Shown here piece after piece: positions 1 to 64,000 of a stretch of DNA of 64,000 nucleotides; the stretch's first letter is position 1; each line of letters opens with the position of its first letter. Under the pieces are notes generated by a model. It did not search any database. It was given only the letters and a program-made list of their open reading frames with translations, and was not told the DNA's origin. The translations under genes and the position numbers were made by a program. The stretch is from Lysobacteraceae bacterium (GTDB taxonomy: Bacteria > Pseudomonadota > Gammaproteobacteria > Nevskiales > Nevskiaceae): NCBI GenBank assembly GCA_013823855.1, contig PNMW01000058.1:1-64000 (forward strand), written 5' to 3'.

Positions 1-536
1 CCGCTCACCGTGATCGCATTGCTCGTCTGCACGCTGCCCAGCGCCGCATCCGTCACCGGTGCAAAGCTGAATGCGTCAGGTGTCGTGTCAGGCGCCGCAT
101 CGTCGTTGATGATCGTTACCACGCCCTGGCCGCGGGCAATAGTCACTCCGACAGGGCTGCTCAGATTGACGAGAAACGTTTCGTCAGCTTCGAACTCCGT
201 GTCTCCATTGATCGTGTAGGGCTGTGCCTTGCTGGTCTCTCCGGGCGCGAACGTGGTCGTGCCTGATCGTGCGACATAGTCGCTACCGGCCGTCGCGGTG
301 CCGTTTGCGGTGGCAAAACGCACGGTTACCGTTTGCGTCGAGGGCGCGGACAGCCTGAAGGTCATCCTAGCCGTCGACGTGCCGCCGTTCCCTTCCTGGA
401 TGCTGACGTCTTCCAAACTGACCGTAGGCAGCGTCTGCGCCACCGCCCGAACCGGCATCAGCGGAGCCGCCAGCAACAGCGTACTGAGCACGCTCCGGGC
501 GAGATTGCGACGCAGAAAGGAATAGCGGGGCTTCAT
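1..536 (-). CDS. Secreted Calx-beta plus Ig-like repeat protein, N-terminal part only (truncated at window edge); third member of the giant repeat-esterase family
   Basis: Own translation from ATG at 536: MKPRYSFLRRNLARSVLSTLLLAAPLMPVRAVAQTLPTVSLEDVSIQEGNGGTSTARMTFRLSAPSTQTVTVRFATANGTATAGSDYVARSGTTTFAPGETSKAQPYTINGDTEFEADETFLVNLSSPVGVTIARGQGVVTIINDDAAPDTTPDAFSFAPVTDAALGSVQTSNAITVSG... Signal peptide, Calx-beta, then the first ~90-aa repeat. Missing from the ORF track because there is no stop in the window. Confidence 0.85.
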   Translation of the reverse strand, partial: MKPRYSFLRRNLARSVLSTLLLAAPLMPVRAVAQTLPTVSLEDVSIQEGNGGTSTARMTFRLSAPSTQTVTVRFATANGTATAGSDYVARSGTTTFAPGETSKAQPYTINGDTEFEADETFLVNLSSPVGVTIARGQGVVTIINDDAAPDTTPDAFSFAPVTDAALGSVQTSNAITVS

Positions 537-886
537 CACGACGCTCGATTGAGAGGGAAGAGTCGACGGAACACGACATCAAGCAGCCGAATCCGCCGTC
601 ACGCCATCAATACTGAACCAACAATGTAAAAATAAAGTCAATATGGCCTGTTTTTTCCACAACCTTGTTTTCCCGATTGGGCAAAAGTCAGTGGGAAATG
701 TGATGTCGGTCCGAAATGCCCTGGAATGGTGCTAATTCTCGGTGTCGAAGCTCTCCCCGGCGTCCTCGGATCGGCCGAATCAAGCGTTGCCGCCACCCCC
801 GACCAAAGTCCGAATCCGGCTGTTGTCCTGCGGTATCGGCAGCGACCGGCAAAGCTTGAGCGACCCGGAAGGCCGGCTGCGAACCG

Positions 887-1657
887 TCAGTCCTTCGACA
901 GCACCGGCAGCCCTTGTTCGAGAATCGCGCGGACCTTGGCCATGCTCATTGCCAGCCAATGTTCGATCTGGCCATGGATATCGCCGCTGCCGATACCCGG
1001 CGCCCAGTTGACGCTGACCGCGAGGCAGGCATACGGCAGGTCCAGTTCGGCGGCGAGCGCCGCCTCCGGCATGCTGGTCATGCCGACCATGTCGCAGCCA
1101 TCCTGCTTGAGCCGGCGGATTTCACCGGGCGATTCCAGACGTGGACCCTGGGTCACCGCCATCACGCCGCCATCGCGGGCTTCGACGTTGGCAGCCTTTG
1201 CGGCGTCGACCAGCGCCTTGCGCACCGACGGGGCGTACGGATGATTGAACTCGATGTGCTTCAGGCTGCTGCCCGGCTTGCCATCGAAATAGGTGTGCTC
1301 GCGACCCCAGGTGTAGTCGATCAGATCGTTCGGAATGGCCAGCGCGCCGGGCGCGAACCAGCCGGCGATCGCCCCGACCGCCCCGATGGCGATCACCTGC
1401 TCGACCCCGGCCTGCTTCAGCGCCCAGAGATTGGCCCGGTAGTTGATCGCATGCGGCGGCAGCTTGTGGCCTTCGCCGTGGCGCGCCAGAAAGATCGCCT
1501 CGACGCCGGCGACACGGCCGCGCACCAGCGGCGCCGACGGGGCTCCGTACGGCGTGTTGATGATCGAGGAACTGGTGATTTCCAGCCCCGGCCAGCTATT
1601 CATGCCGGTGCCACCGATGACGGCGACCTTGGCGGAGGAGTGGGCAGCGAGCGTCAT
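887..1657 (-). CDS. S-methyl-5'-thioinosine / methylthioadenosine phosphorylase family (purine nucleoside phosphorylase)
   Basis: VAVIGGTGMN..., RHGEGHKLPPHAINYRAN, TQGPRLESPGEIRRLKQDGCDMVGMTSMPEAALAAEL typical of the MTAP/MTIP family; next to hpt and nagZ. Confidence 0.9.
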   Translation of the reverse strand: MTLAAHSSAKVAVIGGTGMNSWPGLEITSSSIINTPYGAPSAPLVRGRVAGVEAIFLARHGEGHKLPPHAINYRANLWALKQAGVEQVIAIGAVGAIAGWFAPGALAIPNDLIDYTWGREHTYFDGKPGSSLKHIEFNHPYAPSVRKALVDAAKAANVEARDGGVMAVTQGPRLESPGEIRRLKQDGCDMVGMTSMPEAALAAELDLPYACLAVSVNWAPGIGSGDIHGQIEHWLAMSMAKVRAILEQGLPVLSKD

Positions 1658-1696
1658 GGCGTAAGCGTCCGTCGAAATTCGGCAGGGGGATGATGA

Positions 1697-2251
1697 TCAG
1701 GCGCCGCGCATCGCGTAGATCGCCGGCAATTGCCGCCAGCATTCCTTGTAGTCCATGCCGCAGCCGAAGACGTAGCGGTCGATGACGCTGAGGCCGACGA
1801 ACTCGGCAAGGGCGCCAGCGGCGCGGCGGTCGTGCAGCTTGTCTGCAAGCACGGCGACTTTCAGGCTCAGCGGCGCGAACTCTTCCAGCGCCTTGCGGAT
1901 CGCGACCAGCGTATGGCCTTCGTCGAGGATGTCGTCGATCACCAGGACATGGCGGCCATCGAGGATCGCCGGCGGCTGACGCTTCCAGATCAGGCCACCG
2001 CCAGTGGTCGCACCGCGATAGCGGGTGGCGTGCAGATAATCCATCTGGAACGGGAAATTCAGCCGCCGGGTGATTTCGGCGGTGGTGACCAGCCCGCCGT
2101 TCATCACGCAGAGGATCAGCGGCGCCTTGTCGGCGTACTCGGCGCTGATCTGTGCCGCCAGCCTGTCGTAGGCGGCCGAGACTTCGGCGGCGTCGTGCAG
2201 GCAGTCGGCTTCTCTGAGGACCTTCAGGGCGTCGGCAACATCAATGCTCAT
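1697..2251 (-). CDS. hpt: Hypoxanthine-guanine phosphoribosyltransferase
   Basis: PRPP motif VLVIDDILDEGHTL; start reset to MSIDVADALKV (2251) inside the longer ORF. Confidence 0.88.
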   Translation of the reverse strand: MSIDVADALKVLREADCLHDAAEVSAAYDRLAAQISAEYADKAPLILCVMNGGLVTTAEITRRLNFPFQMDYLHATRYRGATTGGGLIWKRQPPAILDGRHVLVIDDILDEGHTLVAIRKALEEFAPLSLKVAVLADKLHDRRAAGALAEFVGLSVIDRYVFGCGMDYKECWRQLPAIYAMRGA

Positions 2252-2255
2252 GGCT

Positions 2256-3203
2256 TCAGGCGGTGCGATAGAGGGCTTTGAGACGCGCGCTGGACAGGCG
2301 CCGCTGCTTGACCGGCAGCGCATCCAGCAGCTTCACGACTTCCGGGCGCTCGTTGCAGACCGGCAGCATGTCGCAGCCGGAGGCCAGCGCCACGCGGGCA
2401 CGCTCGACGATGTCGCCGATCACCACCGCACCCTTCATGCACAGGTCGTCGCAGAACACCGCGCCGTTGTACTTGTACTGGCCGCGCAGCAGGCCGCGGA
2501 TCCACTTGCGGGAGAACGAGGCCGGCGTCTCGTCGAAGGCGCTGTAGCGGACGTGCGCCAGCATCAGGCTTTCGATGCCGTCGTCGATCAGCGCCTTGAA
2601 CGGCGCCAGATCCTGGCGCTCGATGTCGGCGAACGGCCGGCGATCGATCGGCAGTTCCAGATGCGAATCGGCGGCGACCGCGCCATGCCCCGGGAAATGC
2701 TTGCCGGTGGCCTTGAGCCCGGCGGCGTTGAGACCGGCGCGGAACGCCCGCGCCAGCTTGATGATGATCTGCGGGTCGGACGAGAACGCGCGGTCGCCGA
2801 TCACCGTCGACACGCCGCAGTCGCGGTCGAGCACCGGTGCGAAGCACAAGTCGATGCCGAAGCTGGCCAGTTCGCGGCCGATGGTTTCCCCGTGCAGCCG
2901 CGCGTCCTCGACGGCACGCAGCCCGGATTCGTCATGCAGCCGGCCAAGCGTGCCCATCGCCGGAACCCGCGTGAAGCCGACCCGGAAGCGCTGCACTCGC
3001 CCGCCCTCGTGATCGACCGCGATCAGCAGCCGTGGCGACTTGATCGCCAGCAGCTCGCTGCACAGCGCCCGCAACTGCTCCGGATCGGAGTAGTTGCGGG
3101 CGAACAGGATCACGCCACCGACCAGCGGATGGGCGAGCACCTCGCGGTCTTCGGCAGTCAGTGCCAGGCCGGCGACATCGGCCATGATCGGTCCCAGGGT
3201 CAT
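2256..3203 (-). CDS. nagZ: Beta-N-acetylhexosaminidase (GH3)
   Basis: LLIAVDHEGGRVQRFR, TGKHFPGHGAVAADSHLELP, SLMLAHVRYSAFDETPASFS. Confidence 0.95.
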   Translation of the reverse strand: MTLGPIMADVAGLALTAEDREVLAHPLVGGVILFARNYSDPEQLRALCSELLAIKSPRLLIAVDHEGGRVQRFRVGFTRVPAMGTLGRLHDESGLRAVEDARLHGETIGRELASFGIDLCFAPVLDRDCGVSTVIGDRAFSSDPQIIIKLARAFRAGLNAAGLKATGKHFPGHGAVAADSHLELPIDRRPFADIERQDLAPFKALIDDGIESLMLAHVRYSAFDETPASFSRKWIRGLLRGQYKYNGAVFCDDLCMKGAVVIGDIVERARVALASGCDMLPVCNERPEVVKLLDALPVKQRRLSSARLKALYRTA

Positions 3204-3237
3204 GCGGGCGCGTAGGGGTGCAGTGGGGAAGGCAGCT

Positions 3238-3741
3238 TCAGGCAGGCCGATCGTTCTCGGGCCAGTCGCGCCACGGGTGCAGCGCGAGACTGTGATTGTA
3301 ATAGCGCCGGTCTTCGGTCACTTCGACGCCCAGCCAGGCGGGCGTGTCGATGGCCTGGTCGGCGGTCTTCAGTTCGATCTCGGCAACCACCAGACCGGCG
3401 TTGGCGCCGGCGAATTCATCAATCTCCCAGGTCAGCGACTGACCGTCCGGGCCGGTGACGTCGATGTAATGGCGGACCTTGTCGACCAGACCGACACACA
3501 AGGTGTCGAGGATTTCGTGGGCGTCCTTGACCGGCACTTCGTAGTCGTACTCGGCGCGGGCCCGGCCGACCACCGCAGCCTTGATGTTCATCCGCGCCTC
3601 GACACCCTGCAGGCGGACCCGGATCGAGCTCTTGCCGCTGTCTTCGGTCAGATAGCCCTGCCGCATCGGCACCCGCCGCGTCGCCTGCGCACGCCAGTCG
3701 TCGCCGACGACCAGAAACTTCCGCTCGATTTCAATTGCCAT
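3238..3741 (-). CDS. CYTH domain protein (triphosphate tunnel metalloenzyme-like)
   Basis: N-terminal MAIEIERKFLVVGDDW with EIERKFL signature; basic/acidic tunnel residues. Confidence 0.9.
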   Translation of the reverse strand: MAIEIERKFLVVGDDWRAQATRRVPMRQGYLTEDSGKSSIRVRLQGVEARMNIKAAVVGRARAEYDYEVPVKDAHEILDTLCVGLVDKVRHYIDVTGPDGQSLTWEIDEFAGANAGLVVAEIELKTADQAIDTPAWLGVEVTEDRRYYNHSLALHPWRDWPENDRPA

Positions 3742-3804
3742 GGTTCACATCGTCTTTTCATTGGGGAAATCGTGTGCGGCTCGCGGGCGTGCGGTGGCCG
3801 GTGA

Positions 3805-3876
3805 GTAGGGCGGGTCACGACCCGCCGCTTTTTTTGCCGTTGCGCTGAATTCGAGGCGGGTCGCGACCCGCCCTAC
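3805..3876. repeat. Inverted pair of REP-like elements with GTAG heads (REPIN/BIME-like)
   Basis: 3805-3826 GTAGGGCGGGTCACGACCCGCC; 3855-3876 ggcgggtcgcgacccgccctac, the reverse complement of GTAGGGCGGGTCGCGACCCGCC; one base differs in the loop. Confidence 0.8.
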
Positions 3877-5189
3877 GTACGCTCGAAGAGTGCCATCGAC
3901 TCGATATGGGTCGTGTGCGGAAACATGTCCAGCACGCCGACCCGGCTCAGCCGGTAGCCATGGCTGTTGACCAGTTCGCCGGCATCGCGCGCCAGCGTGC
4001 CGGGGTGGCAGGACACATAGACGATGCGGCGCGCCCGGGTCGCGGCCAGCTGCGACAGGATTTCCTTGGCGCCGGAGCGCGGCGGATCGATCAGCGCCAG
4101 GTCGTAGCGGGTCTTCAGCCAGTCGGCCTTGGGATCGGGCTTGAACAGATCGGCCTTGAGGAAGCGGCCGTCGAAGCCGTTGCGCTTCAGGTTTGCCAGC
4201 CCGCGCGCCACCAGCCCGGCCTCGCCTTCCACGGCGGTGACCCGGGCGCCGCGCGCAGCGATCGGCAGAGTGAAGTTGCCGAGGCCGGCGAACAGTTCCA
4301 GCACCGAATCGCCAGCGGAAGGGTTCAGCCAGTCCAGTGCCTGGTTGACCATTCGCCGGCTGACCTCGGCATTGATCTGGATGAAATCGGCTGGCAGGAA
4401 GCTCAGCCGCAGTGCGCTGCCATCGGGCGAATAGTCCAGTGGCCGCACCTCGGCCAGCGGCAGCAATGAATCCGGGCCGCCGCCCTGCAGGTAGAAATCG
4501 AAATCGTGCTCGGCGGCGAAGGCCAGCAGCCTCGCGCGGTCATCGTCGCTGGGCGGCGCGAGCACGCGGATGGTCACCGCGACGTGCCCGGCCGCCGAGA
4601 CCTCGATCTGCGGAATCTGGTCGGCAATGCTCAGGGTGTCGAACAGCGCGCCGATCATGCGCAGCCGTTCGCCAAGCCGGGGATCGACGACCTCGCAGCG
4701 GTCCAGCACCGCCAGCGCATTGGCATCGCGCTCGCGAAAGCCGACCAGCACCCCGCCCTTCTTGTGCACCAGCTTCACGCCCATGCGGGCGCGGCGGCGA
4801 TAGCCCCAGACCGGGCCGAGCACCGGTTCGGCCACCGCCTCCGGCGACACGCCGCCGATGCGGCGCAGCGCTTCGAGCATCGCCTGCTGCTTGAAGCGGA
4901 CCTGGGCGGCCGGCGCCAGATGCTGCAGCGAGCAGCCGCCGCAGGTGCCGAAGTGGGCACAGCCGGGCGTGACCCGATCCGGCGACGGCACGTCGATCGC
5001 CGTCGCCAGCGCTTCATCGAGCGCGCGGGTGACCCGCAGCAGCTTGTAACGCACCGTTTCGCCGGGCAGCGCACCGAAAATGAAGGTGACCTTGCCGTCG
5101 ACGCGGGCGACGCCGCGACCATCGTGATCGAGACCGGTGACGGTGGCGCTGAACTCGGTTTCCGGGACCGGCTTGCGGCGACGGGTCAC
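3873..5189 (-). CDS. rlmD: 23S rRNA (uracil(1939)-C(5))-methyltransferase
   Basis: TRAM domain then CxxCGGCSLQHL Fe-S motif, LELFAGLGNFTLPIA, DPPRSG, YVSCHPGTLARD. GTG start at 5189 overlaps the cysM stop by 3 nt; the 751-aa ORF N-terminus is out of frame with cysM. Confidence 0.93.
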   Translation of the reverse strand: MTRRRKPVPETEFSATVTGLDHDGRGVARVDGKVTFIFGALPGETVRYKLLRVTRALDEALATAIDVPSPDRVTPGCAHFGTCGGCSLQHLAPAAQVRFKQQAMLEALRRIGGVSPEAVAEPVLGPVWGYRRRARMGVKLVHKKGGVLVGFRERDANALAVLDRCEVVDPRLGERLRMIGALFDTLSIADQIPQIEVSAAGHVAVTIRVLAPPSDDDRARLLAFAAEHDFDFYLQGGGPDSLLPLAEVRPLDYSPDGSALRLSFLPADFIQINAEVSRRMVNQALDWLNPSAGDSVLELFAGLGNFTLPIAARGARVTAVEGEAGLVARGLANLKRNGFDGRFLKADLFKPDPKADWLKTRYDLALIDPPRSGAKEILSQLAATRARRIVYVSCHPGTLARDAGELVNSHGYRLSRVGVLDMFPHTTHIESMALFERT

Positions 5190-6076
5190 TCGGGGAAGAC
5201 GCCGGTCGAGATGTAGCGGTCGCCACGGTCGCAGATGATCGCGGCGATGGTGGCGCCGTCCAGCGCCTTGCAGAGCTGCAGCGCCGTCCACACCGAGCCA
5301 CCGGACGACGGGCCGCAGAACACGCCTTCGATCTTCGCGAGGGCACGCATGGTGTCCTCGGCCTGCTTGGTCGACACCTCGACGACCCGGTCGACGCGCG
5401 AACGATCGAAGATCGTCGGCAGATAGGCTTCCGGCCACTTGCGGATGCCGGGGATCGACGATTCGCCGTCCGGCTGCACGCCGGTGATCTGGATCGCCGG
5501 GTTCACTTCCTTGAAGTAGCGGGAGCAGCCCATGATCGTGCCGGTGGTGCCCATGGTCGCGACGAAATGGGTCAGCGTTCCGCTCAGCGCGGTCCAGATC
5601 TCCGGCGCGGTGCCCTCGTAGTGGGCGCGCGGGTTGTCCGGGTTGCCGAACTGGTTGAGCACCTTGCCCTTGCCGTCGCGCTCCATCTGCTCGGCCAGAT
5701 CGCGCGCGCCTTCCATGCCTTCTTCCTTCGACACCAGGATCAGCTCGGCACCGAAAGCCTTCATCACCGCGCGTCGCTCCACGGACAGGTGCGCCGGCAT
5801 GATCAGCACCATGCGGAAGCCGCGCATCGCCGCCGCCATCGCCAGCGCGATGCCGGTGTTGCCGGACGTCGCTTCGATCAGCGTGTCGCCGGGCCTGATC
5901 TCGCCACGCTCCTCGGCGCGACGGATCATCGAATACGCGGGGCGGTCCTTGACCGAGCCGGCCGGGTTGTTGCCTTCCAGCTTCAGGAACAGACGGTTGT
6001 TGCCGATGCCGGGCAGGCGCGTGACTTGCACCAGCGGCGTGTTGCCGATGGTGTCGGGAAGTGTGATCGGATTCAT
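5186..6076 (-). CDS. cysM: Cysteine synthase B
   Basis: IGNTPLVQVTRL, KLEGNNPAGSVKDRPA, EATSGNTGIALAM, GPSSGG. Confidence 0.95.
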   Translation of the reverse strand: MNPITLPDTIGNTPLVQVTRLPGIGNNRLFLKLEGNNPAGSVKDRPAYSMIRRAEERGEIRPGDTLIEATSGNTGIALAMAAAMRGFRMVLIMPAHLSVERRAVMKAFGAELILVSKEEGMEGARDLAEQMERDGKGKVLNQFGNPDNPRAHYEGTAPEIWTALSGTLTHFVATMGTTGTIMGCSRYFKEVNPAIQITGVQPDGESSIPGIRKWPEAYLPTIFDRSRVDRVVEVSTKQAEDTMRALAKIEGVFCGPSSGGSVWTALQLCKALDGATIAAIICDRGDRYISTGVFPE

Positions 6077-6085
6077 GTCGGCATT

Positions 6086-6496
6086 TTACGGGGACTGCTC
6101 GGCCGGCGCGGCGCGGACCGGCCCGCACTCGAGCACCACAAAGGCGATGATCATGCCGGCTTCATCGGTGAACGACAGATGGGCGGCGCCGATCCCGAGC
6201 GCGTCCAGCCGCGCCTGCGTCGCGGCGCTGAAAATCAACCGGGGCCTGGCTTTCGGCGCGCGCAGCGCACCGACATCCTGATAGCTGACGCCGTGAAAGC
6301 CGGTGCCGAGTGCCTTGACGAACGCTTCCTTGGCCGCGAACGCCCGGGCGATCGCGTAGCCGGGGCTCTTGGCCTGGCCGAGCGCGGCGCGCTCCTCCGG
6401 CATCAGCAGCTTGTTGAGCGCGCGCTCGCCCTGCCGCGCGTACAGCGCCTCGCAGCGGTCGATGCGCAGCAGATCGGTGCCGATGCCGTAGATCAC
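6086..6496 (-). CDS. acpS: Holo-[acyl-carrier-protein] synthase
   Basis: IYGIGTDLLRIDR..., FAAKEAFVKALGTG. Confidence 0.95.
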   Translation of the reverse strand: MIYGIGTDLLRIDRCEALYARQGERALNKLLMPEERAALGQAKSPGYAIARAFAAKEAFVKALGTGFHGVSYQDVGALRAPKARPRLIFSAATQARLDALGIGAAHLSFTDEAGMIIAFVVLECGPVRAAPAEQSP

Positions 6497-6505
6497 CGGT
6501 CCGGA

Positions 6506-7246
6506 TCAACCCAGCGCGGCGCGTCGGGCGACCGTCATCGCCTGACGGATCTCGGCGATCGCCGCCGGCAGGCCGATGAACAAGGACCGGGCGATGATCG
6601 CGTGGCCGATGTTCAGTTCGACGATTTCCGGAATCGCCGCGATCGGCCCGACATTGCAGGCGTTCAGGCCATGGCCGGCGTGGACTTCGAAACCCATCGC
6701 CTCGGCGTCGCGCGCGAAGCCGGCAATCCGCACCCGTTCGGCATCCTGCTCGGCGCCGCGGGTGTCGGCGTAATGCCCGGTGTGGATTTCCAGCTGCGGC
6801 GCACCGCTGGCCTTGGCCGCCGCCAGCTGCGCCGGGTCGGCGGCAATGAACAGCGCGACGATGCAGCCGGCGTCGGCCAGCCGCCGGCAGGCCTCGCGTA
6901 CCGCCGGCAGGTTGCCGGCGACATCGAGGCCGCCCTCGGTGGTCCGCTCCTCGCGCCGCTCGGGCACCAGGCACACGTACTTCGGCCGTGCCGCCACGCC
7001 GATGTCGACCATTGCCGGCGTCACCGCCATTTCCAGATTGATCGGCACCGGACAGACCGGCGTCAGCCGCGCCAGATCGTGATCCTGGATGTGACGCCGG
7101 TCTTCACGCAGATGGATGGTGATGCTGTCGGCACCGCTGGCCGCAGCCAGCAGCGCGCCCTCGACCGGATCGGGGTAAGGCGTGCCACGGGCCTGACGGA
7201 CGGTGGCGATGTGGTCGACGTTGACGCCGAGTCGCAAGCTGCGCAT
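6506..7246 (-). CDS. pdxJ: Pyridoxine 5'-phosphate synthase
   Basis: LGVNVDHIATVRQARGTPYPDPVEGAL, HLREDRRHIQDHD, HAGHGLNACNV, LNIGHAIIARSLFIG. Confidence 0.97.
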   Translation of the reverse strand: MRSLRLGVNVDHIATVRQARGTPYPDPVEGALLAAASGADSITIHLREDRRHIQDHDLARLTPVCPVPINLEMAVTPAMVDIGVAARPKYVCLVPERREERTTEGGLDVAGNLPAVREACRRLADAGCIVALFIAADPAQLAAAKASGAPQLEIHTGHYADTRGAEQDAERVRIAGFARDAEAMGFEVHAGHGLNACNVGPIAAIPEIVELNIGHAIIARSLFIGLPAAIAEIRQAMTVARRAALG

Positions 7247-7544
7247 GGACGAAGGGGACGAAAAGAAGGTCGGGCATTGTAGGCCAGCCTCATCGTCCGG
7301 AGCCCGCCACCGCGCGCCGATCTCCGGGCGCCCGATCCACGGCTCCGCCGCGCATCACTGCCGGAACCGCGCAGGCATCGTGATTGGCGCGACACGTCAT
7401 CTCGGATCGAAAAGTCGTCAGTCAGGACTGCAACCGAATGAACGGCGCCGCGCATCCAAGCACTGCGTCATTCAGTTCGCGATCGCCATCCTGCTCGGCT
7501 CGCGGTGACGCAAGCAGCTTGCTTTCAACAGGATGTGACCTTTC

Positions 7545-7570
7545 AGAGCGCCGCCAGGCGCTCTTCTTTT
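7545..7570 (+). terminator. Hairpin AGAGCGCC-GCCA-GGCGCTCT followed by TCTTTT
   Basis: Perfect 8-bp stem plus T-rich tail on the plus strand; flanking genes are on the minus strand. Confidence 0.55.
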
Positions 7571-7574
7571 GTCG

Positions 7575-7602
7575 GCTCGACGGGCCTCCGTTCCCGTCGA
7601 GC
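7575..7602. other. Inverted repeat GCTCGACGGG-cctccgtt-CCCGTCGAGC (10-bp perfect stem) downstream of the 7636-9219 gene
   Basis: Perfect 10-bp arms, 8-nt loop, 34 nt past the stop of the minus-strand gene. Confidence 0.6.
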
Positions 7603-7635
7603 GTTCAACCGGTCAGCCGATTTCGACAGCGCCGA

Positions 7636-9219
7636 TCAGACGCCCGCCGCCAGCCTCGCGCCGCGGCGACGCCGCAGCGCGGCGCCGATCATCAAGCCGA
7701 AGACGCCGAACAGATCGAATGAGCCACCGCCTCCCGAGCTTGAAGCGCCACCGGTGGTGGTGCCGCCCGTCGTCGTACCGCCGGTCGTGGTGCCACCTGT
7801 GGTCGTACCACCGGTGGTGGAGCCTCCAGTCGTGGTGCCTCCCGTGGTTGTGCCGCCGGTCGTGGACCCGCCCGTGGTGCCGCCGGAGGTACCGCTGCCG
7901 GTGGTCGAGCCGCCGGTCGTGCCGTCTTCCGCGAACACGCTGAAGCCTTCCACCGCCAGCACCGAGATTTCGCTGGGTCCGGACTTGAACACCGAGGCGA
8001 AGCTGCCGTTGGCGAACAGCACCGTCGGTGGTGCGCGGCCGATCGAGAACGGCGTCGTGAAGATGCCGGTGCCCTTGAAACGGGTGTCCGGCACGCCGGC
8101 GGGAGTCAGCTGCACGCCGGCCACCGAGGTGGTGCCGGACACGTAGGTGCGGTTCGACAGCTGCAACACACCGTTGACGCCGATCAACTGGGTCACGCCA
8201 CTGGGCAGAATGCGGCCGAACAGCAGCTGGGTGAGATTCGCCTGGCCCTCGCCCGGGGTCGCGATCGCGTCGATGTCGACCACCCCGAGGCCGTCGGTGC
8301 CGAACGTCGTGTCCGCCGCACCGGCCATGTCATCGCTGAACACGGTGCCGACGAACCGCGACGACGACACCTTGCCGCTGCCGAAGTTGAGCACCCGGCC
8401 GGTCGTGCTCGATGTCGCCACTCCAAAGCCGAGCGCCGACGTGATCCCGGACGGAACCGGCGGTGTCTCGATCCGAAGGCCCGTGCTGTTGAACGTGCTG
8501 TCGAGTGCCCCTTCCGGCGTCACCGCGTAGGTCACCGCCTCCAGGTTGCCGAGCGCGTCATCGGGCGCCGTGCCAACGACGAACGCGCCGCTCAGCAACA
8601 GCCGGCCGGTGGTCGAATTGACGGTGGCCGCGAGGCTGAAACGATTGTCGACGATGCGACCGGAGTCGATCGCCAGATCGTTGCCGCCGTTGAAGGTCGC
8701 ATCGCGGACAGCGTCGAAGCGCCGCGCCGACACGGTGATCTCATCGGCCGTCAACGTCGCCGGCAACGTCACCAGGTAGAAGCGCTGGCGAACCTCGTCG
8801 AGGCCCAGCGCCAGGTTGTCGTCGAACGCGCTGCTGAGGCCGAAGTCCAACGGCCCGAAGCTGCTGTCGAGCGTGCCGGTGCTGCCGAGGCGGACCAGGT
8901 ACAGGTGGCTGTCGATGGCCAATGGCGGCACGGCCCGGTACAGCACATACAACTGACCTGCGCTGTCGGTGACCGCCGCCGCGACGATGCCGCCCGGTTC
9001 GTCGTCACGCAGCGTGAACCCTGCTCCGATCGAGAATACCGACGTGCCGGCGGTGCCATAGGTCGGGATCGGCGACAGGAAATCCGCCTGGCTGGCCACC
9101 GAGGCCAGCAAACCGACACCCGCGAACGCAAGGGCTGTCGCGATACGGCAGGACCGCGAGGTCATCGCGCGGAGTACGGGGGCGGCTTTTACAGCGGGCG
9201 TGGCTAAGCGCATGGTCAA
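7636..9219 (-). CDS. Secreted delta-60-repeat-like protein with Thr/Gly linker and C-terminal GlyGly-CTERM-like sorting signal
   Basis: N-terminal signal sequence (FAGVGLLASVASQA); repeated 'LDSSFG / DATFNGG / LDSTFNSTG / DTTFGTDG / DTRFKGTG' half-repeats; (GGTTT)n linker; C-term SSSGGGGSFDLFGVFGLMIGAALRRRRGARLAAGV. Confidence 0.75.
   Translation of the reverse strand: MTMRLATPAVKAAPVLRAMTSRSCRIATALAFAGVGLLASVASQADFLSPIPTYGTAGTSVFSIGAGFTLRDDEPGGIVAAAVTDSAGQLYVLYRAVPPLAIDSHLYLVRLGSTGTLDSSFGPLDFGLSSAFDDNLALGLDEVRQRFYLVTLPATLTADEITVSARRFDAVRDATFNGGNDLAIDSGRIVDNRFSLAATVNSTTGRLLLSGAFVVGTAPDDALGNLEAVTYAVTPEGALDSTFNSTGLRIETPPVPSGITSALGFGVATSSTTGRVLNFGSGKVSSSRFVGTVFSDDMAGAADTTFGTDGLGVVDIDAIATPGEGQANLTQLLFGRILPSGVTQLIGVNGVLQLSNRTYVSGTTSVAGVQLTPAGVPDTRFKGTGIFTTPFSIGRAPPTVLFANGSFASVFKSGPSEISVLAVEGFSVFAEDGTTGGSTTGSGTSGGTTGGSTTGGTTTGGTTTGGSTTGGTTTGGTTTGGTTTGGTTTGGASSSGGGGSFDLFGVFGLMIGAALRRRRGARLAAGV
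7749..7923 (-). repeat. In-frame tandem repeat encoding GGTTT/GGSTT linker
   Basis: Degenerate 15-bp periodic gg(t/c)ggcacgacgac units encoding GGSTTGGTTTGGTTTGG... Confidence 0.8.
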
Positions 9220-9313
9220 CCTCGTTGTCGAAGAAACGTGAATTTATCCGATGGTGCCGCCAAGATGAGGTGGCGTTCAGCCGAGGGCCGTGGACGGTAG
9301 CACCGGCGCGACG

Positions 9314-10024
9314 TCAGGTTTGCCCGCGCAGCGCCCGCAGGTGACGCAGCAGCCCCGGGGTCCGCAACGAGGTGCGCGGCACGTGGGGCTCGAGCGCCAT
9401 CCGCATCAGGCGGCGCGTGTCCTCGAGCTCGGCCGGGGTCGACAGCTGCTCCCGATGCAAGGCCAGCAGGCTGGCGCCTGCCAGTGCCCCTCGGTCACCG
9501 GGTTCGCAGCGCACGAAGCCCTCGCCCGGCCGAAACCGGAACCAGGCCTGCGGATCGATCGACTCGTCCAGCGGCAAGCCGTAGCCGAGCTGCTCGAGCA
9601 GGCGTTTCTCGAAGATGCGCAGCGCCGCTTCGGCAGTGATCTCGTCGCCACCGAGACGGATGACGGCCGCCGCGTAGTCCGCCAGCAGCCCGGGATGCGG
9701 GTCATGGCGATGCAGCAGCTTCAGCAGCAGCTCATTCAGGTACCAGCCGTGGAGCATGCGTTCGCCGGGGAGGTGCACCTCTGGTCCGTCGGCCTCGATG
9801 GCGGTCACCGTCCCCAGGTCGCCTTTCTCGATCCAGGACAGCAGCAGCGGCCGGAACAGCCCCACCACGCCGCGCTGTCGGGCACGCGGCCCGCGCAGAC
9901 CACGGGCGACGAGACCGACGCGGCCGCGACGCAACGTCAGGACTTCCAGCAGCTCGCTGGTTTCGCGATACGGCTTCTGCGACAGCAGCCAGGCCGGTTC
10001 CAGCTCGATACGGACGTCGGACAT
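9314..10024 (-). CDS. recO: DNA repair protein RecO
   Basis: N-terminal AWLLSQKPYRETSELLEVLTLRRGRVGLVARGLRGPR; directly follows era. Confidence 0.92.
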   Translation of the reverse strand: MSDVRIELEPAWLLSQKPYRETSELLEVLTLRRGRVGLVARGLRGPRARQRGVVGLFRPLLLSWIEKGDLGTVTAIEADGPEVHLPGERMLHGWYLNELLLKLLHRHDPHPGLLADYAAAVIRLGGDEITAEAALRIFEKRLLEQLGYGLPLDESIDPQAWFRFRPGEGFVRCEPGDRGALAGASLLALHREQLSTPAELEDTRRLMRMALEPHVPRTSLRTPGLLRHLRALRGQT

Positions 10025-10054
10025 GGAAGGGTCGTGCCGCCCGCGACGACGGAA

Positions 10055-10939
10055 CTAGCCGCCTTCGTAGCCGAAGCGGCTCAGTGCCTTGGGGTCGTCG
10101 GTCCAGCCTTCCTTGACCCGGACCCAGAGCTTCAGGAACACCTTGCGGCCGGTCAGCGTTTCCAGTTCGCGACGGGCGGCGGTGCCGATGCGCTTGAGCA
10201 TCTCGCCGTTCTCGCCGATGACGATCTTCTTCTGGCCGTCGCGCTCGACCCAGATCACCGCGCTGGCCTTGAGCAGCCCGCCTTCCTGCTCCAGCGCCTC
10301 GGTCTCCACGGTCAGCGCGTACGGCAGTTCCTGGGCCAGCGAGCGCATCAGCTTCTCGCGCACCAGCTCGGAAATCGTGAAGCCGAGATCGTGGCCGACC
10401 ACCTGCCCTTCCGGGTACAGCGGCGGGCCGTCCGGCATCCGCTCCATCAGCTGCTTGGCCAGCACGTTGACATTCGCCCCCTTGAGCGCGGACAGCGGCA
10501 TCACGAAGGCCCATTCGCGAAGGGGGCTGAGCTTTTCCATCAGCGGCAGCAGCGCGTTCTTGTCGCTGAACTGGTCGACCTTGTTGATCACCAGCGCCAC
10601 CGGCGCCTTGACCGACTTCAGGCGTTCCAGCACCGCATCGTCCTCGTCGGTCCAGCGGCCGGCCTCGATGACGAACAGCGCCAGGTCGATGTCGTGCAGG
10701 CTGTTGCTGGCAGCGTCGTTCATCGCCTTGTTCAGCGCCTTCTTGGCAGCGCGGTGCATGCCCGGCGTGTCGACGAACACCACCTGGGCATTGTCGCCGT
10801 GCAGCACGCCCTGGATGCGGTGCCGGGTGGTCTGCGGCTTCGGTGCGGTGATCGACACCTTGCGGCCGACCAGGGCATTGAGGAGGCTGGATTTGCCGAC
10901 ATTCGGCCGGCCGACGATGGCCACGATTCCGCTACGCAT
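10055..10939 (-). CDS. era: GTPase Era
   Basis: GIVAIVGRPNVGKSSLLNALVGRKVSITAPKPQTTRHRIQG, DTPGMH, NKVD, C-terminal KH domain. Confidence 0.97.
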   Translation of the reverse strand: MRSGIVAIVGRPNVGKSSLLNALVGRKVSITAPKPQTTRHRIQGVLHGDNAQVVFVDTPGMHRAAKKALNKAMNDAASNSLHDIDLALFVIEAGRWTDEDDAVLERLKSVKAPVALVINKVDQFSDKNALLPLMEKLSPLREWAFVMPLSALKGANVNVLAKQLMERMPDGPPLYPEGQVVGHDLGFTISELVREKLMRSLAQELPYALTVETEALEQEGGLLKASAVIWVERDGQKKIVIGENGEMLKRIGTAARRELETLTGRKVFLKLWVRVKEGWTDDPKALSRFGYEGG

Positions 10940-11642
10940 TTTTCCTTTCCTTCGAGGTGATCGCGTCCAGCATCATGCTGGCCGCCCGTTGCTCGGCGAT
11001 GCGCCGGGAGTGTGCTTCCGCTTCGGTCGCCGCCGGCTCGTCGACGAGCTGGCAGCGCACCCGGAAATTCCGGCGATGCGCCGGTCCATCCTCGCTGAGC
11101 ACGCTGTATTCCGGCAGCGGCCGCGATTGCGCCTGCAGTACTTCCTGCAGGCGGGTCTTGAAATCTTTCAGCGAGCCGACTTCCGGCAGGCTGGCCAGTT
11201 CCGGCGCCAGCAGTTTCAGGCACAGCGCCTGCGCCGGCTCGATGCCGCCGTCGAGGTAGACCCCGCCGACCAGCGCTTCCAGCCCGTCGGCCAGTGACGA
11301 GGCGCGCTTGTGACCGCCGGTGCGCAGTTCGCCGGGACCGAACAGCATCGCTTCCGACAACGGCATCCGGCGCGCCGCGACCGCCAGCGTTTCCTCGCGG
11401 ACCACGCTGGCGCGCAGCCGCGACAGATCGCCTTCGGGCGCCTTCGGCCGCAGCCGGAAGATTTCGGCGGCGACGGTGAAATTCAGCAGGCCATCGCCGA
11501 GAAATTCGAGGCGCTCGTTGTTGTCGTGGCCGTAGGAGCGGTGGGTCAGCGCCCGCAGCAGGATCGCCGGATCGCGGAAGCGATAGCCGATGGCGTGCTG
11601 CAGCCGCTCGCGGGCGACCCGTTCGATCTCTAGCGCGCTCAA
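10932..11642 (-). CDS. rnc: Ribonuclease III
   Basis: ALTHRSYGHDNNERLEFLGDGLLNFTVAAEIF, LADGLEALVGGVYLDGG, dsRBD. Proposed TTG start at 11642 overlapping the upstream stop (TTGA). Confidence 0.92.
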   Translation of the reverse strand: MSALEIERVARERLQHAIGYRFRDPAILLRALTHRSYGHDNNERLEFLGDGLLNFTVAAEIFRLRPKAPEGDLSRLRASVVREETLAVAARRMPLSEAMLFGPGELRTGGHKRASSLADGLEALVGGVYLDGGIEPAQALCLKLLAPELASLPEVGSLKDFKTRLQEVLQAQSRPLPEYSVLSEDGPAHRRNFRVRCQLVDEPAATEAEAHSRRIAEQRAASMMLDAITSKERKNA

Positions 11643-12040
11643 CCGCCCGGCACCGCGCGCAGGGGGATGTCGTCGGCGAAGCGCGCGACCACGATGATGT
11701 TGGCGAACAGCGGCACTTCGGCGTCGTAGTCGTAGCTCAGGAACAGGCCGCCTGCGGTGCGCACCACCTTGATGTCGCGCGGCTCGATCTGGTCGATGTA
11801 ATCGATGTCCCAACGCTTCTGCAGCGCGCTGCGGACCGCCGCGACATCGACGTCGCTGCCGACCACCGAGGCCTGCGCGGCGACATCACGCACCGCCCTG
11901 TTGACGGTGAACTCGTTGAGGTACAGCGGGCCGATCTTGATGCCGCAGAGCGCGATGAAGGCGATGCTGCCGAACAGGTACAGGCCGCTCCAGAGACTCA
12001 GGCCGAGTTGCGACGTGCGTGCTTTCATGTGGCGCTCCAT
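11639..12040 (-). CDS. DUF4845 family membrane protein
   Basis: Single N-terminal TM; conserved position between lepB and rnc; KxGPLYLNEFTVNRAVRDVA. Confidence 0.8.
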   Translation of the reverse strand: MERHMKARTSQLGLSLWSGLYLFGSIAFIALCGIKIGPLYLNEFTVNRAVRDVAAQASVVGSDVDVAAVRSALQKRWDIDYIDQIEPRDIKVVRTAGGLFLSYDYDAEVPLFANIIVVARFADDIPLRAVPGG

Positions 12041-12077
12041 TGACCCGCGGTTCGAGTGGCCGAACCCAGGGTCTGCC

Positions 12078-12914
12078 TCAGCGGATCAAGGTACCGATCC
12101 GCGACAGCACCGGTCGCGACCGCTCATGGTCCCAGCTCATCCAGACCAGTTCGGCGCGTCCTTTCAGGTTCGCTTCCGGGACGGTTCCCCAGCAGCGGCT
12201 GTCGTTGGAGCCGTCGCGGTTGTCGCCCATCATGAAATAGTGGCCGGCGGGCACGGTGAATTCGAAGTTGTCGCCGTTGGGCTGCACGAACGGGCAGCTG
12301 AACGGATCGGACATGCGATCCGGCTTGATCAGGATGTCGTGCTTCACGCCGCCGAAATCCTCGTGCATCCGCACATCGCCGAAGCCGACATCGTTCTGCA
12401 CCTCGGCCATCGTGATCGGGGCTTCGACGCCGTTCACGGTCAGCCGCTTGCGGGCGTACTGGATACGGTCGCCCGGGGTGCCGATCACCCGCTTGATGAA
12501 ATCGTTGCCGCGATTCGGATCGGAAGCATCGGTGTTCGGATAGACGAACACCACGACATCGCCACGCTTCGGCTCGCCGAGTTCGAGAATCTTGCAGCCG
12601 CCGACCGGGCAGCGCAGGCCGTAGGAGAACTTGTTGACCAGGATGAAATCGCCGACGTGCAGGGTCGGGATCATCGAGCCCGACGGAATCCGGAATGGCT
12701 CGTACAGGAACGAGCGGATCACGAACACCGCCGCGATCACCGGGAACAGGCCGCCGAAGAATTCGGAGAACGCGCCCTGCTTTTCCGGGACGCCGGTGGC
12801 GGCGACGCGCCGGGCGCGCTTGGGAGCGACGCTGAAGCGTTCAACCGCCCAGATGACGCCGGTGAACAGCGTCGCCACGGTGAGGATCAGGTTGAACAGG
12901 ACGGTGAAGCTCAT
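12078..12914 (-). CDS. lepB: Signal peptidase I
   Basis: VIRSFLYEPFRIPSGSMIPTLHVGDFILVNKFSYG, RGDVVVF, DFIKRVIGTPGD, YFMMGDNRDGSNDSR; start reset to ATG at 12914. Confidence 0.95.
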   Translation of the reverse strand: MSFTVLFNLILTVATLFTGVIWAVERFSVAPKRARRVAATGVPEKQGAFSEFFGGLFPVIAAVFVIRSFLYEPFRIPSGSMIPTLHVGDFILVNKFSYGLRCPVGGCKILELGEPKRGDVVVFVYPNTDASDPNRGNDFIKRVIGTPGDRIQYARKRLTVNGVEAPITMAEVQNDVGFGDVRMHEDFGGVKHDILIKPDRMSDPFSCPFVQPNGDNFEFTVPAGHYFMMGDNRDGSNDSRCWGTVPEANLKGRAELVWMSWDHERSRPVLSRIGTLIR

Positions 12915-12982
12915 GAATGGGAACCGGACGGTGGACGGATAAGGCGTTGGACTGGCCGCGAGCGCCCAGGGTTTGAACGGGA

Positions 12983-14806
12983 TCAGCTGCGGCGATCGAC
13001 GCCGAGCACGGCCAGGAAGGCTTCCTGCGGAATCTCCACCGAGCCAACCTGCTTCATGCGCTTCTTGCCTTCCTTCTGCTTTTCGAGAAGCTTCTTCTTG
13101 CGGCTGATGTCGCCGCCGTAGCACTTGGCGAGCACGTTCTTGCGGATCGCCTTGACCGTCGAGCGGGCGATGATCTTGGCGCCGATCGCCGCCTGGATCG
13201 CGACGTCGAACATCTGCCGATGGATCACGTCCTTCATCCGCTCGCAGAGGTCGCGGCCACGCGCTTCGGCGTCGTTGCGGTGGACGATGGTCGCCAGCGC
13301 GTCGACCTTGTCGCCGTTGACCAGCACGTCGAGCTTGACCAGCGGCGCGGTCTGGAAGCGCACGAACTCGTACTCGAAGCTGGCAAATCCGCGGCTGACC
13401 GACTTCAGGCGATCGAAGAAATCGAGCACCACTTCGGCCAGCGGCATCTCGACTTCCAGCTGCACCTGGTTGCCGTGGTAGCGCAGGTTCTTCTGCACGC
13501 CGCGCTTTTCCATGCACAGCTGCATCACCGAGCCGACATAGGTCTGCGGCATCAGCAGGCGGCACAGGATGATCGGCTCGCGCACGTCCTTGTAAGCGCC
13601 GGCGTCCGGCAGATCGGACGGATTGTCGATCTTCCTGGTCTCCCCGCTCGCGGTCTCGATCTCGTAGACCACACTCGGCGCGGTGGTGATCAGGTTCAGG
13701 TTGTATTCGCGCTCCAGGCGTTCCTGCACGATCTCCATGTGCAGCATGCCGAGGAAGCCGATGCGGAAGCCGAAGCCGAGTGCGCTGGAATTCTCGGGCT
13801 CGAACTGCAGGGCCGAATCGTTCAGGCGCAGCTTCTGCAGCGATTCGCGGAAGTCCTCGAAATCGTCGGCGTCGACCGGAAACATGCCGGCGAACACCCG
13901 CGGCTGGACCTGACGGAAACCGGGCAGCTGATCGACCGAGGCGCGGCTGGCTTCGGTCAGCGTGTCGCCGACCGGCGCGCCGAAGATATCCTTGATGCCG
14001 GCGACGATGAAGCCGACTTCGCCGGTCTCCAGCGAATCGCGCAGCACCCGCTTCGGCGAATGGACGCCGAGCATGGTCACTTCGTAGTCCTTGCCGGTCG
14101 AGATCACGCGGATCTTCTGGCCCTTCTGGATGCGACCGTTGACCACCCGGACCAGCGATACGACACCCAGGTACGGGTCGAACCAGGAATCGACGATCAG
14201 CGCCTGCAGCGGCGCGTCGACCGTACCCTTCGGCGCCGGCAGCCGCTCGACCAGCGCTTCGAGCACGTCGATCACGCCGAGACCGGTCTTGGCCGAGATG
14301 CGCAGCGCATCGGTGGCCTCGATGCCGATGATGTCCTCGATCTCCTGGCTGACGCGCTCCGGCTCGGCGTTCTGCAGGTCGATCTTGTTGAGGATCGGCA
14401 TCACTTCGAGCTTCTGCTCGAGGGCCGTGTAGCAGTTGGCGACCGACTGCGCCTCGACACCCTGCGAGGCGTCGACGACCAGCAGCGCGCCCTCGCAGGC
14501 GGCCAGGCTGCGGCTCACTTCGTACGAGAAATCGACGTGGCCCGGGGTGTCGATGAAGTTCAGCTGGTACAGCAGCCCGTCCCTGGCGCGGTAGTTCAGC
14601 GACACCGCCTGCGCCTTGATGGTGATGCCGCGCTCGCGCTCGATCGGATTGTTGTCGAGCACCTGCGCCTGCATCTCGCGTTCCTCGAGGCCGCCGCAGA
14701 TCTGGATGATGCGATCGGCCAAGGTCGACTTGCCGTGGTCGATGTGGGCAATGATCGAGAAGTTGCGGATCTGGGCTTGCGGGACGCGGGGAGCGGGCTG
14801 CGACAT
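12983..14806 (-). CDS. lepA: Elongation factor 4
   Basis: [63 protein letters not shown]; start reset to MSQPAP. Confidence 0.97.
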
Positions 14807-15017
14807 GGTCGGGGCGGTCAAAATTTGCGCGAGTATACCGGTGCGGCGGCCGTCGCCGCGCCGCCAGCCCATCCAGCCGCGCGAATGCGGCAGGTCGAAC
14901 GCGTTACCTGACCGGACGCTGTACAGCAGGACCTCGTCACGCCGGACAAGTGGTCACGGACACGTCTCTGCCCGTTGGCATTCCTCCCTGCTTCGCTGAC
15001 GACGATCGGGACCTGGG

Positions 15018-18000
15018 CTACGGCAACGCTGGCAGCAAACCGAGGCTGGTCAGGAAAACCCGGGTTTCCTCGCGGACAGCATCGATCGCCGTCGCGCTGC
15101 CCGACAGATCGTGACCGGCGCCCGCCTGATTGCGGTATTCGCAGCGGACACCCAGACGGATCAGCGACGAGCAGAAATGCACGCTCGGCGTCGGGGCTAC
15201 GGTGGTATCCCGATCACCCTGGAACAGCAGTACGGGTGGATGGCGGGCGTCGAGATTGACGCTGGGCGAAATCACCGGGCCGAGATTGGCGAAGATCTCG
15301 GCCACCTCGAAGCGCTGGATGTGCGATTCCGTGGTGATGTCCGGGACGCCGGCGCGCGTGACGATCGCTGCCGGGCGCACCAGGGGGTTGTCGTCCGCCA
15401 CCCCGGTCGCCGGCGCATCACGAAGCCCGGCGAAGAAGGCCACGCCGCCGCCGGCCGATGAACCGGACAGCGCGATCCGCGCCGGATCGATGCCGAGTTC
15501 ATCCGCGTGGGCCTGCACCCACCGCAGTGCTGCGCGCCCGTCGTCGGCCGCGATGTACGAGTAAGTGCCGAAGCGATTGTTCACCCGGTAGTCCGGCGCG
15601 ATGCCGACCATGCCGTGGTTGCTGGCCCAGTACCTGGCCTCGCCGATGGAGTTGTCGATGGTGCCGAACACGAACCCGCCGCCGAACCAGTGGATCAGCG
15701 CCGACCGGCGATCGGTCGAGCGCCAGCCGGTCGGCCTGCACACGAACAGGCGCAGCGCCACTGGCTCCAGCTGGCGATAGATGTGCGACGTGCAGTCGGT
15801 CGCGGTGGTGGGCGTCGCCGCGACGGGATCGATCGTCGAGGTCACCGACAACGTCGAATTGAGCGCACCGATACTCAGCGTGACCGACGTGCTGGTGTCG
15901 TGGCTCGCCGAGGCGGTGAACTGGACGACCACCGAGTCGCCGCTGACCACCGTGCCGGGAGCCGACGTGAACGCGCCGCCGTTGATGCTGTAGCTGCCGC
16001 CGGTGATGCTGATCGCGCTGGGTGACGGGGAGCCGGAAACGACGATCGGCAAGGTCGTCAGCGCTCGGCCCGGCGACACGGTGCCGCCCGGGAACATCTC
16101 GGCATTGACCAGCGTGAAGGCTTGCAACTGGCTCGGGTCGCTGCCGGTCCGCAGCCACCAGGTCGTGCTGCGGCTGCCGATATTCAGGGTCACCCGCGTT
16201 TCGACGTCGTAGCCGGCGCCGCTGGTGGCTTGCAAGGTCACGAGATCGCCGCCGCGCACCGTCGCGGCCGAACTGCGGAAGGCGCCACCATTGATGCTGT
16301 AGCTGCCGCCGGCCACCGAAATCGGCGTGGCCACGTTGATGCCGCGGATCTCGATGGCCTCGCTCTGGACGATGCTGTTGCGCGGCACCGTGACGTCGCG
16401 GAACTCGAAGAAGTCCGCGAAATCGTCCGCTGGCGCATCGGCAGTCACGGTATAGCTGCCGGTGATCCCGCCGAGATTCAGCGTCGCCGTGGCGACATCG
16501 CCTCGATTGGCCCCCGGGATCACCAGGACGCGAACCTGGTCGCCGTTGCGGGCCGCGCCCGGCATCGACAGGAACGGTCCACCGTTCAGGCTGTACTCGC
16601 CTCCGGTCACCGACACCGGAATCGGCGCGCTGATGCCGCTCACTGGCAACGGCGGACTCACGGCACCCAGCAACGGGAACGCGGCGGGGTTGCTCGCGGA
16701 ACTGAACCGGGCCGGCGTGACATCCGCTCCGGTGGTGGTGACGTAGAACACGGCACTGATCCCGCCGACGGTCAGCGTGGCCGCCGTCGTCGTCGCGGCG
16801 GTGCTCGCCGCCGTGGCCCGCACACGGACGATGGAACCATTGCGGACGTTCCCGGGGTTGCTGGTGAACGCCGCCCCGCCAATGCTGTACTGGCCGCCGA
16901 CGATGGCGATTTCCGCCGGCGCATCGATGCCGCCGATCGTCACCGCAGCGCTGCTGCGCACGCTGCCGGTTGCGGCGTCGACGATCGGCGCGAATGCGAA
17001 GGCCGCCGGCGTGGTATCCGCCGGCCGCGTGCTCAGCCTGAACGTCGCGCTCGTGCTGCCCACGGTCAGCACCGCTTCGCGGCTCGCCGAGTAGGCCTCG
17101 CTGGCCACGACCTCCACCGCCACGCTGTCGTTGTTCGACACCGTGCCGGGAGCCGATGTGAACGCGCCACCGTTGACGCTGTACCGGCCGCCGGCGACCG
17201 ACACCGGTGTTCCGGGGGAGATGCCCGCAATCATCACCGGATGGCTCGCCTTCACGCTGCCCGGCTCGGCATTGAACGCCGCGGCAAACGAGAACGGCAG
17301 GGGCTCCTGATCCATCGTGACGCGAGAGGTCGTCGTCACCACGAAATCCGAGTGCTTGTCGCCGATCGTGACGGTGGCGCTGCGGGTCTCCGATGGCAGT
17401 TCGGACGCCAGCACTTCGGCGATCACGACATCCCCGTTCACGACTTCGCCGGGCGAAGCCGTGAACGCACCGCCATTGATCTGGTAGCGCCCGCCGCTGA
17501 CTGCAATCGGCACCGCGATGTCGATCCCGGTCACGACGATCGGCTCGCTGCGCACGGCACTGCCCGCTTCGGCATCCAGCGCGGCGGGAAAGCTGAAAGG
17601 ATCGGGCGAGGCATCGGCGGTGATGCTGTGCGTGGTCACCCGATAGGCGCCGGACACCCCGCCGATGGTCAGGACCGCCTCGCGCGCTTCCGAGTAGCCA
17701 TAGGCGGACAGGACCTGCACCGCGACCGAGGCGCCGTTGACGACGCTGCCGGGCGCGTCGGTAAACGCCCGCCCGTCGACGCTGTAGAAGCCGCCGACGA
17801 TCGAAATCGGACTCGGCGCGTTGATGCCCGCCACGGTCGTCGGCCTGCTGGTCTGCAGGGACCCCAGCGGTGCGTCCGCTTTCGGCGCGAAACTGAACGG
17901 GTCCGGCGTGGTGTCGACGGCTTCCGTGGTCACCGCGTACGAACCGCTGACCGTCCCGATCTTCAAAACCGCAGTGGTGGTCGTCGAAAAGCTGCTCGAC

Positions 18001-18893
18001 GCGGTCTGCTGCACGGTCACCCGGGCGCCAGCGTCGACAGTACCGGCAAGGTTCGTGAACGCTTGGCCGTCGATGCTGTAACGGCCGCCGGTCACCGAAA
18101 TCGGAGCGCCGGTGTTGATGCCGCCGACCGTGATCGGGGCGCTGGTCTGTACGCTGCCGCGCGGTACATTGGCTGCTGACGGGAAACTGAAAGGATTGGG
18201 CGTCGTGTCAGCCGTCCTGACGGTGGTGATCCTGAAGCTGCTGCTGACCCCGCCGATCGTGACCGTGACGCCGGAACTGGTGTTGACACTGCTGCTGGCC
18301 GTTCCCCGCGCGCGCACCTGGGCATTGTTGCCGACGGTGCCGGCGGCCGACGTGAACGGCCCGCCATCGATGCTGTAGCTGCCGCCGCTGCTGACGCTGA
18401 TGGCGGCGGCGGCCTCGAGCCCCGTGATCGTTGACGGGTCGCTGGTCTGCACGCTTCCCAGAGCGGCTTCCGTGCGCGGTGCGAAGCCGAATGCATCCGG
18501 CACCGTGTCCGCCTTGCGGGTCGTCACCTTGAATGTCGACGTGGCCGACGGTGTGCCGATCCGGAGCTTGGCGCTGACCGGCGTGCTGAATGCGTCCGAA
18601 GACATCACCCGGACTCGGACGACATCGCCGCTGGCCACCTTGCCCGAGACTTTCGTGAACGCGCTGCCGTTGACGCTGTATGCCCCCCCGGACACGCTGA
18701 TCGGCACACCGGTATCGATGCCGCCAACGGTCTGGCCGGCGCTGATGACATTGCGCGATCGCTCCGCATTGGTCACGGAGGGAAACACGATCGGATCGGG
18801 GACAGTGTCGGCAGCCCAAGCCTTCGGCAACATGAACACCAACATGGCGCAACTCAGCACGCCGAGTCGCTTGAGTGACGACAGCCCCATCAT
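15018..18893 (-). CDS. Giant secreted protein A: ten ~90-aa Ig-like repeats plus C-terminal alpha/beta-hydrolase (putative esterase)
   Basis: Signal peptide ...CAMLVFMLPKAWA|ADT; ten units of D(T)xPDxFxF...GSVQTSxxITVxGI...ISVxGGxYSINGGAFTSxxGTV.NGDxV...TLTIGGVSxxFxVTT; C-term HWFGGGFVFG, GSSAGGG, GDRDTTVAP, GAGHDLS. ORF opens at 18980, but MM at 18893/18890 fits the signal peptide better. Confidence 0.85.
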   Translation of the reverse strand: MMGLSSLKRLGVLSCAMLVFMLPKAWAADTVPDPIVFPSVTNAERSRNVISAGQTVGGIDTGVPISVSGGAYSVNGSAFTKVSGKVASGDVVRVRVMSSDAFSTPVSAKLRIGTPSATSTFKVTTRKADTVPDAFGFAPRTEAALGSVQTSDPSTITGLEAAAAISVSSGGSYSIDGGPFTSAAGTVGNNAQVRARGTASSSVNTSSGVTVTIGGVSSSFRITTVRTADTTPNPFSFPSAANVPRGSVQTSAPITVGGINTGAPISVTGGRYSIDGQAFTNLAGTVDAGARVTVQQTASSSFSTTTTAVLKIGTVSGSYAVTTEAVDTTPDPFSFAPKADAPLGSLQTSRPTTVAGINAPSPISIVGGFYSVDGRAFTDAPGSVVNGASVAVQVLSAYGYSEAREAVLTIGGVSGAYRVTTHSITADASPDPFSFPAALDAEAGSAVRSEPIVVTGIDIAVPIAVSGGRYQINGGAFTASPGEVVNGDVVIAEVLASELPSETRSATVTIGDKHSDFVVTTTSRVTMDQEPLPFSFAAAFNAEPGSVKASHPVMIAGISPGTPVSVAGGRYSVNGGAFTSAPGTVSNNDSVAVEVVASEAYSASREAVLTVGSTSATFRLSTRPADTTPAAFAFAPIVDAATGSVRSSAAVTIGGIDAPAEIAIVGGQYSIGGAAFTSNPGNVRNGSIVRVRATAASTAATTTAATLTVGGISAVFYVTTTGADVTPARFSSASNPAAFPLLGAVSPPLPVSGISAPIPVSVTGGEYSLNGGPFLSMPGAARNGDQVRVLVIPGANRGDVATATLNLGGITGSYTVTADAPADDFADFFEFRDVTVPRNSIVQSEAIEIRGINVATPISVAGGSYSINGGAFRSSAATVRGGDLVTLQATSGAGYDVETRVTLNIGSRSTTWWLRTGSDPSQLQAFTLVNAEMFPGGTVSPGRALTTLPIVVSGSPSPSAISITGGSYSINGGAFTSAPGTVVSGDSVVVQFTASASHDTSTSVTLSIGALNSTLSVTSTIDPVAATPTTATDCTSHIYRQLEPVALRLFVCRPTGWRSTDRRSALIHWFGGGFVFGTIDNSIGEARYWASNHGMVGIAPDYRVNNRFGTYSYIAADDGRAALRWVQAHADELGIDPARIALSGSSAGGGVAFFAGLRDAPATGVADDNPLVRPAAIVTRAGVPDITTESHIQRFEVAEIFANLGPVISPSVNLDARHPPVLLFQGDRDTTVAPTPSVHFCSSLIRLGVRCEYRNQAGAGHDLSGSATAIDAVREETRVFLTSLGLLPALP

Positions 18894-19432
18894 GCTTGCC
18901 CCTGATGCGCCACCTTCCGAGGCGGCAGCGCAATACCGGTGTACCGCGGGAGAAGCCGCGAAAACGTCGCGGATTCCCAATGAAGTTAATGTGTTGCCCT
19001 ATCCGCCTGACGGCTCGGCCGCGTCATCACGCACCCGCAGCGCCTGACCTTGGCCCTTCATCGTATCGATGACGAGGTACCTGACGTCTTGCGCGATGGA
19101 GATTGCACGAGCGTGCGTCTGACTGAATCCGAACAGCGGTCGCGTCGATTTTTCCGGCGCTTGAGGCGAAGAACTCGTGCCCGCCGAGTGATCGGCTCAG
19201 CTCCTCGCTGCCGACCTGACGGGGCGGAGGATGCCCGTCGTTCCGCACTCCGTGCAAGATGAAACTGTCCGGAACCGGTTTTCGCGAGGGTCGTCGTTCG
19301 CCGCTGCGCGGGCTGAAAGCACCGTAGCGCCTCGACCGCTGACGCGGGCGGTCGCGCGATTCAAAAGAATCACCGAAGTCGCCCGAAGGTTGATGGACCG
19401 TACGCGCCGCACGTCTCAACCATTCGCCGGTG

Positions 19433-19480
19433 TGTCGCCCAGCTGACCAGGCACCGTTGTGCCTGGTCAGCTGGGCGACA
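19433..19480. other. Perfect 22-bp-arm inverted repeat (4-nt loop) immediately after the stop of giant protein B
   Basis: TGTCGCCCAGCTGACCAGGCAC cgtt GTGCCTGGTCAGCTGGGCGACA; stop codon (tca on plus) at 19481-19483; no T-tract follows on the minus strand. Confidence 0.9.
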
Positions 19481-22400
19481 TCAAGGAAGCGCCGGCAGCA
19501 GCCCCAGACTGGTCAGGAACACGCGCGTTTCTTCACGGATCGGATCCAGGCCATTGGCGCCGACAGACAGGTCATGCCCGGCGCCCGCCTGGTTCCGGTA
19601 CTCGCAGCGGATTCCGAGACGAATCAATGACGAGCAGAAATGCACGCTCGGCGTCGGCGCCACCGTGGTGTCGCGATCACCGTGGAACAGCAGCACCGGC
19701 GGGAAACCGGTGTCCAGATGGACGCTTGGCGAGATCACGGAGCCGAGATCCGCGAAGCGATCGGCGCTCTTGTAGGCCTGGATGTGGGACTCGGTGGTGA
19801 TGTCCGGCACGCCGGCACGCGTCACGATCGCTGCCGGGCGCAGCAAGGGGTTGTCGGCCGGCGAGCCGGTCACCGGCGCCTCGCGCATTGCGGCAAAGAA
19901 CGCCACGCCGCCGCCGGCGGATGAGCCCGACAGGGCGATCCGTGCCGGATCAAGGCCCAGTTCCTCGGCGTGCTCCTGGAGCCAACGGACTGCGGCACGG
20001 CCATCGTCGGCGGAAAGGTAGGCGTAGGTGCCGAAGCGGTCGTTGACACGGTAGTCCGGCGCGATGCCGACCATGCCGTGGTTCCTGGCCCAGTACCGAG
20101 CCTCGCCGACCGAACTGTCGACATTGCCGAAGATGAAGCCGCCACCGAACCAGTGCACCAGCGCGGATCGGCGATCGGTCGACCGCCAGCCTGCCGGCTT
20201 GCAGACGAAGATCCGCAACGGCACCGGCGCCTGCTGCCGGAAGATGTGCGAACTGCAGTCGGTGGCCGAGGTCGGCGTGGCGGCGACGGGATCGACGGTG
20301 GTGGTCACCGACAAGGTCGAGCTGAACGCGCCGATCCTGAGCGTCGCCGACTTGGGCGTGTCATAGCTGGTCGACGCGGTGAACTGGACCACCACCGAAT
20401 CGCCGCTGACCACGGTGCCGGCGGCCGGGGTGAATGATCCGCCGTTGACGCTGTAGCTGCCGCCGCTGACGCTGATCGCCGTCGGCGACGACGGGTTGTA
20501 GACAGTGATCGGCACCGTGGTCTGCACGCTTCCCGGCACGACTGCCCCGCCGGCGAACATCGATGCATTGACCAGGGTGAACGCCTGGAGCTTCGTGGGA
20601 TCGCTCTCGGTCCGCAGCGACCAGACGGTACTCCTGCTGCCGATGTCGAGGGTGACCCGCACCTGCGCGTCATGGCTGCTGCCGCTATTCGCCTGCAGCG
20701 TCACCTGATCGCCGCCGCGCACGGTCGACGCCGCGCTTCCGAACGGACCGCCATTGATGCTGTAGCTGCCTCCGACCACCGAGATCGGGGTCGCCACGTT
20801 GATTCCGCGGATCACGCTGGTTTCGCTGCGGACGATGGCGTTGCGCGGGCCGATGGTCTCGCGGAACTCGAAGATGTCCGGGAAATCGTCGACCGGCGCA
20901 TCCGCAGTGACCGTGAAGCTGCCGACGACCCCGCCGAGGTTCAGCGTCGCGGTGCGCGTATCACCACGATTGGCGCCGGGGGTCACCAGCAGGCGAATCC
21001 GGTCGCCATTGCTGACCGGCCCCGGAACCGACATGAAGGCTGCGCCATTGACGCTGTATTCCCCACCGACCACCGACGCCGTGATCGGCGCATCGATGCC
21101 GCTGACCGTGATCGGCGCGCTGACTGCGGCCAGCAACGGAAACGCGCTCGGGTTGCCATTGAAGCTGAACGGGTCCGGGGTGATGTCGGCACTCGACGTG
21201 GTGATGTCGAAGACCGCGCTGATCCCGGCGATGGTCAGCGTGGCGGCCGTCGTCGTCGCAGGCTTCGCAGATGCCGACGTGCGCACGCGGATCGCATCGC
21301 CATTGCGAACCTCGCCAGGGTCGCTGGTGAACGGCGCATTTCCGATGCTGTACGTCCCGCCGGTGATCGAGACCGCGACCGGGACATCGATGCCGCTGAT
21401 GGTCACCGCCGCGCTGATGCCGATGCTGCCCGGCACGGCGTCGACGATCGGTGCGAAGGCGAAGGCATCCGGGGTTGCATCCGCCGGCCGGGTCGTGACC
21501 TGGAACGCGGCGCTGGCCGTGCCGACCGTCAGCACGGCCTCGCTGCCGGCGGCGAAATCCGCGCTGGCGATCACTTCGGCGGCCACGCTGTCTCCGCTGG
21601 CGACGACGCCGCTGATGGCAGTGAATTCCCCGCCATTGATGCTGTAGCGCCCGCCGACCACCGCAATCGGCGTACCGGCGCTGATGCCGGTCATCATCAC
21701 CGGCTGGCTGGTCTGCAGGCTCCCGGGCTCGACGTTGACGACCGGCGCGAACGCGAACGCATCGGGATCGATGTCGATCGGATTGCGCGCGGTCGTCGCG
21801 GAGAAATCGGCACTGACGCCGCCGATGACGAGGGTCGCGGTGCGGGTCGTGGCGTCCGTTTCGGCCGCCTGCACTTCGGCAGTGACGCGGTCACCGTTGG
21901 AAACCTCGCCGGGTTCCGCAGTGAACGCGCCATCGTTGACCTGATAGCGGCCGCCGTTGACGGTGATCGGGACCGCGACATCAATGCCGCCGACGACGAT
22001 CGGCTGGCTGCGCTGGAGGCTGCCGACCGGAGCATCGACGACCGGTTGGAAATGGAACGCGTCGGGTGTGCCGTCGGCCGTGAAGGTCCGGGTGGTGACG
22101 CTGTAGGTGCCGGCGACCCCGCCGATGTCGAGCGTCGCCGTCCGGGTTTCCGAATAGCCGTACGCGGCGAGCACCTGCACGACCACCGTCGCGCCGTTGC
22201 CGACGCTGCCGGAAGCATCGGTAAAGGCCCCGCCGTCGATGCTGTAGTAGCCGCCGGCGATCGATATCGGACTTGGCGCAGTCAGGCCGGTCACGGTGAT
22301 CGGATGACTGCTCTGCGGGCTGCCGAGCGGTGCATCGAGGGTCGGGTCGAAGCCGAACGGATCCGGCTTCGTGTCGGGCGCCGGATCGTCGTTGACGATC

Positions 22401-23698
22401 GTCGCCACCCCCTGCGCCTTCTCGATCGTCAGGCCGACCGGAGCACTCAGATTGACGACGAAGGTTTCGTCCGGCTCGAAATCGAGATCGCCATTGACCG
22501 TGAACGGCTGGGTCTTGCTGGTCTCGCCGGGCGCGAACGTCGTCGTGCCGGTTCTGGTCAGGTAGTCGTTGCCGGCGCTCGCCGTGGCGCTCGCGGTGGC
22601 GAAGCGGACCGTCACCGTCTGGCTGGTCGGCGCCGACAGTCGGAAGGTGAAACGCGCCACCACCGTTCCACTGTTTCCCTCGACCACGCTCACGTCATTG
22701 ATGCTGACGCCGGGAACCGCGACCGCTGCGGTGGTGACCGCAAAGCCGCTGCCGACGCCGCCGATGGTCAAGGTCGCCGTGGTCGTCGTGTTCGCCGCGT
22801 TCGAGGCGGTCTGCTGCACGCGGACCGTCTGCCCCGCCGTCACCGTCCCGGCCGTGGTCACGAAGGCGCCACCGTCGATGCTGTAGCTGCCGCCGGTCAC
22901 CGAAATCGGCGCCCCGGTGTTGATGCCACTGACGACGATCGCTGTGCTGGTCTGCACGCTGCCGGGAGCGGCATTGCTCGTCGGGGCAAAACTGAACGCA
23001 TCCGGCGTGGTATCGGCGGTCTTCACCGTCGTGATCTTGAAGGTTCCGTTGATGCCGCCGATCCTGACCGTGACACTGACCGACTTGTTGGCCGTGGCGC
23101 TCGCGGTGCCGCGGGCACGCACCTGGGCATGGTTGGCGACGGTGCCGGCAACCGTCGTGAACGGTCCGCCATCGATGCTGTAGCTGCCGCCGCTGCCGAC
23201 ACTGATCGCTGCCGCCGCTTCGAGGCCGCTGATCGTCGTCGGTTCGCTGGTCTGGACGCTGCCGAGCGCAGCCTCGATGCGCGGCGCGAACGAGAACGCG
23301 TCCGGCACGGTGTCGGCCTTCCGGGTCGTGACCTTGAACGTCGACGACGCCGATGGCGAGCCGACCTTAAGCTTGGCGCTGGCGGACGTGTAGAAGGCAC
23401 CCGACGACACGACGCTGACCCGGACGGCATCGCCATTGACGACGCGTCCGGAAGCCGTGGTGAACGCGCCTCCGTTGATGCTGTACGCCCCGCCGCTGAC
23501 GCTGATCGGCACGCTGGCATCGATGCCGGCGATGGTCTGGCTGTCGCTGATCACCGTACGACCGGGCTCGGCGTTGGTCACGGCCGGGAAGACGATCGGC
23601 TCGGCGACGGTATCGGCCGCCCATAGCGGCGCCGTACGAAGCACCAGGATGGAGCAGACAAGTACCCGCAGCCATACCCTCGAATTCGCGCGCAACAT
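19481..23698 (-). CDS. Giant secreted protein B: ten Ig-like repeats, one Calx-beta domain after repeat 3, C-terminal alpha/beta-hydrolase
   Basis: Signal peptide MLRANSRVWLRVLVCSILVLRTAPLWA|ADT; repeats and hydrolase align unit-for-unit with protein A; Calx-beta VSINDVSVVEGNSGTVVARFTFRLSAPTSQTVTVRFATASATASAGNDYLTRTGTTTFAPGE... Confidence 0.87.
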   Translation of the reverse strand: MLRANSRVWLRVLVCSILVLRTAPLWAADTVAEPIVFPAVTNAEPGRTVISDSQTIAGIDASVPISVSGGAYSINGGAFTTASGRVVNGDAVRVSVVSSGAFYTSASAKLKVGSPSASSTFKVTTRKADTVPDAFSFAPRIEAALGSVQTSEPTTISGLEAAAAISVGSGGSYSIDGGPFTTVAGTVANHAQVRARGTASATANKSVSVTVRIGGINGTFKITTVKTADTTPDAFSFAPTSNAAPGSVQTSTAIVVSGINTGAPISVTGGSYSIDGGAFVTTAGTVTAGQTVRVQQTASNAANTTTTATLTIGGVGSGFAVTTAAVAVPGVSINDVSVVEGNSGTVVARFTFRLSAPTSQTVTVRFATASATASAGNDYLTRTGTTTFAPGETSKTQPFTVNGDLDFEPDETFVVNLSAPVGLTIEKAQGVATIVNDDPAPDTKPDPFGFDPTLDAPLGSPQSSHPITVTGLTAPSPISIAGGYYSIDGGAFTDASGSVGNGATVVVQVLAAYGYSETRTATLDIGGVAGTYSVTTRTFTADGTPDAFHFQPVVDAPVGSLQRSQPIVVGGIDVAVPITVNGGRYQVNDGAFTAEPGEVSNGDRVTAEVQAAETDATTRTATLVIGGVSADFSATTARNPIDIDPDAFAFAPVVNVEPGSLQTSQPVMMTGISAGTPIAVVGGRYSINGGEFTAISGVVASGDSVAAEVIASADFAAGSEAVLTVGTASAAFQVTTRPADATPDAFAFAPIVDAVPGSIGISAAVTISGIDVPVAVSITGGTYSIGNAPFTSDPGEVRNGDAIRVRTSASAKPATTTAATLTIAGISAVFDITTSSADITPDPFSFNGNPSAFPLLAAVSAPITVSGIDAPITASVVGGEYSVNGAAFMSVPGPVSNGDRIRLLVTPGANRGDTRTATLNLGGVVGSFTVTADAPVDDFPDIFEFRETIGPRNAIVRSETSVIRGINVATPISVVGGSYSINGGPFGSAASTVRGGDQVTLQANSGSSHDAQVRVTLDIGSRSTVWSLRTESDPTKLQAFTLVNASMFAGGAVVPGSVQTTVPITVYNPSSPTAISVSGGSYSVNGGSFTPAAGTVVSGDSVVVQFTASTSYDTPKSATLRIGAFSSTLSVTTTVDPVAATPTSATDCSSHIFRQQAPVPLRIFVCKPAGWRSTDRRSALVHWFGGGFIFGNVDSSVGEARYWARNHGMVGIAPDYRVNDRFGTYAYLSADDGRAAVRWLQEHAEELGLDPARIALSGSSAGGGVAFFAAMREAPVTGSPADNPLLRPAAIVTRAGVPDITTESHIQAYKSADRFADLGSVISPSVHLDTGFPPVLLFHGDRDTTVAPTPSVHFCSSLIRLGIRCEYRNQAGAGHDLSVGANGLDPIREETRVFLTSLGLLPALP

Positions 23699-24048
23699 AC
23701 CCTATCCCTAGTGAAGTCACCTTCTGGCGAGGTGACGTGCACGTAGTCGACACGAGGGCCAAGGCCGAAATCCCATCGGATTCCTAACGGATTTCTAACG
23801 AACGGCGCACGGCCTCGCCGACCGCACCCGGACCTCGGCTGGTCGAACGCGAATCAGGGGCGGATTCGTGATTTCCGTCACATCCAGGCACTGTGCGGAG
23901 GGCAGGCCCAGACGCTGATCGAGCGTCGTTCCTTCAGGCCAGTCGAGCATCGACTGCAAAGTCCCTGCCCACTTCCGGGGCGCGTCACGCCCAGCGACGG
24001 TGCCTGGCATAGGCCCACCGGCCTGCGGTGGACGCCGATACTCGCAGC

Positions 24049-24978
24049 TCAGTGCAACACGTAATCCGCCGGAATCGGCTTCACCGGCGGCAGCGGCTCG
24101 CCGAGCATTTCCAGCAGCGAGGCCTCGATGTTGTCGCAGATCGCACCGAGCGCCAGATCGTTGTCGTCGAAGCCGAACGGGGCTTCGAGTTCTTCGGCGA
24201 TCGCTTCCAGCGCCATGAAGGTGTAGGCAACGAACACCGCGAAGACCGGCGCATACCAGCCGATGGTGCCGACCAGCGCGAACGGCAGCAGCGAGCAGTA
24301 GAAGTAGATGGTGCGATGGACCATCACCGAGAAGGTCAGCGGGATCGGCGTGCCGGCGATGCGCTCGCAGCCGCCGACGGCATCGCCGAGCGTGCCGAAG
24401 TTCTGTTCCATCGACGCCGAGAGGATGTCCGGCAGCGTGCCGTCGCGGCGGGCCGCGTGCAGCTGGTCGCCGAGCAGCTGCTGGATCACCACCGGCTTCC
24501 AGCGCGCGGCGAGCACCCGCGGCAGGTCATCGGCCGCCAGCAGACGACGCAGGTCATCGCTCGCGTCGGTATGGCGCAGCTGGTGCCGGAACGCGTGGGC
24601 ATGGGCGATCAGGGTGCGGACGAAGCGCTGCGCCGCTTCCGATTTCGGCGCCCACTCGGTCAGGGTCAGCGCCTGCCGGGCCAGCGCCCGCGAGGCGTTC
24701 ATGATCGAGCCCCAGAGCTTGCGCGCATCCCAGTAGCGTTCGTGGCTGACGTTGATCCGGAAGCCGAGAAAGATCGCCAGCGCCAGTCCGAGCAGCGTGA
24801 ACGGCTGCAGGCTCAGCTCGATCTTCTGCAGCAGGTCGGCATCGACCGACACATGCAGCACCTGCGCGAAAACGCCCAGGCCGCCGATGATCGCCAGCCG
24901 CGGCACCAGCTTGCTGAGAATCGAGCCCCGCCAGATCCACAGCATCTTGAACCAGTGCGGACGCGGCCGGACGATCAT
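24049..24978 (-). CDS. Bestrophin-family (UPF0187/RFP-TM) putative anion channel
   Basis: SHERYWDARKLWGSIMNASRALARQ signature; multi-TM; EELEAPFGFDDNDLALGAICDNIEASLLEMLGE. Confidence 0.88.
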   Translation of the reverse strand: MIVRPRPHWFKMLWIWRGSILSKLVPRLAIIGGLGVFAQVLHVSVDADLLQKIELSLQPFTLLGLALAIFLGFRINVSHERYWDARKLWGSIMNASRALARQALTLTEWAPKSEAAQRFVRTLIAHAHAFRHQLRHTDASDDLRRLLAADDLPRVLAARWKPVVIQQLLGDQLHAARRDGTLPDILSASMEQNFGTLGDAVGGCERIAGTPIPLTFSVMVHRTIYFYCSLLPFALVGTIGWYAPVFAVFVAYTFMALEAIAEELEAPFGFDDNDLALGAICDNIEASLLEMLGEPLPPVKPIPADYVLH

Positions 24979-25226
24979 CGCGCCGCTCCCGTTCCCAGCC
25001 CGGCGCGCAGCTGCGCTTCATCGAAAAAAGTCTCGCAGAGCGGGCTGCCGTCGTCGTCGATCAGCACCGGAATCACGTTGCCCCAGCGGCCGGCCCAGCC
25101 GGCGCGGCTGTCGACATCGGCGACCACCAGCCTCGGCAGCAGGTCCGGGCAGGCGGTCGCGAAGGCTGCGAGGAATTCTTCGCAGAGGCCGCAGCCTTCG
25201 CGGCTCAGCAGGGTCAGCGCCGACAC
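24975..25226 (-). CDS. Glutaredoxin-like (DUF836) protein
   Basis: VSALTLLSREGCGLCEEFLAAFATACPDL...VIPVLIDDDGSPLCETFFDEAQLRAGL; CxxC; GTG start inferred. Confidence 0.75.
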   Translation of the reverse strand: MSALTLLSREGCGLCEEFLAAFATACPDLLPRLVVADVDSRAGWAGRWGNVIPVLIDDDGSPLCETFFDEAQLRAGLGTGAAR

Positions 25227-25242
25227 GTCAGGCGATCCGGAA

Positions 25243-26826
25243 TCAGGGCTTGGCGGGCACGCCGAGGGCGAGGAACAGCGGCGCACCCTGACGCTGGACC
25301 AGCATCGGCACGGTCTGTCCCGGCGTCAGCCGCCCGGTGACCTGGGCGTAGCGGTCGGCGCTGTCGATTTCCTGGCTGGCAATCGACAGGATCACGTCGC
25401 CAGTCACCAGGCCGGCATCGCGGCCCGGTCCCGGCCCGACTTCCACGACGCGCACGCCGCCGGACACCACTTTCTCGGCACGCCGTTCGAGATCGCTGAG
25501 CGTCTGCACGACGACGCCGAGCGGACGCCCGGCCGGATCGGCCGGTGCAGCTTTCGAATCGCCGGGGGCAGCGCCATCGCTGCTGCCGCTGCCATCGGCC
25601 AGATCCTGTTCGGCGAGTTCGCCGACCTCGACCTTGACCGTCACCCGGCGGCCGTCGCGCAGCACTTCCAGGGTCACGGTCTCGCCCGGCGTGACGTCGC
25701 CCACCAGCGGCTTCAGCGTCCGCGACGTGGCGATCTCGGTGTCGTTGAACTTGACGATGATGTCGCCGGCCTTGAGGCCGGACTGCTGCGCCGGACTGTC
25801 CGGCAGCACCCGGGCCAGCAGCGCACCGCCCGGCTTGTCCATGCCGAACGAGGCGGCCAGCTTGCGATCGACTTCCTGCATGACGATGCCGAGCCAGCCG
25901 CGCCGTACGCGGCCGGTTTCCTTCAACGATTTCGCGACCTTGGCAGCGACGTCGATCGGAATCGCGAAGGCAACACCCTGGAAACCGCCGTTCTGGCTGT
26001 AGATCTGCGAATTGACGCCGATCACCTCGCCCTTGAGGTTGAACAGCGGGCCGCCGGAATTGCCCGGGTTCACCGCCGCGTCGGTCTGGATGAACGGCAC
26101 GTACTGCTCGGTCTCCAGATTGCGGCCCTTCGCCGAAATGATGCCGGCGGTCACGGTGTAATCGAAGCCGAACGGCGAGCCGATCGCCAGCACCCAGTCG
26201 CCGACCCGGGACTTGCGCACGTCGGCCAGCTTCACCGCCGGCAGGTTCTTGGCGTCGATCTTCAGCAGCGCCAGATCGCTGCGCTCGTCGCTGCCGACCA
26301 GTTCCGCCGGAAACTGGCGGCGATCGGACAGGCGCACGACGATTTCCCTCGCGTTCTTGACCACGTGGTGGTTGGTGACGATGTAACCGTCCGACCACAG
26401 GATGAAGCCGGATCCCAGCGACTGCTCACCCCCCGGACCTGCGCCCTCGTCCGGGAAGCCTTCACCGTCACCTTCGCCTTCGCCGTCCGCCGGCGCATCG
26501 GCCGGATCATCCGAAGTGCCGCCGCTGCCGCCGCCATCGCCCGGCGGATTGCCGCCGCGCGCGCCGTCGCCATGCTCTTCGAGGAATTTCTTCAGCCAGT
26601 CCGGCACGGGTCGGCCATCGCTGCCGGGGCCGGCCGCCGCGGGGGATTCGCTTTCCACCGGCACGGCGCTGATGTTGACCACCGTCGGACTGACTTTTTC
26701 GACCAGCCCCGCGAGTTCCGGCAGACCGGCCGAGCGCTCGGACGAGCAGGCCGCCAGCAGACCGGCAGCGATCAGCACCGGCAGCGCCAGCACGGCGGTC
26801 TTGCGACCGGCGACGATGTGCATCAT
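25243..26826 (-). CDS. mucD: MucD/DegQ-family serine protease with two PDZ domains, predicted lipoprotein
   Basis: LGSGFILWSDGYIVTNHHVV, SDLALLKID, QTDAAVNPGNSGGPLFNLKGEVIGVNSQIYS; N-term VLIAAGLLAAC|SS lipobox; downstream of mucB. Confidence 0.92.
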   Translation of the reverse strand: MMHIVAGRKTAVLALPVLIAAGLLAACSSERSAGLPELAGLVEKVSPTVVNISAVPVESESPAAAGPGSDGRPVPDWLKKFLEEHGDGARGGNPPGDGGGSGGTSDDPADAPADGEGEGDGEGFPDEGAGPGGEQSLGSGFILWSDGYIVTNHHVVKNAREIVVRLSDRRQFPAELVGSDERSDLALLKIDAKNLPAVKLADVRKSRVGDWVLAIGSPFGFDYTVTAGIISAKGRNLETEQYVPFIQTDAAVNPGNSGGPLFNLKGEVIGVNSQIYSQNGGFQGVAFAIPIDVAAKVAKSLKETGRVRRGWLGIVMQEVDRKLAASFGMDKPGGALLARVLPDSPAQQSGLKAGDIIVKFNDTEIATSRTLKPLVGDVTPGETVTLEVLRDGRRVTVKVEVGELAEQDLADGSGSSDGAAPGDSKAAPADPAGRPLGVVVQTLSDLERRAEKVVSGGVRVVEVGPGPGRDAGLVTGDVILSIASQEIDSADRYAQVTGRLTPGQTVPMLVQRQGAPLFLALGVPAKP

Positions 26827-26987
26827 TCAACTCCAGGATGGCCCGGACCGGGGCCGGCGGATCAGCCGCGCGTCAGCGGCAGAAGAGGGTTCAGCGAACG
26901 CGGCAGTTGAACATGGGCTGTGTCGCGGCGGCAAGACGCGATGCCCGAAGCCCGGCGCTTGCCGGGAGGCCACGCCTGTGGCGTGTT

Positions 26988-28073
26988 TCAGCGCGGCTGG
27001 GCCGGATTCGCGGGCGAGGTGATGGTCTGCGTCTGCGGCCCTTCGGACGGCGCCGGACCCCGCGCCGCGGACGCGTCACCCGGACCGGGCAGCGGGACGC
27101 GCAGGTTGTCGCCGATCATCTTGATCGCCGCCCCGGGGACTTCGCCGACGATGGTCACGTGGAACGAGCCGACCACGGTGCCATAGGCCTGCACCGCGCC
27201 GATGTGCGAGGCGCCGCTGACGCCCTTGGCTTCCTGCGAGCGCACCGTCGAGAACACCGAGATCGACGACAGGCCATCGGACAGCAGCAGGTGCTCGACA
27301 TTGCCGGAACCATCGGGCAGCAGGCGATCGTCATGCATCACGACCTTGAAACCGGGCGGCAGCTTGCCGAGCGTCACCTGCGGCTCGCCGTGCTGCTCGG
27401 CCGCCGGAACATCGTCCAGCTTCGGCAGGTTGCGGGTGATCAGGGTGAACTTGCGGGTGTCGACTTCGGTTTCGAAGGCTTCGTCGGGAATCGACTTCGG
27501 GAACGCCACCTCGGTGAACATCACCTGTTCCAGCACCTCGCTGCGAGAGCCGGTCAGGCTGATTTTCAGCGGCAGGCTGGTTTCCTGATCGGTCCAGACT
27601 TCGTAGCCGTAACGGTACTTGTCTCTGGGTCGCACGGTCACCCCGTTGCAGAGCCGGCCGGCGATGCGGCCTTCGCCTTCGCTGCGGAACTCGTAGTGCG
27701 CCTTGAGCTGCTCGACCCGTTCGACGGTGAGCTGGGCCAGGAAACCCTTGAGGCTCGGCCGCTCGACCGACACCGAGCGGCCTTTCGGCGTGATCGAGAT
27801 CAGGCGGTTGTCGATGCGCAGCAACTGCCGGGGATCGCCGGTCAGCGACACCATGCGCTCGCGCTCGCTGTCGTCCTTGTAACGATGCTGTACTCGCAGC
27901 ACCTCGAAACGTTCGTCGCCGCGGTAGATGACCACGCCCTGGTAGTTGCTGGTCCGCGACGCTTCGGCGGCCTGCACCAGCAGGGTTCCGGCGTCGGCAG
28001 ACGCATCACCCGGAGCCGCCTGGGCCGCCTGCGTGGTGCAGGCGACGCCTGCACAAAGCAACCAGCGACGCAT
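26988..28073 (-). CDS. rseB: Sigma-E regulatory protein MucB/RseB
   Basis: Signal peptide; EASRTSNYQGVVIYRGDERFEVLRVQHRY... MucB/RseB N- and C-domains; position after mucA. Confidence 0.92.
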   Translation of the reverse strand: MRRWLLCAGVACTTQAAQAAPGDASADAGTLLVQAAEASRTSNYQGVVIYRGDERFEVLRVQHRYKDDSERERMVSLTGDPRQLLRIDNRLISITPKGRSVSVERPSLKGFLAQLTVERVEQLKAHYEFRSEGEGRIAGRLCNGVTVRPRDKYRYGYEVWTDQETSLPLKISLTGSRSEVLEQVMFTEVAFPKSIPDEAFETEVDTRKFTLITRNLPKLDDVPAAEQHGEPQVTLGKLPPGFKVVMHDDRLLPDGSGNVEHLLLSDGLSSISVFSTVRSQEAKGVSGASHIGAVQAYGTVVGSFHVTIVGEVPGAAIKMIGDNLRVPLPGPGDASAARGPAPSEGPQTQTITSPANPAQPR

Positions 28074-28768
28074 CAGCGGTTACCGTCGGCCGGCCGATAG
28101 CTCGCTTGTTGCGCGACCAGTCGCGGATAGCCCAGCGAACCGCCCATGCCGGCATCGGCACCACGGGTGGCGTGCTGGATCAGGTAATCGGTCAGCTGGC
28201 GCTTGGACTCGGCGTCGAGATCATCCCAGGCCTGATTCTTCTCGCTGGCGACCTCGACCGGCAGCGTGCCGGTGAACTGGCCACCGGCGCCAATCTTGAC
28301 GATGTCCGAGCCGGACTCCGCCTGCGCGGTCTGCTCCGCCGTCGGCGCACCGCCATCGATCGGCCGGTCGAGCAGGTTGCGTCCACCGATCGCCACCACC
28401 GCGGTGATCGACGCCGCGACGGCCAGTCCGGCGAATCGTTGCCAGCGCAGGCTGCGGGCACTGACCGCCGATGCGGCAGCCGGCATTGGCGCCGGCGGCG
28501 CCACGGACCGCGGTCGCAGCAGCACGACCTTGGACGGCACGGCAACTTCCGGCTCGTCGTCGAGCGCGGCCATGATGCTGGCGGTCAGGTCGAGACGCGG
28601 CCTGGCGATCGCGACGCCCGCCAGCGCATCCCGGGTCAGGCACATGCGGGTCCAGCGCGCTTTCAGCGCCGGCGACCGTTCGATCGCCGCGAGCGCGGCC
28701 TCGACCTCGTCCGGGGTGCATTCACCGTCCAACAGCGCCGACAGCAGTTCTTCAGACATTTCGCTCAT
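28073..28768 (-). CDS. rseA: Anti-sigma factor MucA/RseA
   Basis: MSEMSEELLSALLDGECTPDEVEAALAAIERSPALKARWTRMCLTRDAL; single TM; between rpoE and mucB. Confidence 0.92.
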   Translation of the reverse strand: MSEMSEELLSALLDGECTPDEVEAALAAIERSPALKARWTRMCLTRDALAGVAIARPRLDLTASIMAALDDEPEVAVPSKVVLLRPRSVAPPAPMPAAASAVSARSLRWQRFAGLAVAASITAVVAIGGRNLLDRPIDGGAPTAEQTAQAESGSDIVKIGAGGQFTGTLPVEVASEKNQAWDDLDAESKRQLTDYLIQHATRGADAGMGGSLGYPRLVAQQASYRPADGNR

Positions 28769-28901
28769 TCCGGACCGGGCCTTGAAGCCGCGACATGGGA
28801 CATTAACCGCGGCTGAACACAAAAGTTCCAACCGCCTACTGGCAAAAACGAATCAAGCTTCATGCGGGTGCATCGAAACGGACTGACGGTCATCGGACCC
28901 T

Positions 28902-29474
28902 TCAACTCATCAATGGGTTCACGACTGCGTCAATTGCTTCCCGGGCGCGGAAGATCCGCGAGCGCACCGTCCCGATCGGGCAGTCCATGGCCTCGGCAAT
29001 TTCTTCGTAGCTCAGACCTTCCAGCTCGCGCAGCACGATCGCCTGGCGCAGGTCCGGCGGCAGCTTGGCGATCACTTCGCCCACCTTCTGCTTGATCTCG
29101 TCGGACAGCAGCAGCGATTCCGGCGTGTCGACGTCGCTCAGGTGCTCGGTGTGGCCGAACTGCTCGGCATCGACGATATCGATATCCTGGGTCGACGGCC
29201 GGCGGCCGCGCGACACCAGATGATTCTTCGCCGTGTTGATGCCGATCCGGTACAGCCAGGTGTAGAACGCGCTGTTGCCCTGGAAGCCCTTCAGCGCGCG
29301 CCAGGCCTTGATCAGGGTTTCCTGGGCGACGTCCGGAGCATCGCCGTCGCCAACCAGACGGCTGACCAGCTGCACGATTTTGTGCTGGTACTTGCGAACC
29401 AGCAGTTCGAATGCCCGCTTGTCGCCTTTCTGCGCAAGGACAACCAGTTCTTCGTCGGTGATGTCGGGATTCAT
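28902..29474 (-). CDS. rpoE: ECF RNA polymerase sigma-E factor (AlgU/RpoE)
   Basis: ITDEELVVLAQKGDKRAFELLVRKYQHKIVQLVSRLVGDGDAPDVAQETLIKAWRALKGFQGNSAFYTWLYRIGINTAKNHLVSRGRR. Confidence 0.97.
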   Translation of the reverse strand: MNPDITDEELVVLAQKGDKRAFELLVRKYQHKIVQLVSRLVGDGDAPDVAQETLIKAWRALKGFQGNSAFYTWLYRIGINTAKNHLVSRGRRPSTQDIDIVDAEQFGHTEHLSDVDTPESLLLSDEIKQKVGEVIAKLPPDLRQAIVLRELEGLSYEEIAEAMDCPIGTVRSRIFRAREAIDAVVNPLMS

Positions 29475-29587
29475 GCGCTTTGGGAGGACGGGGTGCCGCA
29501 CCCGCGTCGCCGGGGATTCTGGCTAAACTCCGCGACTGTTCGTAGTCGTCAGCGTTCAACAAATACTAGCAAGCCCCACACTCCTGC

Positions 29588-31177
29588 GTGAACGAATCCG
29601 ATGTGCTGATCCTCGGCAGTGGCGCCGCCGGACTCTCTGCAGCGCTGCGCCTGGCCAAGGCCGGCCATCGCGTCTGCGTGGTCTCCAAGGGCACCCTCGC
29701 CAGCGGATCGACCTTGTGGGCGCAGGGCGGCATCTCCGCCGTCCTCGACGAGGAGGATTCGGTCGAAGCCCACGTCCAGGACACGCTGATCGCTGGCGCC
29801 GGCCTTTGCGACGAGGCCGCTGTCCGCTTCACTGTCGAGCGTGGTCCCGAGTGCATCGCCTGGCTGGTCGACCAGGGCGTGGTGTTCACCCATGCCGATG
29901 GCGAACTCAGAGGTCAGCGGCTGCACCTGACCCGTGAAGGCGGCCACAGCCACCGCCGCGTGGTGCACGCCGCCGACGCCACCGGCCACGCGGTGGAAAC
30001 CACGCTGGCCGCGCTGGCCGAAGGCCATCCGCTGATCGAGGTGCGCGAGCGCACCGTCGCCGTCGACCTGATCGTCGACAAGACCGCACGCCGCGTGCAG
30101 GGCGCCTATCTGTACGACCGGCGCGGCAAGGGCATCGAAGCGGTCGCCGCCAAGGCCGTGATCCTGGCCACCGGCGGCGCCAATCAGGTGTACCTGTATT
30201 CGTCGAATCCGTTCGGCGCCTCCGGCGACGGCATCGCGATGGCCTGGCGCGCCGGTTGCCGGGTCGCGAACATGGAATTCATGCAGTTCCATCCGACCAC
30301 GCTGTACCACGGCGATTCGCGCTCGTTCCTGATTTCCGAAGCGCTCAGAGGCGAAGGCGCGACCCTGCACGTGCCGAACCCGGATGGCAGCGTCGGCGAG
30401 CGTTTCATGGCGCGCTTCGATGCCCGCGGCGAACTGGCCCCGCGCGACATCGTGGCGCGCGCCATCGACCACGAGATGAAGCGCCTCGGCGTCAAGCACG
30501 TCTGGCTCGATATCAGCCACAAGCCCGCCGAGTTCGTCCGCGAGCATTTTCCGTCGATCCACGCCCACTGCCTGAAACTCGGCCTGGACATCACCCGGCA
30601 GCCGATCCCGGTGGTGCCGTCGGCGCATTTCACCTGCGGCGGCGTGGTCACCGATCTCGACGCCCGCACCGACATCGCCGGGCTCTACGCGGCAGGAGAA
30701 TGCGCCAGCACCGGCCTGCACGGCGCCAATCGCCTGGCCTCGAATTCGCTGCTCGAATGCCTGGTGTTCGCCGATGCCGCCGCCAACGACCTGATCCGCG
30801 AACTGCCAAACCTGCCGGCGCCGCCGGCGCTCAAGCCCTGGGACGAATCGCGGGTCTCGGATTCCGACGAAGATGTCGTGGTCAGCCACAACTGGCTGGA
30901 ACTGCGCACCTTCATGTGGGACTACGTCGGCATCGTCCGCACCTCCAAGCGCCTGCTGCGCGCCCGGCACCGGGTGGCGCTGCTGAAGCGCGAGATCATC
31001 GAGTTCTACCAGCACTACCGGGTCAGCCATCACCTGATCGAGCTGCGCAATCTGGTCACCGTCGCGGAACTCATCGTCGACTCGGCGCTGGCCCGCCGCG
31101 AAAGCCGCGGCCTGCACTACACGCTGGATTTCCCGGAAACCGAGCCGGTCGCCGTCCCGACCGTGCTGAGCCCCTGA
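29588..31177 (+). CDS. nadB: L-aspartate oxidase
   Basis: [92 protein letters not shown] start. Confidence 0.96.
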
Positions 31178-31187
31178 GCCGGTCGCG

Positions 31188-31793
31188 ATGACCCGGCCCG
31201 ACTCCGTGATCCTCTGCGGCGGCGCCGGACAACGCCTCGACGGCGTCGACAAGCCGCTGGAACCGCTGGCCGGCCGGCCGCTGTTCGAACACGTGCTGCA
31301 GCGGATCGCAGGCCAGGCCGGCGAGATCATCGTCAGCGCCAACCGCAACGCGGCGCAGTACGCGGGCTATGGCCTGCGGGTGGTCGACGATGGCCGCCAC
31401 GCCGGTCGCGGCCCGCTGGCCGGGATCGCCGCCGGGCTGGCCGTCGCCAATGCCGGGGATGTGCTGGTCGTGCCCGGCGATGCGCCGCTGCTGCCCGACG
31501 ATCTCGCGGTCCGCCTCGACGAAGCCCGGCACCGCGCGGGCGCCGCCATCGCCTTCGTCGACGACGGCCACGGCCCGCAGCCGCTGTGCTGCCTGCTGCC
31601 GCGCGCCCTGCTGGCGGATCTGCAGCGCTACCTCGACGACGGCGGCAGCACGCCGCGCGACTGGCAGGCGCGCCATCGCGCGATCGGTGTCAGCTTCGCC
31701 GAATGGCCACGCTGGGGCTGGAGCGCCAACACGCCCGAGGAATGGCAGGACGCCGAGCTGCGGCTGTCCGACCACCTGAGCATCACCGAGTGA
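31188..31793 (+). CDS. mobA: Molybdenum cofactor guanylyltransferase
   Basis: SVILCGGAGQRLDGVDKPLEPLAGRPLFEHVL; GPLAGIAAGLAVA. Confidence 0.92.
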   Translation: MTRPDSVILCGGAGQRLDGVDKPLEPLAGRPLFEHVLQRIAGQAGEIIVSANRNAAQYAGYGLRVVDDGRHAGRGPLAGIAAGLAVANAGDVLVVPGDAPLLPDDLAVRLDEARHRAGAAIAFVDDGHGPQPLCCLLPRALLADLQRYLDDGGSTPRDWQARHRAIGVSFAEWPRWGWSANTPEEWQDAELRLSDHLSITE

Positions 31794-31800
31794 ACCCGCC

Positions 31801-33039
31801 ATGGCCATGATCGCGCTCGAAGACGCCCTCGCCGCCTATGCCCGCACGGTGCGGCCGCTGCCCGCCGTCGAGCGGCCGACCATCGAGGCCTGCGGCCAGG
31901 TGCTGGCCGCCGCCGCGCACGCGCAGACCGATCTGCCGCGCTTCGACCAGAGCGCGCTCGACGGCTACTGCTTTGCGACCGGCGACCTCGCCGGGGCCAG
32001 TGCCGCCGATCCGGTGCGCCTGCCGATCGTCCAGACCATCGCCGCCAGCGGTCACGCCAGCCGCCCGGTCCTGAAGCCGGGCACTGCGGCGCGGATCTTC
32101 ACCGGCGCCATGCTGCCGATCGGCGCCGATGCGATGCAGGCCCAGGAACGGGCGCAGCGCGACGGCGACGCGCTGCTGTTCGCGAAACCGTTTCCGAGCG
32201 GCCGCAACATCCGCCGGCAGGCCGAGGAGCTGACCAGGGGCACCGTGCTGGCCGACGCCGGCCAGCGCATCGGCCCGGGGCTGCTGGCCTCGCTGGTCAA
32301 TGCCGAAGTCGCCACCGTTCGCGTCCACCGCCCGCCGCGGATCCGGGTCTTCGTCACCGGCGACGAGATCCGCCCGGCCGGCAGCGCGCTCAAGCCCGGC
32401 GAGATCCATGACGCCAACGGGCCGCTGATCTCGGCACTGCTGCGCAGCCAGGGCGTCGAGACGCCGCCGCCGGTCCACCTCGGCGACGATCCGGCTGCCG
32501 TGCGCGCCGCGCTCGAAACAGCCCTGGCCGAAGCCGATCTGGTGATCACCGCCGGTGGCGCTTCGGTCGGCGACAAGGATTTCCTGCCGGCGGCCGCCGA
32601 ATCGCTCGGCGTGCAGCGGGTGTTCTGGAAGGTCGCCCAGAAGCCGGCCAAACCGCTGTTCTTCGGCGTGCGCGAAGACGCCGACGGCCGGCAGCGGCTG
32701 ATGATGGCGCTGCCCGGCAATCCGGGCGCGGTGCTGATCAGCATGGTGCTGCATGTGCGACTGGTGCTCGACCACCTGGCCGGACTGCAGCGTCCGGACC
32801 TCGGCTGGACCCGAGGCGTGCTCGACCATCCGGTCGAGCGCGACGACGAGCGCGCCCGTCTGGTCCGCATGCGCCTGCGCCGTGACGAAAACGGCGTTGC
32901 CCGGCTGAATCCGCTGCCTCGGCAGGATTCGCACATGCTGTCGAACCTCGGGCGCGCCGACGTGCTGGTCTGGGTCGAAGCCGGAACCGATCCGGTGCCG
33001 GCCGGCGCCGCGCTGCGCTGGATCGCGCTGCCGGAATGA
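31801..33039 (+). CDS. moeA: Molybdopterin molybdenumtransferase
   Basis: LPRFDQSALDGYCFA, ARIFTGAMLPIGADAM, ITAGGASVGDKDFL, MALPGNPGAV. Confidence 0.95.
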   Translation: MAMIALEDALAAYARTVRPLPAVERPTIEACGQVLAAAAHAQTDLPRFDQSALDGYCFATGDLAGASAADPVRLPIVQTIAASGHASRPVLKPGTAARIFTGAMLPIGADAMQAQERAQRDGDALLFAKPFPSGRNIRRQAEELTRGTVLADAGQRIGPGLLASLVNAEVATVRVHRPPRIRVFVTGDEIRPAGSALKPGEIHDANGPLISALLRSQGVETPPPVHLGDDPAAVRAALETALAEADLVITAGGASVGDKDFLPAAAESLGVQRVFWKVAQKPAKPLFFGVREDADGRQRLMMALPGNPGAVLISMVLHVRLVLDHLAGLQRPDLGWTRGVLDHPVERDDERARLVRMRLRRDENGVARLNPLPRQDSHMLSNLGRADVLVWVEAGTDPVPAGAALRWIALPE

Positions 33040-34232
33040 GCCCGGCGGCAGCGGACGCATACGCGGCCGAGATCCACGCCGTCACCGACCGTCTGCTGCT
33101 CGAACACGGCGAGTTCGATCCGTTCGAGTTCCTGCTGCGTCGCGGCTGGCTCGATTACGCCGACTTCAGCGCCTGGCAGCGTGGCGCCCCGGTATCGCTG
33201 CAGGCCGTGCTGCAGACACCGGTCGACACGGCGATCGCCGCGCTCGAACGGGCGCAGCGCTACGCCCGCGCCCAGGGCCTGCAGCTCGAACGGCGCCCGG
33301 CCGGCGGCGGCGAGATCGGCCGCGATCCGCATTTCGCGCTGCTCTGCAGCAGCCTGCTGAAGCGGCCAGGCGATCGCCCGCAGGGCGATCTGTTCCAGGA
33401 CAGCGCCGCCCTGTTCACCCTCGATGCGTTGCGCGCCGCCCTCGCCCGCCACGATCACGCGGCCATCGCCGCGCTGCTGTCGCGCCTGCAGCGCGAGGCG
33501 CCGCGCGAGGTGCCCGGCTATGCCGCGCTGCACGCGGCGATCGACGGCGATCCGGCCCAGACCGCGGCGCAGCGGCGGCTGCAGATCGAGCAGCAGCTGG
33601 CGCCGGCCGCACAGCGCCTGCTCGGACCGGCGGCGCGCGGCTATCTGGCGCCGCTGTGGATCGCGCTGGCGCAGAGGCTGACCAGGGAATCGCCGGACGC
33701 CGACGACCTGCAGCTGCACCCCAGCCATGCCTGGATGGCGGCCGGCCACTGGCGCGACGCCGCGGCCAGCATCACCGCGTCATCGCGCGACTGGACCCGG
33801 GCGCCGGCGCTGATCACCCGGCTGGCGCTGATCCAGGCCCGCCAGCACCGGCTGGCGGAGTCGCGACGCCTGCGCATGCGCCTGTGCTGGCAGTTCCCGG
33901 ACGCCGCCAGCGCGATGTTCGACCGGCTGGGCGCGGATGATCCCGACAGCGCGCTGCTACGCCGCTGGCCGGAGTTCCAGCGGGCCGAGCCAGCGCTGCC
34001 GGTCAGCCGCTTCCCGGCCTGGCTGCTGCTGGCCGATCCGCGGCAGCGCGACTGGCTGCCGCCCGACCAGCCGCCGGTCACGCTGGCGTCCGATGACGAC
34101 CAGGCCTGCTACCGCGCGCTGCACCGCCTGCTCGGCGCCCCGGACGATCTCGATGCGCGCCGCGCGCTGAAGGCGGCACAGCCGGAATTGCTGCAGGCCT
34201 TTCTCGGCCTGCGCGCCCGCGGCGCGGTCTGA
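33036..34232 (+). CDS. Hypothetical protein, translationally coupled to moeA
   Basis: ATGA overlap with moeA; Ala/Leu/Arg-rich helical protein, no family recognised. Confidence 0.7.
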   Translation: MSPAAADAYAAEIHAVTDRLLLEHGEFDPFEFLLRRGWLDYADFSAWQRGAPVSLQAVLQTPVDTAIAALERAQRYARAQGLQLERRPAGGGEIGRDPHFALLCSSLLKRPGDRPQGDLFQDSAALFTLDALRAALARHDHAAIAALLSRLQREAPREVPGYAALHAAIDGDPAQTAAQRRLQIEQQLAPAAQRLLGPAARGYLAPLWIALAQRLTRESPDADDLQLHPSHAWMAAGHWRDAAASITASSRDWTRAPALITRLALIQARQHRLAESRRLRMRLCWQFPDAASAMFDRLGADDPDSALLRRWPEFQRAEPALPVSRFPAWLLLADPRQRDWLPPDQPPVTLASDDDQACYRALHRLLGAPDDLDARRALKAAQPELLQAFLGLRARGAV

Positions 34233-34468
34233 CCTCTTTTCGGTCGTCTTCCCGGGCGCCGTGACAGCGATCGCCGACCGGTCCGCCGGCGGGATGACCA
34301 CGGCGTGGTGGCCGGCAGTCGGCATGGCGACGCAAGGGCTGGCCGGCACCGGGTGGCAATCGTGAAGGGCACGACGAGCGCAACCGGATCCGGGCGGAAT
34401 CCCGACCCCGCAAGACGTCCGGCCGGGAGCAACCGCCCCCGACTTCATCGTCGGCGGCGCCCCTCGTC

Positions 34469-35191
34469 TCAGGCGAACGGCAGGAAGCGGCCGGTGCGGG
34501 CGGCGTAGTCGCGATACGGCTGGCCGAGTTCCTCGCGCAGCCCGCGTTCCTCGAAATGCACGCCGATGAACACGTACAACGTCATGCCGAGACTGAACAG
34601 CAGGTGGCTGGCGGTCATGTTCGGCGTCGCCCAGAACGCGATGAAGATGCCGGTCATCATCGGATGGCGGACCCAGCGGTAGAAATAGTGCTCCCGGAAC
34701 GCGACCGGCGTGTAGCTCCTGCGCACCAGATTCAGCCAGACCTGACGCAGACCGAAAAGATCGAAATGGTTGGTCAGGAAGGTCGACACCAGCACGATCA
34801 GCCAGCCGAGACCGCCGAGCGCGTACAGCGCCATCGACAGCGTCGGGTCTTCGACCTTCCAGACCTGTCCGGCCAATGGCTGCCAGTGCAGGTAGATCGC
34901 GATCAGTACGAGATTGGTCGCCATCACGTAGCTGCTGCGCTCGACGGCCTTCGGTACCCAGGCGGTGAACCAGCGCTTGAATCCGGCCCGCGCCATGACG
35001 CTGTGCTGGATACCGAACAATGCGATCAGCCCGACGTTGACTGCCAGGGCCATTCCGGCCGCGCCAGGCTCGCCGCTGCTGACCGACTTGATGCCCGGTA
35101 CATCATTGACGAAACCAACCAGATACACGAACACCGCGAAGAAGATCGCGTAGCAGACCACGCCATAGGCGAAGCTCAGGTAACGGCTCAT
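34469..35191 (-). CDS. NnrU/isoprenylcysteine-methyltransferase-like membrane methyltransferase (possible methanethiol S-methyltransferase)
   Basis: Multi-TM; HSVMARAGFKRW, FREHYFYRWVRHPMMTGIFIAFWATPNMTASHLLFSLGMTLYVFIGVHFEERGL. Confidence 0.75.
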   Translation of the reverse strand: MSRYLSFAYGVVCYAIFFAVFVYLVGFVNDVPGIKSVSSGEPGAAGMALAVNVGLIALFGIQHSVMARAGFKRWFTAWVPKAVERSSYVMATNLVLIAIYLHWQPLAGQVWKVEDPTLSMALYALGGLGWLIVLVSTFLTNHFDLFGLRQVWLNLVRRSYTPVAFREHYFYRWVRHPMMTGIFIAFWATPNMTASHLLFSLGMTLYVFIGVHFEERGLREELGQPYRDYAARTGRFLPFA

Positions 35192-35286
35192 CAGGGTCAG
35201 GCTCCGGCGTGGGCGATAAGACCGGGAGCCTGCCTGAACGACCGCAATCCGCGCAAAGCGGGCGCGCCCGCATCAACCGCATCACG

Positions 35287-35319
35287 AAAAAGGCCCCGCA
35301 GCGAGCAGGCTGCGGGGCC
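35287..35319 (-). terminator. Rho-independent terminator of the 5'-nucleotidase gene
   Basis: Minus strand GGCCCCGCAG-cctgctcg-CTGCGGGGCC-TTTTT, ~25 nt after the stop. Confidence 0.88.
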
Positions 35320-35343
35320 GTGTCGGCGTGCCGGAACTCGAGC

Positions 35344-37719
35344 TTACGGCGCCGGAATCACCGTATCGGCACGGCGGCCGATCGTCTGGATCCGGGTATC
35401 GAGGGCGATCGGCGTTTCCGCCGACGTGAATGCTGCGGTGCGCGGGAAGCGCTGCTGCAGATAGGCGGCCAGCGCATGCTGTTCGGAGCCTGGCAGGGCG
35501 AAGGCAACGCCATAGGTGGCAAGGTCGGCAGCCGTGGTGCACAGCGGATTCTGGCCGGTTTCCGCGATCAGATAGACGCAGCGGCCGGCCTGCGCTGCCG
35601 GGAACGGATAGCCGTCGCCGCCGCGCTGCAGGAAGCCGAGCGTGACCATGCGGAAGGTACGGCCGGCATCGCCGACGATCGCCCCGTTCTGCACCACCAC
35701 ATCCGGCACCACGCCCGCGGCAGCACCATTGGCGTCGTCGATGCGCAGCGAGCGCACGCGGTCGCCGGCAGCACGCGTCGGGTCATAGCTGAACGAGAAG
35801 CCGCCGATCTGCGGGAAGCGGCCCTGCCGCGACGGCTGATTGGCGACCCCATGCTCGACCAGCGCGCGCAATTCGGTGGCGGTCAGTTCGACGATGGCGA
35901 GACCGTTGTTGAACGACAGCGCCGTCTGGATATCGAACTGCGACACGTCACCGGTCTGCTTGCCGGCAGCCGGAATCGCCTGCGGCGGCAACAGGATCAC
36001 CTCGTTCGGATTGGTCGAACCGGGCGGCTGCTGCACTTCGCCGATCTGGGCGCGGATGCCGCCACCGTTCTTCAGCGAGATCGACACTGCCGGATCGACG
36101 GCCTGGGCCACGAACAGGTTGGCATCGGCGCTGAGATTGCCGAGATTGGTTTCCTCGCCGCGCACGCCGAAGTTCGCCGAGCCCGGAGCCCGGCCTTCGA
36201 GGAACACCGACGTGGCACCGAACAGGTTGCCCTCGCGCGACACCAGTACCTCGCTGACCGCATCGGCAATCGCCGCCACTTCGGCGATCGGCGCCGGGTT
36301 GCCCAGCGCCGCCACGCCTGCGGCGTCGGTGGCGTAGGCGCCATTGATGTCCGGGTTCAGCGTCTGCGGAATGACGACGCCGTCTTCGTCGAAGCCCACC
36401 ATCAGCCGGCCGACATAGCGGTACTGGCCATCGGTATTGACCAGCAGCACCGGCTGACCCTCGGCACTCGTGTACGTCTCCGGATAGGTGCCGGCAGCCG
36501 TGTCACCGGCACGCAGGCGATCGGTGCCGTCGGCAAGGATGGTGTCCGAACCGCCGCCGACGATGATGTCGACGCCGCGCAGCACACGCGCCAGCTGGCG
36601 CTCGATATCGAGCACCTGCATGTGCGCCAGCAGCACGATCTTGTCGACACCCGCCAGGGTCAGCGCATCGACCGATTCCTGGATCACTGCAGCCAGCGCA
36701 AGGATGTCGGCGGCGGTCGGCGTCGCGGCGAAGCCGGTCGGGCTGATCAGCACGCCGGCACCCGGCGAGCTGATCGTGGCCAGGGTCGGCGTTGTGGCGC
36801 CGACCACGCCGATGGTCTGACCATCGACAGTGATGGTCACCGAGCGCGCGATCGAGTTCGGCGCTGCCGCTGCACCGTCGGCAACCACCGTCGGCGCGAG
36901 GCTGGCATCGCCGGCGAAATCGAGATTGGCCGACAGATACGGGAACCGCGTGCCTTCCCAGCTGGCATCGACGGTAATCAGATCGGCGACCCGCGCCGTG
37001 CCGGCGTCGAAGTCATGATTGCCGAACGCCGACGCCTGGATGCCGAGCGCGTTGAGGATGCGGATGTCGCCGCGGCCATCGCAGGAAGCCGGTGCGCCAC
37101 AGGTGCTGCCGACCAGCGACGCGAGCAGCGGATCGGAACTGGCCGAGAAGAACGGGCTCGGGATGTAGTTGTCACCGGAAGACAGCGTCAGGCTCGCGTC
37201 AGGCATGCTGTCCTGCAGCGCCCGCAGCACCGCCGACAAGTTGGGCGCGTCCTCGATCGCCGGGCCGGCCGCTTCGAAATCGGCCATGTGCAGCAACTGC
37301 ATCGTGAACGCGGCGGCGACCGGATTGACTGAAATCGTCACTGTCGCCGTCGCGCTGCCGCCACGGCCATCGGCGGCGGTGTAGCTGAAACTGTCGGTGC
37401 CGGAGTAGCCGGGCCGCGGCACGTAGTCGATGCGGGTGCCGGCGACGATCGTCGCGCTGCCGTTAGTCGGCGCGGTGACCGCAGTGATCAGCAGGTTGTC
37501 GCCGTCGTCGTCGCGGTCGTTACCCAGCAGATCGAGCAGGTTCCGCGTGCTGCTGGCGGTCACGACCACGGTATCGGCGCTTGCTACCGGGGTGACGTTG
37601 CCAGCTTCAACCGGAACCTCGACCCGGACTTCGCGAACCTCATCGTCACAGCCTGCAAGCGCGAGACCCGCGCCGAGATACAGGGCGGCCAGCAGGGGCT
37701 GGCGGCGAAACTTCATCAT
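35344..37719 (-). CDS. Lipoprotein 5'-nucleotidase / 2',3'-cyclic-nucleotide phosphodiesterase family with N-terminal cadherin/Ig-like domain
   Basis: LALAGC|DD lipobox; DLLGNDRDDDGDNLLITAVTAPTNGSATI..GYSGTDSFSYTAADGRGG; LLHMADFEA, GNHDFD, ILLAHMQ, NGGGIRA, LVEHGVANQ. Confidence 0.85.
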   Translation of the reverse strand: MMKFRRQPLLAALYLGAGLALAGCDDEVREVRVEVPVEAGNVTPVASADTVVVTASSTRNLLDLLGNDRDDDGDNLLITAVTAPTNGSATIVAGTRIDYVPRPGYSGTDSFSYTAADGRGGSATATVTISVNPVAAAFTMQLLHMADFEAAGPAIEDAPNLSAVLRALQDSMPDASLTLSSGDNYIPSPFFSASSDPLLASLVGSTCGAPASCDGRGDIRILNALGIQASAFGNHDFDAGTARVADLITVDASWEGTRFPYLSANLDFAGDASLAPTVVADGAAAAPNSIARSVTITVDGQTIGVVGATTPTLATISSPGAGVLISPTGFAATPTAADILALAAVIQESVDALTLAGVDKIVLLAHMQVLDIERQLARVLRGVDIIVGGGSDTILADGTDRLRAGDTAAGTYPETYTSAEGQPVLLVNTDGQYRYVGRLMVGFDEDGVVIPQTLNPDINGAYATDAAGVAALGNPAPIAEVAAIADAVSEVLVSREGNLFGATSVFLEGRAPGSANFGVRGEETNLGNLSADANLFVAQAVDPAVSISLKNGGGIRAQIGEVQQPPGSTNPNEVILLPPQAIPAAGKQTGDVSQFDIQTALSFNNGLAIVELTATELRALVEHGVANQPSRQGRFPQIGGFSFSYDPTRAAGDRVRSLRIDDANGAAAGVVPDVVVQNGAIVGDAGRTFRMVTLGFLQRGGDGYPFPAAQAGRCVYLIAETGQNPLCTTAADLATYGVAFALPGSEQHALAAYLQQRFPRTAAFTSAETPIALDTRIQTIGRRADTVIPAP

Positions 37720-37861
37720 GGTGTCCTCCCGGAACGCGATGGAAATCGATTAGCGATTCACGTTAGGGCGCGCAGATGACGATCGGGAGAAGCGTTGTCG
37801 ATTTCGCGTGCAGAGCGGATGAACACCTTTTGACAGCATCAACGATCACGGAGCGCGAGCG

Positions 37862-38399
37862 ATGAATGAGGACGTCAGATCGGTGGTTGCAGGAGTATCA
37901 ACGCCGGCTGCAATCGTCTTTGGCGTCGGCGCCGAGCAGGGCATCGGTGCGGCGGTCTGCCGGCGCTTCGCCGCCGGCGGCCATCACCTGCTGGTCGCCA
38001 GCCGCACGGCGGCGAAAATCGCCCGGGTGGTGGCCACCATCGAGGCCTGCGGCGGCTCGGCCGAGGCGGTCGCCACCGATGTCACCGACGAAGCCTCGGT
38101 GATCGCCGCCTTCGACCAGGCGATGCAGGCCTCCGGCCGTCACGCGCCTGCGGATGATCTCGCAGAGCATGGCGCGCGAGTACGGCCCCCAGGGCTTGCA
38201 TGTCGCTCATCTGCTGATCGACGGCGGCGTTGACGGCGACCGCCTGCGCACTGCCATCCCCGGCATGGCCGAGCGGCTCGGTGCCGACGGTCTGCTCGAT
38301 GTCGACTCGATCGCCGAGAACTACTGGAGCCTGCATCAGCAGGGCCGTTCGGCCTGGACCCAGGAACTGGATCTGCGGCCGCATCGTGAAGCGTTCTGA
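37862..38399 (+). pseudogene. Short-chain dehydrogenase/reductase remnant (internal deletion plus frameshift)
   Basis: Frame 1: IVFGVGAEQGIGAAVCRRFAAGGHHLLVASRTAAKIARVVATIEACGGSAEAVATDVTDEASVIAAFDQAMQASG; frame 2: RMISQSMAREYGPQGLHVAHLLIDGGVDGDRLR...HREAF. The middle, including the YxxxK catalytic segment, is absent. Confidence 0.82.
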
Positions 38400-38411
38400 A
38401 CCGGCGGGCAC

Positions 38412-38444
38412 AAAAAAAGCCGCCCGCGCGAGGCGGGCGGCTTT
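38412..38444. terminator. Bidirectional rho-independent terminator
   Basis: GCCGCCCGC-gcgag-GCGGGCGGC flanked by A7 on the left and TTT on the right. Confidence 0.85.
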
Positions 38445-38485
38445 CCGATGACGGCACCGGTCTGCGCCGGTGCCGACCGGCCGGT

Positions 38486-38806
38486 TCAGCGCCGGCTGCT
38501 GGTCTTCTGCAGGTGCGGGAACTTGGCCCGCTTCCAGGCTTCGATCGACCCGGCCTTCGGCTCGACCGCCGACGGCGCGAGGTCGACCGCCTTGGCATCG
38601 GTGAGCGACAGCGCCGGGAACTTGGCCTGCTTCCAGGCTTCGATCGAACCCGCCGCCGGCTGGTCGGCACGAGCCGGCGCTTCCTGCGCGGCGCTGCGAT
38701 TGAGCGCGGGATTCTTGGCCTTGAGCCAGGCGGCGTTGTCGGCGTTCGCGCCCATGCTGAGGGTGGTGGCGGCGATCAGGGCGGCAATGCGGAGAGTGTT
38801 GGACAT
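38486..38806 (-). CDS. Small secreted protein with three 'AWLKAKNPAL / AWKQAKFPAL / AWKRAKFPHL' repeats
   Basis: MSNTLRIAALIAATTLSMGANADNAAWLKAKNPALNRS...GSIEAWKQAKFPALSL...GSIEAWKRAKFPHLQKTSSRR; signal peptide; terminator downstream. Confidence 0.75.
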   Translation of the reverse strand: MSNTLRIAALIAATTLSMGANADNAAWLKAKNPALNRSAAQEAPARADQPAAGSIEAWKQAKFPALSLTDAKAVDLAPSAVEPKAGSIEAWKRAKFPHLQKTSSRR

Positions 38807-38928
38807 GGTGATACCTCGTCTCGGACGAAAAGGGGCGCAGCGGGATGCCTCGGGAGGTGATGGCCGAGTACTGCCATCGGGCGGAACGATCCGGAAGCAC
38901 GGCGGCCCGACGCCGGTCCGGAGCGGAC

Positions 38929-39324
38929 TTACAAGCGCAGGCGAGCCGTGCTCAACCAGGTACGCGTGCCGGCGCCGACCGCCGGACTGCGGACACGCTG
39001 CGGGGGGGACGCAGCGTCGTCCGGAAGCAGTCCGACGATCGACAGCGTTGCCGGCAGCAGGGCCACGAAGTCGCCGCCGGTCGGTGGCGTGAGTTCCGCC
39101 ACCAGGTGGTCGGCGCCGGTGCGGCCAGCCCGGACCGCGAGATCCAGGCTGACATCGCAGCGGTCACCACGATCGCTCGGCGCGTCGGGATGGTCGTCGA
39201 CCACCGTCCCGTGCGATGCGCAGCGTTCCAGCGACCAGGTGCCGCTAGGGTCACAGCCGTACGCCACCCGAACCTGCATCAGCAGGGCGATGACGACAAC
39301 GAGAATGGGCGCGAGCTTTTTCAT
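38929..39324 (-). CDS. Hypothetical secreted protein
   Basis: MKKLAPILVVVIALLMQVRVAYG signal peptide; no family recognised. Confidence 0.55.
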   Translation of the reverse strand: MKKLAPILVVVIALLMQVRVAYGCDPSGTWSLERCASHGTVVDDHPDAPSDRGDRCDVSLDLAVRAGRTGADHLVAELTPPTGGDFVALLPATLSIVGLLPDDAASPPQRVRSPAVGAGTRTWLSTARLRL

Positions 39325-39630
39325 GGTGCAATACGCACATTTTCGGTGCGCTAACTGCTCTTTTCAAGAGCATCCCCAGAATATTTTTCGGAGAATGGCT
39401 GGAGATATGCCTTCATCAGGCTGATTTTACTGAATTTTTACAGTAAATCGTTTATCCGGGCACAACAAGTAAAGCACTATTTTGGTGCGTTTTAGAGCGG
39501 ATGATTCAGATCCGCCGCATCCAGCCGGCCCGCAACCCCGTAGACGGCCACAGAAAAGCCGCATGCCCATGGACGTGACCAGGCAAAGGTTTGATCATTC
39601 CGCGCCATTCGCAAGGACTGCCCCACGCTG

Positions 39631-40197
39631 ATGCCTTCAGCTGACACCAAGGTACCCACGCTCGGCGCCGATGACTCGACGCACGGCAATGACATGCCGG
39701 ACGCGTTGTGGGGGCATCTTTATCCGGAGCTCAAGGCGCTGGCCCGCAGCCGTCTGCGCCGTTCGGGCAACTTCACGCTGCTCGACACCACCGCCCTGGT
39801 CAATCAGTCCTGCCTGAAGATGCTTGAACGCGGCACGGGCGCGCTCGAAGGCCGGCAGCGCCTGCAGTTCCTCGCCTATGCCTCGGCGGTGATGCGCTCG
39901 GTGGTCATTGATCTCGCCCGCGAACGGCTCACCGACCGGCGCGGCAACGGCGGGCTGCTGCGACTCGACCTGCTGGCGATCGGCCCGGACACCACGGTCG
40001 AGGATGACCCGCTGATCGTCGACATGGCGCTGACCGACCTGCGCATCCGCGAACCGCGTCTGGCCCAGGTGGTGGAGATGCGCTTCTTCGGCGGCTTTCC
40101 GGAAATCGAGATCGCCGAAGCGCTCGGCATCTCCGAACGCAGCGTCCGTCGCGACTGGGAAAAGGCACGGCTGCTGATGCGCATGCTGCTGGCCTGA
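39631..40197 (+). CDS. ECF-like RNA polymerase sigma factor (kinase-associated, TIGR02999-like)
   Basis: LWGHLYPELKALARSRLRRSG..LLDTTALVNQSCLKML..QFLAYASAVMRSVVIDLARERLTDRRGNG..VVEMRFFGGFPEIEIAEALGISERSVRRDWEKARLLM. Confidence 0.88.
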   Translation: MPSADTKVPTLGADDSTHGNDMPDALWGHLYPELKALARSRLRRSGNFTLLDTTALVNQSCLKMLERGTGALEGRQRLQFLAYASAVMRSVVIDLARERLTDRRGNGGLLRLDLLAIGPDTTVEDDPLIVDMALTDLRIREPRLAQVVEMRFFGGFPEIEIAEALGISERSVRRDWEKARLLMRMLLA

Positions 40198-40201
40198 GCC
40201 G

Positions 40202-43018
<2,817 letters not shown>

Positions 43019-43051
43019 TCCGTCCGGCGAGGTCGGTACCGAAAAGGCGTC

Positions 43052-43675
43052 TCAGGCTTTCAAACGACCCGTGGCCCGCGCCAGCTCGGTGATGCCGTCC
43101 CAGTCGCCGGCCGCGATCAGCGCCTGCGGCGCCAGCCAGGAACCACCGACACAGGCGACGTTCGGCAGCGCCAGATAGCCGTGGGCGCTGGCGGCGTCGA
43201 TGCCGCCGGTGGGACAGAACAGCACATCGGAAAACACCGAGGCCAGCGCCTTCAGCAGCGGAATGCCGCCAGCCGGCTGCGCGGGAAACAGCTTCAGCGC
43301 GCGGAAACCCGCGTCGCGGGCGGCCAGCACTTCGCTCGGCGTCATCGTGCCGGGGAGGAACGGCAGGCCGGACTTGTTGATCGCGTCGAGCAGCGCCGGT
43401 GTCGCCCCCGGGCTGACCCCGAACTGGGCGCCGGCGGTGATCGCCGCCAGCACGTCGTCCGGCCCGGTGACGGTGCCGACACCGACGATGGCATCCGGCA
43501 CCGCTGCCCGGATCGCACGCACGCAGTCGAGCGCGATCGGTGTGCGCATCGTCACTTCGAGCACCCGGATACCACCCGCCACCAGCGCCTGCGCGAGCGG
43601 CACGGCGTGCTTGAGTTCATTGAGGACAATCACCGGCATCACCGGGCCGTCCTTGAGGATGTCGACAATCTGCAT
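43052..43675 (-). CDS. eda: KDPG/KHG aldolase
   Basis: MPVIVLNELKHAVPLAQALVAGGIRVLEVTMRT, GVGTVTGPDDV, LKLFPAQPAGG, FCPTGGID. Confidence 0.95.
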   Translation of the reverse strand: MQIVDILKDGPVMPVIVLNELKHAVPLAQALVAGGIRVLEVTMRTPIALDCVRAIRAAVPDAIVGVGTVTGPDDVLAAITAGAQFGVSPGATPALLDAINKSGLPFLPGTMTPSEVLAARDAGFRALKLFPAQPAGGIPLLKALASVFSDVLFCPTGGIDAASAHGYLALPNVACVGGSWLAPQALIAAGDWDGITELARATGRLKA

Positions 43676-43717
43676 GACGGGGTTCCTGTCGTTCTGTCTT
43701 GTTGTTCTGATGCTGTT

Positions 43718-45571
43718 CTAGGCGATGACGGCGCCTGACATGGCCAGCGCGCCGCTGCCGACGATCATCGCGCCTTCCTCCGCGGTGCCGACGCAGGCGC
43801 GCGCCGAGGCAAACAGCTCGCGGCCGCTGCCGTATTCGTTGCCGGACAGGTCCGCGCCCGCCGCGCCGCGCGCCGCCCATTCGCCGGGTTCGACCAGGGC
43901 CGTCAAACTGCCGGCCTCGGCATCGAGCCGGATCAGGTCGCCATCGCGCACCTTGGCCAGATCGCCGCCGGCGAGACATTCCGGCGACACGTGGATCGCC
44001 GCCGGCACCTTGCCCGAGGCGCCGCTCATCCGGCCATCGGTGACCAGCGCGACCTTGAAACCCTCGTCCTGCAGGATGCCCAGCGGCGGCGTCAGCTTGT
44101 GCAGTTCCGGCATGCCGTTGGCGCGTGGGCCCTGGAAGCGGACCACGGCGACGAAATCGCGCTTCAGCTCGCCGCGCTTGAACGCCGCCTGCACCGCTTC
44201 CTGGGAATCGAAGACGATCGCTGGCGCTTCGACAATGCGATGTTCCGGCTTCACCGCTGACACCTTGATGACAGCGCGGCCGAGGTTGCCGGTCAGCCGC
44301 CGCAGGCCGCCGTCGGCGCTGAACGGATTCGCCGCCGGGCGCAACACCGATTCATCGAGCGAGGCCAGCGGCGCGGCGCGCCAGGCGAGCGCGCCTTGGG
44401 CATCCAGATACGGCTCCTCGGCATAGGCCTCGAGTCCGCGACCGGCGATGGTCTTCACATCGCGGTGCATCAGCCCGGCATCGAGCAGTTCGCGGATCAG
44501 GAAACCCATGCCGCCGGCGGCGTGGAAGTGGTTCACATCGGCCTTTCCGTTCGGGTAGATGCGCGCCAGCAGCGGCACCACCGACGACAGCTCGGAGAAG
44601 TCATCCCAGTCGATGACGATGCCGGCCGCGCGGGCCATCGCGATCAGGTGGATCGTGTGATTGGTCGACCCGCCCGTGGCATGCAGGCCGACGATGGCAT
44701 TGACGATGGCCCGCTCGTCGACGATCTCCGCCATCGGCAGATAGGCGTCGCCCAGGGTGGTGAGTGCCGCAATCCGCTTCGCCGCCGCCGCCGTCAGCGC
44801 CTCGCGCAGTGGCGTGTTCGGATTGACGAAGGCGGCTCCCGGCAGATGCAGGCCCATGACCTCCATCAGCATCTGGTTGGAATTGGCGGTGCCGTAGAAG
44901 GTGCAGGTACCCGGACCGTGATAGCTGGCCGCTTCCGATTCCAGCAGCGCGTCGCGGCCCACTTTCCCTTGCGCGAACAGTTGCCGGACCTTGGCCTTGT
45001 CGTCGTTCGACACACCCGAGGTCATCGGCCCGGCCGGCACGAAGATCACCGGCAGGTGGCCGAAGCTCAGGGCGCCGATCACCAGCCCCGGCACGATCTT
45101 GTCGCAGACGCCGAGCATCAGCGCCGCATCGAAGGTGTTGTGGGAAAGCGCGATGGCGGCCGACATGGCGATCACGTCGCGCGAGAACAGGCTCAGCTCC
45201 ATGCCCGGCTCGCCCTGGGTCACGCCATCGCACATCGCCGGCACGCCGCCGGCGAACTGGGCGACCGCGAAGGCTTCACGCGCCGCCTGCTTGATGATCG
45301 CCGGATAGCGTTCCAGCGGCTGATGCGCCGACAGCATGTCGTTGTACGCCGAGACGATGCCGAGATTCGGCCAGCGCACCGCGCGCAGCGCCGGCTTGTC
45401 ATCGCTGCCGGCGGCGGCAAAGGCATGCGCGAGATTGGTGCAGCCGAGCCGGCCACGCGCCGTGCCGGCTTCGCGGGCCTGATCCATCCGCTTGAGATAG
45501 GCGGCGCGCGTCGCCGCGCTCCGGTTCCTGATTCGCGCTGTGACGGCGGCGACGACGGGATTCAACGGCAT
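43718..45571 (-). CDS. edd: 6-Phosphogluconate dehydratase
   Basis: [77 protein letters not shown]; start at 45571. Confidence 0.95.
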
Positions 45572-45684
45572 GTTCTCTCCGGAGCGCCGCCGATCCGATG
45601 GCAGGAAAGCGGCTTGTGAATCGATGCGGCTGGCAAGATAGCACTGCAAGAACGATGCAAAGCCGCCACCGAAACCCGAGCGCC

Positions 45685-47145
45685 ATGGCCCAACCACCCT
45701 GCTTCGACCTGATTTTCTTCGGCGGCACCGGCGATCTGGCACTCCGCAAGCTGCTGCCGGCGCTGTACTACCGGCATCGCGACACGAAAGACTGCAGCGG
45801 CTGGCGGATCATCGCCGTGTCGCGCCAGGCGCTCGACACCGCCGGTTACGTCGCGATGGTGCACACGGCCTGCCAGCAGTTCATTCCGGCCAGGGATTTC
45901 GACGAAACGGTCTGGACCGCTTTCGCGACCCGACTCGAATACCTGGCGATCGACGCCACGGTGCCGGCCGACTACGGCAAGCTCGCCACCGCCCTCGCCG
46001 ACTCCGCCGAGCGCATCCGGGTGTTTTATCTCTCAACGGCTGCCAGCCTGTTCGCCGGCATTTGCGACAACCTCGCCACCGCGAATCTGGTCACGGGCTT
46101 GAGCCGCGTGGTGCTGGAGAAGCCGCTCGGCTTCAGCCTCGCTTCGGCAACCGCGATCAACGAGGCGGTGGCGAAGATCTTCACGGAGAAGCAGATCTTC
46201 CGGATCGATCACTACCTCGGCAAGGAAACGGTGCAGAACCTGATCGCGCTGCGCTTCGGCAACTCGATCTTCGAGCCGCTGTGGCATCGCGCCGCGGTGC
46301 GCGACGTACAGATCACGCTCGCGGAAACGGTCGGGGTCGGCGACCGCGGCGAGTACTACAACCGCTACGGGGCGCTGCGCGACATGGTGCAGAACCATGC
46401 GCTGCAGCTGCTGTGCATCCTGGCGATGGAGCCGCCGTCGTCGATCGACCCGGACGAGATCCGCGACGAAAAGCTGAAAGTGCTGCGCGCGCTGCGGCCG
46501 TTCACGCCGGACGACGTGCGCAACAAGATCGTCCGCGGCCAGTACCGCGCCGGCGCGATCGAAGGCCGCGCGGTGCCGGGCTATCTCGACGAGCCGGGCA
46601 TTCCGGACGGCACGACCACCGAAACCTTCGTGTCGATGCGGGTCGATGTCGACAACTGGCGCTGGGCGCGGGTGCCGTTCTACTTGCGCACCGGCAAGCG
46701 GATGCAGGAGCGGATGTCGGAGATCGTCATCAACTTCCGCGCCGTGCCGCACGCGATCCTGCCCGGCAACGACGCCGGAAACGTCAATCGCCTGGTGATC
46801 CGCCTGCAGCCGGACGAGGGCATCGAACTGCATGTGCTGGCCAAGGTGCCGGGTGCCGACATGCGGGTGAAGCCGGTCAAGCTCGATCTGGACTTCGCCG
46901 AAACCTTCAAGACCCGTCAGTGGGACGCCTACGAGCGCCTGCTGATGGACGTGATCAGCGGCAACCTGACCCTGTTCATGCGCCGCGACGAACTCGACGC
47001 CGCCTGGCAGTGGATCGACCCGATCCACAGCGCCTGGGCCGCGCAGAGCGATCCGCCGAAGCCGTACTCGGCCGGCACCTGGGGGCCGACCGCATCGAGC
47101 GCGCTGATCGTCCGCGATGGCCTGTGCTGGAAGGAGGAGTCATGA
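45685..47145 (+). CDS. zwf: Glucose-6-phosphate 1-dehydrogenase
   Basis: [43 protein letters not shown]; start MAQPPC at 45685. Confidence 0.96.
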
Positions 47146-47846
47146 GCGGCGGGCTGACCGAGCATCGCTTCACCTCGAACGAGGCCGCGACCGCAGCGCT
47201 GGCCGAGGCGATTCTCGGCCGCCTGAGTGCGGCGATTGCCGAGCGCGGCGTCGCGTCGCTGATCGTTTCCGGCGGCAAGAGCCCGGTGCCGCTGTTCGCG
47301 CGGCTGCGGGTGGCTGCGCTGGATTGGTCCAAGGTCTGGATCACGCTGGCCGACGAACGCTGGGTCGAGCCGACCTCGCCGGATTCCAACGAGCGCCTGC
47401 TGCTCGAGCATCTGCTGCGCGATGCCGCGGCCGCGGCCCGCTTCGTGCCGCTGAAATCGGCGTCCGGGCAGGTTGCCGACGGGCTGGTCGCATCGTCCGC
47501 AGCACTCGCCGCAATTCCTCGGCCGTTCGATGTGGTGGTGCTCGGCATGGGCGAGGACGGCCACACGGCTTCGCTGTTTCCGGGGACCGAGGGTCTGGCG
47601 GCGGCGCTGGCGCCCGACAATCCGGCTGCGCTCGCCGCGATCACGCCGCTGACCGCGCCGCATCCGCGCATCACGCTGACCTTGGCGGCGCTGCTCGACG
47701 CTCGCTGCGTGATGCTGCCGCTCGCCGGCGCGACGAAGCTCGCCGTCTACCGCCGAGCGCGCGTGGAACCCGATCCGCTGGCCTGGCCGATCAGCGCGGT
47801 GCTGACGCAGACGCGCACGGCGGTGGAGATCTGGCTGGCCGACTGA
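47142..47846 (+). CDS. pgl: 6-Phosphogluconolactonase
   Basis: [45 protein letters not shown] overlap with zwf. Confidence 0.94.
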
Positions 47847-47847
47847 C

Positions 47848-48387
47848 TCAGTCGCGGTTCGACGGGCGCTTCGGCGCCGGCACGTCCGGTGATTCCTTGA
47901 AACGCGGAATCAGGTCGACGAGGTTGCAGGGGCGCGTCGCCGTCGACAGCTGCAGACTGATGATCTTGTCCCAGGCCAGTTCGCAGGCACCACGCGAACC
48001 CGGCAGGCAGAACACGAGGCGACCGTTGGCCGAGCCGGCAAAGGCGCGCGACTGGATCGCCGAGGTGCCGATATCGGCATAGCTCAGCATCCGGAACAGT
48101 TCGCCGAAGCCATCGGTGATCCGGTCGAGCAGCGGCCGGACCGCTTCCGGCACCAGATCGCGGCCGGTCAGGCCGGTGCCACCGGTGATGATGATCACGT
48201 CGACGGTATCGTCGATCAGCCAGTTCGAGACCTGGGCGCGGACGCCGTAGCGGTCATCGCTCCGGATCAGCCGCGCGGCCAGCCGATGGCCATCGCGGGC
48301 GATGCGTTCGACCAGCAGGTTGCCGGACTTGTCGTCGGCGAGCGTGCGGGTGTCGGAGACGGTCAGGACAGCGATGCCTAGGCTCAT
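47848..48387 (-). CDS. moaB: Molybdenum cofactor biosynthesis protein B
   Basis: IAVLTVSDTRTLADDKSGNLLVERI; VIIITGGTGLTGRDLVPEAV; FCLPGS. Confidence 0.94.
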   Translation of the reverse strand: MSLGIAVLTVSDTRTLADDKSGNLLVERIARDGHRLAARLIRSDDRYGVRAQVSNWLIDDTVDVIIITGGTGLTGRDLVPEAVRPLLDRITDGFGELFRMLSYADIGTSAIQSRAFAGSANGRLVFCLPGSRGACELAWDKIISLQLSTATRPCNLVDLIPRFKESPDVPAPKRPSNRD

Positions 48388-48432
48388 CGGGATGCTCGTT
48401 CAGTCGTTCTGGCGAAAGCGGGACTCAGGCGA

Positions 48433-48500
48433 AGGCGCAAAGACGCCAGAGAAAAACAAGAAAGTCATGCTCTTCAGCTGTTCTTGGCGTCTTCGCGCCT
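48433..48500. repeat. Imperfect long inverted repeat (16-bp arms, one mismatch)
   Basis: aggcgcaaagacgcca ... tggcgtcttcgcgcct in the moaB-hpnN intergenic gap. Confidence 0.65.
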
Positions 48501-48525
48501 CCGCGTGAGCCCGCCGTTTTCACAC

Positions 48526-51147
48526 TCAGGCCTTCGCGTTCTTCCAGCGCAGCGCCAGCAGGCTCGGCAGCAGCACCAGCGCGCACAGCAGGGTCATGCC
48601 GAGGCCGAGGGTCAGCAGCAGGCCCATGCTGACCATGCCGGGATGCTTGGCGAACGCCAGATTGCCGAAGTTGACCATGGTGATCAGCGCGCCGAACAGC
48701 ACGGCGCGGGCAGTGCCGGTTTTCAGCAGCGAACCATCGGCGGCATCGCGGCCACGCTGCACCAGGTAGACCCCGTAGTCGACACCGACCCCGAGGATCA
48801 GCGGCAGCGCGATGACATTGGCGAAGTTGAACGGCACGCCGGCCAGCACCGACGCCGCCACCGTCAGCAGCCCCGCCATCGCCAGCGGCACCAGGACCAA
48901 GAGCGTGTCGATCACCGAGCGCAGCAGCACCAGCAGCAGCAGGGTGATCACCACCGCCGAATAGGTGAACGCATCCTGGAACGATTCGACCACCGAGCGG
49001 CCGGCCTCGGCCTGGGTCGACGGCCCGCCGGTCGCGGTCGGCGCCACCGCCTGCACGGCGGCGATGAACGCGCCTTCGTCGCTCGGGTTGTCGAGGATCT
49101 TCGCCGGCATCGCTTCGACGCGGTACAGGCCGTCGGCGCTCTTCCAGCGGTCGATCAGCGACGGCGGCAGGTCGGCCGCGGTGACCGCACTCGCTTTCAG
49201 CGCGTCCTTCAAGCCGGACAGCCGCGCCGGCAGGCTGCCGAGCAGGTTGGTCCGCAAGCTCGCCAGCAAGGCCGCCTGACTGGCCGCGTCGCGCTTGGCA
49301 TATTCGGCGGCAAAGCCGTCGAGTGCGGCCTGCAGCGCCTTCGCCGCCTCGCCCTGCTTGCCGGTCTGGGTGGCGACATAGGCCGGCAGGGCGAGGCGCA
49401 TCTGTTCGATCAGCGCGTGGTCGTCATCGCGCGCGACCGGCGCGGTCGGCGCCGGCGCGTCGGTCAGCTGCGGTCCGAGCGCGAAGCGCAGGTCCTCGAT
49501 GATTGCCAGCTTCTCGTCCTGATCGGCCGGCACGAAGCTGTCCAGGCTCATTGCCCGTTTGACCTCCGGGCGCTTCGACAGCTCGGCGGCCAGCCGCGTG
49601 GCGGTGTCCTGATCGGGCACCAGCGCCGACAAGGTCAGGGTCGGGATTTCCGGATCCTGCAGCAGGTCGCGGAAAGTCATGATCGCTTCGGTCTTCGGAT
49701 CGCGCAGCTTCAGCGGATCGCTGTCGAAGCGCGCCCCGGGCACGAAATACAGCGAGCCGGCAACCAGCACTGCGGAAACGATCCAGATCGGCTTGGCATG
49801 CGAGAACGGCCAGGCCAGCACCTTCGATAGCCGGCTGCCGATCACAGGCGTCCACGCAAGCTTCTTCGGATCCGGCGCCAGCAGCGCGATCAGCGCCGGC
49901 AGCAGGGTGACGGTGACCAGCAGGCTGATGATCATGCCGGCGCCGGAGATCAGGCCGAGTTCGGCGATGCCGAGGAAATCGGTCGGCACGAAGGCGAAGA
50001 AGCCGAGCGAGCAGGTCAGCGCGCAGACCGTCATGTAGCCGCCGACATCGGCGGCGGCGATGCCGAGCGCGCCCTCGTTCGGCAGGCCCTGGCCCAGGCG
50101 CTCGCGATACTGCATGCACAGGTACAGCGCGTAATCGAGGCCCAGGCCGATGTACAGCACGCCGAAGGCGACCGAGATCAGGTTGAGATGACCGACCGCC
50201 AGCGCGGCGAATGCCGTGGTCAGCAGCAGGCCGTAGGCCAGCGACACGATCGCCGCCAGCATCAGGCGCAGCGAATGCAGCGCGAACCACAGCAGCACGG
50301 CCGACACGGCCAGCGCCAGGAACAGCGCGAGCCCGGCGCCGGAGAACGCGGTCTGGATTTCCTCATGCTCCATCGCCACGGTGCCGGTCAGGCGCACCTT
50401 CAGGCCTTTCTGCTCAAGACCGAGGTCGCGCACCGCGTCGCGGACCGCCTGCACCGGCAGTTCGGCCGGCAGCAGGCGCTTGAAGTCGAGCTTCGCGCCC
50501 AACTCGATAAAGCGCCGGGCGCCGGCCAGCGCGCTGGCGCCGCCACCGCCGACCAGCGCCTGCCAGCTCAGCGGCGCATCCGCGGCTTTCGCGCTGCCGG
50601 CAACACTCGCGGCGATGCCATTGAAGGCCGGCGACAGATCGAAATCGGTGCCTTCCGGCGCGTTCAGCGCCCGGCCGAGCAGGGTGAACAGGCCTCTGAG
50701 GCTCGGATCCTGGTCGAGCGCGCCGAGGAACGGCTGGGCGGCGGTGACCTCGTCGGCGAGCTTCTGCAGCGTATCGGCGTCGAGGAACATCAGGCCGTTG
50801 CGCCGGAAGTACGGTTCGGTCTCGATCGCGAACACTTCGGAGAACAGGTCGGCACGCGGGCGCAGTTTCGCGACCAGGGCGACCTGTGCTGCGTCCATCA
50901 CTTCCGGAATGCCGCCCTCGATCACCACCACCAGCGTGTGGCTGAGCTTGGGGAACTGGCGATCCATCTCGATCTCGGCCTGCCGCCACGGCAGCTCCGG
51001 GGCCAGCAGGTTCTGCAGATCGGTATCGATGCTCAGGTGCTTCGCGGTATAGGCCGCGAGCCCCGCCCCGATCACCAGCGCCGCGATGACCACCAGTACC
51101 GCACGGCGCTGGGCAGCATCGACCCACGCAGAAAGCAAACGACTCAT
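48526..51147 (-). CDS. hpnN: RND/MMPL-family transporter, HpnN-like (hopanoid transport)
   Basis: Two sets of TMs with large loops; MSRLLSAWVDAAQRRAVLVVIAAL..; FGVLYIGLGLDYALYLCMQYRE; LPLILGVGVDYGVYLVQRGRD; divergent MlaC/HpnM-like gene. Confidence 0.85.
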   Translation of the reverse strand: MSRLLSAWVDAAQRRAVLVVIAALVIGAGLAAYTAKHLSIDTDLQNLLAPELPWRQAEIEMDRQFPKLSHTLVVVIEGGIPEVMDAAQVALVAKLRPRADLFSEVFAIETEPYFRRNGLMFLDADTLQKLADEVTAAQPFLGALDQDPSLRGLFTLLGRALNAPEGTDFDLSPAFNGIAASVAGSAKAADAPLSWQALVGGGGASALAGARRFIELGAKLDFKRLLPAELPVQAVRDAVRDLGLEQKGLKVRLTGTVAMEHEEIQTAFSGAGLALFLALAVSAVLLWFALHSLRLMLAAIVSLAYGLLLTTAFAALAVGHLNLISVAFGVLYIGLGLDYALYLCMQYRERLGQGLPNEGALGIAAADVGGYMTVCALTCSLGFFAFVPTDFLGIAELGLISGAGMIISLLVTVTLLPALIALLAPDPKKLAWTPVIGSRLSKVLAWPFSHAKPIWIVSAVLVAGSLYFVPGARFDSDPLKLRDPKTEAIMTFRDLLQDPEIPTLTLSALVPDQDTATRLAAELSKRPEVKRAMSLDSFVPADQDEKLAIIEDLRFALGPQLTDAPAPTAPVARDDDHALIEQMRLALPAYVATQTGKQGEAAKALQAALDGFAAEYAKRDAASQAALLASLRTNLLGSLPARLSGLKDALKASAVTAADLPPSLIDRWKSADGLYRVEAMPAKILDNPSDEGAFIAAVQAVAPTATGGPSTQAEAGRSVVESFQDAFTYSAVVITLLLLVLLRSVIDTLLVLVPLAMAGLLTVAASVLAGVPFNFANVIALPLILGVGVDYGVYLVQRGRDAADGSLLKTGTARAVLFGALITMVNFGNLAFAKHPGMVSMGLLLTLGLGMTLLCALVLLPSLLALRWKNAKA

Positions 51148-51246
51148 CCGCCGGAAACCTCTGGAAACATTGAACTTGAAGGGCTGGCACGGGTCGGTGT
51201 GTGCGCCTGACAATAGGCGCCCCGTCTTAGCCTCCCATTGTCGCCG

Positions 51247-51858
51247 ATGCCGAATGTCCCCGTGATCCTGCGTTCCCTGCTCGCCGCCGCACTGCTGTCG
51301 CCGTGCGCGCACGCCACAGCTGCGCCCGCGCCGGGCGAGGTGGTCACCGGCTTCCATGACGTGCTGATCGGCAACATGAAGCAGGGCGCGACGCTGGGCT
51401 GCACCGGCCGTTCGGCGAAGGTCGCGGCGGCGGTGGATGGCAGCTTCGATCTGCCGTATCTGGCCAGCAAGGTGATGCGTCGGCAGTGGAAGACGCTGAC
51501 GCCGGAGCAGCAGGCCAGCTTCACGTCGACGTTCCGCGAACTGGTACTGGCGACCTATGCCAGCCAGTTCGCGAAGTTCGGCGGCGAGCAGTTCGAAACG
51601 CTGGCGACCAGGGAACTGGCCGACGGCACCCGCCAGGTCAACGCCAGGCTGAAGCTCAGCAACAGCAATCCGGTCAACTTCGATTACGTGCTGCGCGAGG
51701 TGAACGGCGAGTGGCGGATCGTCAATGTCGTCGCCGACGGCGTCAGCGACCTCGCGATCCGCGCCAGCCAGTACGACAAGGCGTTCAAGTCAGTCGGCTT
51801 CGACGGCCTGCTGAAGCAGATCGAAAGCCAGACGGCGGCGAACAGGAAGGGCTGCTAG
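51247..51858 (+). CDS. MlaC/Ttg2D-family periplasmic lipid-binding protein (HpnM-like)
   Basis: Signal peptide; FDLPYLASKVMRRQWKTLTPEQQASFTSTFRELVLATYASQFAKFGGE; NFDYVLREVNGEWRIVNVVADGVSDLAIRASQY. Confidence 0.88.
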   Translation: MPNVPVILRSLLAAALLSPCAHATAAPAPGEVVTGFHDVLIGNMKQGATLGCTGRSAKVAAAVDGSFDLPYLASKVMRRQWKTLTPEQQASFTSTFRELVLATYASQFAKFGGEQFETLATRELADGTRQVNARLKLSNSNPVNFDYVLREVNGEWRIVNVVADGVSDLAIRASQYDKAFKSVGFDGLLKQIESQTAANRKGC

Positions 51859-51888
51859 TCCCGCTTCGAGGTCCGGCGCCGTACACCC

Positions 51889-52329
51889 TCAACCCCAGCG
51901 GAAATGGAACTCCGCGTCGGTCGGCTTCGGCGCGGCGCGGTCGGCGTCGCGCACCACGGTGACCGCCGTAAAGCTCAGTACATCGGCCAGCAGCAGGGTT
52001 TTCAGCGCCGGGCCGTAGAAGGCGTGGCGCGCCTGGTCGAACTGCCAGACGCCGAACCAGGCGGCGATGCCGGCCGCGATCAGCAGGCCCAGCGCCAGCC
52101 AGCGCGCGGTAGCCGACAGGAACGCGGCACCGATGGCCAGCAGGCCGATCGCCAGCATAGCCCCGCCGTGCTGCAGCGCCAGCGTGGCGACCGCCTCGGC
52201 CGGCAACTGGCCCTGCCCGATCTGGAAGGCGAACACGTCCGGCGCCGACCAGATCCGCGCGCCGATCACCATCGAACCCAGGCCCGTCAGCAGCAAAGCC
52301 GAAAACGACACCACATTCACGGTTTTCAT
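51889..52329 (-). CDS. Hypothetical multi-TM membrane protein
   Basis: Four predicted hydrophobic segments; divergent from the TetR gene. Confidence 0.7.
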   Translation of the reverse strand: MKTVNVVSFSALLLTGLGSMVIGARIWSAPDVFAFQIGQGQLPAEAVATLALQHGGAMLAIGLLAIGAAFLSATARWLALGLLIAAGIAAWFGVWQFDQARHAFYGPALKTLLLADVLSFTAVTVVRDADRAAPKPTDAEFHFRWG

Positions 52330-52420
52330 CGTCTGTCCCTCTTGCCTCTACCCCAATGCGGCCGGACCGCCGGCCCCGGTCATCCACCCGGCTGGGCGTC
52401 GTCGCCGCTTGCCGGTACAC

Positions 52421-52436
52421 TATGGTATTCACCATA
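52421..52436. promoter_or_regulatory. Candidate TetR operator palindrome TATGGT-ATTC-ACCATA
   Basis: Perfect 6-bp arms in the divergent intergenic region, overlapping a possible TTGCCG-N18-CATACT promoter. Confidence 0.5.
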
Positions 52437-52511
52437 CTATGGCGACTACCCTACATAATTCGAATCGACGGCGCAAGATGCCGTTGGTCAGCTGAGCGAG
52501 GAGGAAGGACG

Positions 52512-53099
52512 ATGGCCAGAACCAGCAATGCCCGCCAGGACGCGATCGAAGCGGCCGTGCGGCTGTTCCGCAGCCAGGGTTACTCGGCAACCGGCCTGAG
52601 CCAGTTGCTGGAGGAAAGCGGCGCGCCGAAGGGCTCGTTCTACTTTCATTTCCCGGGCGGCAAGGAACAGCTGGCGCTGGAGGCGCTGACCGTGTTCGGC
52701 GAGGAAATCCGCAGCCGCATCGCCCGCCGCGCGGCGACCGTCGGCGGCGACACGCCGGCGTTCATCCGGGCGATGTTCGAGGCCACCGCCCGGGAACTGG
52801 AAAGCAGCGACTACACAGCAGGCTGCGTGGCCTCCAATCTCGGCGGCGAGATGTCGTCGGGCAACCGGCCGATCGCCGAGGCGGTGACGACGGTGGTGAA
52901 AAGCTGGGTCGAAGCGATTGCCGACGGCGTCGCGTCGCGCTTCGAGACTCGCGACGCCGCGATGGCCTACGCCTCGACGGTGATGGCCGCGCTCAGCGGC
53001 GTACGGACGATGGCGCGAGCCCAGCGTTCGACAGCGATGTTCGGCTCGATCGCCGAAGTGCTGATTGCCGGACTGCCCGCCGCCAGACCGGCAGGCTGA
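52512..53099 (+). CDS. TetR/AcrR-family regulator (LmrA/YxaF-like)
   Basis: ARQDAIEAAVRLFRSQGYSATGLSQLLEESGAPKGSFYFHFPGGKEQLALEAL; start reset to MARTSN. Confidence 0.9.
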   Translation: MARTSNARQDAIEAAVRLFRSQGYSATGLSQLLEESGAPKGSFYFHFPGGKEQLALEALTVFGEEIRSRIARRAATVGGDTPAFIRAMFEATARELESSDYTAGCVASNLGGEMSSGNRPIAEAVTTVVKSWVEAIADGVASRFETRDAAMAYASTVMAALSGVRTMARAQRSTAMFGSIAEVLIAGLPAARPAG

Positions 53100-53183
53100 G
53101 CCGGCCGGGCGGTCCCGTGCCGGCAGCGGGCGTGGCGCCGATGCCGGCGCCTCCCGGGCGCAACCGTCGCGACGCGTTGGCGG

Positions 53184-54323
53184 TCAGTGGTCGCTGGGCG
53201 CCCACCAGGGCTTCAGCGCTTCCCGGGTCGGCTGATAGTCGTAGCCGAGCGCCTCGGCCACCGCCCTGAAGGTCACCCGGCCGAGATGGACGTTGAGACC
53301 TTCGCGCAGATTCGGATCATCGAGCAGCGCCCGCTTGTAACCCTTGTCGGCCAGCGCGACGGTGAACGGCATCGTCGCGTTGGTCAGCGCGAACGTCGAG
53401 GTCCGCGCCACCCCGCCCGGCATGTTGGCCACGCAGTAGTGAACGATGCCTTCCTCGACATAGGTCGGGTTCTGGTGGGTGGTCGCACGCGAGGTCTCGA
53501 AGCAGCCGCCCTGATCGATCGCGACATCGACGATCACCGCGCCCGGCTTCATCCGCTTGAGCATTGCCCGGGTCACCAGCTTCGGCGCTGCGGCCCCCGG
53601 CACCAGCACCGCGCCGATCACCAGATCGGCATGGGCGACGGCGGTTTCCAGCGCATCGACGGTCGAGTACAGCGTGGTCAGGCGGCCGTCGAAAGCGGTA
53701 TCGAGCCAGGCCAGTCGCGGCAGCGAGCGGTCGAGGATGGTGACGTTGGCGCCCATGCCGACCGCGATCCGCGCGGCGTTGTAGCCGACCACGCCGCCGC
53801 CGATCACCACGACATCGGCCGGTGCCACGCCGGGCACGCCGCCGAGCAGCACGCCATTGCCGCCCTGGGCCTTTTCCATCGCGTGGGCGCCGGCCTGGAT
53901 CGACATGCGGCCGGCGACCTCGCTCATCGGTGCCAGCAGCGGCAGGCCGCCGCGACCGTCGGTGACGGTCTCATAGGCGATCGCGACACAGCCGGAATCG
54001 ACCAGCGCCCGGGTCTGCTCCGGATCGGGCGCCAGATGCAGGTAAGTGAACAGCACCTGGCCTTCACGCAGCAGCGCGCATTCGGCCGGCTGCGGCTCCT
54101 TGACCTTCACCACCATCTCGGCGCGGGCGAAGATCGCCTCGGCGCTGTCGACGATCTCGGCACCGGCTGCCAGGTACTGCGCGTCAGGAATGCCGATGCC
54201 GGCGCCTGCCGACGCCTGGACGATCACCGCGTGACCGTGCGCCTTCAGTTCGCGGACGCCCGCCGGGGTCAGGCCGACGCGGTACTCGTGAACCTTGATT
54301 TCTTTCGGTACGCCAATCAGCAT
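53184..54323 (-). CDS. ald: Alanine dehydrogenase
   Basis: [80 protein letters not shown]. Confidence 0.96.
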
Positions 54324-54409
54324 GCGCCCACTCCTGTGATCGCCAACGTGCTACGAGTCTAGTGCAGCGCAGGACGCTCACGCGCCCCGCGGCGCCGGAC
54401 GACCGAAAA

Positions 54410-54766
54410 ATGCGCCGCAACATCCGTTATCACATCGCCGTCCTGTTCGCCGTCGTCGGTCTCAGCCTGAGCGGCTACGGGGTCTATCGGCTGCAGAAGC
54501 TGCCGGTCTACAGCGAGCAGGATCTCGATCTGGCCGCCGAACTGAACCTGAGCATCGACCTCGCCCGGCTGCCGCCGGACCAGCAGCCGAAAGCCGAGGC
54601 CTTGCCGGCAATGCGCGCCAGCGTGCGCCGGGAGATCAGCGGCAATCTGGAGCAGCAGCGCAAGCTGATCCAGTCGTGGATCCAGACCGGCTTGGTGCTG
54701 ATCGGCATGGCGGCACTGCAGGCGCTGCTGCAGCGCCGCTTGCCGACACCGCCGCCGCGCGCCTGA
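54410..54766 (+). CDS. Small membrane protein, hypothetical
   Basis: Two TM segments (YHIAVLFAVVGLSLSGYGVYRL; IQTGLVLIGMAALQALL). Confidence 0.6.
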   Translation: MRRNIRYHIAVLFAVVGLSLSGYGVYRLQKLPVYSEQDLDLAAELNLSIDLARLPPDQQPKAEALPAMRASVRREISGNLEQQRKLIQSWIQTGLVLIGMAALQALLQRRLPTPPPRA

Positions 54767-54782
54767 CCGAAGCACCGCCCTC

Positions 54783-55730
54783 ATGAATCCGAACGCCGCG
54801 CCGCAGTCGCACTGGAATCTCGATCAGGTGGTCGCCGGCCTGCGCCAGCAGCGCGAACGCTGGCGCGAGGCGCGGCATCGCCGCCTCGATTCCGGCAGCC
54901 GCGAGTTTCCGGCACGCCAGCAGGTGCAGGCGATCATGGACGCCCTGTGCGGCGCCCTGTTCCCGATGCGCCTCGGCCCGCCGGACCTGCGCCAGGAAAG
55001 CGAGGACTACTACGTCGGCCACACGCTCGATGTCGCGCTCAATGCGCTGCACGGCCAGGTGCAGCTGGAGCTGAGTTACACGGCGCGCCAGCACGGCGAC
55101 GACGCTGCCGAGGTCGCCAGCCGCGCGCGGCGCATCGTCCAGTCCTTCGCCGCCTATCTGCCGGAAGCCCGGGCATTGCTCGACAGCGATGTCGAAGCCG
55201 CCTACCACGGCGATCCGGCCGCGCGCAGCGTCGACGAGGTGCTGGTCTGCTATCCGGGCGTGATGGCGGTGATCTACCACCGGCTGGCGCACCGGCTGTA
55301 CAAGCTCGACGTGCCGCTGCTGGCGCGGATCATCGCCGAGCTGTCGCATTCCGCGACCGGCATCGACATCCATCCGGGTGCCACCATCGGCAGCCGTTTC
55401 TTCATCGACCACGGCACCGGCGTGGTGATCGGCGAAACGGCGGTGATCGGCGAGCGCGTGCGGCTGTATCAGGCGGTGACGCTCGGCGCCAAGCGCTTCG
55501 AATCGGCCGAGGACGGCAGCCTGGTCAAGGGCCAGCCGCGCCATCCGATCGTCGAGGACGACGTGGTGATCTATGCCGGCGCGACGATTCTCGGCCGGGT
55601 CATCATCGGCCGCGGTTCCAGCATCGGCGGCAATGTCTGGCTGACCCGCAGCGTGCCGCCGGGCAGCAACATCACCCAGGCGCAGTCCGAGCAGCACGCG
55701 CCAAGCGGGCCGCCGCCTGCCGGTTTCTGA
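54783..55730 (+). CDS. cysE: Serine O-acetyltransferase (EpsC/SAT type)
   Basis: Hexapeptide repeats: GIDIHPGATIGSRFFIDHGTGVVIGETAVIGERVRLYQAVTLGAKRF...HPIVEDDVVIYAGATILG. Confidence 0.92.
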   Translation: MNPNAAPQSHWNLDQVVAGLRQQRERWREARHRRLDSGSREFPARQQVQAIMDALCGALFPMRLGPPDLRQESEDYYVGHTLDVALNALHGQVQLELSYTARQHGDDAAEVASRARRIVQSFAAYLPEARALLDSDVEAAYHGDPAARSVDEVLVCYPGVMAVIYHRLAHRLYKLDVPLLARIIAELSHSATGIDIHPGATIGSRFFIDHGTGVVIGETAVIGERVRLYQAVTLGAKRFESAEDGSLVKGQPRHPIVEDDVVIYAGATILGRVIIGRGSSIGGNVWLTRSVPPGSNITQAQSEQHAPSGPPPAGF

Positions 55731-55780
55731 GCCGGCCTTTCCAGCGCTGCACCCGAAGCAAACGCGACTGAGGAGTCCGC

Positions 55781-56152
55781 ATGTTTCTGGTCCCGACCTA
55801 TCTTGCGAAAAGCGGCATCCACGGCCTCGGCGTATTCACGCCGGTGGCGATTCCGGCCGGCACCGTGGTCTGGGAGCTGAATCCGGAGATCGACTGGGCA
55901 CTGACGCCGGCCGAACTCGAAGCCATGCCGGAGCCGTTCCGCAGCCGGGTGCGCGCCTACAGCTACCTGAACGTCGACGGCGTCTACATGCTGTGCGGCG
56001 ACAACGGCAAGTTCATGAATCACGCCGGTGTCCCGAACTGCTTCGAGGACGACATCCGTACCGTCGCGGCTGTCGACATTCCGGCGAACGCCGAATTGAC
56101 CTGCGACTACCGGGCGTTCGAGCACGCGCCCTGGGTGCACGATCTGAAGTAG
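55781..56152 (+). CDS. SET-domain protein
   Basis: KSGIHGLGVFTPVAIPAGTVVWEL...GKFMNHAGVPNCFED...IPANAELTCDYRAFE (SET-I/post-SET-like NHxxxPNC and DY motifs). Confidence 0.85.
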   Translation: MFLVPTYLAKSGIHGLGVFTPVAIPAGTVVWELNPEIDWALTPAELEAMPEPFRSRVRAYSYLNVDGVYMLCGDNGKFMNHAGVPNCFEDDIRTVAAVDIPANAELTCDYRAFEHAPWVHDLK

Positions 56153-56182
56153 GCCGCCGGGCGGGCCGATCCGCGCCCTCGG

Positions 56183-57880
56183 CTACATCCGCGACGAGGA
56201 TGGCTTCAGGTCGGCGTGGGTCCAGGCGGCACGCTGCCGCTGTTCGACGGCCTCGGCTTCCGCATTCTTTTGCTGGGCGCGCAAGGCCTGCCCCAGCCCG
56301 AGCAGCGACCAGCCGTTGTCGCGGTAGCGCGCGAGATCCTGTCGATAGCTGGCTTCAGCCGCCGCCGGCTGTCCGGCCGCCAGTTGCACCGCCCCCAGGA
56401 TCTGGCGCACCGGCTGATGCCAGACCGGTGGCTCGAAGTAGGCCTGCGCGTCTTCCAGCGCGACGCCCTGCGTCAATGCCGCCAGCGCTGCCGGATAGTC
56501 GCGGCGCGCGGCGGCCAATTCGCCGGCCAGCACTCGCTCGGCGATCCGCAAGGTCCCGGACAACGGGTGCTGCGGGCCGATCATGGCCTGCTCCCAGAGC
56601 GGATCGGCCGCCGCTTTTGCCAGCGCGGCCCAATGCGCCAGCGCATCGTCGAGCCGTGCCCGCCGGACCGCCGCCATGCCCTGCGCGTAATGCCAGATCG
56701 CGACCGGATACGGCAGGTCGTCGGCCGGTTTCGGCATCGCGACGATCTCGTCCCAGCGGCCAAGCTGTGCCCGCGCCTTCAGCGGCGTGACCAGGAAATC
56801 CTGCAGGAAGATGAAGCCCGGCTGGCGGATCAGCGCTTCGACATCGGCCCGCTTCGCGGTCTCGTCGGCGGATGCGATCGCCTCGGTGCTCGCCCCCTCC
56901 ATCGACGCCGCCCACCACAGGAAATGATGGTTGTGTGGCACGTAGGCCAGCGGATAGACCGCCGCACCCGGCTTGCAAGTGGCCAGAAAGCCGTCATCGG
57001 CGGCCACCGCCAGCCGATTGGCCAGCACCGCATCGTGATAGCGGCCGACGCGGGTGTAGATGTGCGCCGGCATGTGCACCAGATGACCGGAACCGGGCAG
57101 CAGCGTGCGCAGGCGATCGGCCGCCGCCACGCCCCGCTCCGGCGCGTTCGAGGCTTCCACCGCATGCACGTACAGGTGCAGTGCACCGGCGTGTTCGGGA
57201 TCACGGCGCATCACCGATTCGAGCGTCGCGACGATGTCGTCGATGCGGCCCAGCGCGCCACCCTGCGCGTCGTAGTAGTGCCAGGGCTGCAGGTCCATCA
57301 GCGCTTCGGCGTGCAGCACCGCGGCATCCAGATCGTCCGGCGCCGACTTCACCTGTTCTCCGAGCGCGGCTGCCCAGGCTTCATCGAGCGGCTTGCGATC
57401 GGCCGGCGGCTGCTCGGCATAGCGCGCCGCCAGCGCCTTGATGTGCGCCTGTTCGCGCGGCGTCGTCGCGGCAGCCAGCGCCTGCGCCCGGCCGATCCGC
57501 TGCCAGGCCTTGGCGTTGTTCGCCGGGTCCATCGGCGCGTTGACGTGCGGGCCGAGCACCAGTGCCGCGCCCCACCAGCACATCGCACAGTCGGGATCGA
57601 GTTCGGCGGCTTTCAGGAACGAGCGCTCGGCGGCTTCGTGATTGAAGCCCCAGGCCAGCGCCAGCCCCTGATCGAACCAGCGCGGCACGTCCGGATGCCG
57701 GCTGCTGATCGCGAAATGATGGCGGCCGAGGCCGGGCAGCAAGGTCGCCCCGACCGGTGCCGCCGGCTCGAGCACGGCGACGCCGGATGACGGCGGCGCG
57801 TCCTGCCACTGTCGCGCGATCCACAGACCCGCCGCGAAGGCGATGACCAGTACCAGCAGCAGCGGCAACGAGCGACGCAT
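56183..57880 (-). CDS. Membrane-anchored TPR-repeat protein
   Basis: N-terminal TM; FDQGLALAWGFNHEAAERSFLKAAELDPDCAMCWWGAALVLGPHVN; start at 57880. Confidence 0.8.
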   Translation of the reverse strand: MRRSLPLLLVLVIAFAAGLWIARQWQDAPPSSGVAVLEPAAPVGATLLPGLGRHHFAISSRHPDVPRWFDQGLALAWGFNHEAAERSFLKAAELDPDCAMCWWGAALVLGPHVNAPMDPANNAKAWQRIGRAQALAAATTPREQAHIKALAARYAEQPPADRKPLDEAWAAALGEQVKSAPDDLDAAVLHAEALMDLQPWHYYDAQGGALGRIDDIVATLESVMRRDPEHAGALHLYVHAVEASNAPERGVAAADRLRTLLPGSGHLVHMPAHIYTRVGRYHDAVLANRLAVAADDGFLATCKPGAAVYPLAYVPHNHHFLWWAASMEGASTEAIASADETAKRADVEALIRQPGFIFLQDFLVTPLKARAQLGRWDEIVAMPKPADDLPYPVAIWHYAQGMAAVRRARLDDALAHWAALAKAAADPLWEQAMIGPQHPLSGTLRIAERVLAGELAAARRDYPAALAALTQGVALEDAQAYFEPPVWHQPVRQILGAVQLAAGQPAAAEASYRQDLARYRDNGWSLLGLGQALRAQQKNAEAEAVEQRQRAAWTHADLKPSSSRM

Positions 57881-57949
57881 GGCAAGGACTCCGGCCGGAC
57901 GACTGCGCCGGTGTACGCCACTCGCCGTGCCATGACAAGCGACTGCCGC

Positions 57950-57985
57950 CCCCAAAAGAAAAGAGCGCCGCGAGGGCGCTCTTTT
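57950..57985 (-). terminator. Rho-independent terminator of aceA
   Basis: Minus strand AAAAGAGCGCC-CTCGC-GGCGCTCTTTT-CTTTT. Confidence 0.88.
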
Positions 57986-58025
57986 CAAGGCGAGGGGCCG
58001 ATGCCGCCGGCCCCAAGCGTGCTGC

Positions 58026-59336
58026 TTAGTGGAACTGCTCTTCTTCCGTCGAGCCGGTGAGAGCCTTGACCGACGACGAACCGCCCTGGATCACGGTGGT
58101 GACGTCGTCGAAGTAGCCGGTGCCGACTTCCTGCTGGTGCGACACGAAGGTGTAGCCCTGCTCGCGCGCGGCGAATTCCGGCTCCTGCACCATGTTCACG
58201 TAGTGCTTCATGCCTTCGCCCTTGGCATAGGCCTGGGCGAACTGGAAGGTGTTGTACCAGTTGATGTGGATACCGGCCAGGGTGATGAACTGGTACTTGT
58301 AACCGAGATCCGACAGGTCCTGCTGGAACTTGGCGATCTGCTTGTCGTCCAGATTCTTCTTCCAGTTGAACGACGGCGAGCAGTTGTACGACAGCAGCTT
58401 GCCCGGGCAGGCTGCGTGCACGGCCTGCGCGAATTCGCGGGCGAAGCCGATGTCCGGCACGCCGGTTTCGCACCAGACCAGATCGGCGTACGGCGCGTAG
58501 GCGACGCCACGGCTGATCGCCTGCTCCAGACCGTTCTTGACGCGGAAGAAGCCTTCCTGCGTGCGCTCGCCGGTCAGGAACGGCTTGTCGTTGGCGTCGT
58601 AGTCGCTGGTGATCAGGTTGGCGGCTTCGGCGTCGGTACGGGCCAGCACGATGGTCGGCACGCCGAGCACGTCAGCGGCGAAACGGGCCGCGATCAGCTT
58701 TTCGACGGCTTCGCGGGTCGGCACCAGCACCTTGCCGCCCATGTGGCCGCACTTCTTGGCGGCAGCGAGCTGATCTTCGAAGTGCACGCCGGCGGCACCC
58801 GAGGTGATCATGTTCTTCATCAGCTCGAAGGCGTTCAGCACGCCGCCGAAACCGGCTTCCGCGTCCGCAACGATCGGCAGGAAGTAGTCGATGAAGCCCT
58901 TGTCGCCGGGGCCGATGCCACGGCTCCACTGGATCTCGTCAGCGCGGGTGAAGGTGTTGTTGATGCGGCGGACCATGGTCGGCACGGAGTCGTACGCGTA
59001 CAGCGACTGGTCCGGGTACATGGTCTCGGAGGTGTTGCCGTCGGCAGCCACCTGCCAGCCCGAGAGGTAGACGGCTTCCAGACCGGCCTTCGCCTGCTGC
59101 ATGGCCTGACCGGCAGTGATCGCGCCGAAGGCGTTGACGTAGCCCTTCTTGGCCTCGCCGTTGACCAGCTTCCAGAGCTTCTCGGCGCCACGCTTGGCCA
59201 GCGTGTGATCGATGGCGACGCTGCCGCGCAGGCGGACTACGTCAGCTGCGGAGTACCCGCGCTTGACAAGCTTCCAGCGGGGGTTGGTCGCCCAGTCATG
59301 TTCAAGGGCCTTGATCTGGTCTTCACGGCTCGTCAT
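58026..59336 (-). CDS. aceA: Isocitrate lyase
   Basis: [83 protein letters not shown]. Confidence 0.97.
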
Positions 59337-59431
59337 TGCAGCATTCCTCTTGGGGTTTGACCCGGTTGGTGAGTGACAGCGAAAAAGAGCGTTCCGACGC
59401 TATCGGCAGAGCGCTCGAGTGGGGTGGCGTA

Positions 59432-61012
59432 TCAGTCGAGGTAGTCGTAGCTGGCCAAGGTCAGGAAGTCCGCGCACTTATCGGCGGTGGACATCCGGGC
59501 CATGATGCCGGCGGCCTCGGCGAAGCGGCCCTGGTAGAAGCGCTCGTCGCCCAATTGTGCTTTGTAGGCCGCCACTTCTTCGTCGATGGTCTTCAGGACC
59601 AGATCCTTGGTGACCTTGCGACCGTCGGCCAGCGTGGCGCCGTACTTCAGCCATTGCCAGACCTGGGTACGGGAGATTTCGGCGGTCGCCGCGTCTTCCA
59701 TCAGGTTGTGCAGCGGCACGCAGCCGATGCCGCGAATCCAGGCCTCGACATAGCCGATGCCGACATTGATGTTGTTGCGCAGGCCGCCTTCGGTGATCGC
59801 ACCTTCCGGCTGCTTGAGCAGGTCGGCAGCCTTGATCTTGTAGTTGAACTGCTTGGCCAGCTGGTTCGGCTCCGGCATGTGCTCGTCGAACACCGCCATC
59901 GCCACCGGCACCAGACCCGGATGCGCCACCCAGGTGCCGTCGTGGCCGTTCTTCACTTCGCGCAGCTTGTCGGCGCGAACCTTGGCGAACACTTCCTCGT
60001 TCTTGGCCTTGTCCTTGGTCGGGATGAAGGCGGCCATGCCGCCCATCGCGAAGGCACCGCGCTTGTGCGTGGTTTCGCAGAGCAGCTTGGAGTAGCTGTC
60101 GAGGAAATGGCGATCCATGCCGACCGTATGACGGTCCGGCACCATCCAGTCGCCGTGGGCGTTGAGCGTCTTGATGCAGCTGAAGATGTAGTCCCAGCGG
60201 CCGCAGTTCAGCGCGACGATGTGGTCGCGCAGTTCGTAGAGGATCTCGTCCATCTCTAACGCCGCCCACAGCGTCTCGATCAGCACGGTGGCCTTGATCG
60301 TCTTCTTCGGGATGCCGAGCGCCTTCTGGGCGTCGACGAACACCGAGTTCCACAGGCGCGCCTCGAGATGCGACTGCATCTTCGGCAGGTAGAAATACGG
60401 GCCGGAGCCGCGCTTCAGCAGGTTCGCCGCGTTGTGGAAGAAGTACAGGCCGAAATCGACGATGCCGCCCGGCGCCGGTTCACCATCGACGAGGAAATGC
60501 TTTTCGTCGAGATGCCAGCCGCGCGGACGCACGATCAGCACGGCGACGTCCTTGTTCAGCTTGTATTCCTTGCCTTCCGGCGAGGTGTAGCTGATGGTGC
60601 GGTTGACCGCGTCGCGCAGATTGATCTGGCCGTCGAGCATCAGGTCCCAGGTCGGCGACGCCGAATCCTCGAAATCGGCCATGAAGCACTTGGCGCCGGC
60701 GTTCAGCGCGTTGATGACCATCTTGCGGTCGACCGGACCGGTGATCTCGACGCGACGGTCCAGGAGATCGGCCGGAATGCCGGCGATCTGCCAGTCACCG
60801 TTGCGGATGTCCTTGGTTTCCGGGAGGAATTTCGGCAGCTTGCCGGCATCGATCGCCAGCTGGCGCTCCTTGCGCAGTTCCAGCAGTTCATTGCGCCGCT
60901 TGCGGTGCTTGCGAACCAGCTTGGCGACGAACTCGACCGCTGCCGGAGTCAGAATCTTCTTGTACGCGGGGCGCAACTCGCCCGTGATTTCCACGCCTTC
61001 CACTACGCTCAT
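59432..61012 (-). CDS. aceB: Malate synthase A
   Basis: CFMADFEDSASPTWDLMLDGQINLRDAVNRTISY; LPKMQSHLEARLWN; NCGRWDYIFSCIKTL; GGMAAFIP; start MSVVEG at 61012. Confidence 0.97.
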   Translation of the reverse strand: MSVVEGVEITGELRPAYKKILTPAAVEFVAKLVRKHRKRRNELLELRKERQLAIDAGKLPKFLPETKDIRNGDWQIAGIPADLLDRRVEITGPVDRKMVINALNAGAKCFMADFEDSASPTWDLMLDGQINLRDAVNRTISYTSPEGKEYKLNKDVAVLIVRPRGWHLDEKHFLVDGEPAPGGIVDFGLYFFHNAANLLKRGSGPYFYLPKMQSHLEARLWNSVFVDAQKALGIPKKTIKATVLIETLWAALEMDEILYELRDHIVALNCGRWDYIFSCIKTLNAHGDWMVPDRHTVGMDRHFLDSYSKLLCETTHKRGAFAMGGMAAFIPTKDKAKNEEVFAKVRADKLREVKNGHDGTWVAHPGLVPVAMAVFDEHMPEPNQLAKQFNYKIKAADLLKQPEGAITEGGLRNNINVGIGYVEAWIRGIGCVPLHNLMEDAATAEISRTQVWQWLKYGATLADGRKVTKDLVLKTIDEEVAAYKAQLGDERFYQGRFAEAAGIMARMSTADKCADFLTLASYDYLD

Positions 61013-61855
61013 CCGAAAACTCCTGCCTGTTCTTGGGATGGTCGCGGCCTGGCCCGGCCGCAAAGGTCGCGCATTCTAGCGAAAGGGGGTTTTCGCCGCA
61101 ATGCAACAAAATTGCAGCGAAATGTCCTAGCCGCGTGACAGCGACGGGCTTTGTCAGGCGATGGCACTGCACGATCGGATCCGGTCACCGCGGCAGGCCT
61201 GACAGACCGGCGCCGGACACCCATCGCCGCCGACGTCCCCGGGGTCTCGGCCGCGGCCGATACAACGCCGTCAAGGACACCGACGGTCGACGCATCGAGT
61301 GTCGGTGTAGCGATCATCAGCCGCATCGGCTGCCATCGCCGACGCGGCATTGATCTGACGGCGGATTGGCCTTCGCTCCCCGAGCGCGCCGATCACCTCT
61401 CGCCCATGCCGGCCCGGCATCGCGTTCGTCGAAGCGCGTACGTCCGGGCTTCGCTTCCACGCTCGGAACGACCGCCTTAGGAGGGTGCCGGCGAACGTGG
61501 CGCTGCCTGAAACTGCGAAATCACCGCCTGTTCAGAACCAGAGGCCGATTTTCTTCATTTTTATGACTGTTTCGTGACGGTCAAGACAGTGCGGCGAACA
61601 CCCGCAACTGCCGGTTGTGCAGTCGACCGCCATCAACCTTGTTTTTGATTTTTCATTTATTTCAATATTTTATATCCAGTATTTTGACAAGTGCCCCCCC
61701 CGAACGCGGCGTCGGCTCGGCCGACAGCAGCCCCGAAAGCGGGTACTGCCGCATCGCTTCAGTTCACGATTTCGTCATATCCCGCCGGTACCTTTCCGCC
61801 ATTCCAGAGGCGCACTTCGCCTTGGGCGTCGCTCAACTACCGGGGAACTCCACTC

Positions 61856-64000
61856 ATGACGCGTGCTCGTCTTGCCACGTCACTGCTTGCCATAGCTGTT
61901 GTCAGCCAGGTCGATGCCGCGCAGGTTGCGCCGGGCGAGGTGTCGATCGCCGTCATCCGCAACTCCGAAGCGGTCGGCGGTCTCGATATCGTGGTCGACG
62001 GCAAGCCGGTCGGGGTGACCGATGCGAACGGCCGGCTGAATTTCAGGGCGGTCGGTGGCCTGCATCGCGTGGTGCTGAACCGGGCCGGCCAGACGGTAGC
62101 GTTCACCGAGTTTCGCCTCGGCGATGCCGATGCCGCCGAAATCGCGGTGACGCTGGCCACCGACAACGGCGACCCGCGGATCGAGCGCGACGTCTTCGAT
62201 ACCCGTGCCGCGGCACTGGCCGACATCCGCGGCACTGTGGCTGACAGCCTCGGCAAACCGCTGGCCGGTGTTGCCGTGTCGGCGGCCGCTGCCGGCGCCA
62301 CCACCACCACCGACGCCAGCGGCGCCTTCAACCTGCGGGTACCGCGCGGCGAATACACGGTGAAGATCGCACCCGGCGGCGCGGCCGCGCAGGACATCGC
62401 CGGCGTCCGCGCCTCGCCGCTGCTGGGCGGGCCGCTGCTGGTCAGCGTGGCCGCGACGGCCCCGGCGGCCGATGCGCCGAGCGCCGGCAGCAAGGCCGGC
62501 GGCAGTACCGCCACGCTGGGCACGGTCACCGTCAAGGGCGTGGTCAAGCGCCAGTCGGCGGTGACCAAGGAGCGGGTCGCCACCTCGGTGATCGATTCGA
62601 TCTCGGCCGAGGAAATCTCCGCCGCGGGCGACTCGAATGCCGGCGAAGCGATCCGCCGCGTCACCGGCGTCAGCGTGCAGAACAATGTCGTGGTGGTGCG
62701 TGGCCTGGGCGATCGCTACTCGACGACCCTGGTCAACGGCGCCGAGATTCCCAGCTTCAACCCGAGCCGCCGCGTGGTCTCGGTCGACGCCTTCCCGAGC
62801 GAGTTCCTCGGCGGCCTGACCGTGCAGAAGACCTACTCGGCCGACCTGCCGGGCGAGTTCTCCGGCGGTGTCGCGCTGATCGAGACCCGGCCGACGCCGG
62901 ACTACGAGACCGGTGCGGTGCGCCTGAATGTCGGCGGCAACACCAAGACCACGGCCTCGCCGGTGCTGACCTACCAGGGTTCGGACTTCGACTACCTCGG
63001 CTTCGACGGCGGCCAGCGCGACCTGCCGCATGCCTACCGCGACGTCACCAACAACGGCGCCAACACGCTGGGCGGCGCCACCCTCGCCGATCGCCTGAGC
63101 CTGCTGCAGTCGCTGCCGAACCTGTTCGACCTGCAGCGCATCGACAAGGCGCCGGCCGACTTCGGCGGCTCCCTGAGCTATGGCAACGTCTATCCGCTCG
63201 GTGGCGGCCAGAAGTTCGGCTTCCAGGTCACCGGCCTGTACGACACCAACTTCCGCTTCCGCCGCGAGCGTCGCGGCGTGTTCACCGCCGGCGGCGGTGG
63301 CGGCCAGGACGTGTCGCGCCAGGACGTCGAGGAACTGCAGCGCTCGGAGCAGACCTTCGAGACCGGCGGCACCCTGGGGCTCGGCTACGAGTACTCGAAG
63401 CAGCACAAGGTCGACTTCGTGACCCTGCTGAGCCGCCAGACCCAGAAGGGCGCGTTCTTCGGCCGCGCGGTGGCCAGCGACGCCGGCTTCACCACCGATC
63501 AGGAACGCATCACCCTCGACTACGTCGAAGGCCAGCTGATCACCAACCAGCTGACCGGCAAGCACCAGTTCGCCGACGCTGGCGGCCTGAGGGTGAAGTG
63601 GCAGGCCGGCTACTCGATCGCCGACCGCGACGTGCTCGATCGCCGGACCTACGGCCGCTTCCGCGCCGCCGGCACCGATGATCCGTTCCTGATCGGCTTC
63701 GGCCAGTCCGGCGAAGCCTCGGAGCCGCGCCGCACCTGGGAATTCCTGACCGACAAGACGCTCGATCTCGGCGTCGATCTCAGCCTGCCGTTCGAGTTCA
63801 CCGACAGCCTGCGCGGCGACTTCAAGTGGGGCGCCCGCGGCACCCGGCGCAACCGCGACTTCGAATCGGTGCGCTTCGCCTACTCCTCGCAGGCCACGCA
63901 GCGCAGCGAACTGTTCCGCACCCTGCAGTACGTGCCGTCGCTGGAAAACGTGCTGACGCCGACCTTCTTCGGCCCGGGCGGCTTCGATCTGACCGACCTC
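61856..64000 (+). CDS. TonB-dependent receptor with N-terminal carboxypeptidase-regulatory-like domains (truncated at right edge)
   Basis: Own translation from ATG 61856, open to window end (715 codons): MTRARLATSLLAIAVVSQVDAAQVAPGEVSIAV...IRGTVADSLGKPLAGVAVSAAAAGATTTTDASGAFNLRVPRGEYTVKI...SAEEISAAGDSNAGEAIRRVTGVSVQNNVVVVRGLGDRYSTTLVNGAEIPSFNPSRRVVSVDAFPSEFLGGLTVQKTYSADLPGEFSGG. Not in the ORF track because no stop. Confidence 0.9.
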   Translation, partial: MTRARLATSLLAIAVVSQVDAAQVAPGEVSIAVIRNSEAVGGLDIVVDGKPVGVTDANGRLNFRAVGGLHRVVLNRAGQTVAFTEFRLGDADAAEIAVTLATDNGDPRIERDVFDTRAAALADIRGTVADSLGKPLAGVAVSAAAAGATTTTDASGAFNLRVPRGEYTVKIAPGGAAAQDIAGVRASPLLGGPLLVSVAATAPAADAPSAGSKAGGSTATLGTVTVKGVVKRQSAVTKERVATSVIDSISAEEISAAGDSNAGEAIRRVTGVSVQNNVVVVRGLGDRYSTTLVNGAEIPSFNPSRRVVSVDAFPSEFLGGLTVQKTYSADLPGEFSGGVALIETRPTPDYETGAVRLNVGGNTKTTASPVLTYQGSDFDYLGFDGGQRDLPHAYRDVTNNGANTLGGATLADRLSLLQSLPNLFDLQRIDKAPADFGGSLSYGNVYPLGGGQKFGFQVTGLYDTNFRFRRERRGVFTAGGGGGQDVSRQDVEELQRSEQTFETGGTLGLGYEYSKQHKVDFVTLLSRQTQKGAFFGRAVASDAGFTTDQERITLDYVEGQLITNQLTGKHQFADAGGLRVKWQAGYSIADRDVLDRRTYGRFRAAGTDDPFLIGFGQSGEASEPRRTWEFLTDKTLDLGVDLSLPFEFTDSLRGDFKWGARGTRRNRDFESVRFAYSSQATQRSELFRTLQYVPSLENVLTPTFFGPGGFDLTDL

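Follow-up and report, generated by a model that had tools for sequence, protein, structure and literature searches.

A tandem pair of exported alpha/beta-hydrolases on Ig-like stalks in a Nevskia-type bacterium and their possible role in polysaccharide deacetylation

The enzymatic removal of O-acetyl groups from alginate has been described for the bifunctional deacetylase/epimerase of Pseudomonas syringae, in which an SGNH-type N-module is employed, and acetylation is known to shield alginate from most lyases (PMC4444821). A use of the alpha/beta-hydrolase fold for alginate deacetylation has not been found in the literature searched. Among characterised enzymes of this fold, Thermogutta terrifontis esterase 2 (TtEst2; PDB 5AO9, 7BFN) is a secreted carboxylesterase that works best on pNP-acetate; its triad is Ser126/Asp216/His248, and its oxyanion motif is of the GGG-aromatic type (PMC4655241). 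It consists of a single domain of ∼287 aa with a signal peptide and without a large cap. The second relevant system, BD-FAE (PF20434; PDB 6TKX, 6XYC), has been characterised as a feruloyl/acetyl-xylan esterase; among its more distant homologues, 29 have been located in alginate-targeting PULs (PMC8165983). Neither of these enzymes carries an Ig-like stalk. Here we describe two genes, A and B, whose products resemble TtEst2 in fold, triad and an oxyanion motif lacking the HGGG His, and resemble BD-FAE in Pfam family, secreted-enzyme context and relatives in alginate PULs, at identities of only ∼30% (TtEst2) and ∼20% (BD-FAE, Foldseek). For the combination of signal peptide, Ig-like stalk and hydrolase we have found no published description in the literature searched, in line with what the earlier note on this DNA had stated; A and B would represent known parts in a new arrangement.

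In the window, i.e., the whole 64-kb stretch of DNA that was analysed, A and B are adjacent long ORFs on the minus strand, both encoding large proteins of exported type, as had been noted before (Table 1). The host is a freshwater Nevskia-type bacterium. The maximal ORF of A spans 15018..18980 (-) and opens with a TTG at 18980, which would lengthen the protein. Both proteins begin with a Sec-like signal peptide, with cleavage sites assigned by eye as AWA or LWA before ADT; this earlier reading has held, and an AWA/TWA-AD junction recurs in related species. It is near certain that A and B are exported serine hydrolases. Their anticipated surface location has fared differently: secretion stands, but anchoring by a lipobox or by a GlyGly-CTERM (a Gly-rich, hydrophobic, Arg-rich tail) has been rejected, as the protein sequences of A and B contain no lipobox and end in ...GLLPALP with neither a GlyGly-CTERM nor any other tail after the catalytic domain. 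A rhombosortase is encoded in the same genome, where other repeat proteins have a GlyGly-CTERM-type tail.

Table 1. Coordinates of the A/B locus and of neighbouring features in the window.
Feature	Position	Strand	Description or evidence
Gene A	15018..18893	-	1291 aa; signal peptide, ten repeats, hydrolase; ATG at 18893 as the likely start
Signal peptide of A	18813..18893	-	aa 1-27, ...LPKAWA|ADT; read by eye, junction kept in relatives
Stalk of A	15834..18815	-	Ten Ig-like repeats, R1-R10; no Cys, predicted pI ∼5.0
Head of A	15021..15833	-	BD-FAE/TtEst2-type alpha/beta-hydrolase; PF20434 E 8e-17, 61.8 bits vs cut-off 26.8
Nucleophile Ser of A (GSSAGG)	15456..15458	-	Head residue 149; aligns with TtEst2 Ser126
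Catalytic Asp of A (GDRDTTV)	15207..15209	-	Head residue 232; aligns with TtEst2 Asp216
Catalytic His of A (GAGHDLS)	15111..15113	-	Head residue 264; aligns with TtEst2 His248
Gene B	19481..23698	-	1405 aa; start ATG; signal peptide, ten repeats with Calx-beta after the third, hydrolase
Signal peptide of B	23618..23698	-	aa 1-27, ...RTAPLWA|ADT; read by eye from sequence
Stalk of B	20297..23620	-	Ten Ig-like repeats and one Calx-beta insertion; no Cys, predicted pI ∼4.4
Calx-beta domain of B	22421..22660	-	aa 347-426, between repeats 3 and 4; PF03160 E 2.1e-12, 47.5 bits vs cut-off 27
Head of B	19484..20296	-	BD-FAE/TtEst2-type alpha/beta-hydrolase; PF20434 E 6.8e-18, 65.4 bits vs cut-off 26.8
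Hairpin directly after B stop codon	19433..19480	-	22-nt arms, 100% complementary; 4-nt loop
lepA, conserved downstream flank	12983..14872	-	Synteny in G000, G002, G005, G014, G016
Bestrophin-family channel gene, conserved upstream flank	24049..24978	-	PF25539 E 1.4e-98; synteny
Start of another protein, cut by contig end	3..539	-	Signal peptide, Calx-beta, repeat

The C-terminal head is predicted to carry a Ser-Asp-His triad in an alpha/beta-hydrolase fold, the triad being placed by alignment and by the overall fold match. The catalytic motifs quoted in the earlier note are all present, and the columns of the three residues are invariant in 30/30 homologues. The model of the head of A (pLDDT 87.5, pTM 0.87) has retrieved TtEst2 in Foldseek with E 1.6e-22 and TM 0.78/0.83, and TtEst2 is likewise the best solved match by profile (E 1e-51). 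A helical N-terminal cap is absent from the model, in which the repeat strands pass nearly directly into the core strands, as in TtEst2. The position of the HGGG His within the GGG-aromatic motif is taken by Phe in A and B (FGGG), and paralogues show SGGG or TGGG. One pair of Cys is conserved in all 30 homologues, and a second is found in 10/10 members of the A/B subfamily and in 0/20 elsewhere; these Cys pairs, like the signal peptides, favour export. The former assignment to the hormone-sensitive lipases (HSL) and alpha/beta-hydrolase fold-3 enzymes has therefore been retained for the fold but not for a classic HSL: besides the lost His, NCBIfam HSL-type models with their curated cut-offs have given scores far below these (LipP1 58 vs 350 bits, GESAG HSL 30 vs 430), which rejects a classic family IV HSL or lipase. 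By profile and model, the head is of BD-FAE type (PF20434), with the secreted, nearly capless TtEst2 as its nearest relative, and the heads of A and B are likely to be carbohydrate deacetylases.

The stalk in front of the head comprises exactly ten repeats in both proteins, the number counted previously; the period, formerly put at ∼90 aa, is nearer to 100, with an anchor spacing of 98-103 aa. The predicted Ig-like nature has been supported by the model of the repeat, an all-strand beta-sandwich (pLDDT 98.1) that has matched ciliary Ig-like domains (E 1e-7) and titin Z1Z2 (E 2e-5, TM 0.56) in Foldseek. Judged from this model, the repeat is an Ig-like beta-sandwich of ∼100 aa resembling solved Ig domains. 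No named Pfam Ig-like family has been hit at E 0.01 by the modelled pair, 58 members have given scattered weak matches, and a PDB sequence search with the repeat profile has returned no match. The profile itself matches 27 of 61 related genomes, far above chance and with E down to 1e-77. Between A and B, repeats at equal positions share 56-77% identity (mean 67%), compared with a mean of 40% between differing repeats, and consequently the ten-repeat array predates the gene duplication. Similar repeats are also contained in cyanophage proteins and in short-tail-fibre families of PHROGs. A phage or plasmid origin of the locus has been considered and rejected, the matches being weak and either repeat-level or head-only.

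A and B are members of a stalked-esterase family of Nevskia, in which the pair represents one of several paralogous loci. Such proteins have been found in 7/18 Nevskia species with up to six per genome, and the site between the bestrophin gene and lepA holds 0, 1, 2 or 3 copies depending on the species. This links an orphan Ig-like repeat, one that no Pfam family covers, with a set of exported enzymes that is lineage-specific and expanding. Outside Nevskiaceae, the closest heads (35-42% identity) are stand-alone secreted esterases of ∼300 aa with a signal peptide from Opitutaceae and other Verrucomicrobiota and from Sumerlaeota, which, unlike A and B, possess neither repeats nor Calx-beta and are split from the stalked heads by a 100/100 branch; a further relative of this kind comes from one planctomycete. 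Such esterases often adjoin polysaccharide lyases. Their neighbours include lyases of the chondroitinase-B family and heparinase-II/III-like ones as well as a sulfatase and GH2, and one is fused to a heparinase-II/III domain.

A more specific context is provided by the alginate lyases of family PL7 (PF08787), which occur in exactly the seven Nevskia genomes with stalked esterases and in 0/11 of those without. On the LepA tree this co-occurrence needs two transitions in which both traits shift together (the PL7-rich genome G013 has no LepA match), and it therefore rests on about two independent transitions. PL7 genes directly adjoin a stalked esterase in four genomes (G000:C5, G005:C17, G014:C11, G010:C27); these lyases neighbour paralogues only, and no lyase gene lies next to A and B themselves. 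Furthermore, exported proteins with the same repeat stalk and a C-terminal PL7 head in place of the alpha/beta-hydrolase are encoded by G013 (C200, with ten repeats), G015 (C66, C73) and the window's own genome (G000:C3), so that within the Nevskia family one kind of stalk can bear this esterase or, in its place, a PL7 alginate lyase. TtEst2 has no stalk and no second lyase family sharing one. PL6-type lyases are absent across the genus, as are PL17-type lyases apart from one heparinase-II/III match in G015, and hence this is not the standard alginate-catabolism set; as markers, PL6 and PL17 have been discarded as uninformative. AlgL and AlgE-type families, markers of alginate synthesis, have been set aside as well, since they are present in several genomes without tracking the stalked esterases. 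The missing lyase neighbour of A/B, the incomplete lyase set and this lack of tracking count against the explanation proposed below.

As relatives mount a PL7 alginate lyase on the same chain, A and B probably deacetylate an alginate-like slime, and the lyase context of the family supports the earlier suggestion of a polysaccharide ester as the probable target. We give about an even chance to the reading that A and B are secreted, stalk-mounted polysaccharide O-acetyl-esterases that unmask an acetylated alginate-like polymer for lyases; alginate itself is a plausible candidate substrate, proposed from this context. According to this proposal, Sec would carry the proteins through the inner membrane and a type II system, an assumed step (GspD is present in the genome), through the outer one; they would then either be set free in the extracellular matrix or stay attached to it. 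Ser149 of the head would attack a short acyl ester, most likely O-acetyl, on a polysaccharide of uronic acids, for instance acetylated alginate, after which PL7 lyases could cut the polymer, while the stalk may provide reach and a weak multivalent or Ca2+-dependent hold in the slime. The target may be the matrix of neighbours or that of the cell itself, the latter because the genome encodes an acetylated-alginate operon (AlgF, AlgX/J-like, two MBOAT, AlgL, AlgG and synthase-like genes). More tentatively, and with a distinctly lower probability, some Nevskia may possess a modular system of matrix remodelling that combines a single type of Ig-like stalk with swappable heads, either an alpha/beta-hydrolase alginate deacetylase or PL7, which act in sequence on acetylated alginate-like slime, possibly self-made. 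If the proposed function is true, it would explain the extracellular opening of acetylated bacterial alginate, which resists most lyases, by a deacetylase that performs the reaction known from Pseudomonas syringae with an unrelated fold and a different architecture. The alginate branch of the BD-FAE esterases gains a concrete candidate substrate, and a stalk on which an esterase head can be swapped for a lyase offers a simple system in which the role of long stalks can be addressed.

Enzymes related to the head accept acetyl, feruloyl and small pNP esters, so that xylan, pectin, another exopolysaccharide or small esters may be the substrate instead. It is rather unlikely that A and B are secreted carbohydrate esterases for non-alginate plant or algal polymers (acetyl-xylan, feruloylated xylan, pectin) in the manner of BD-FAE, even though the namesake of their Pfam family PF20434 frees ferulate and acetate from xylan (PMC8165983) and a GH5 cellulase of Thiothrix carries the same repeat as a fusion: GH10 xylanases are missing in all seven stalked-esterase genomes, the lyase borne on the same stalk is PL7, and BD-FAE relatives beyond the xylan clade reside in alginate PULs or outside PULs (PMC8165983). 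Similarly low is the probability of broad secreted or surface-layer carboxylesterases that work at the air-water interface on lipids, polyesters or small esters, with the stalk as an adhesin. Nevskia inhabits neuston pellicles (PMC7798470), TtEst2 accepts small pNP esters in an open site (PMC4655241), and the tail-fibre and cyanophage repeats fit an adhesin, but the family's genomic context of polysaccharide lyases argues against this, as do the lack of lipase-type extra domains and the scores of PHA/PHB depolymerase models far under their cut-offs (21.8 vs 150 and 12.4 vs 108 bits), by which a depolymerase of this type has been rejected. That the repeats are the working part, as a matrix scaffold or adhesin, with the hydrolase as a minor, degenerate or regulatory cap, appears highly improbable in view of the invariant triad and a stronger purifying selection on the head in every pair compared (dN/dS ∼0.04-0.18 vs 0.20-0.45 for the array), although the array makes up ∼78% of the protein and also accompanies numerous heads unrelated to each other (subtilase, endonuclease/exonuclease-type, multicopper oxidase, PL7, GH5).

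A scan of the A/B region for sigma-70 promoters and T-run terminators has revealed no promoter and nothing above chance. The earlier note had overlooked two features, namely the Calx-beta domain of B and the 22-bp hairpin behind its stop codon. The latter has a calculated MFE of -49.7 kcal/mol (z -9.4) and no T-run, and is possibly a transcription terminator.

Genes A and B, adjacent minus-strand genes that the earlier note had reported as two long same-strand open reading frames, have both been found in the window (contig C7:1-64000; assembly 3.87 Mb, 88% complete), and almost certainly encode exported serine hydrolases. The Sec signal peptide claimed for each is matched by a Sec-like one ending WA, followed by ADT. 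Exactly ten repeats have been counted in each protein, as previously stated, at a spacing of 98-103 aa and not ~90 aa. Repeats at equal positions of A and B share 56-77% identity (mean 67%) and different repeats a mean of 40%, so the ten-repeat array is older than the A/B gene duplication. The stop of gene B is immediately followed by an inverted repeat (19433-19480; MFE -49.7 kcal/mol, z -9.4) whose 22-bp arms pair perfectly around a 4-nt loop, with no T-run and no second copy of its sequence in the window; between genes at 3805-3876, GTAGGGCGGGTCACGACCCGCC and its near-complement, separated by 28 nt, form a REP-like inverted repeat.

Layout of the gene pair in the window
Feature	Position	Strand	Description
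Gene B	19481-23698	minus	long ORF, 1405 aa
Gene A	15018-18893	minus	1291 aa from ATG; TTG at 18980 would give a longer protein
Calx-beta domain			gene B only, between repeats 3 and 4; PF03160, E 2.1e-12

The heads (C-terminal ~270 aa) match PF20434 (BD-FAE) with E-values of 7e-18 and 8e-17, and Abhydrolase_3 less well. The nearest solved structure is the secreted carboxylesterase TtEst2 (profile E 1e-51), which is also the top Foldseek match (E 1.6e-22, TM 0.78/0.83, ~30% identity) of an AlphaFold2 head model built from a 30-sequence alignment (pLDDT 87.5, pTM 0.87). Ser149, Asp232 and His264 (residues numbered along 15021-15902), invariant in 30/30 homologues, align with the TtEst2 triad Ser126/Asp216/His248; the proposed Ser-Asp-His triad is thus supported by fold match and alignment rather than by geometry. 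The GxSxG register of C17-type paralogues may be offset by one residue. The former assignment to hormone-sensitive-lipase-type, fold-3 enzymes holds for the alpha-beta-hydrolase fold and fails for the classic HSL type, as the histidine of the family IV lipase HGGG is absent and the motif reads FGGG. TtEst2 likewise lacks this histidine, and a GGG-aromatic oxyanion motif has been described for it (PMC4655241). Two cysteines are invariant across the 30 heads, and 10/10 members of the lepA-locus subfamily, which includes A and B, have a second pair (0/20 of the remaining heads), a conservation that suggests disulphides and thus an extracytoplasmic location. As GspD is present in the window's genome, we infer Sec followed by type II secretion as the simplest export route. 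The suggested surface placement has found no backing, the ends of A and B showing neither lipobox nor GlyGly-CTERM and no anchor. The genome encodes a rhombosortase (G000:C35), and another exported protein (7636-9219, minus; no match in a Pfam search) combines a Gly/Thr-rich region with a tail that is Gly-rich, hydrophobic and Arg-rich, resembling GlyGly-CTERM.

Stalked esterases number five in the window's genome (A, B and those on contigs C17, C5 and C31) and occur in 7/18 genomes of the genus, this one counted, with one more in another genus of the family. Public records matching the heads derive from Nevskia and gammaproteobacterial MAGs, which suggests that the window comes from Nevskia or a very close relative; the remaining close heads all belong to secreted esterases with a single domain, from Verrucomicrobiota, Sumerlaeota and one planctomycete. 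The 100/100 branch between the stalked and stand-alone groups in the tree of heads is consistent with a single fusion, then duplication. Estimates of dN/dS lie near 0.04-0.18 in the heads and near 0.20-0.45 in the arrays. The backbone of the A/B site is conserved (nadB / rpoE-rseA-rseB-degP-glutaredoxin-bestrophin-[site]-lepA-lepB-rnc-era-recO), and the copies it holds number two in the window's genome, one in G002, two in G005, three in G014 and none in G016, where the site is intact with bestrophin immediately before lepA. No description of this architecture has been found in the open literature on Nevskia esterases, Ig-repeat esterases and alginate esterases or deacetylases, subscription papers being mostly outside this scope, in agreement with the earlier note, which knew of no such system. 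A and B are real and well conserved, and combine known parts in a way that has apparently not been described.

A and B are probably carbohydrate O-acetyl (or similar acyl) esterases, and the chances that their substrate is alginate-like are about even. The lyase neighbours of relatives, together with the co-occurrence, adjacency and shared repeats of PL7 alginate lyases, speak for acetylated alginate or another uronate polymer of that kind. The neighbours of stand-alone head relatives include lyases of the chondroitinase-B family and of heparinase-II/III-like type, a sulfatase and GH2; one such relative carries a fused heparinase-II/III domain, and distant homologues of BD-FAE have been found in alginate PULs (PMC8165983). 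Within the genus, PL7 is present in 7/7 stalked-esterase genomes and 0/11 others, an overlap with a chance of 1 in 31,824 under independence, which these genomes do not have. In a LepA tree of 17 of the 18 genomes, G008 and G016, devoid of both stalked esterase and PL7, fall within the carrier group, so that both have changed together at least twice. In four genomes a PL7 gene adjoins that of a stalked esterase, and the stalk repeat itself also carries PL7 domains, once with ten repeats. Xylan, a possible alternative substrate of the heads, is less likely, since GH10 xylanase is missing from all seven carriers. Several points weaken the case for alginate: the A/B pair has no neighbouring lyase gene, PL6-type lyases are absent from the genus, G015 alone among its genomes gave a heparinase-II/III (PL17-type) match, and AlgL and AlgE-type markers do not follow the stalked esterases. 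Since most alginate lyases are blocked by acetylation (PMC4444821), a secreted deacetylase would aid them: the stalked esterase would remove acetyl groups from the alginate-like polymer, on which lyases could then act. One cluster of the window's genome (G000:C3:101001-120999) holds AlgF, AlgX/J-like, two AlgI-type MBOAT, AlgL, AlgG and Alg44/Alg8-like synthase-like genes; by gene content it is a predicted alginate biosynthesis and O-acetylation operon, which would equip this genome to make acetylated alginate.

The stalk repeat is Ig-like as modelled, given that a two-repeat model (58 rows; all beta, pLDDT 98.1) matches ciliary Ig-like domains and titin Z1Z2 in Foldseek (E 1e-7 to 1e-5, TM up to 0.56). 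It belongs to no Pfam family and has no sequence match in the PDB; in PHROGs it resembles short-tail-fibre families. The stalks of A and B contain no cysteine and have a predicted pI of 4.4-5.0. The repeat has been found in 27/61 related genomes, joined to subtilase and endonuclease/exonuclease-type proteins in the window's genome and to a multicopper oxidase in G032. On the Thiothrix fructosivorans plasmid pTfr153, five repeats lie C-terminal to a GH5 cellulase, in reversed head/stalk order, and the stalk accordingly occurs across the Gammaproteobacteria. The contig starts within a further exported Calx-beta and repeat protein (3-539, minus), and such breaks inside repetitive genes suggest that the family is under-counted in the assembly. 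In a lamin-tail/nuclease-like repeat protein (G000:C31, about 22834-23181), an in-frame TGA, from a pseudogene or an assembly error, breaks the Calx-beta portion, and a similar interruption has been observed at G000:C27:6824-7192.
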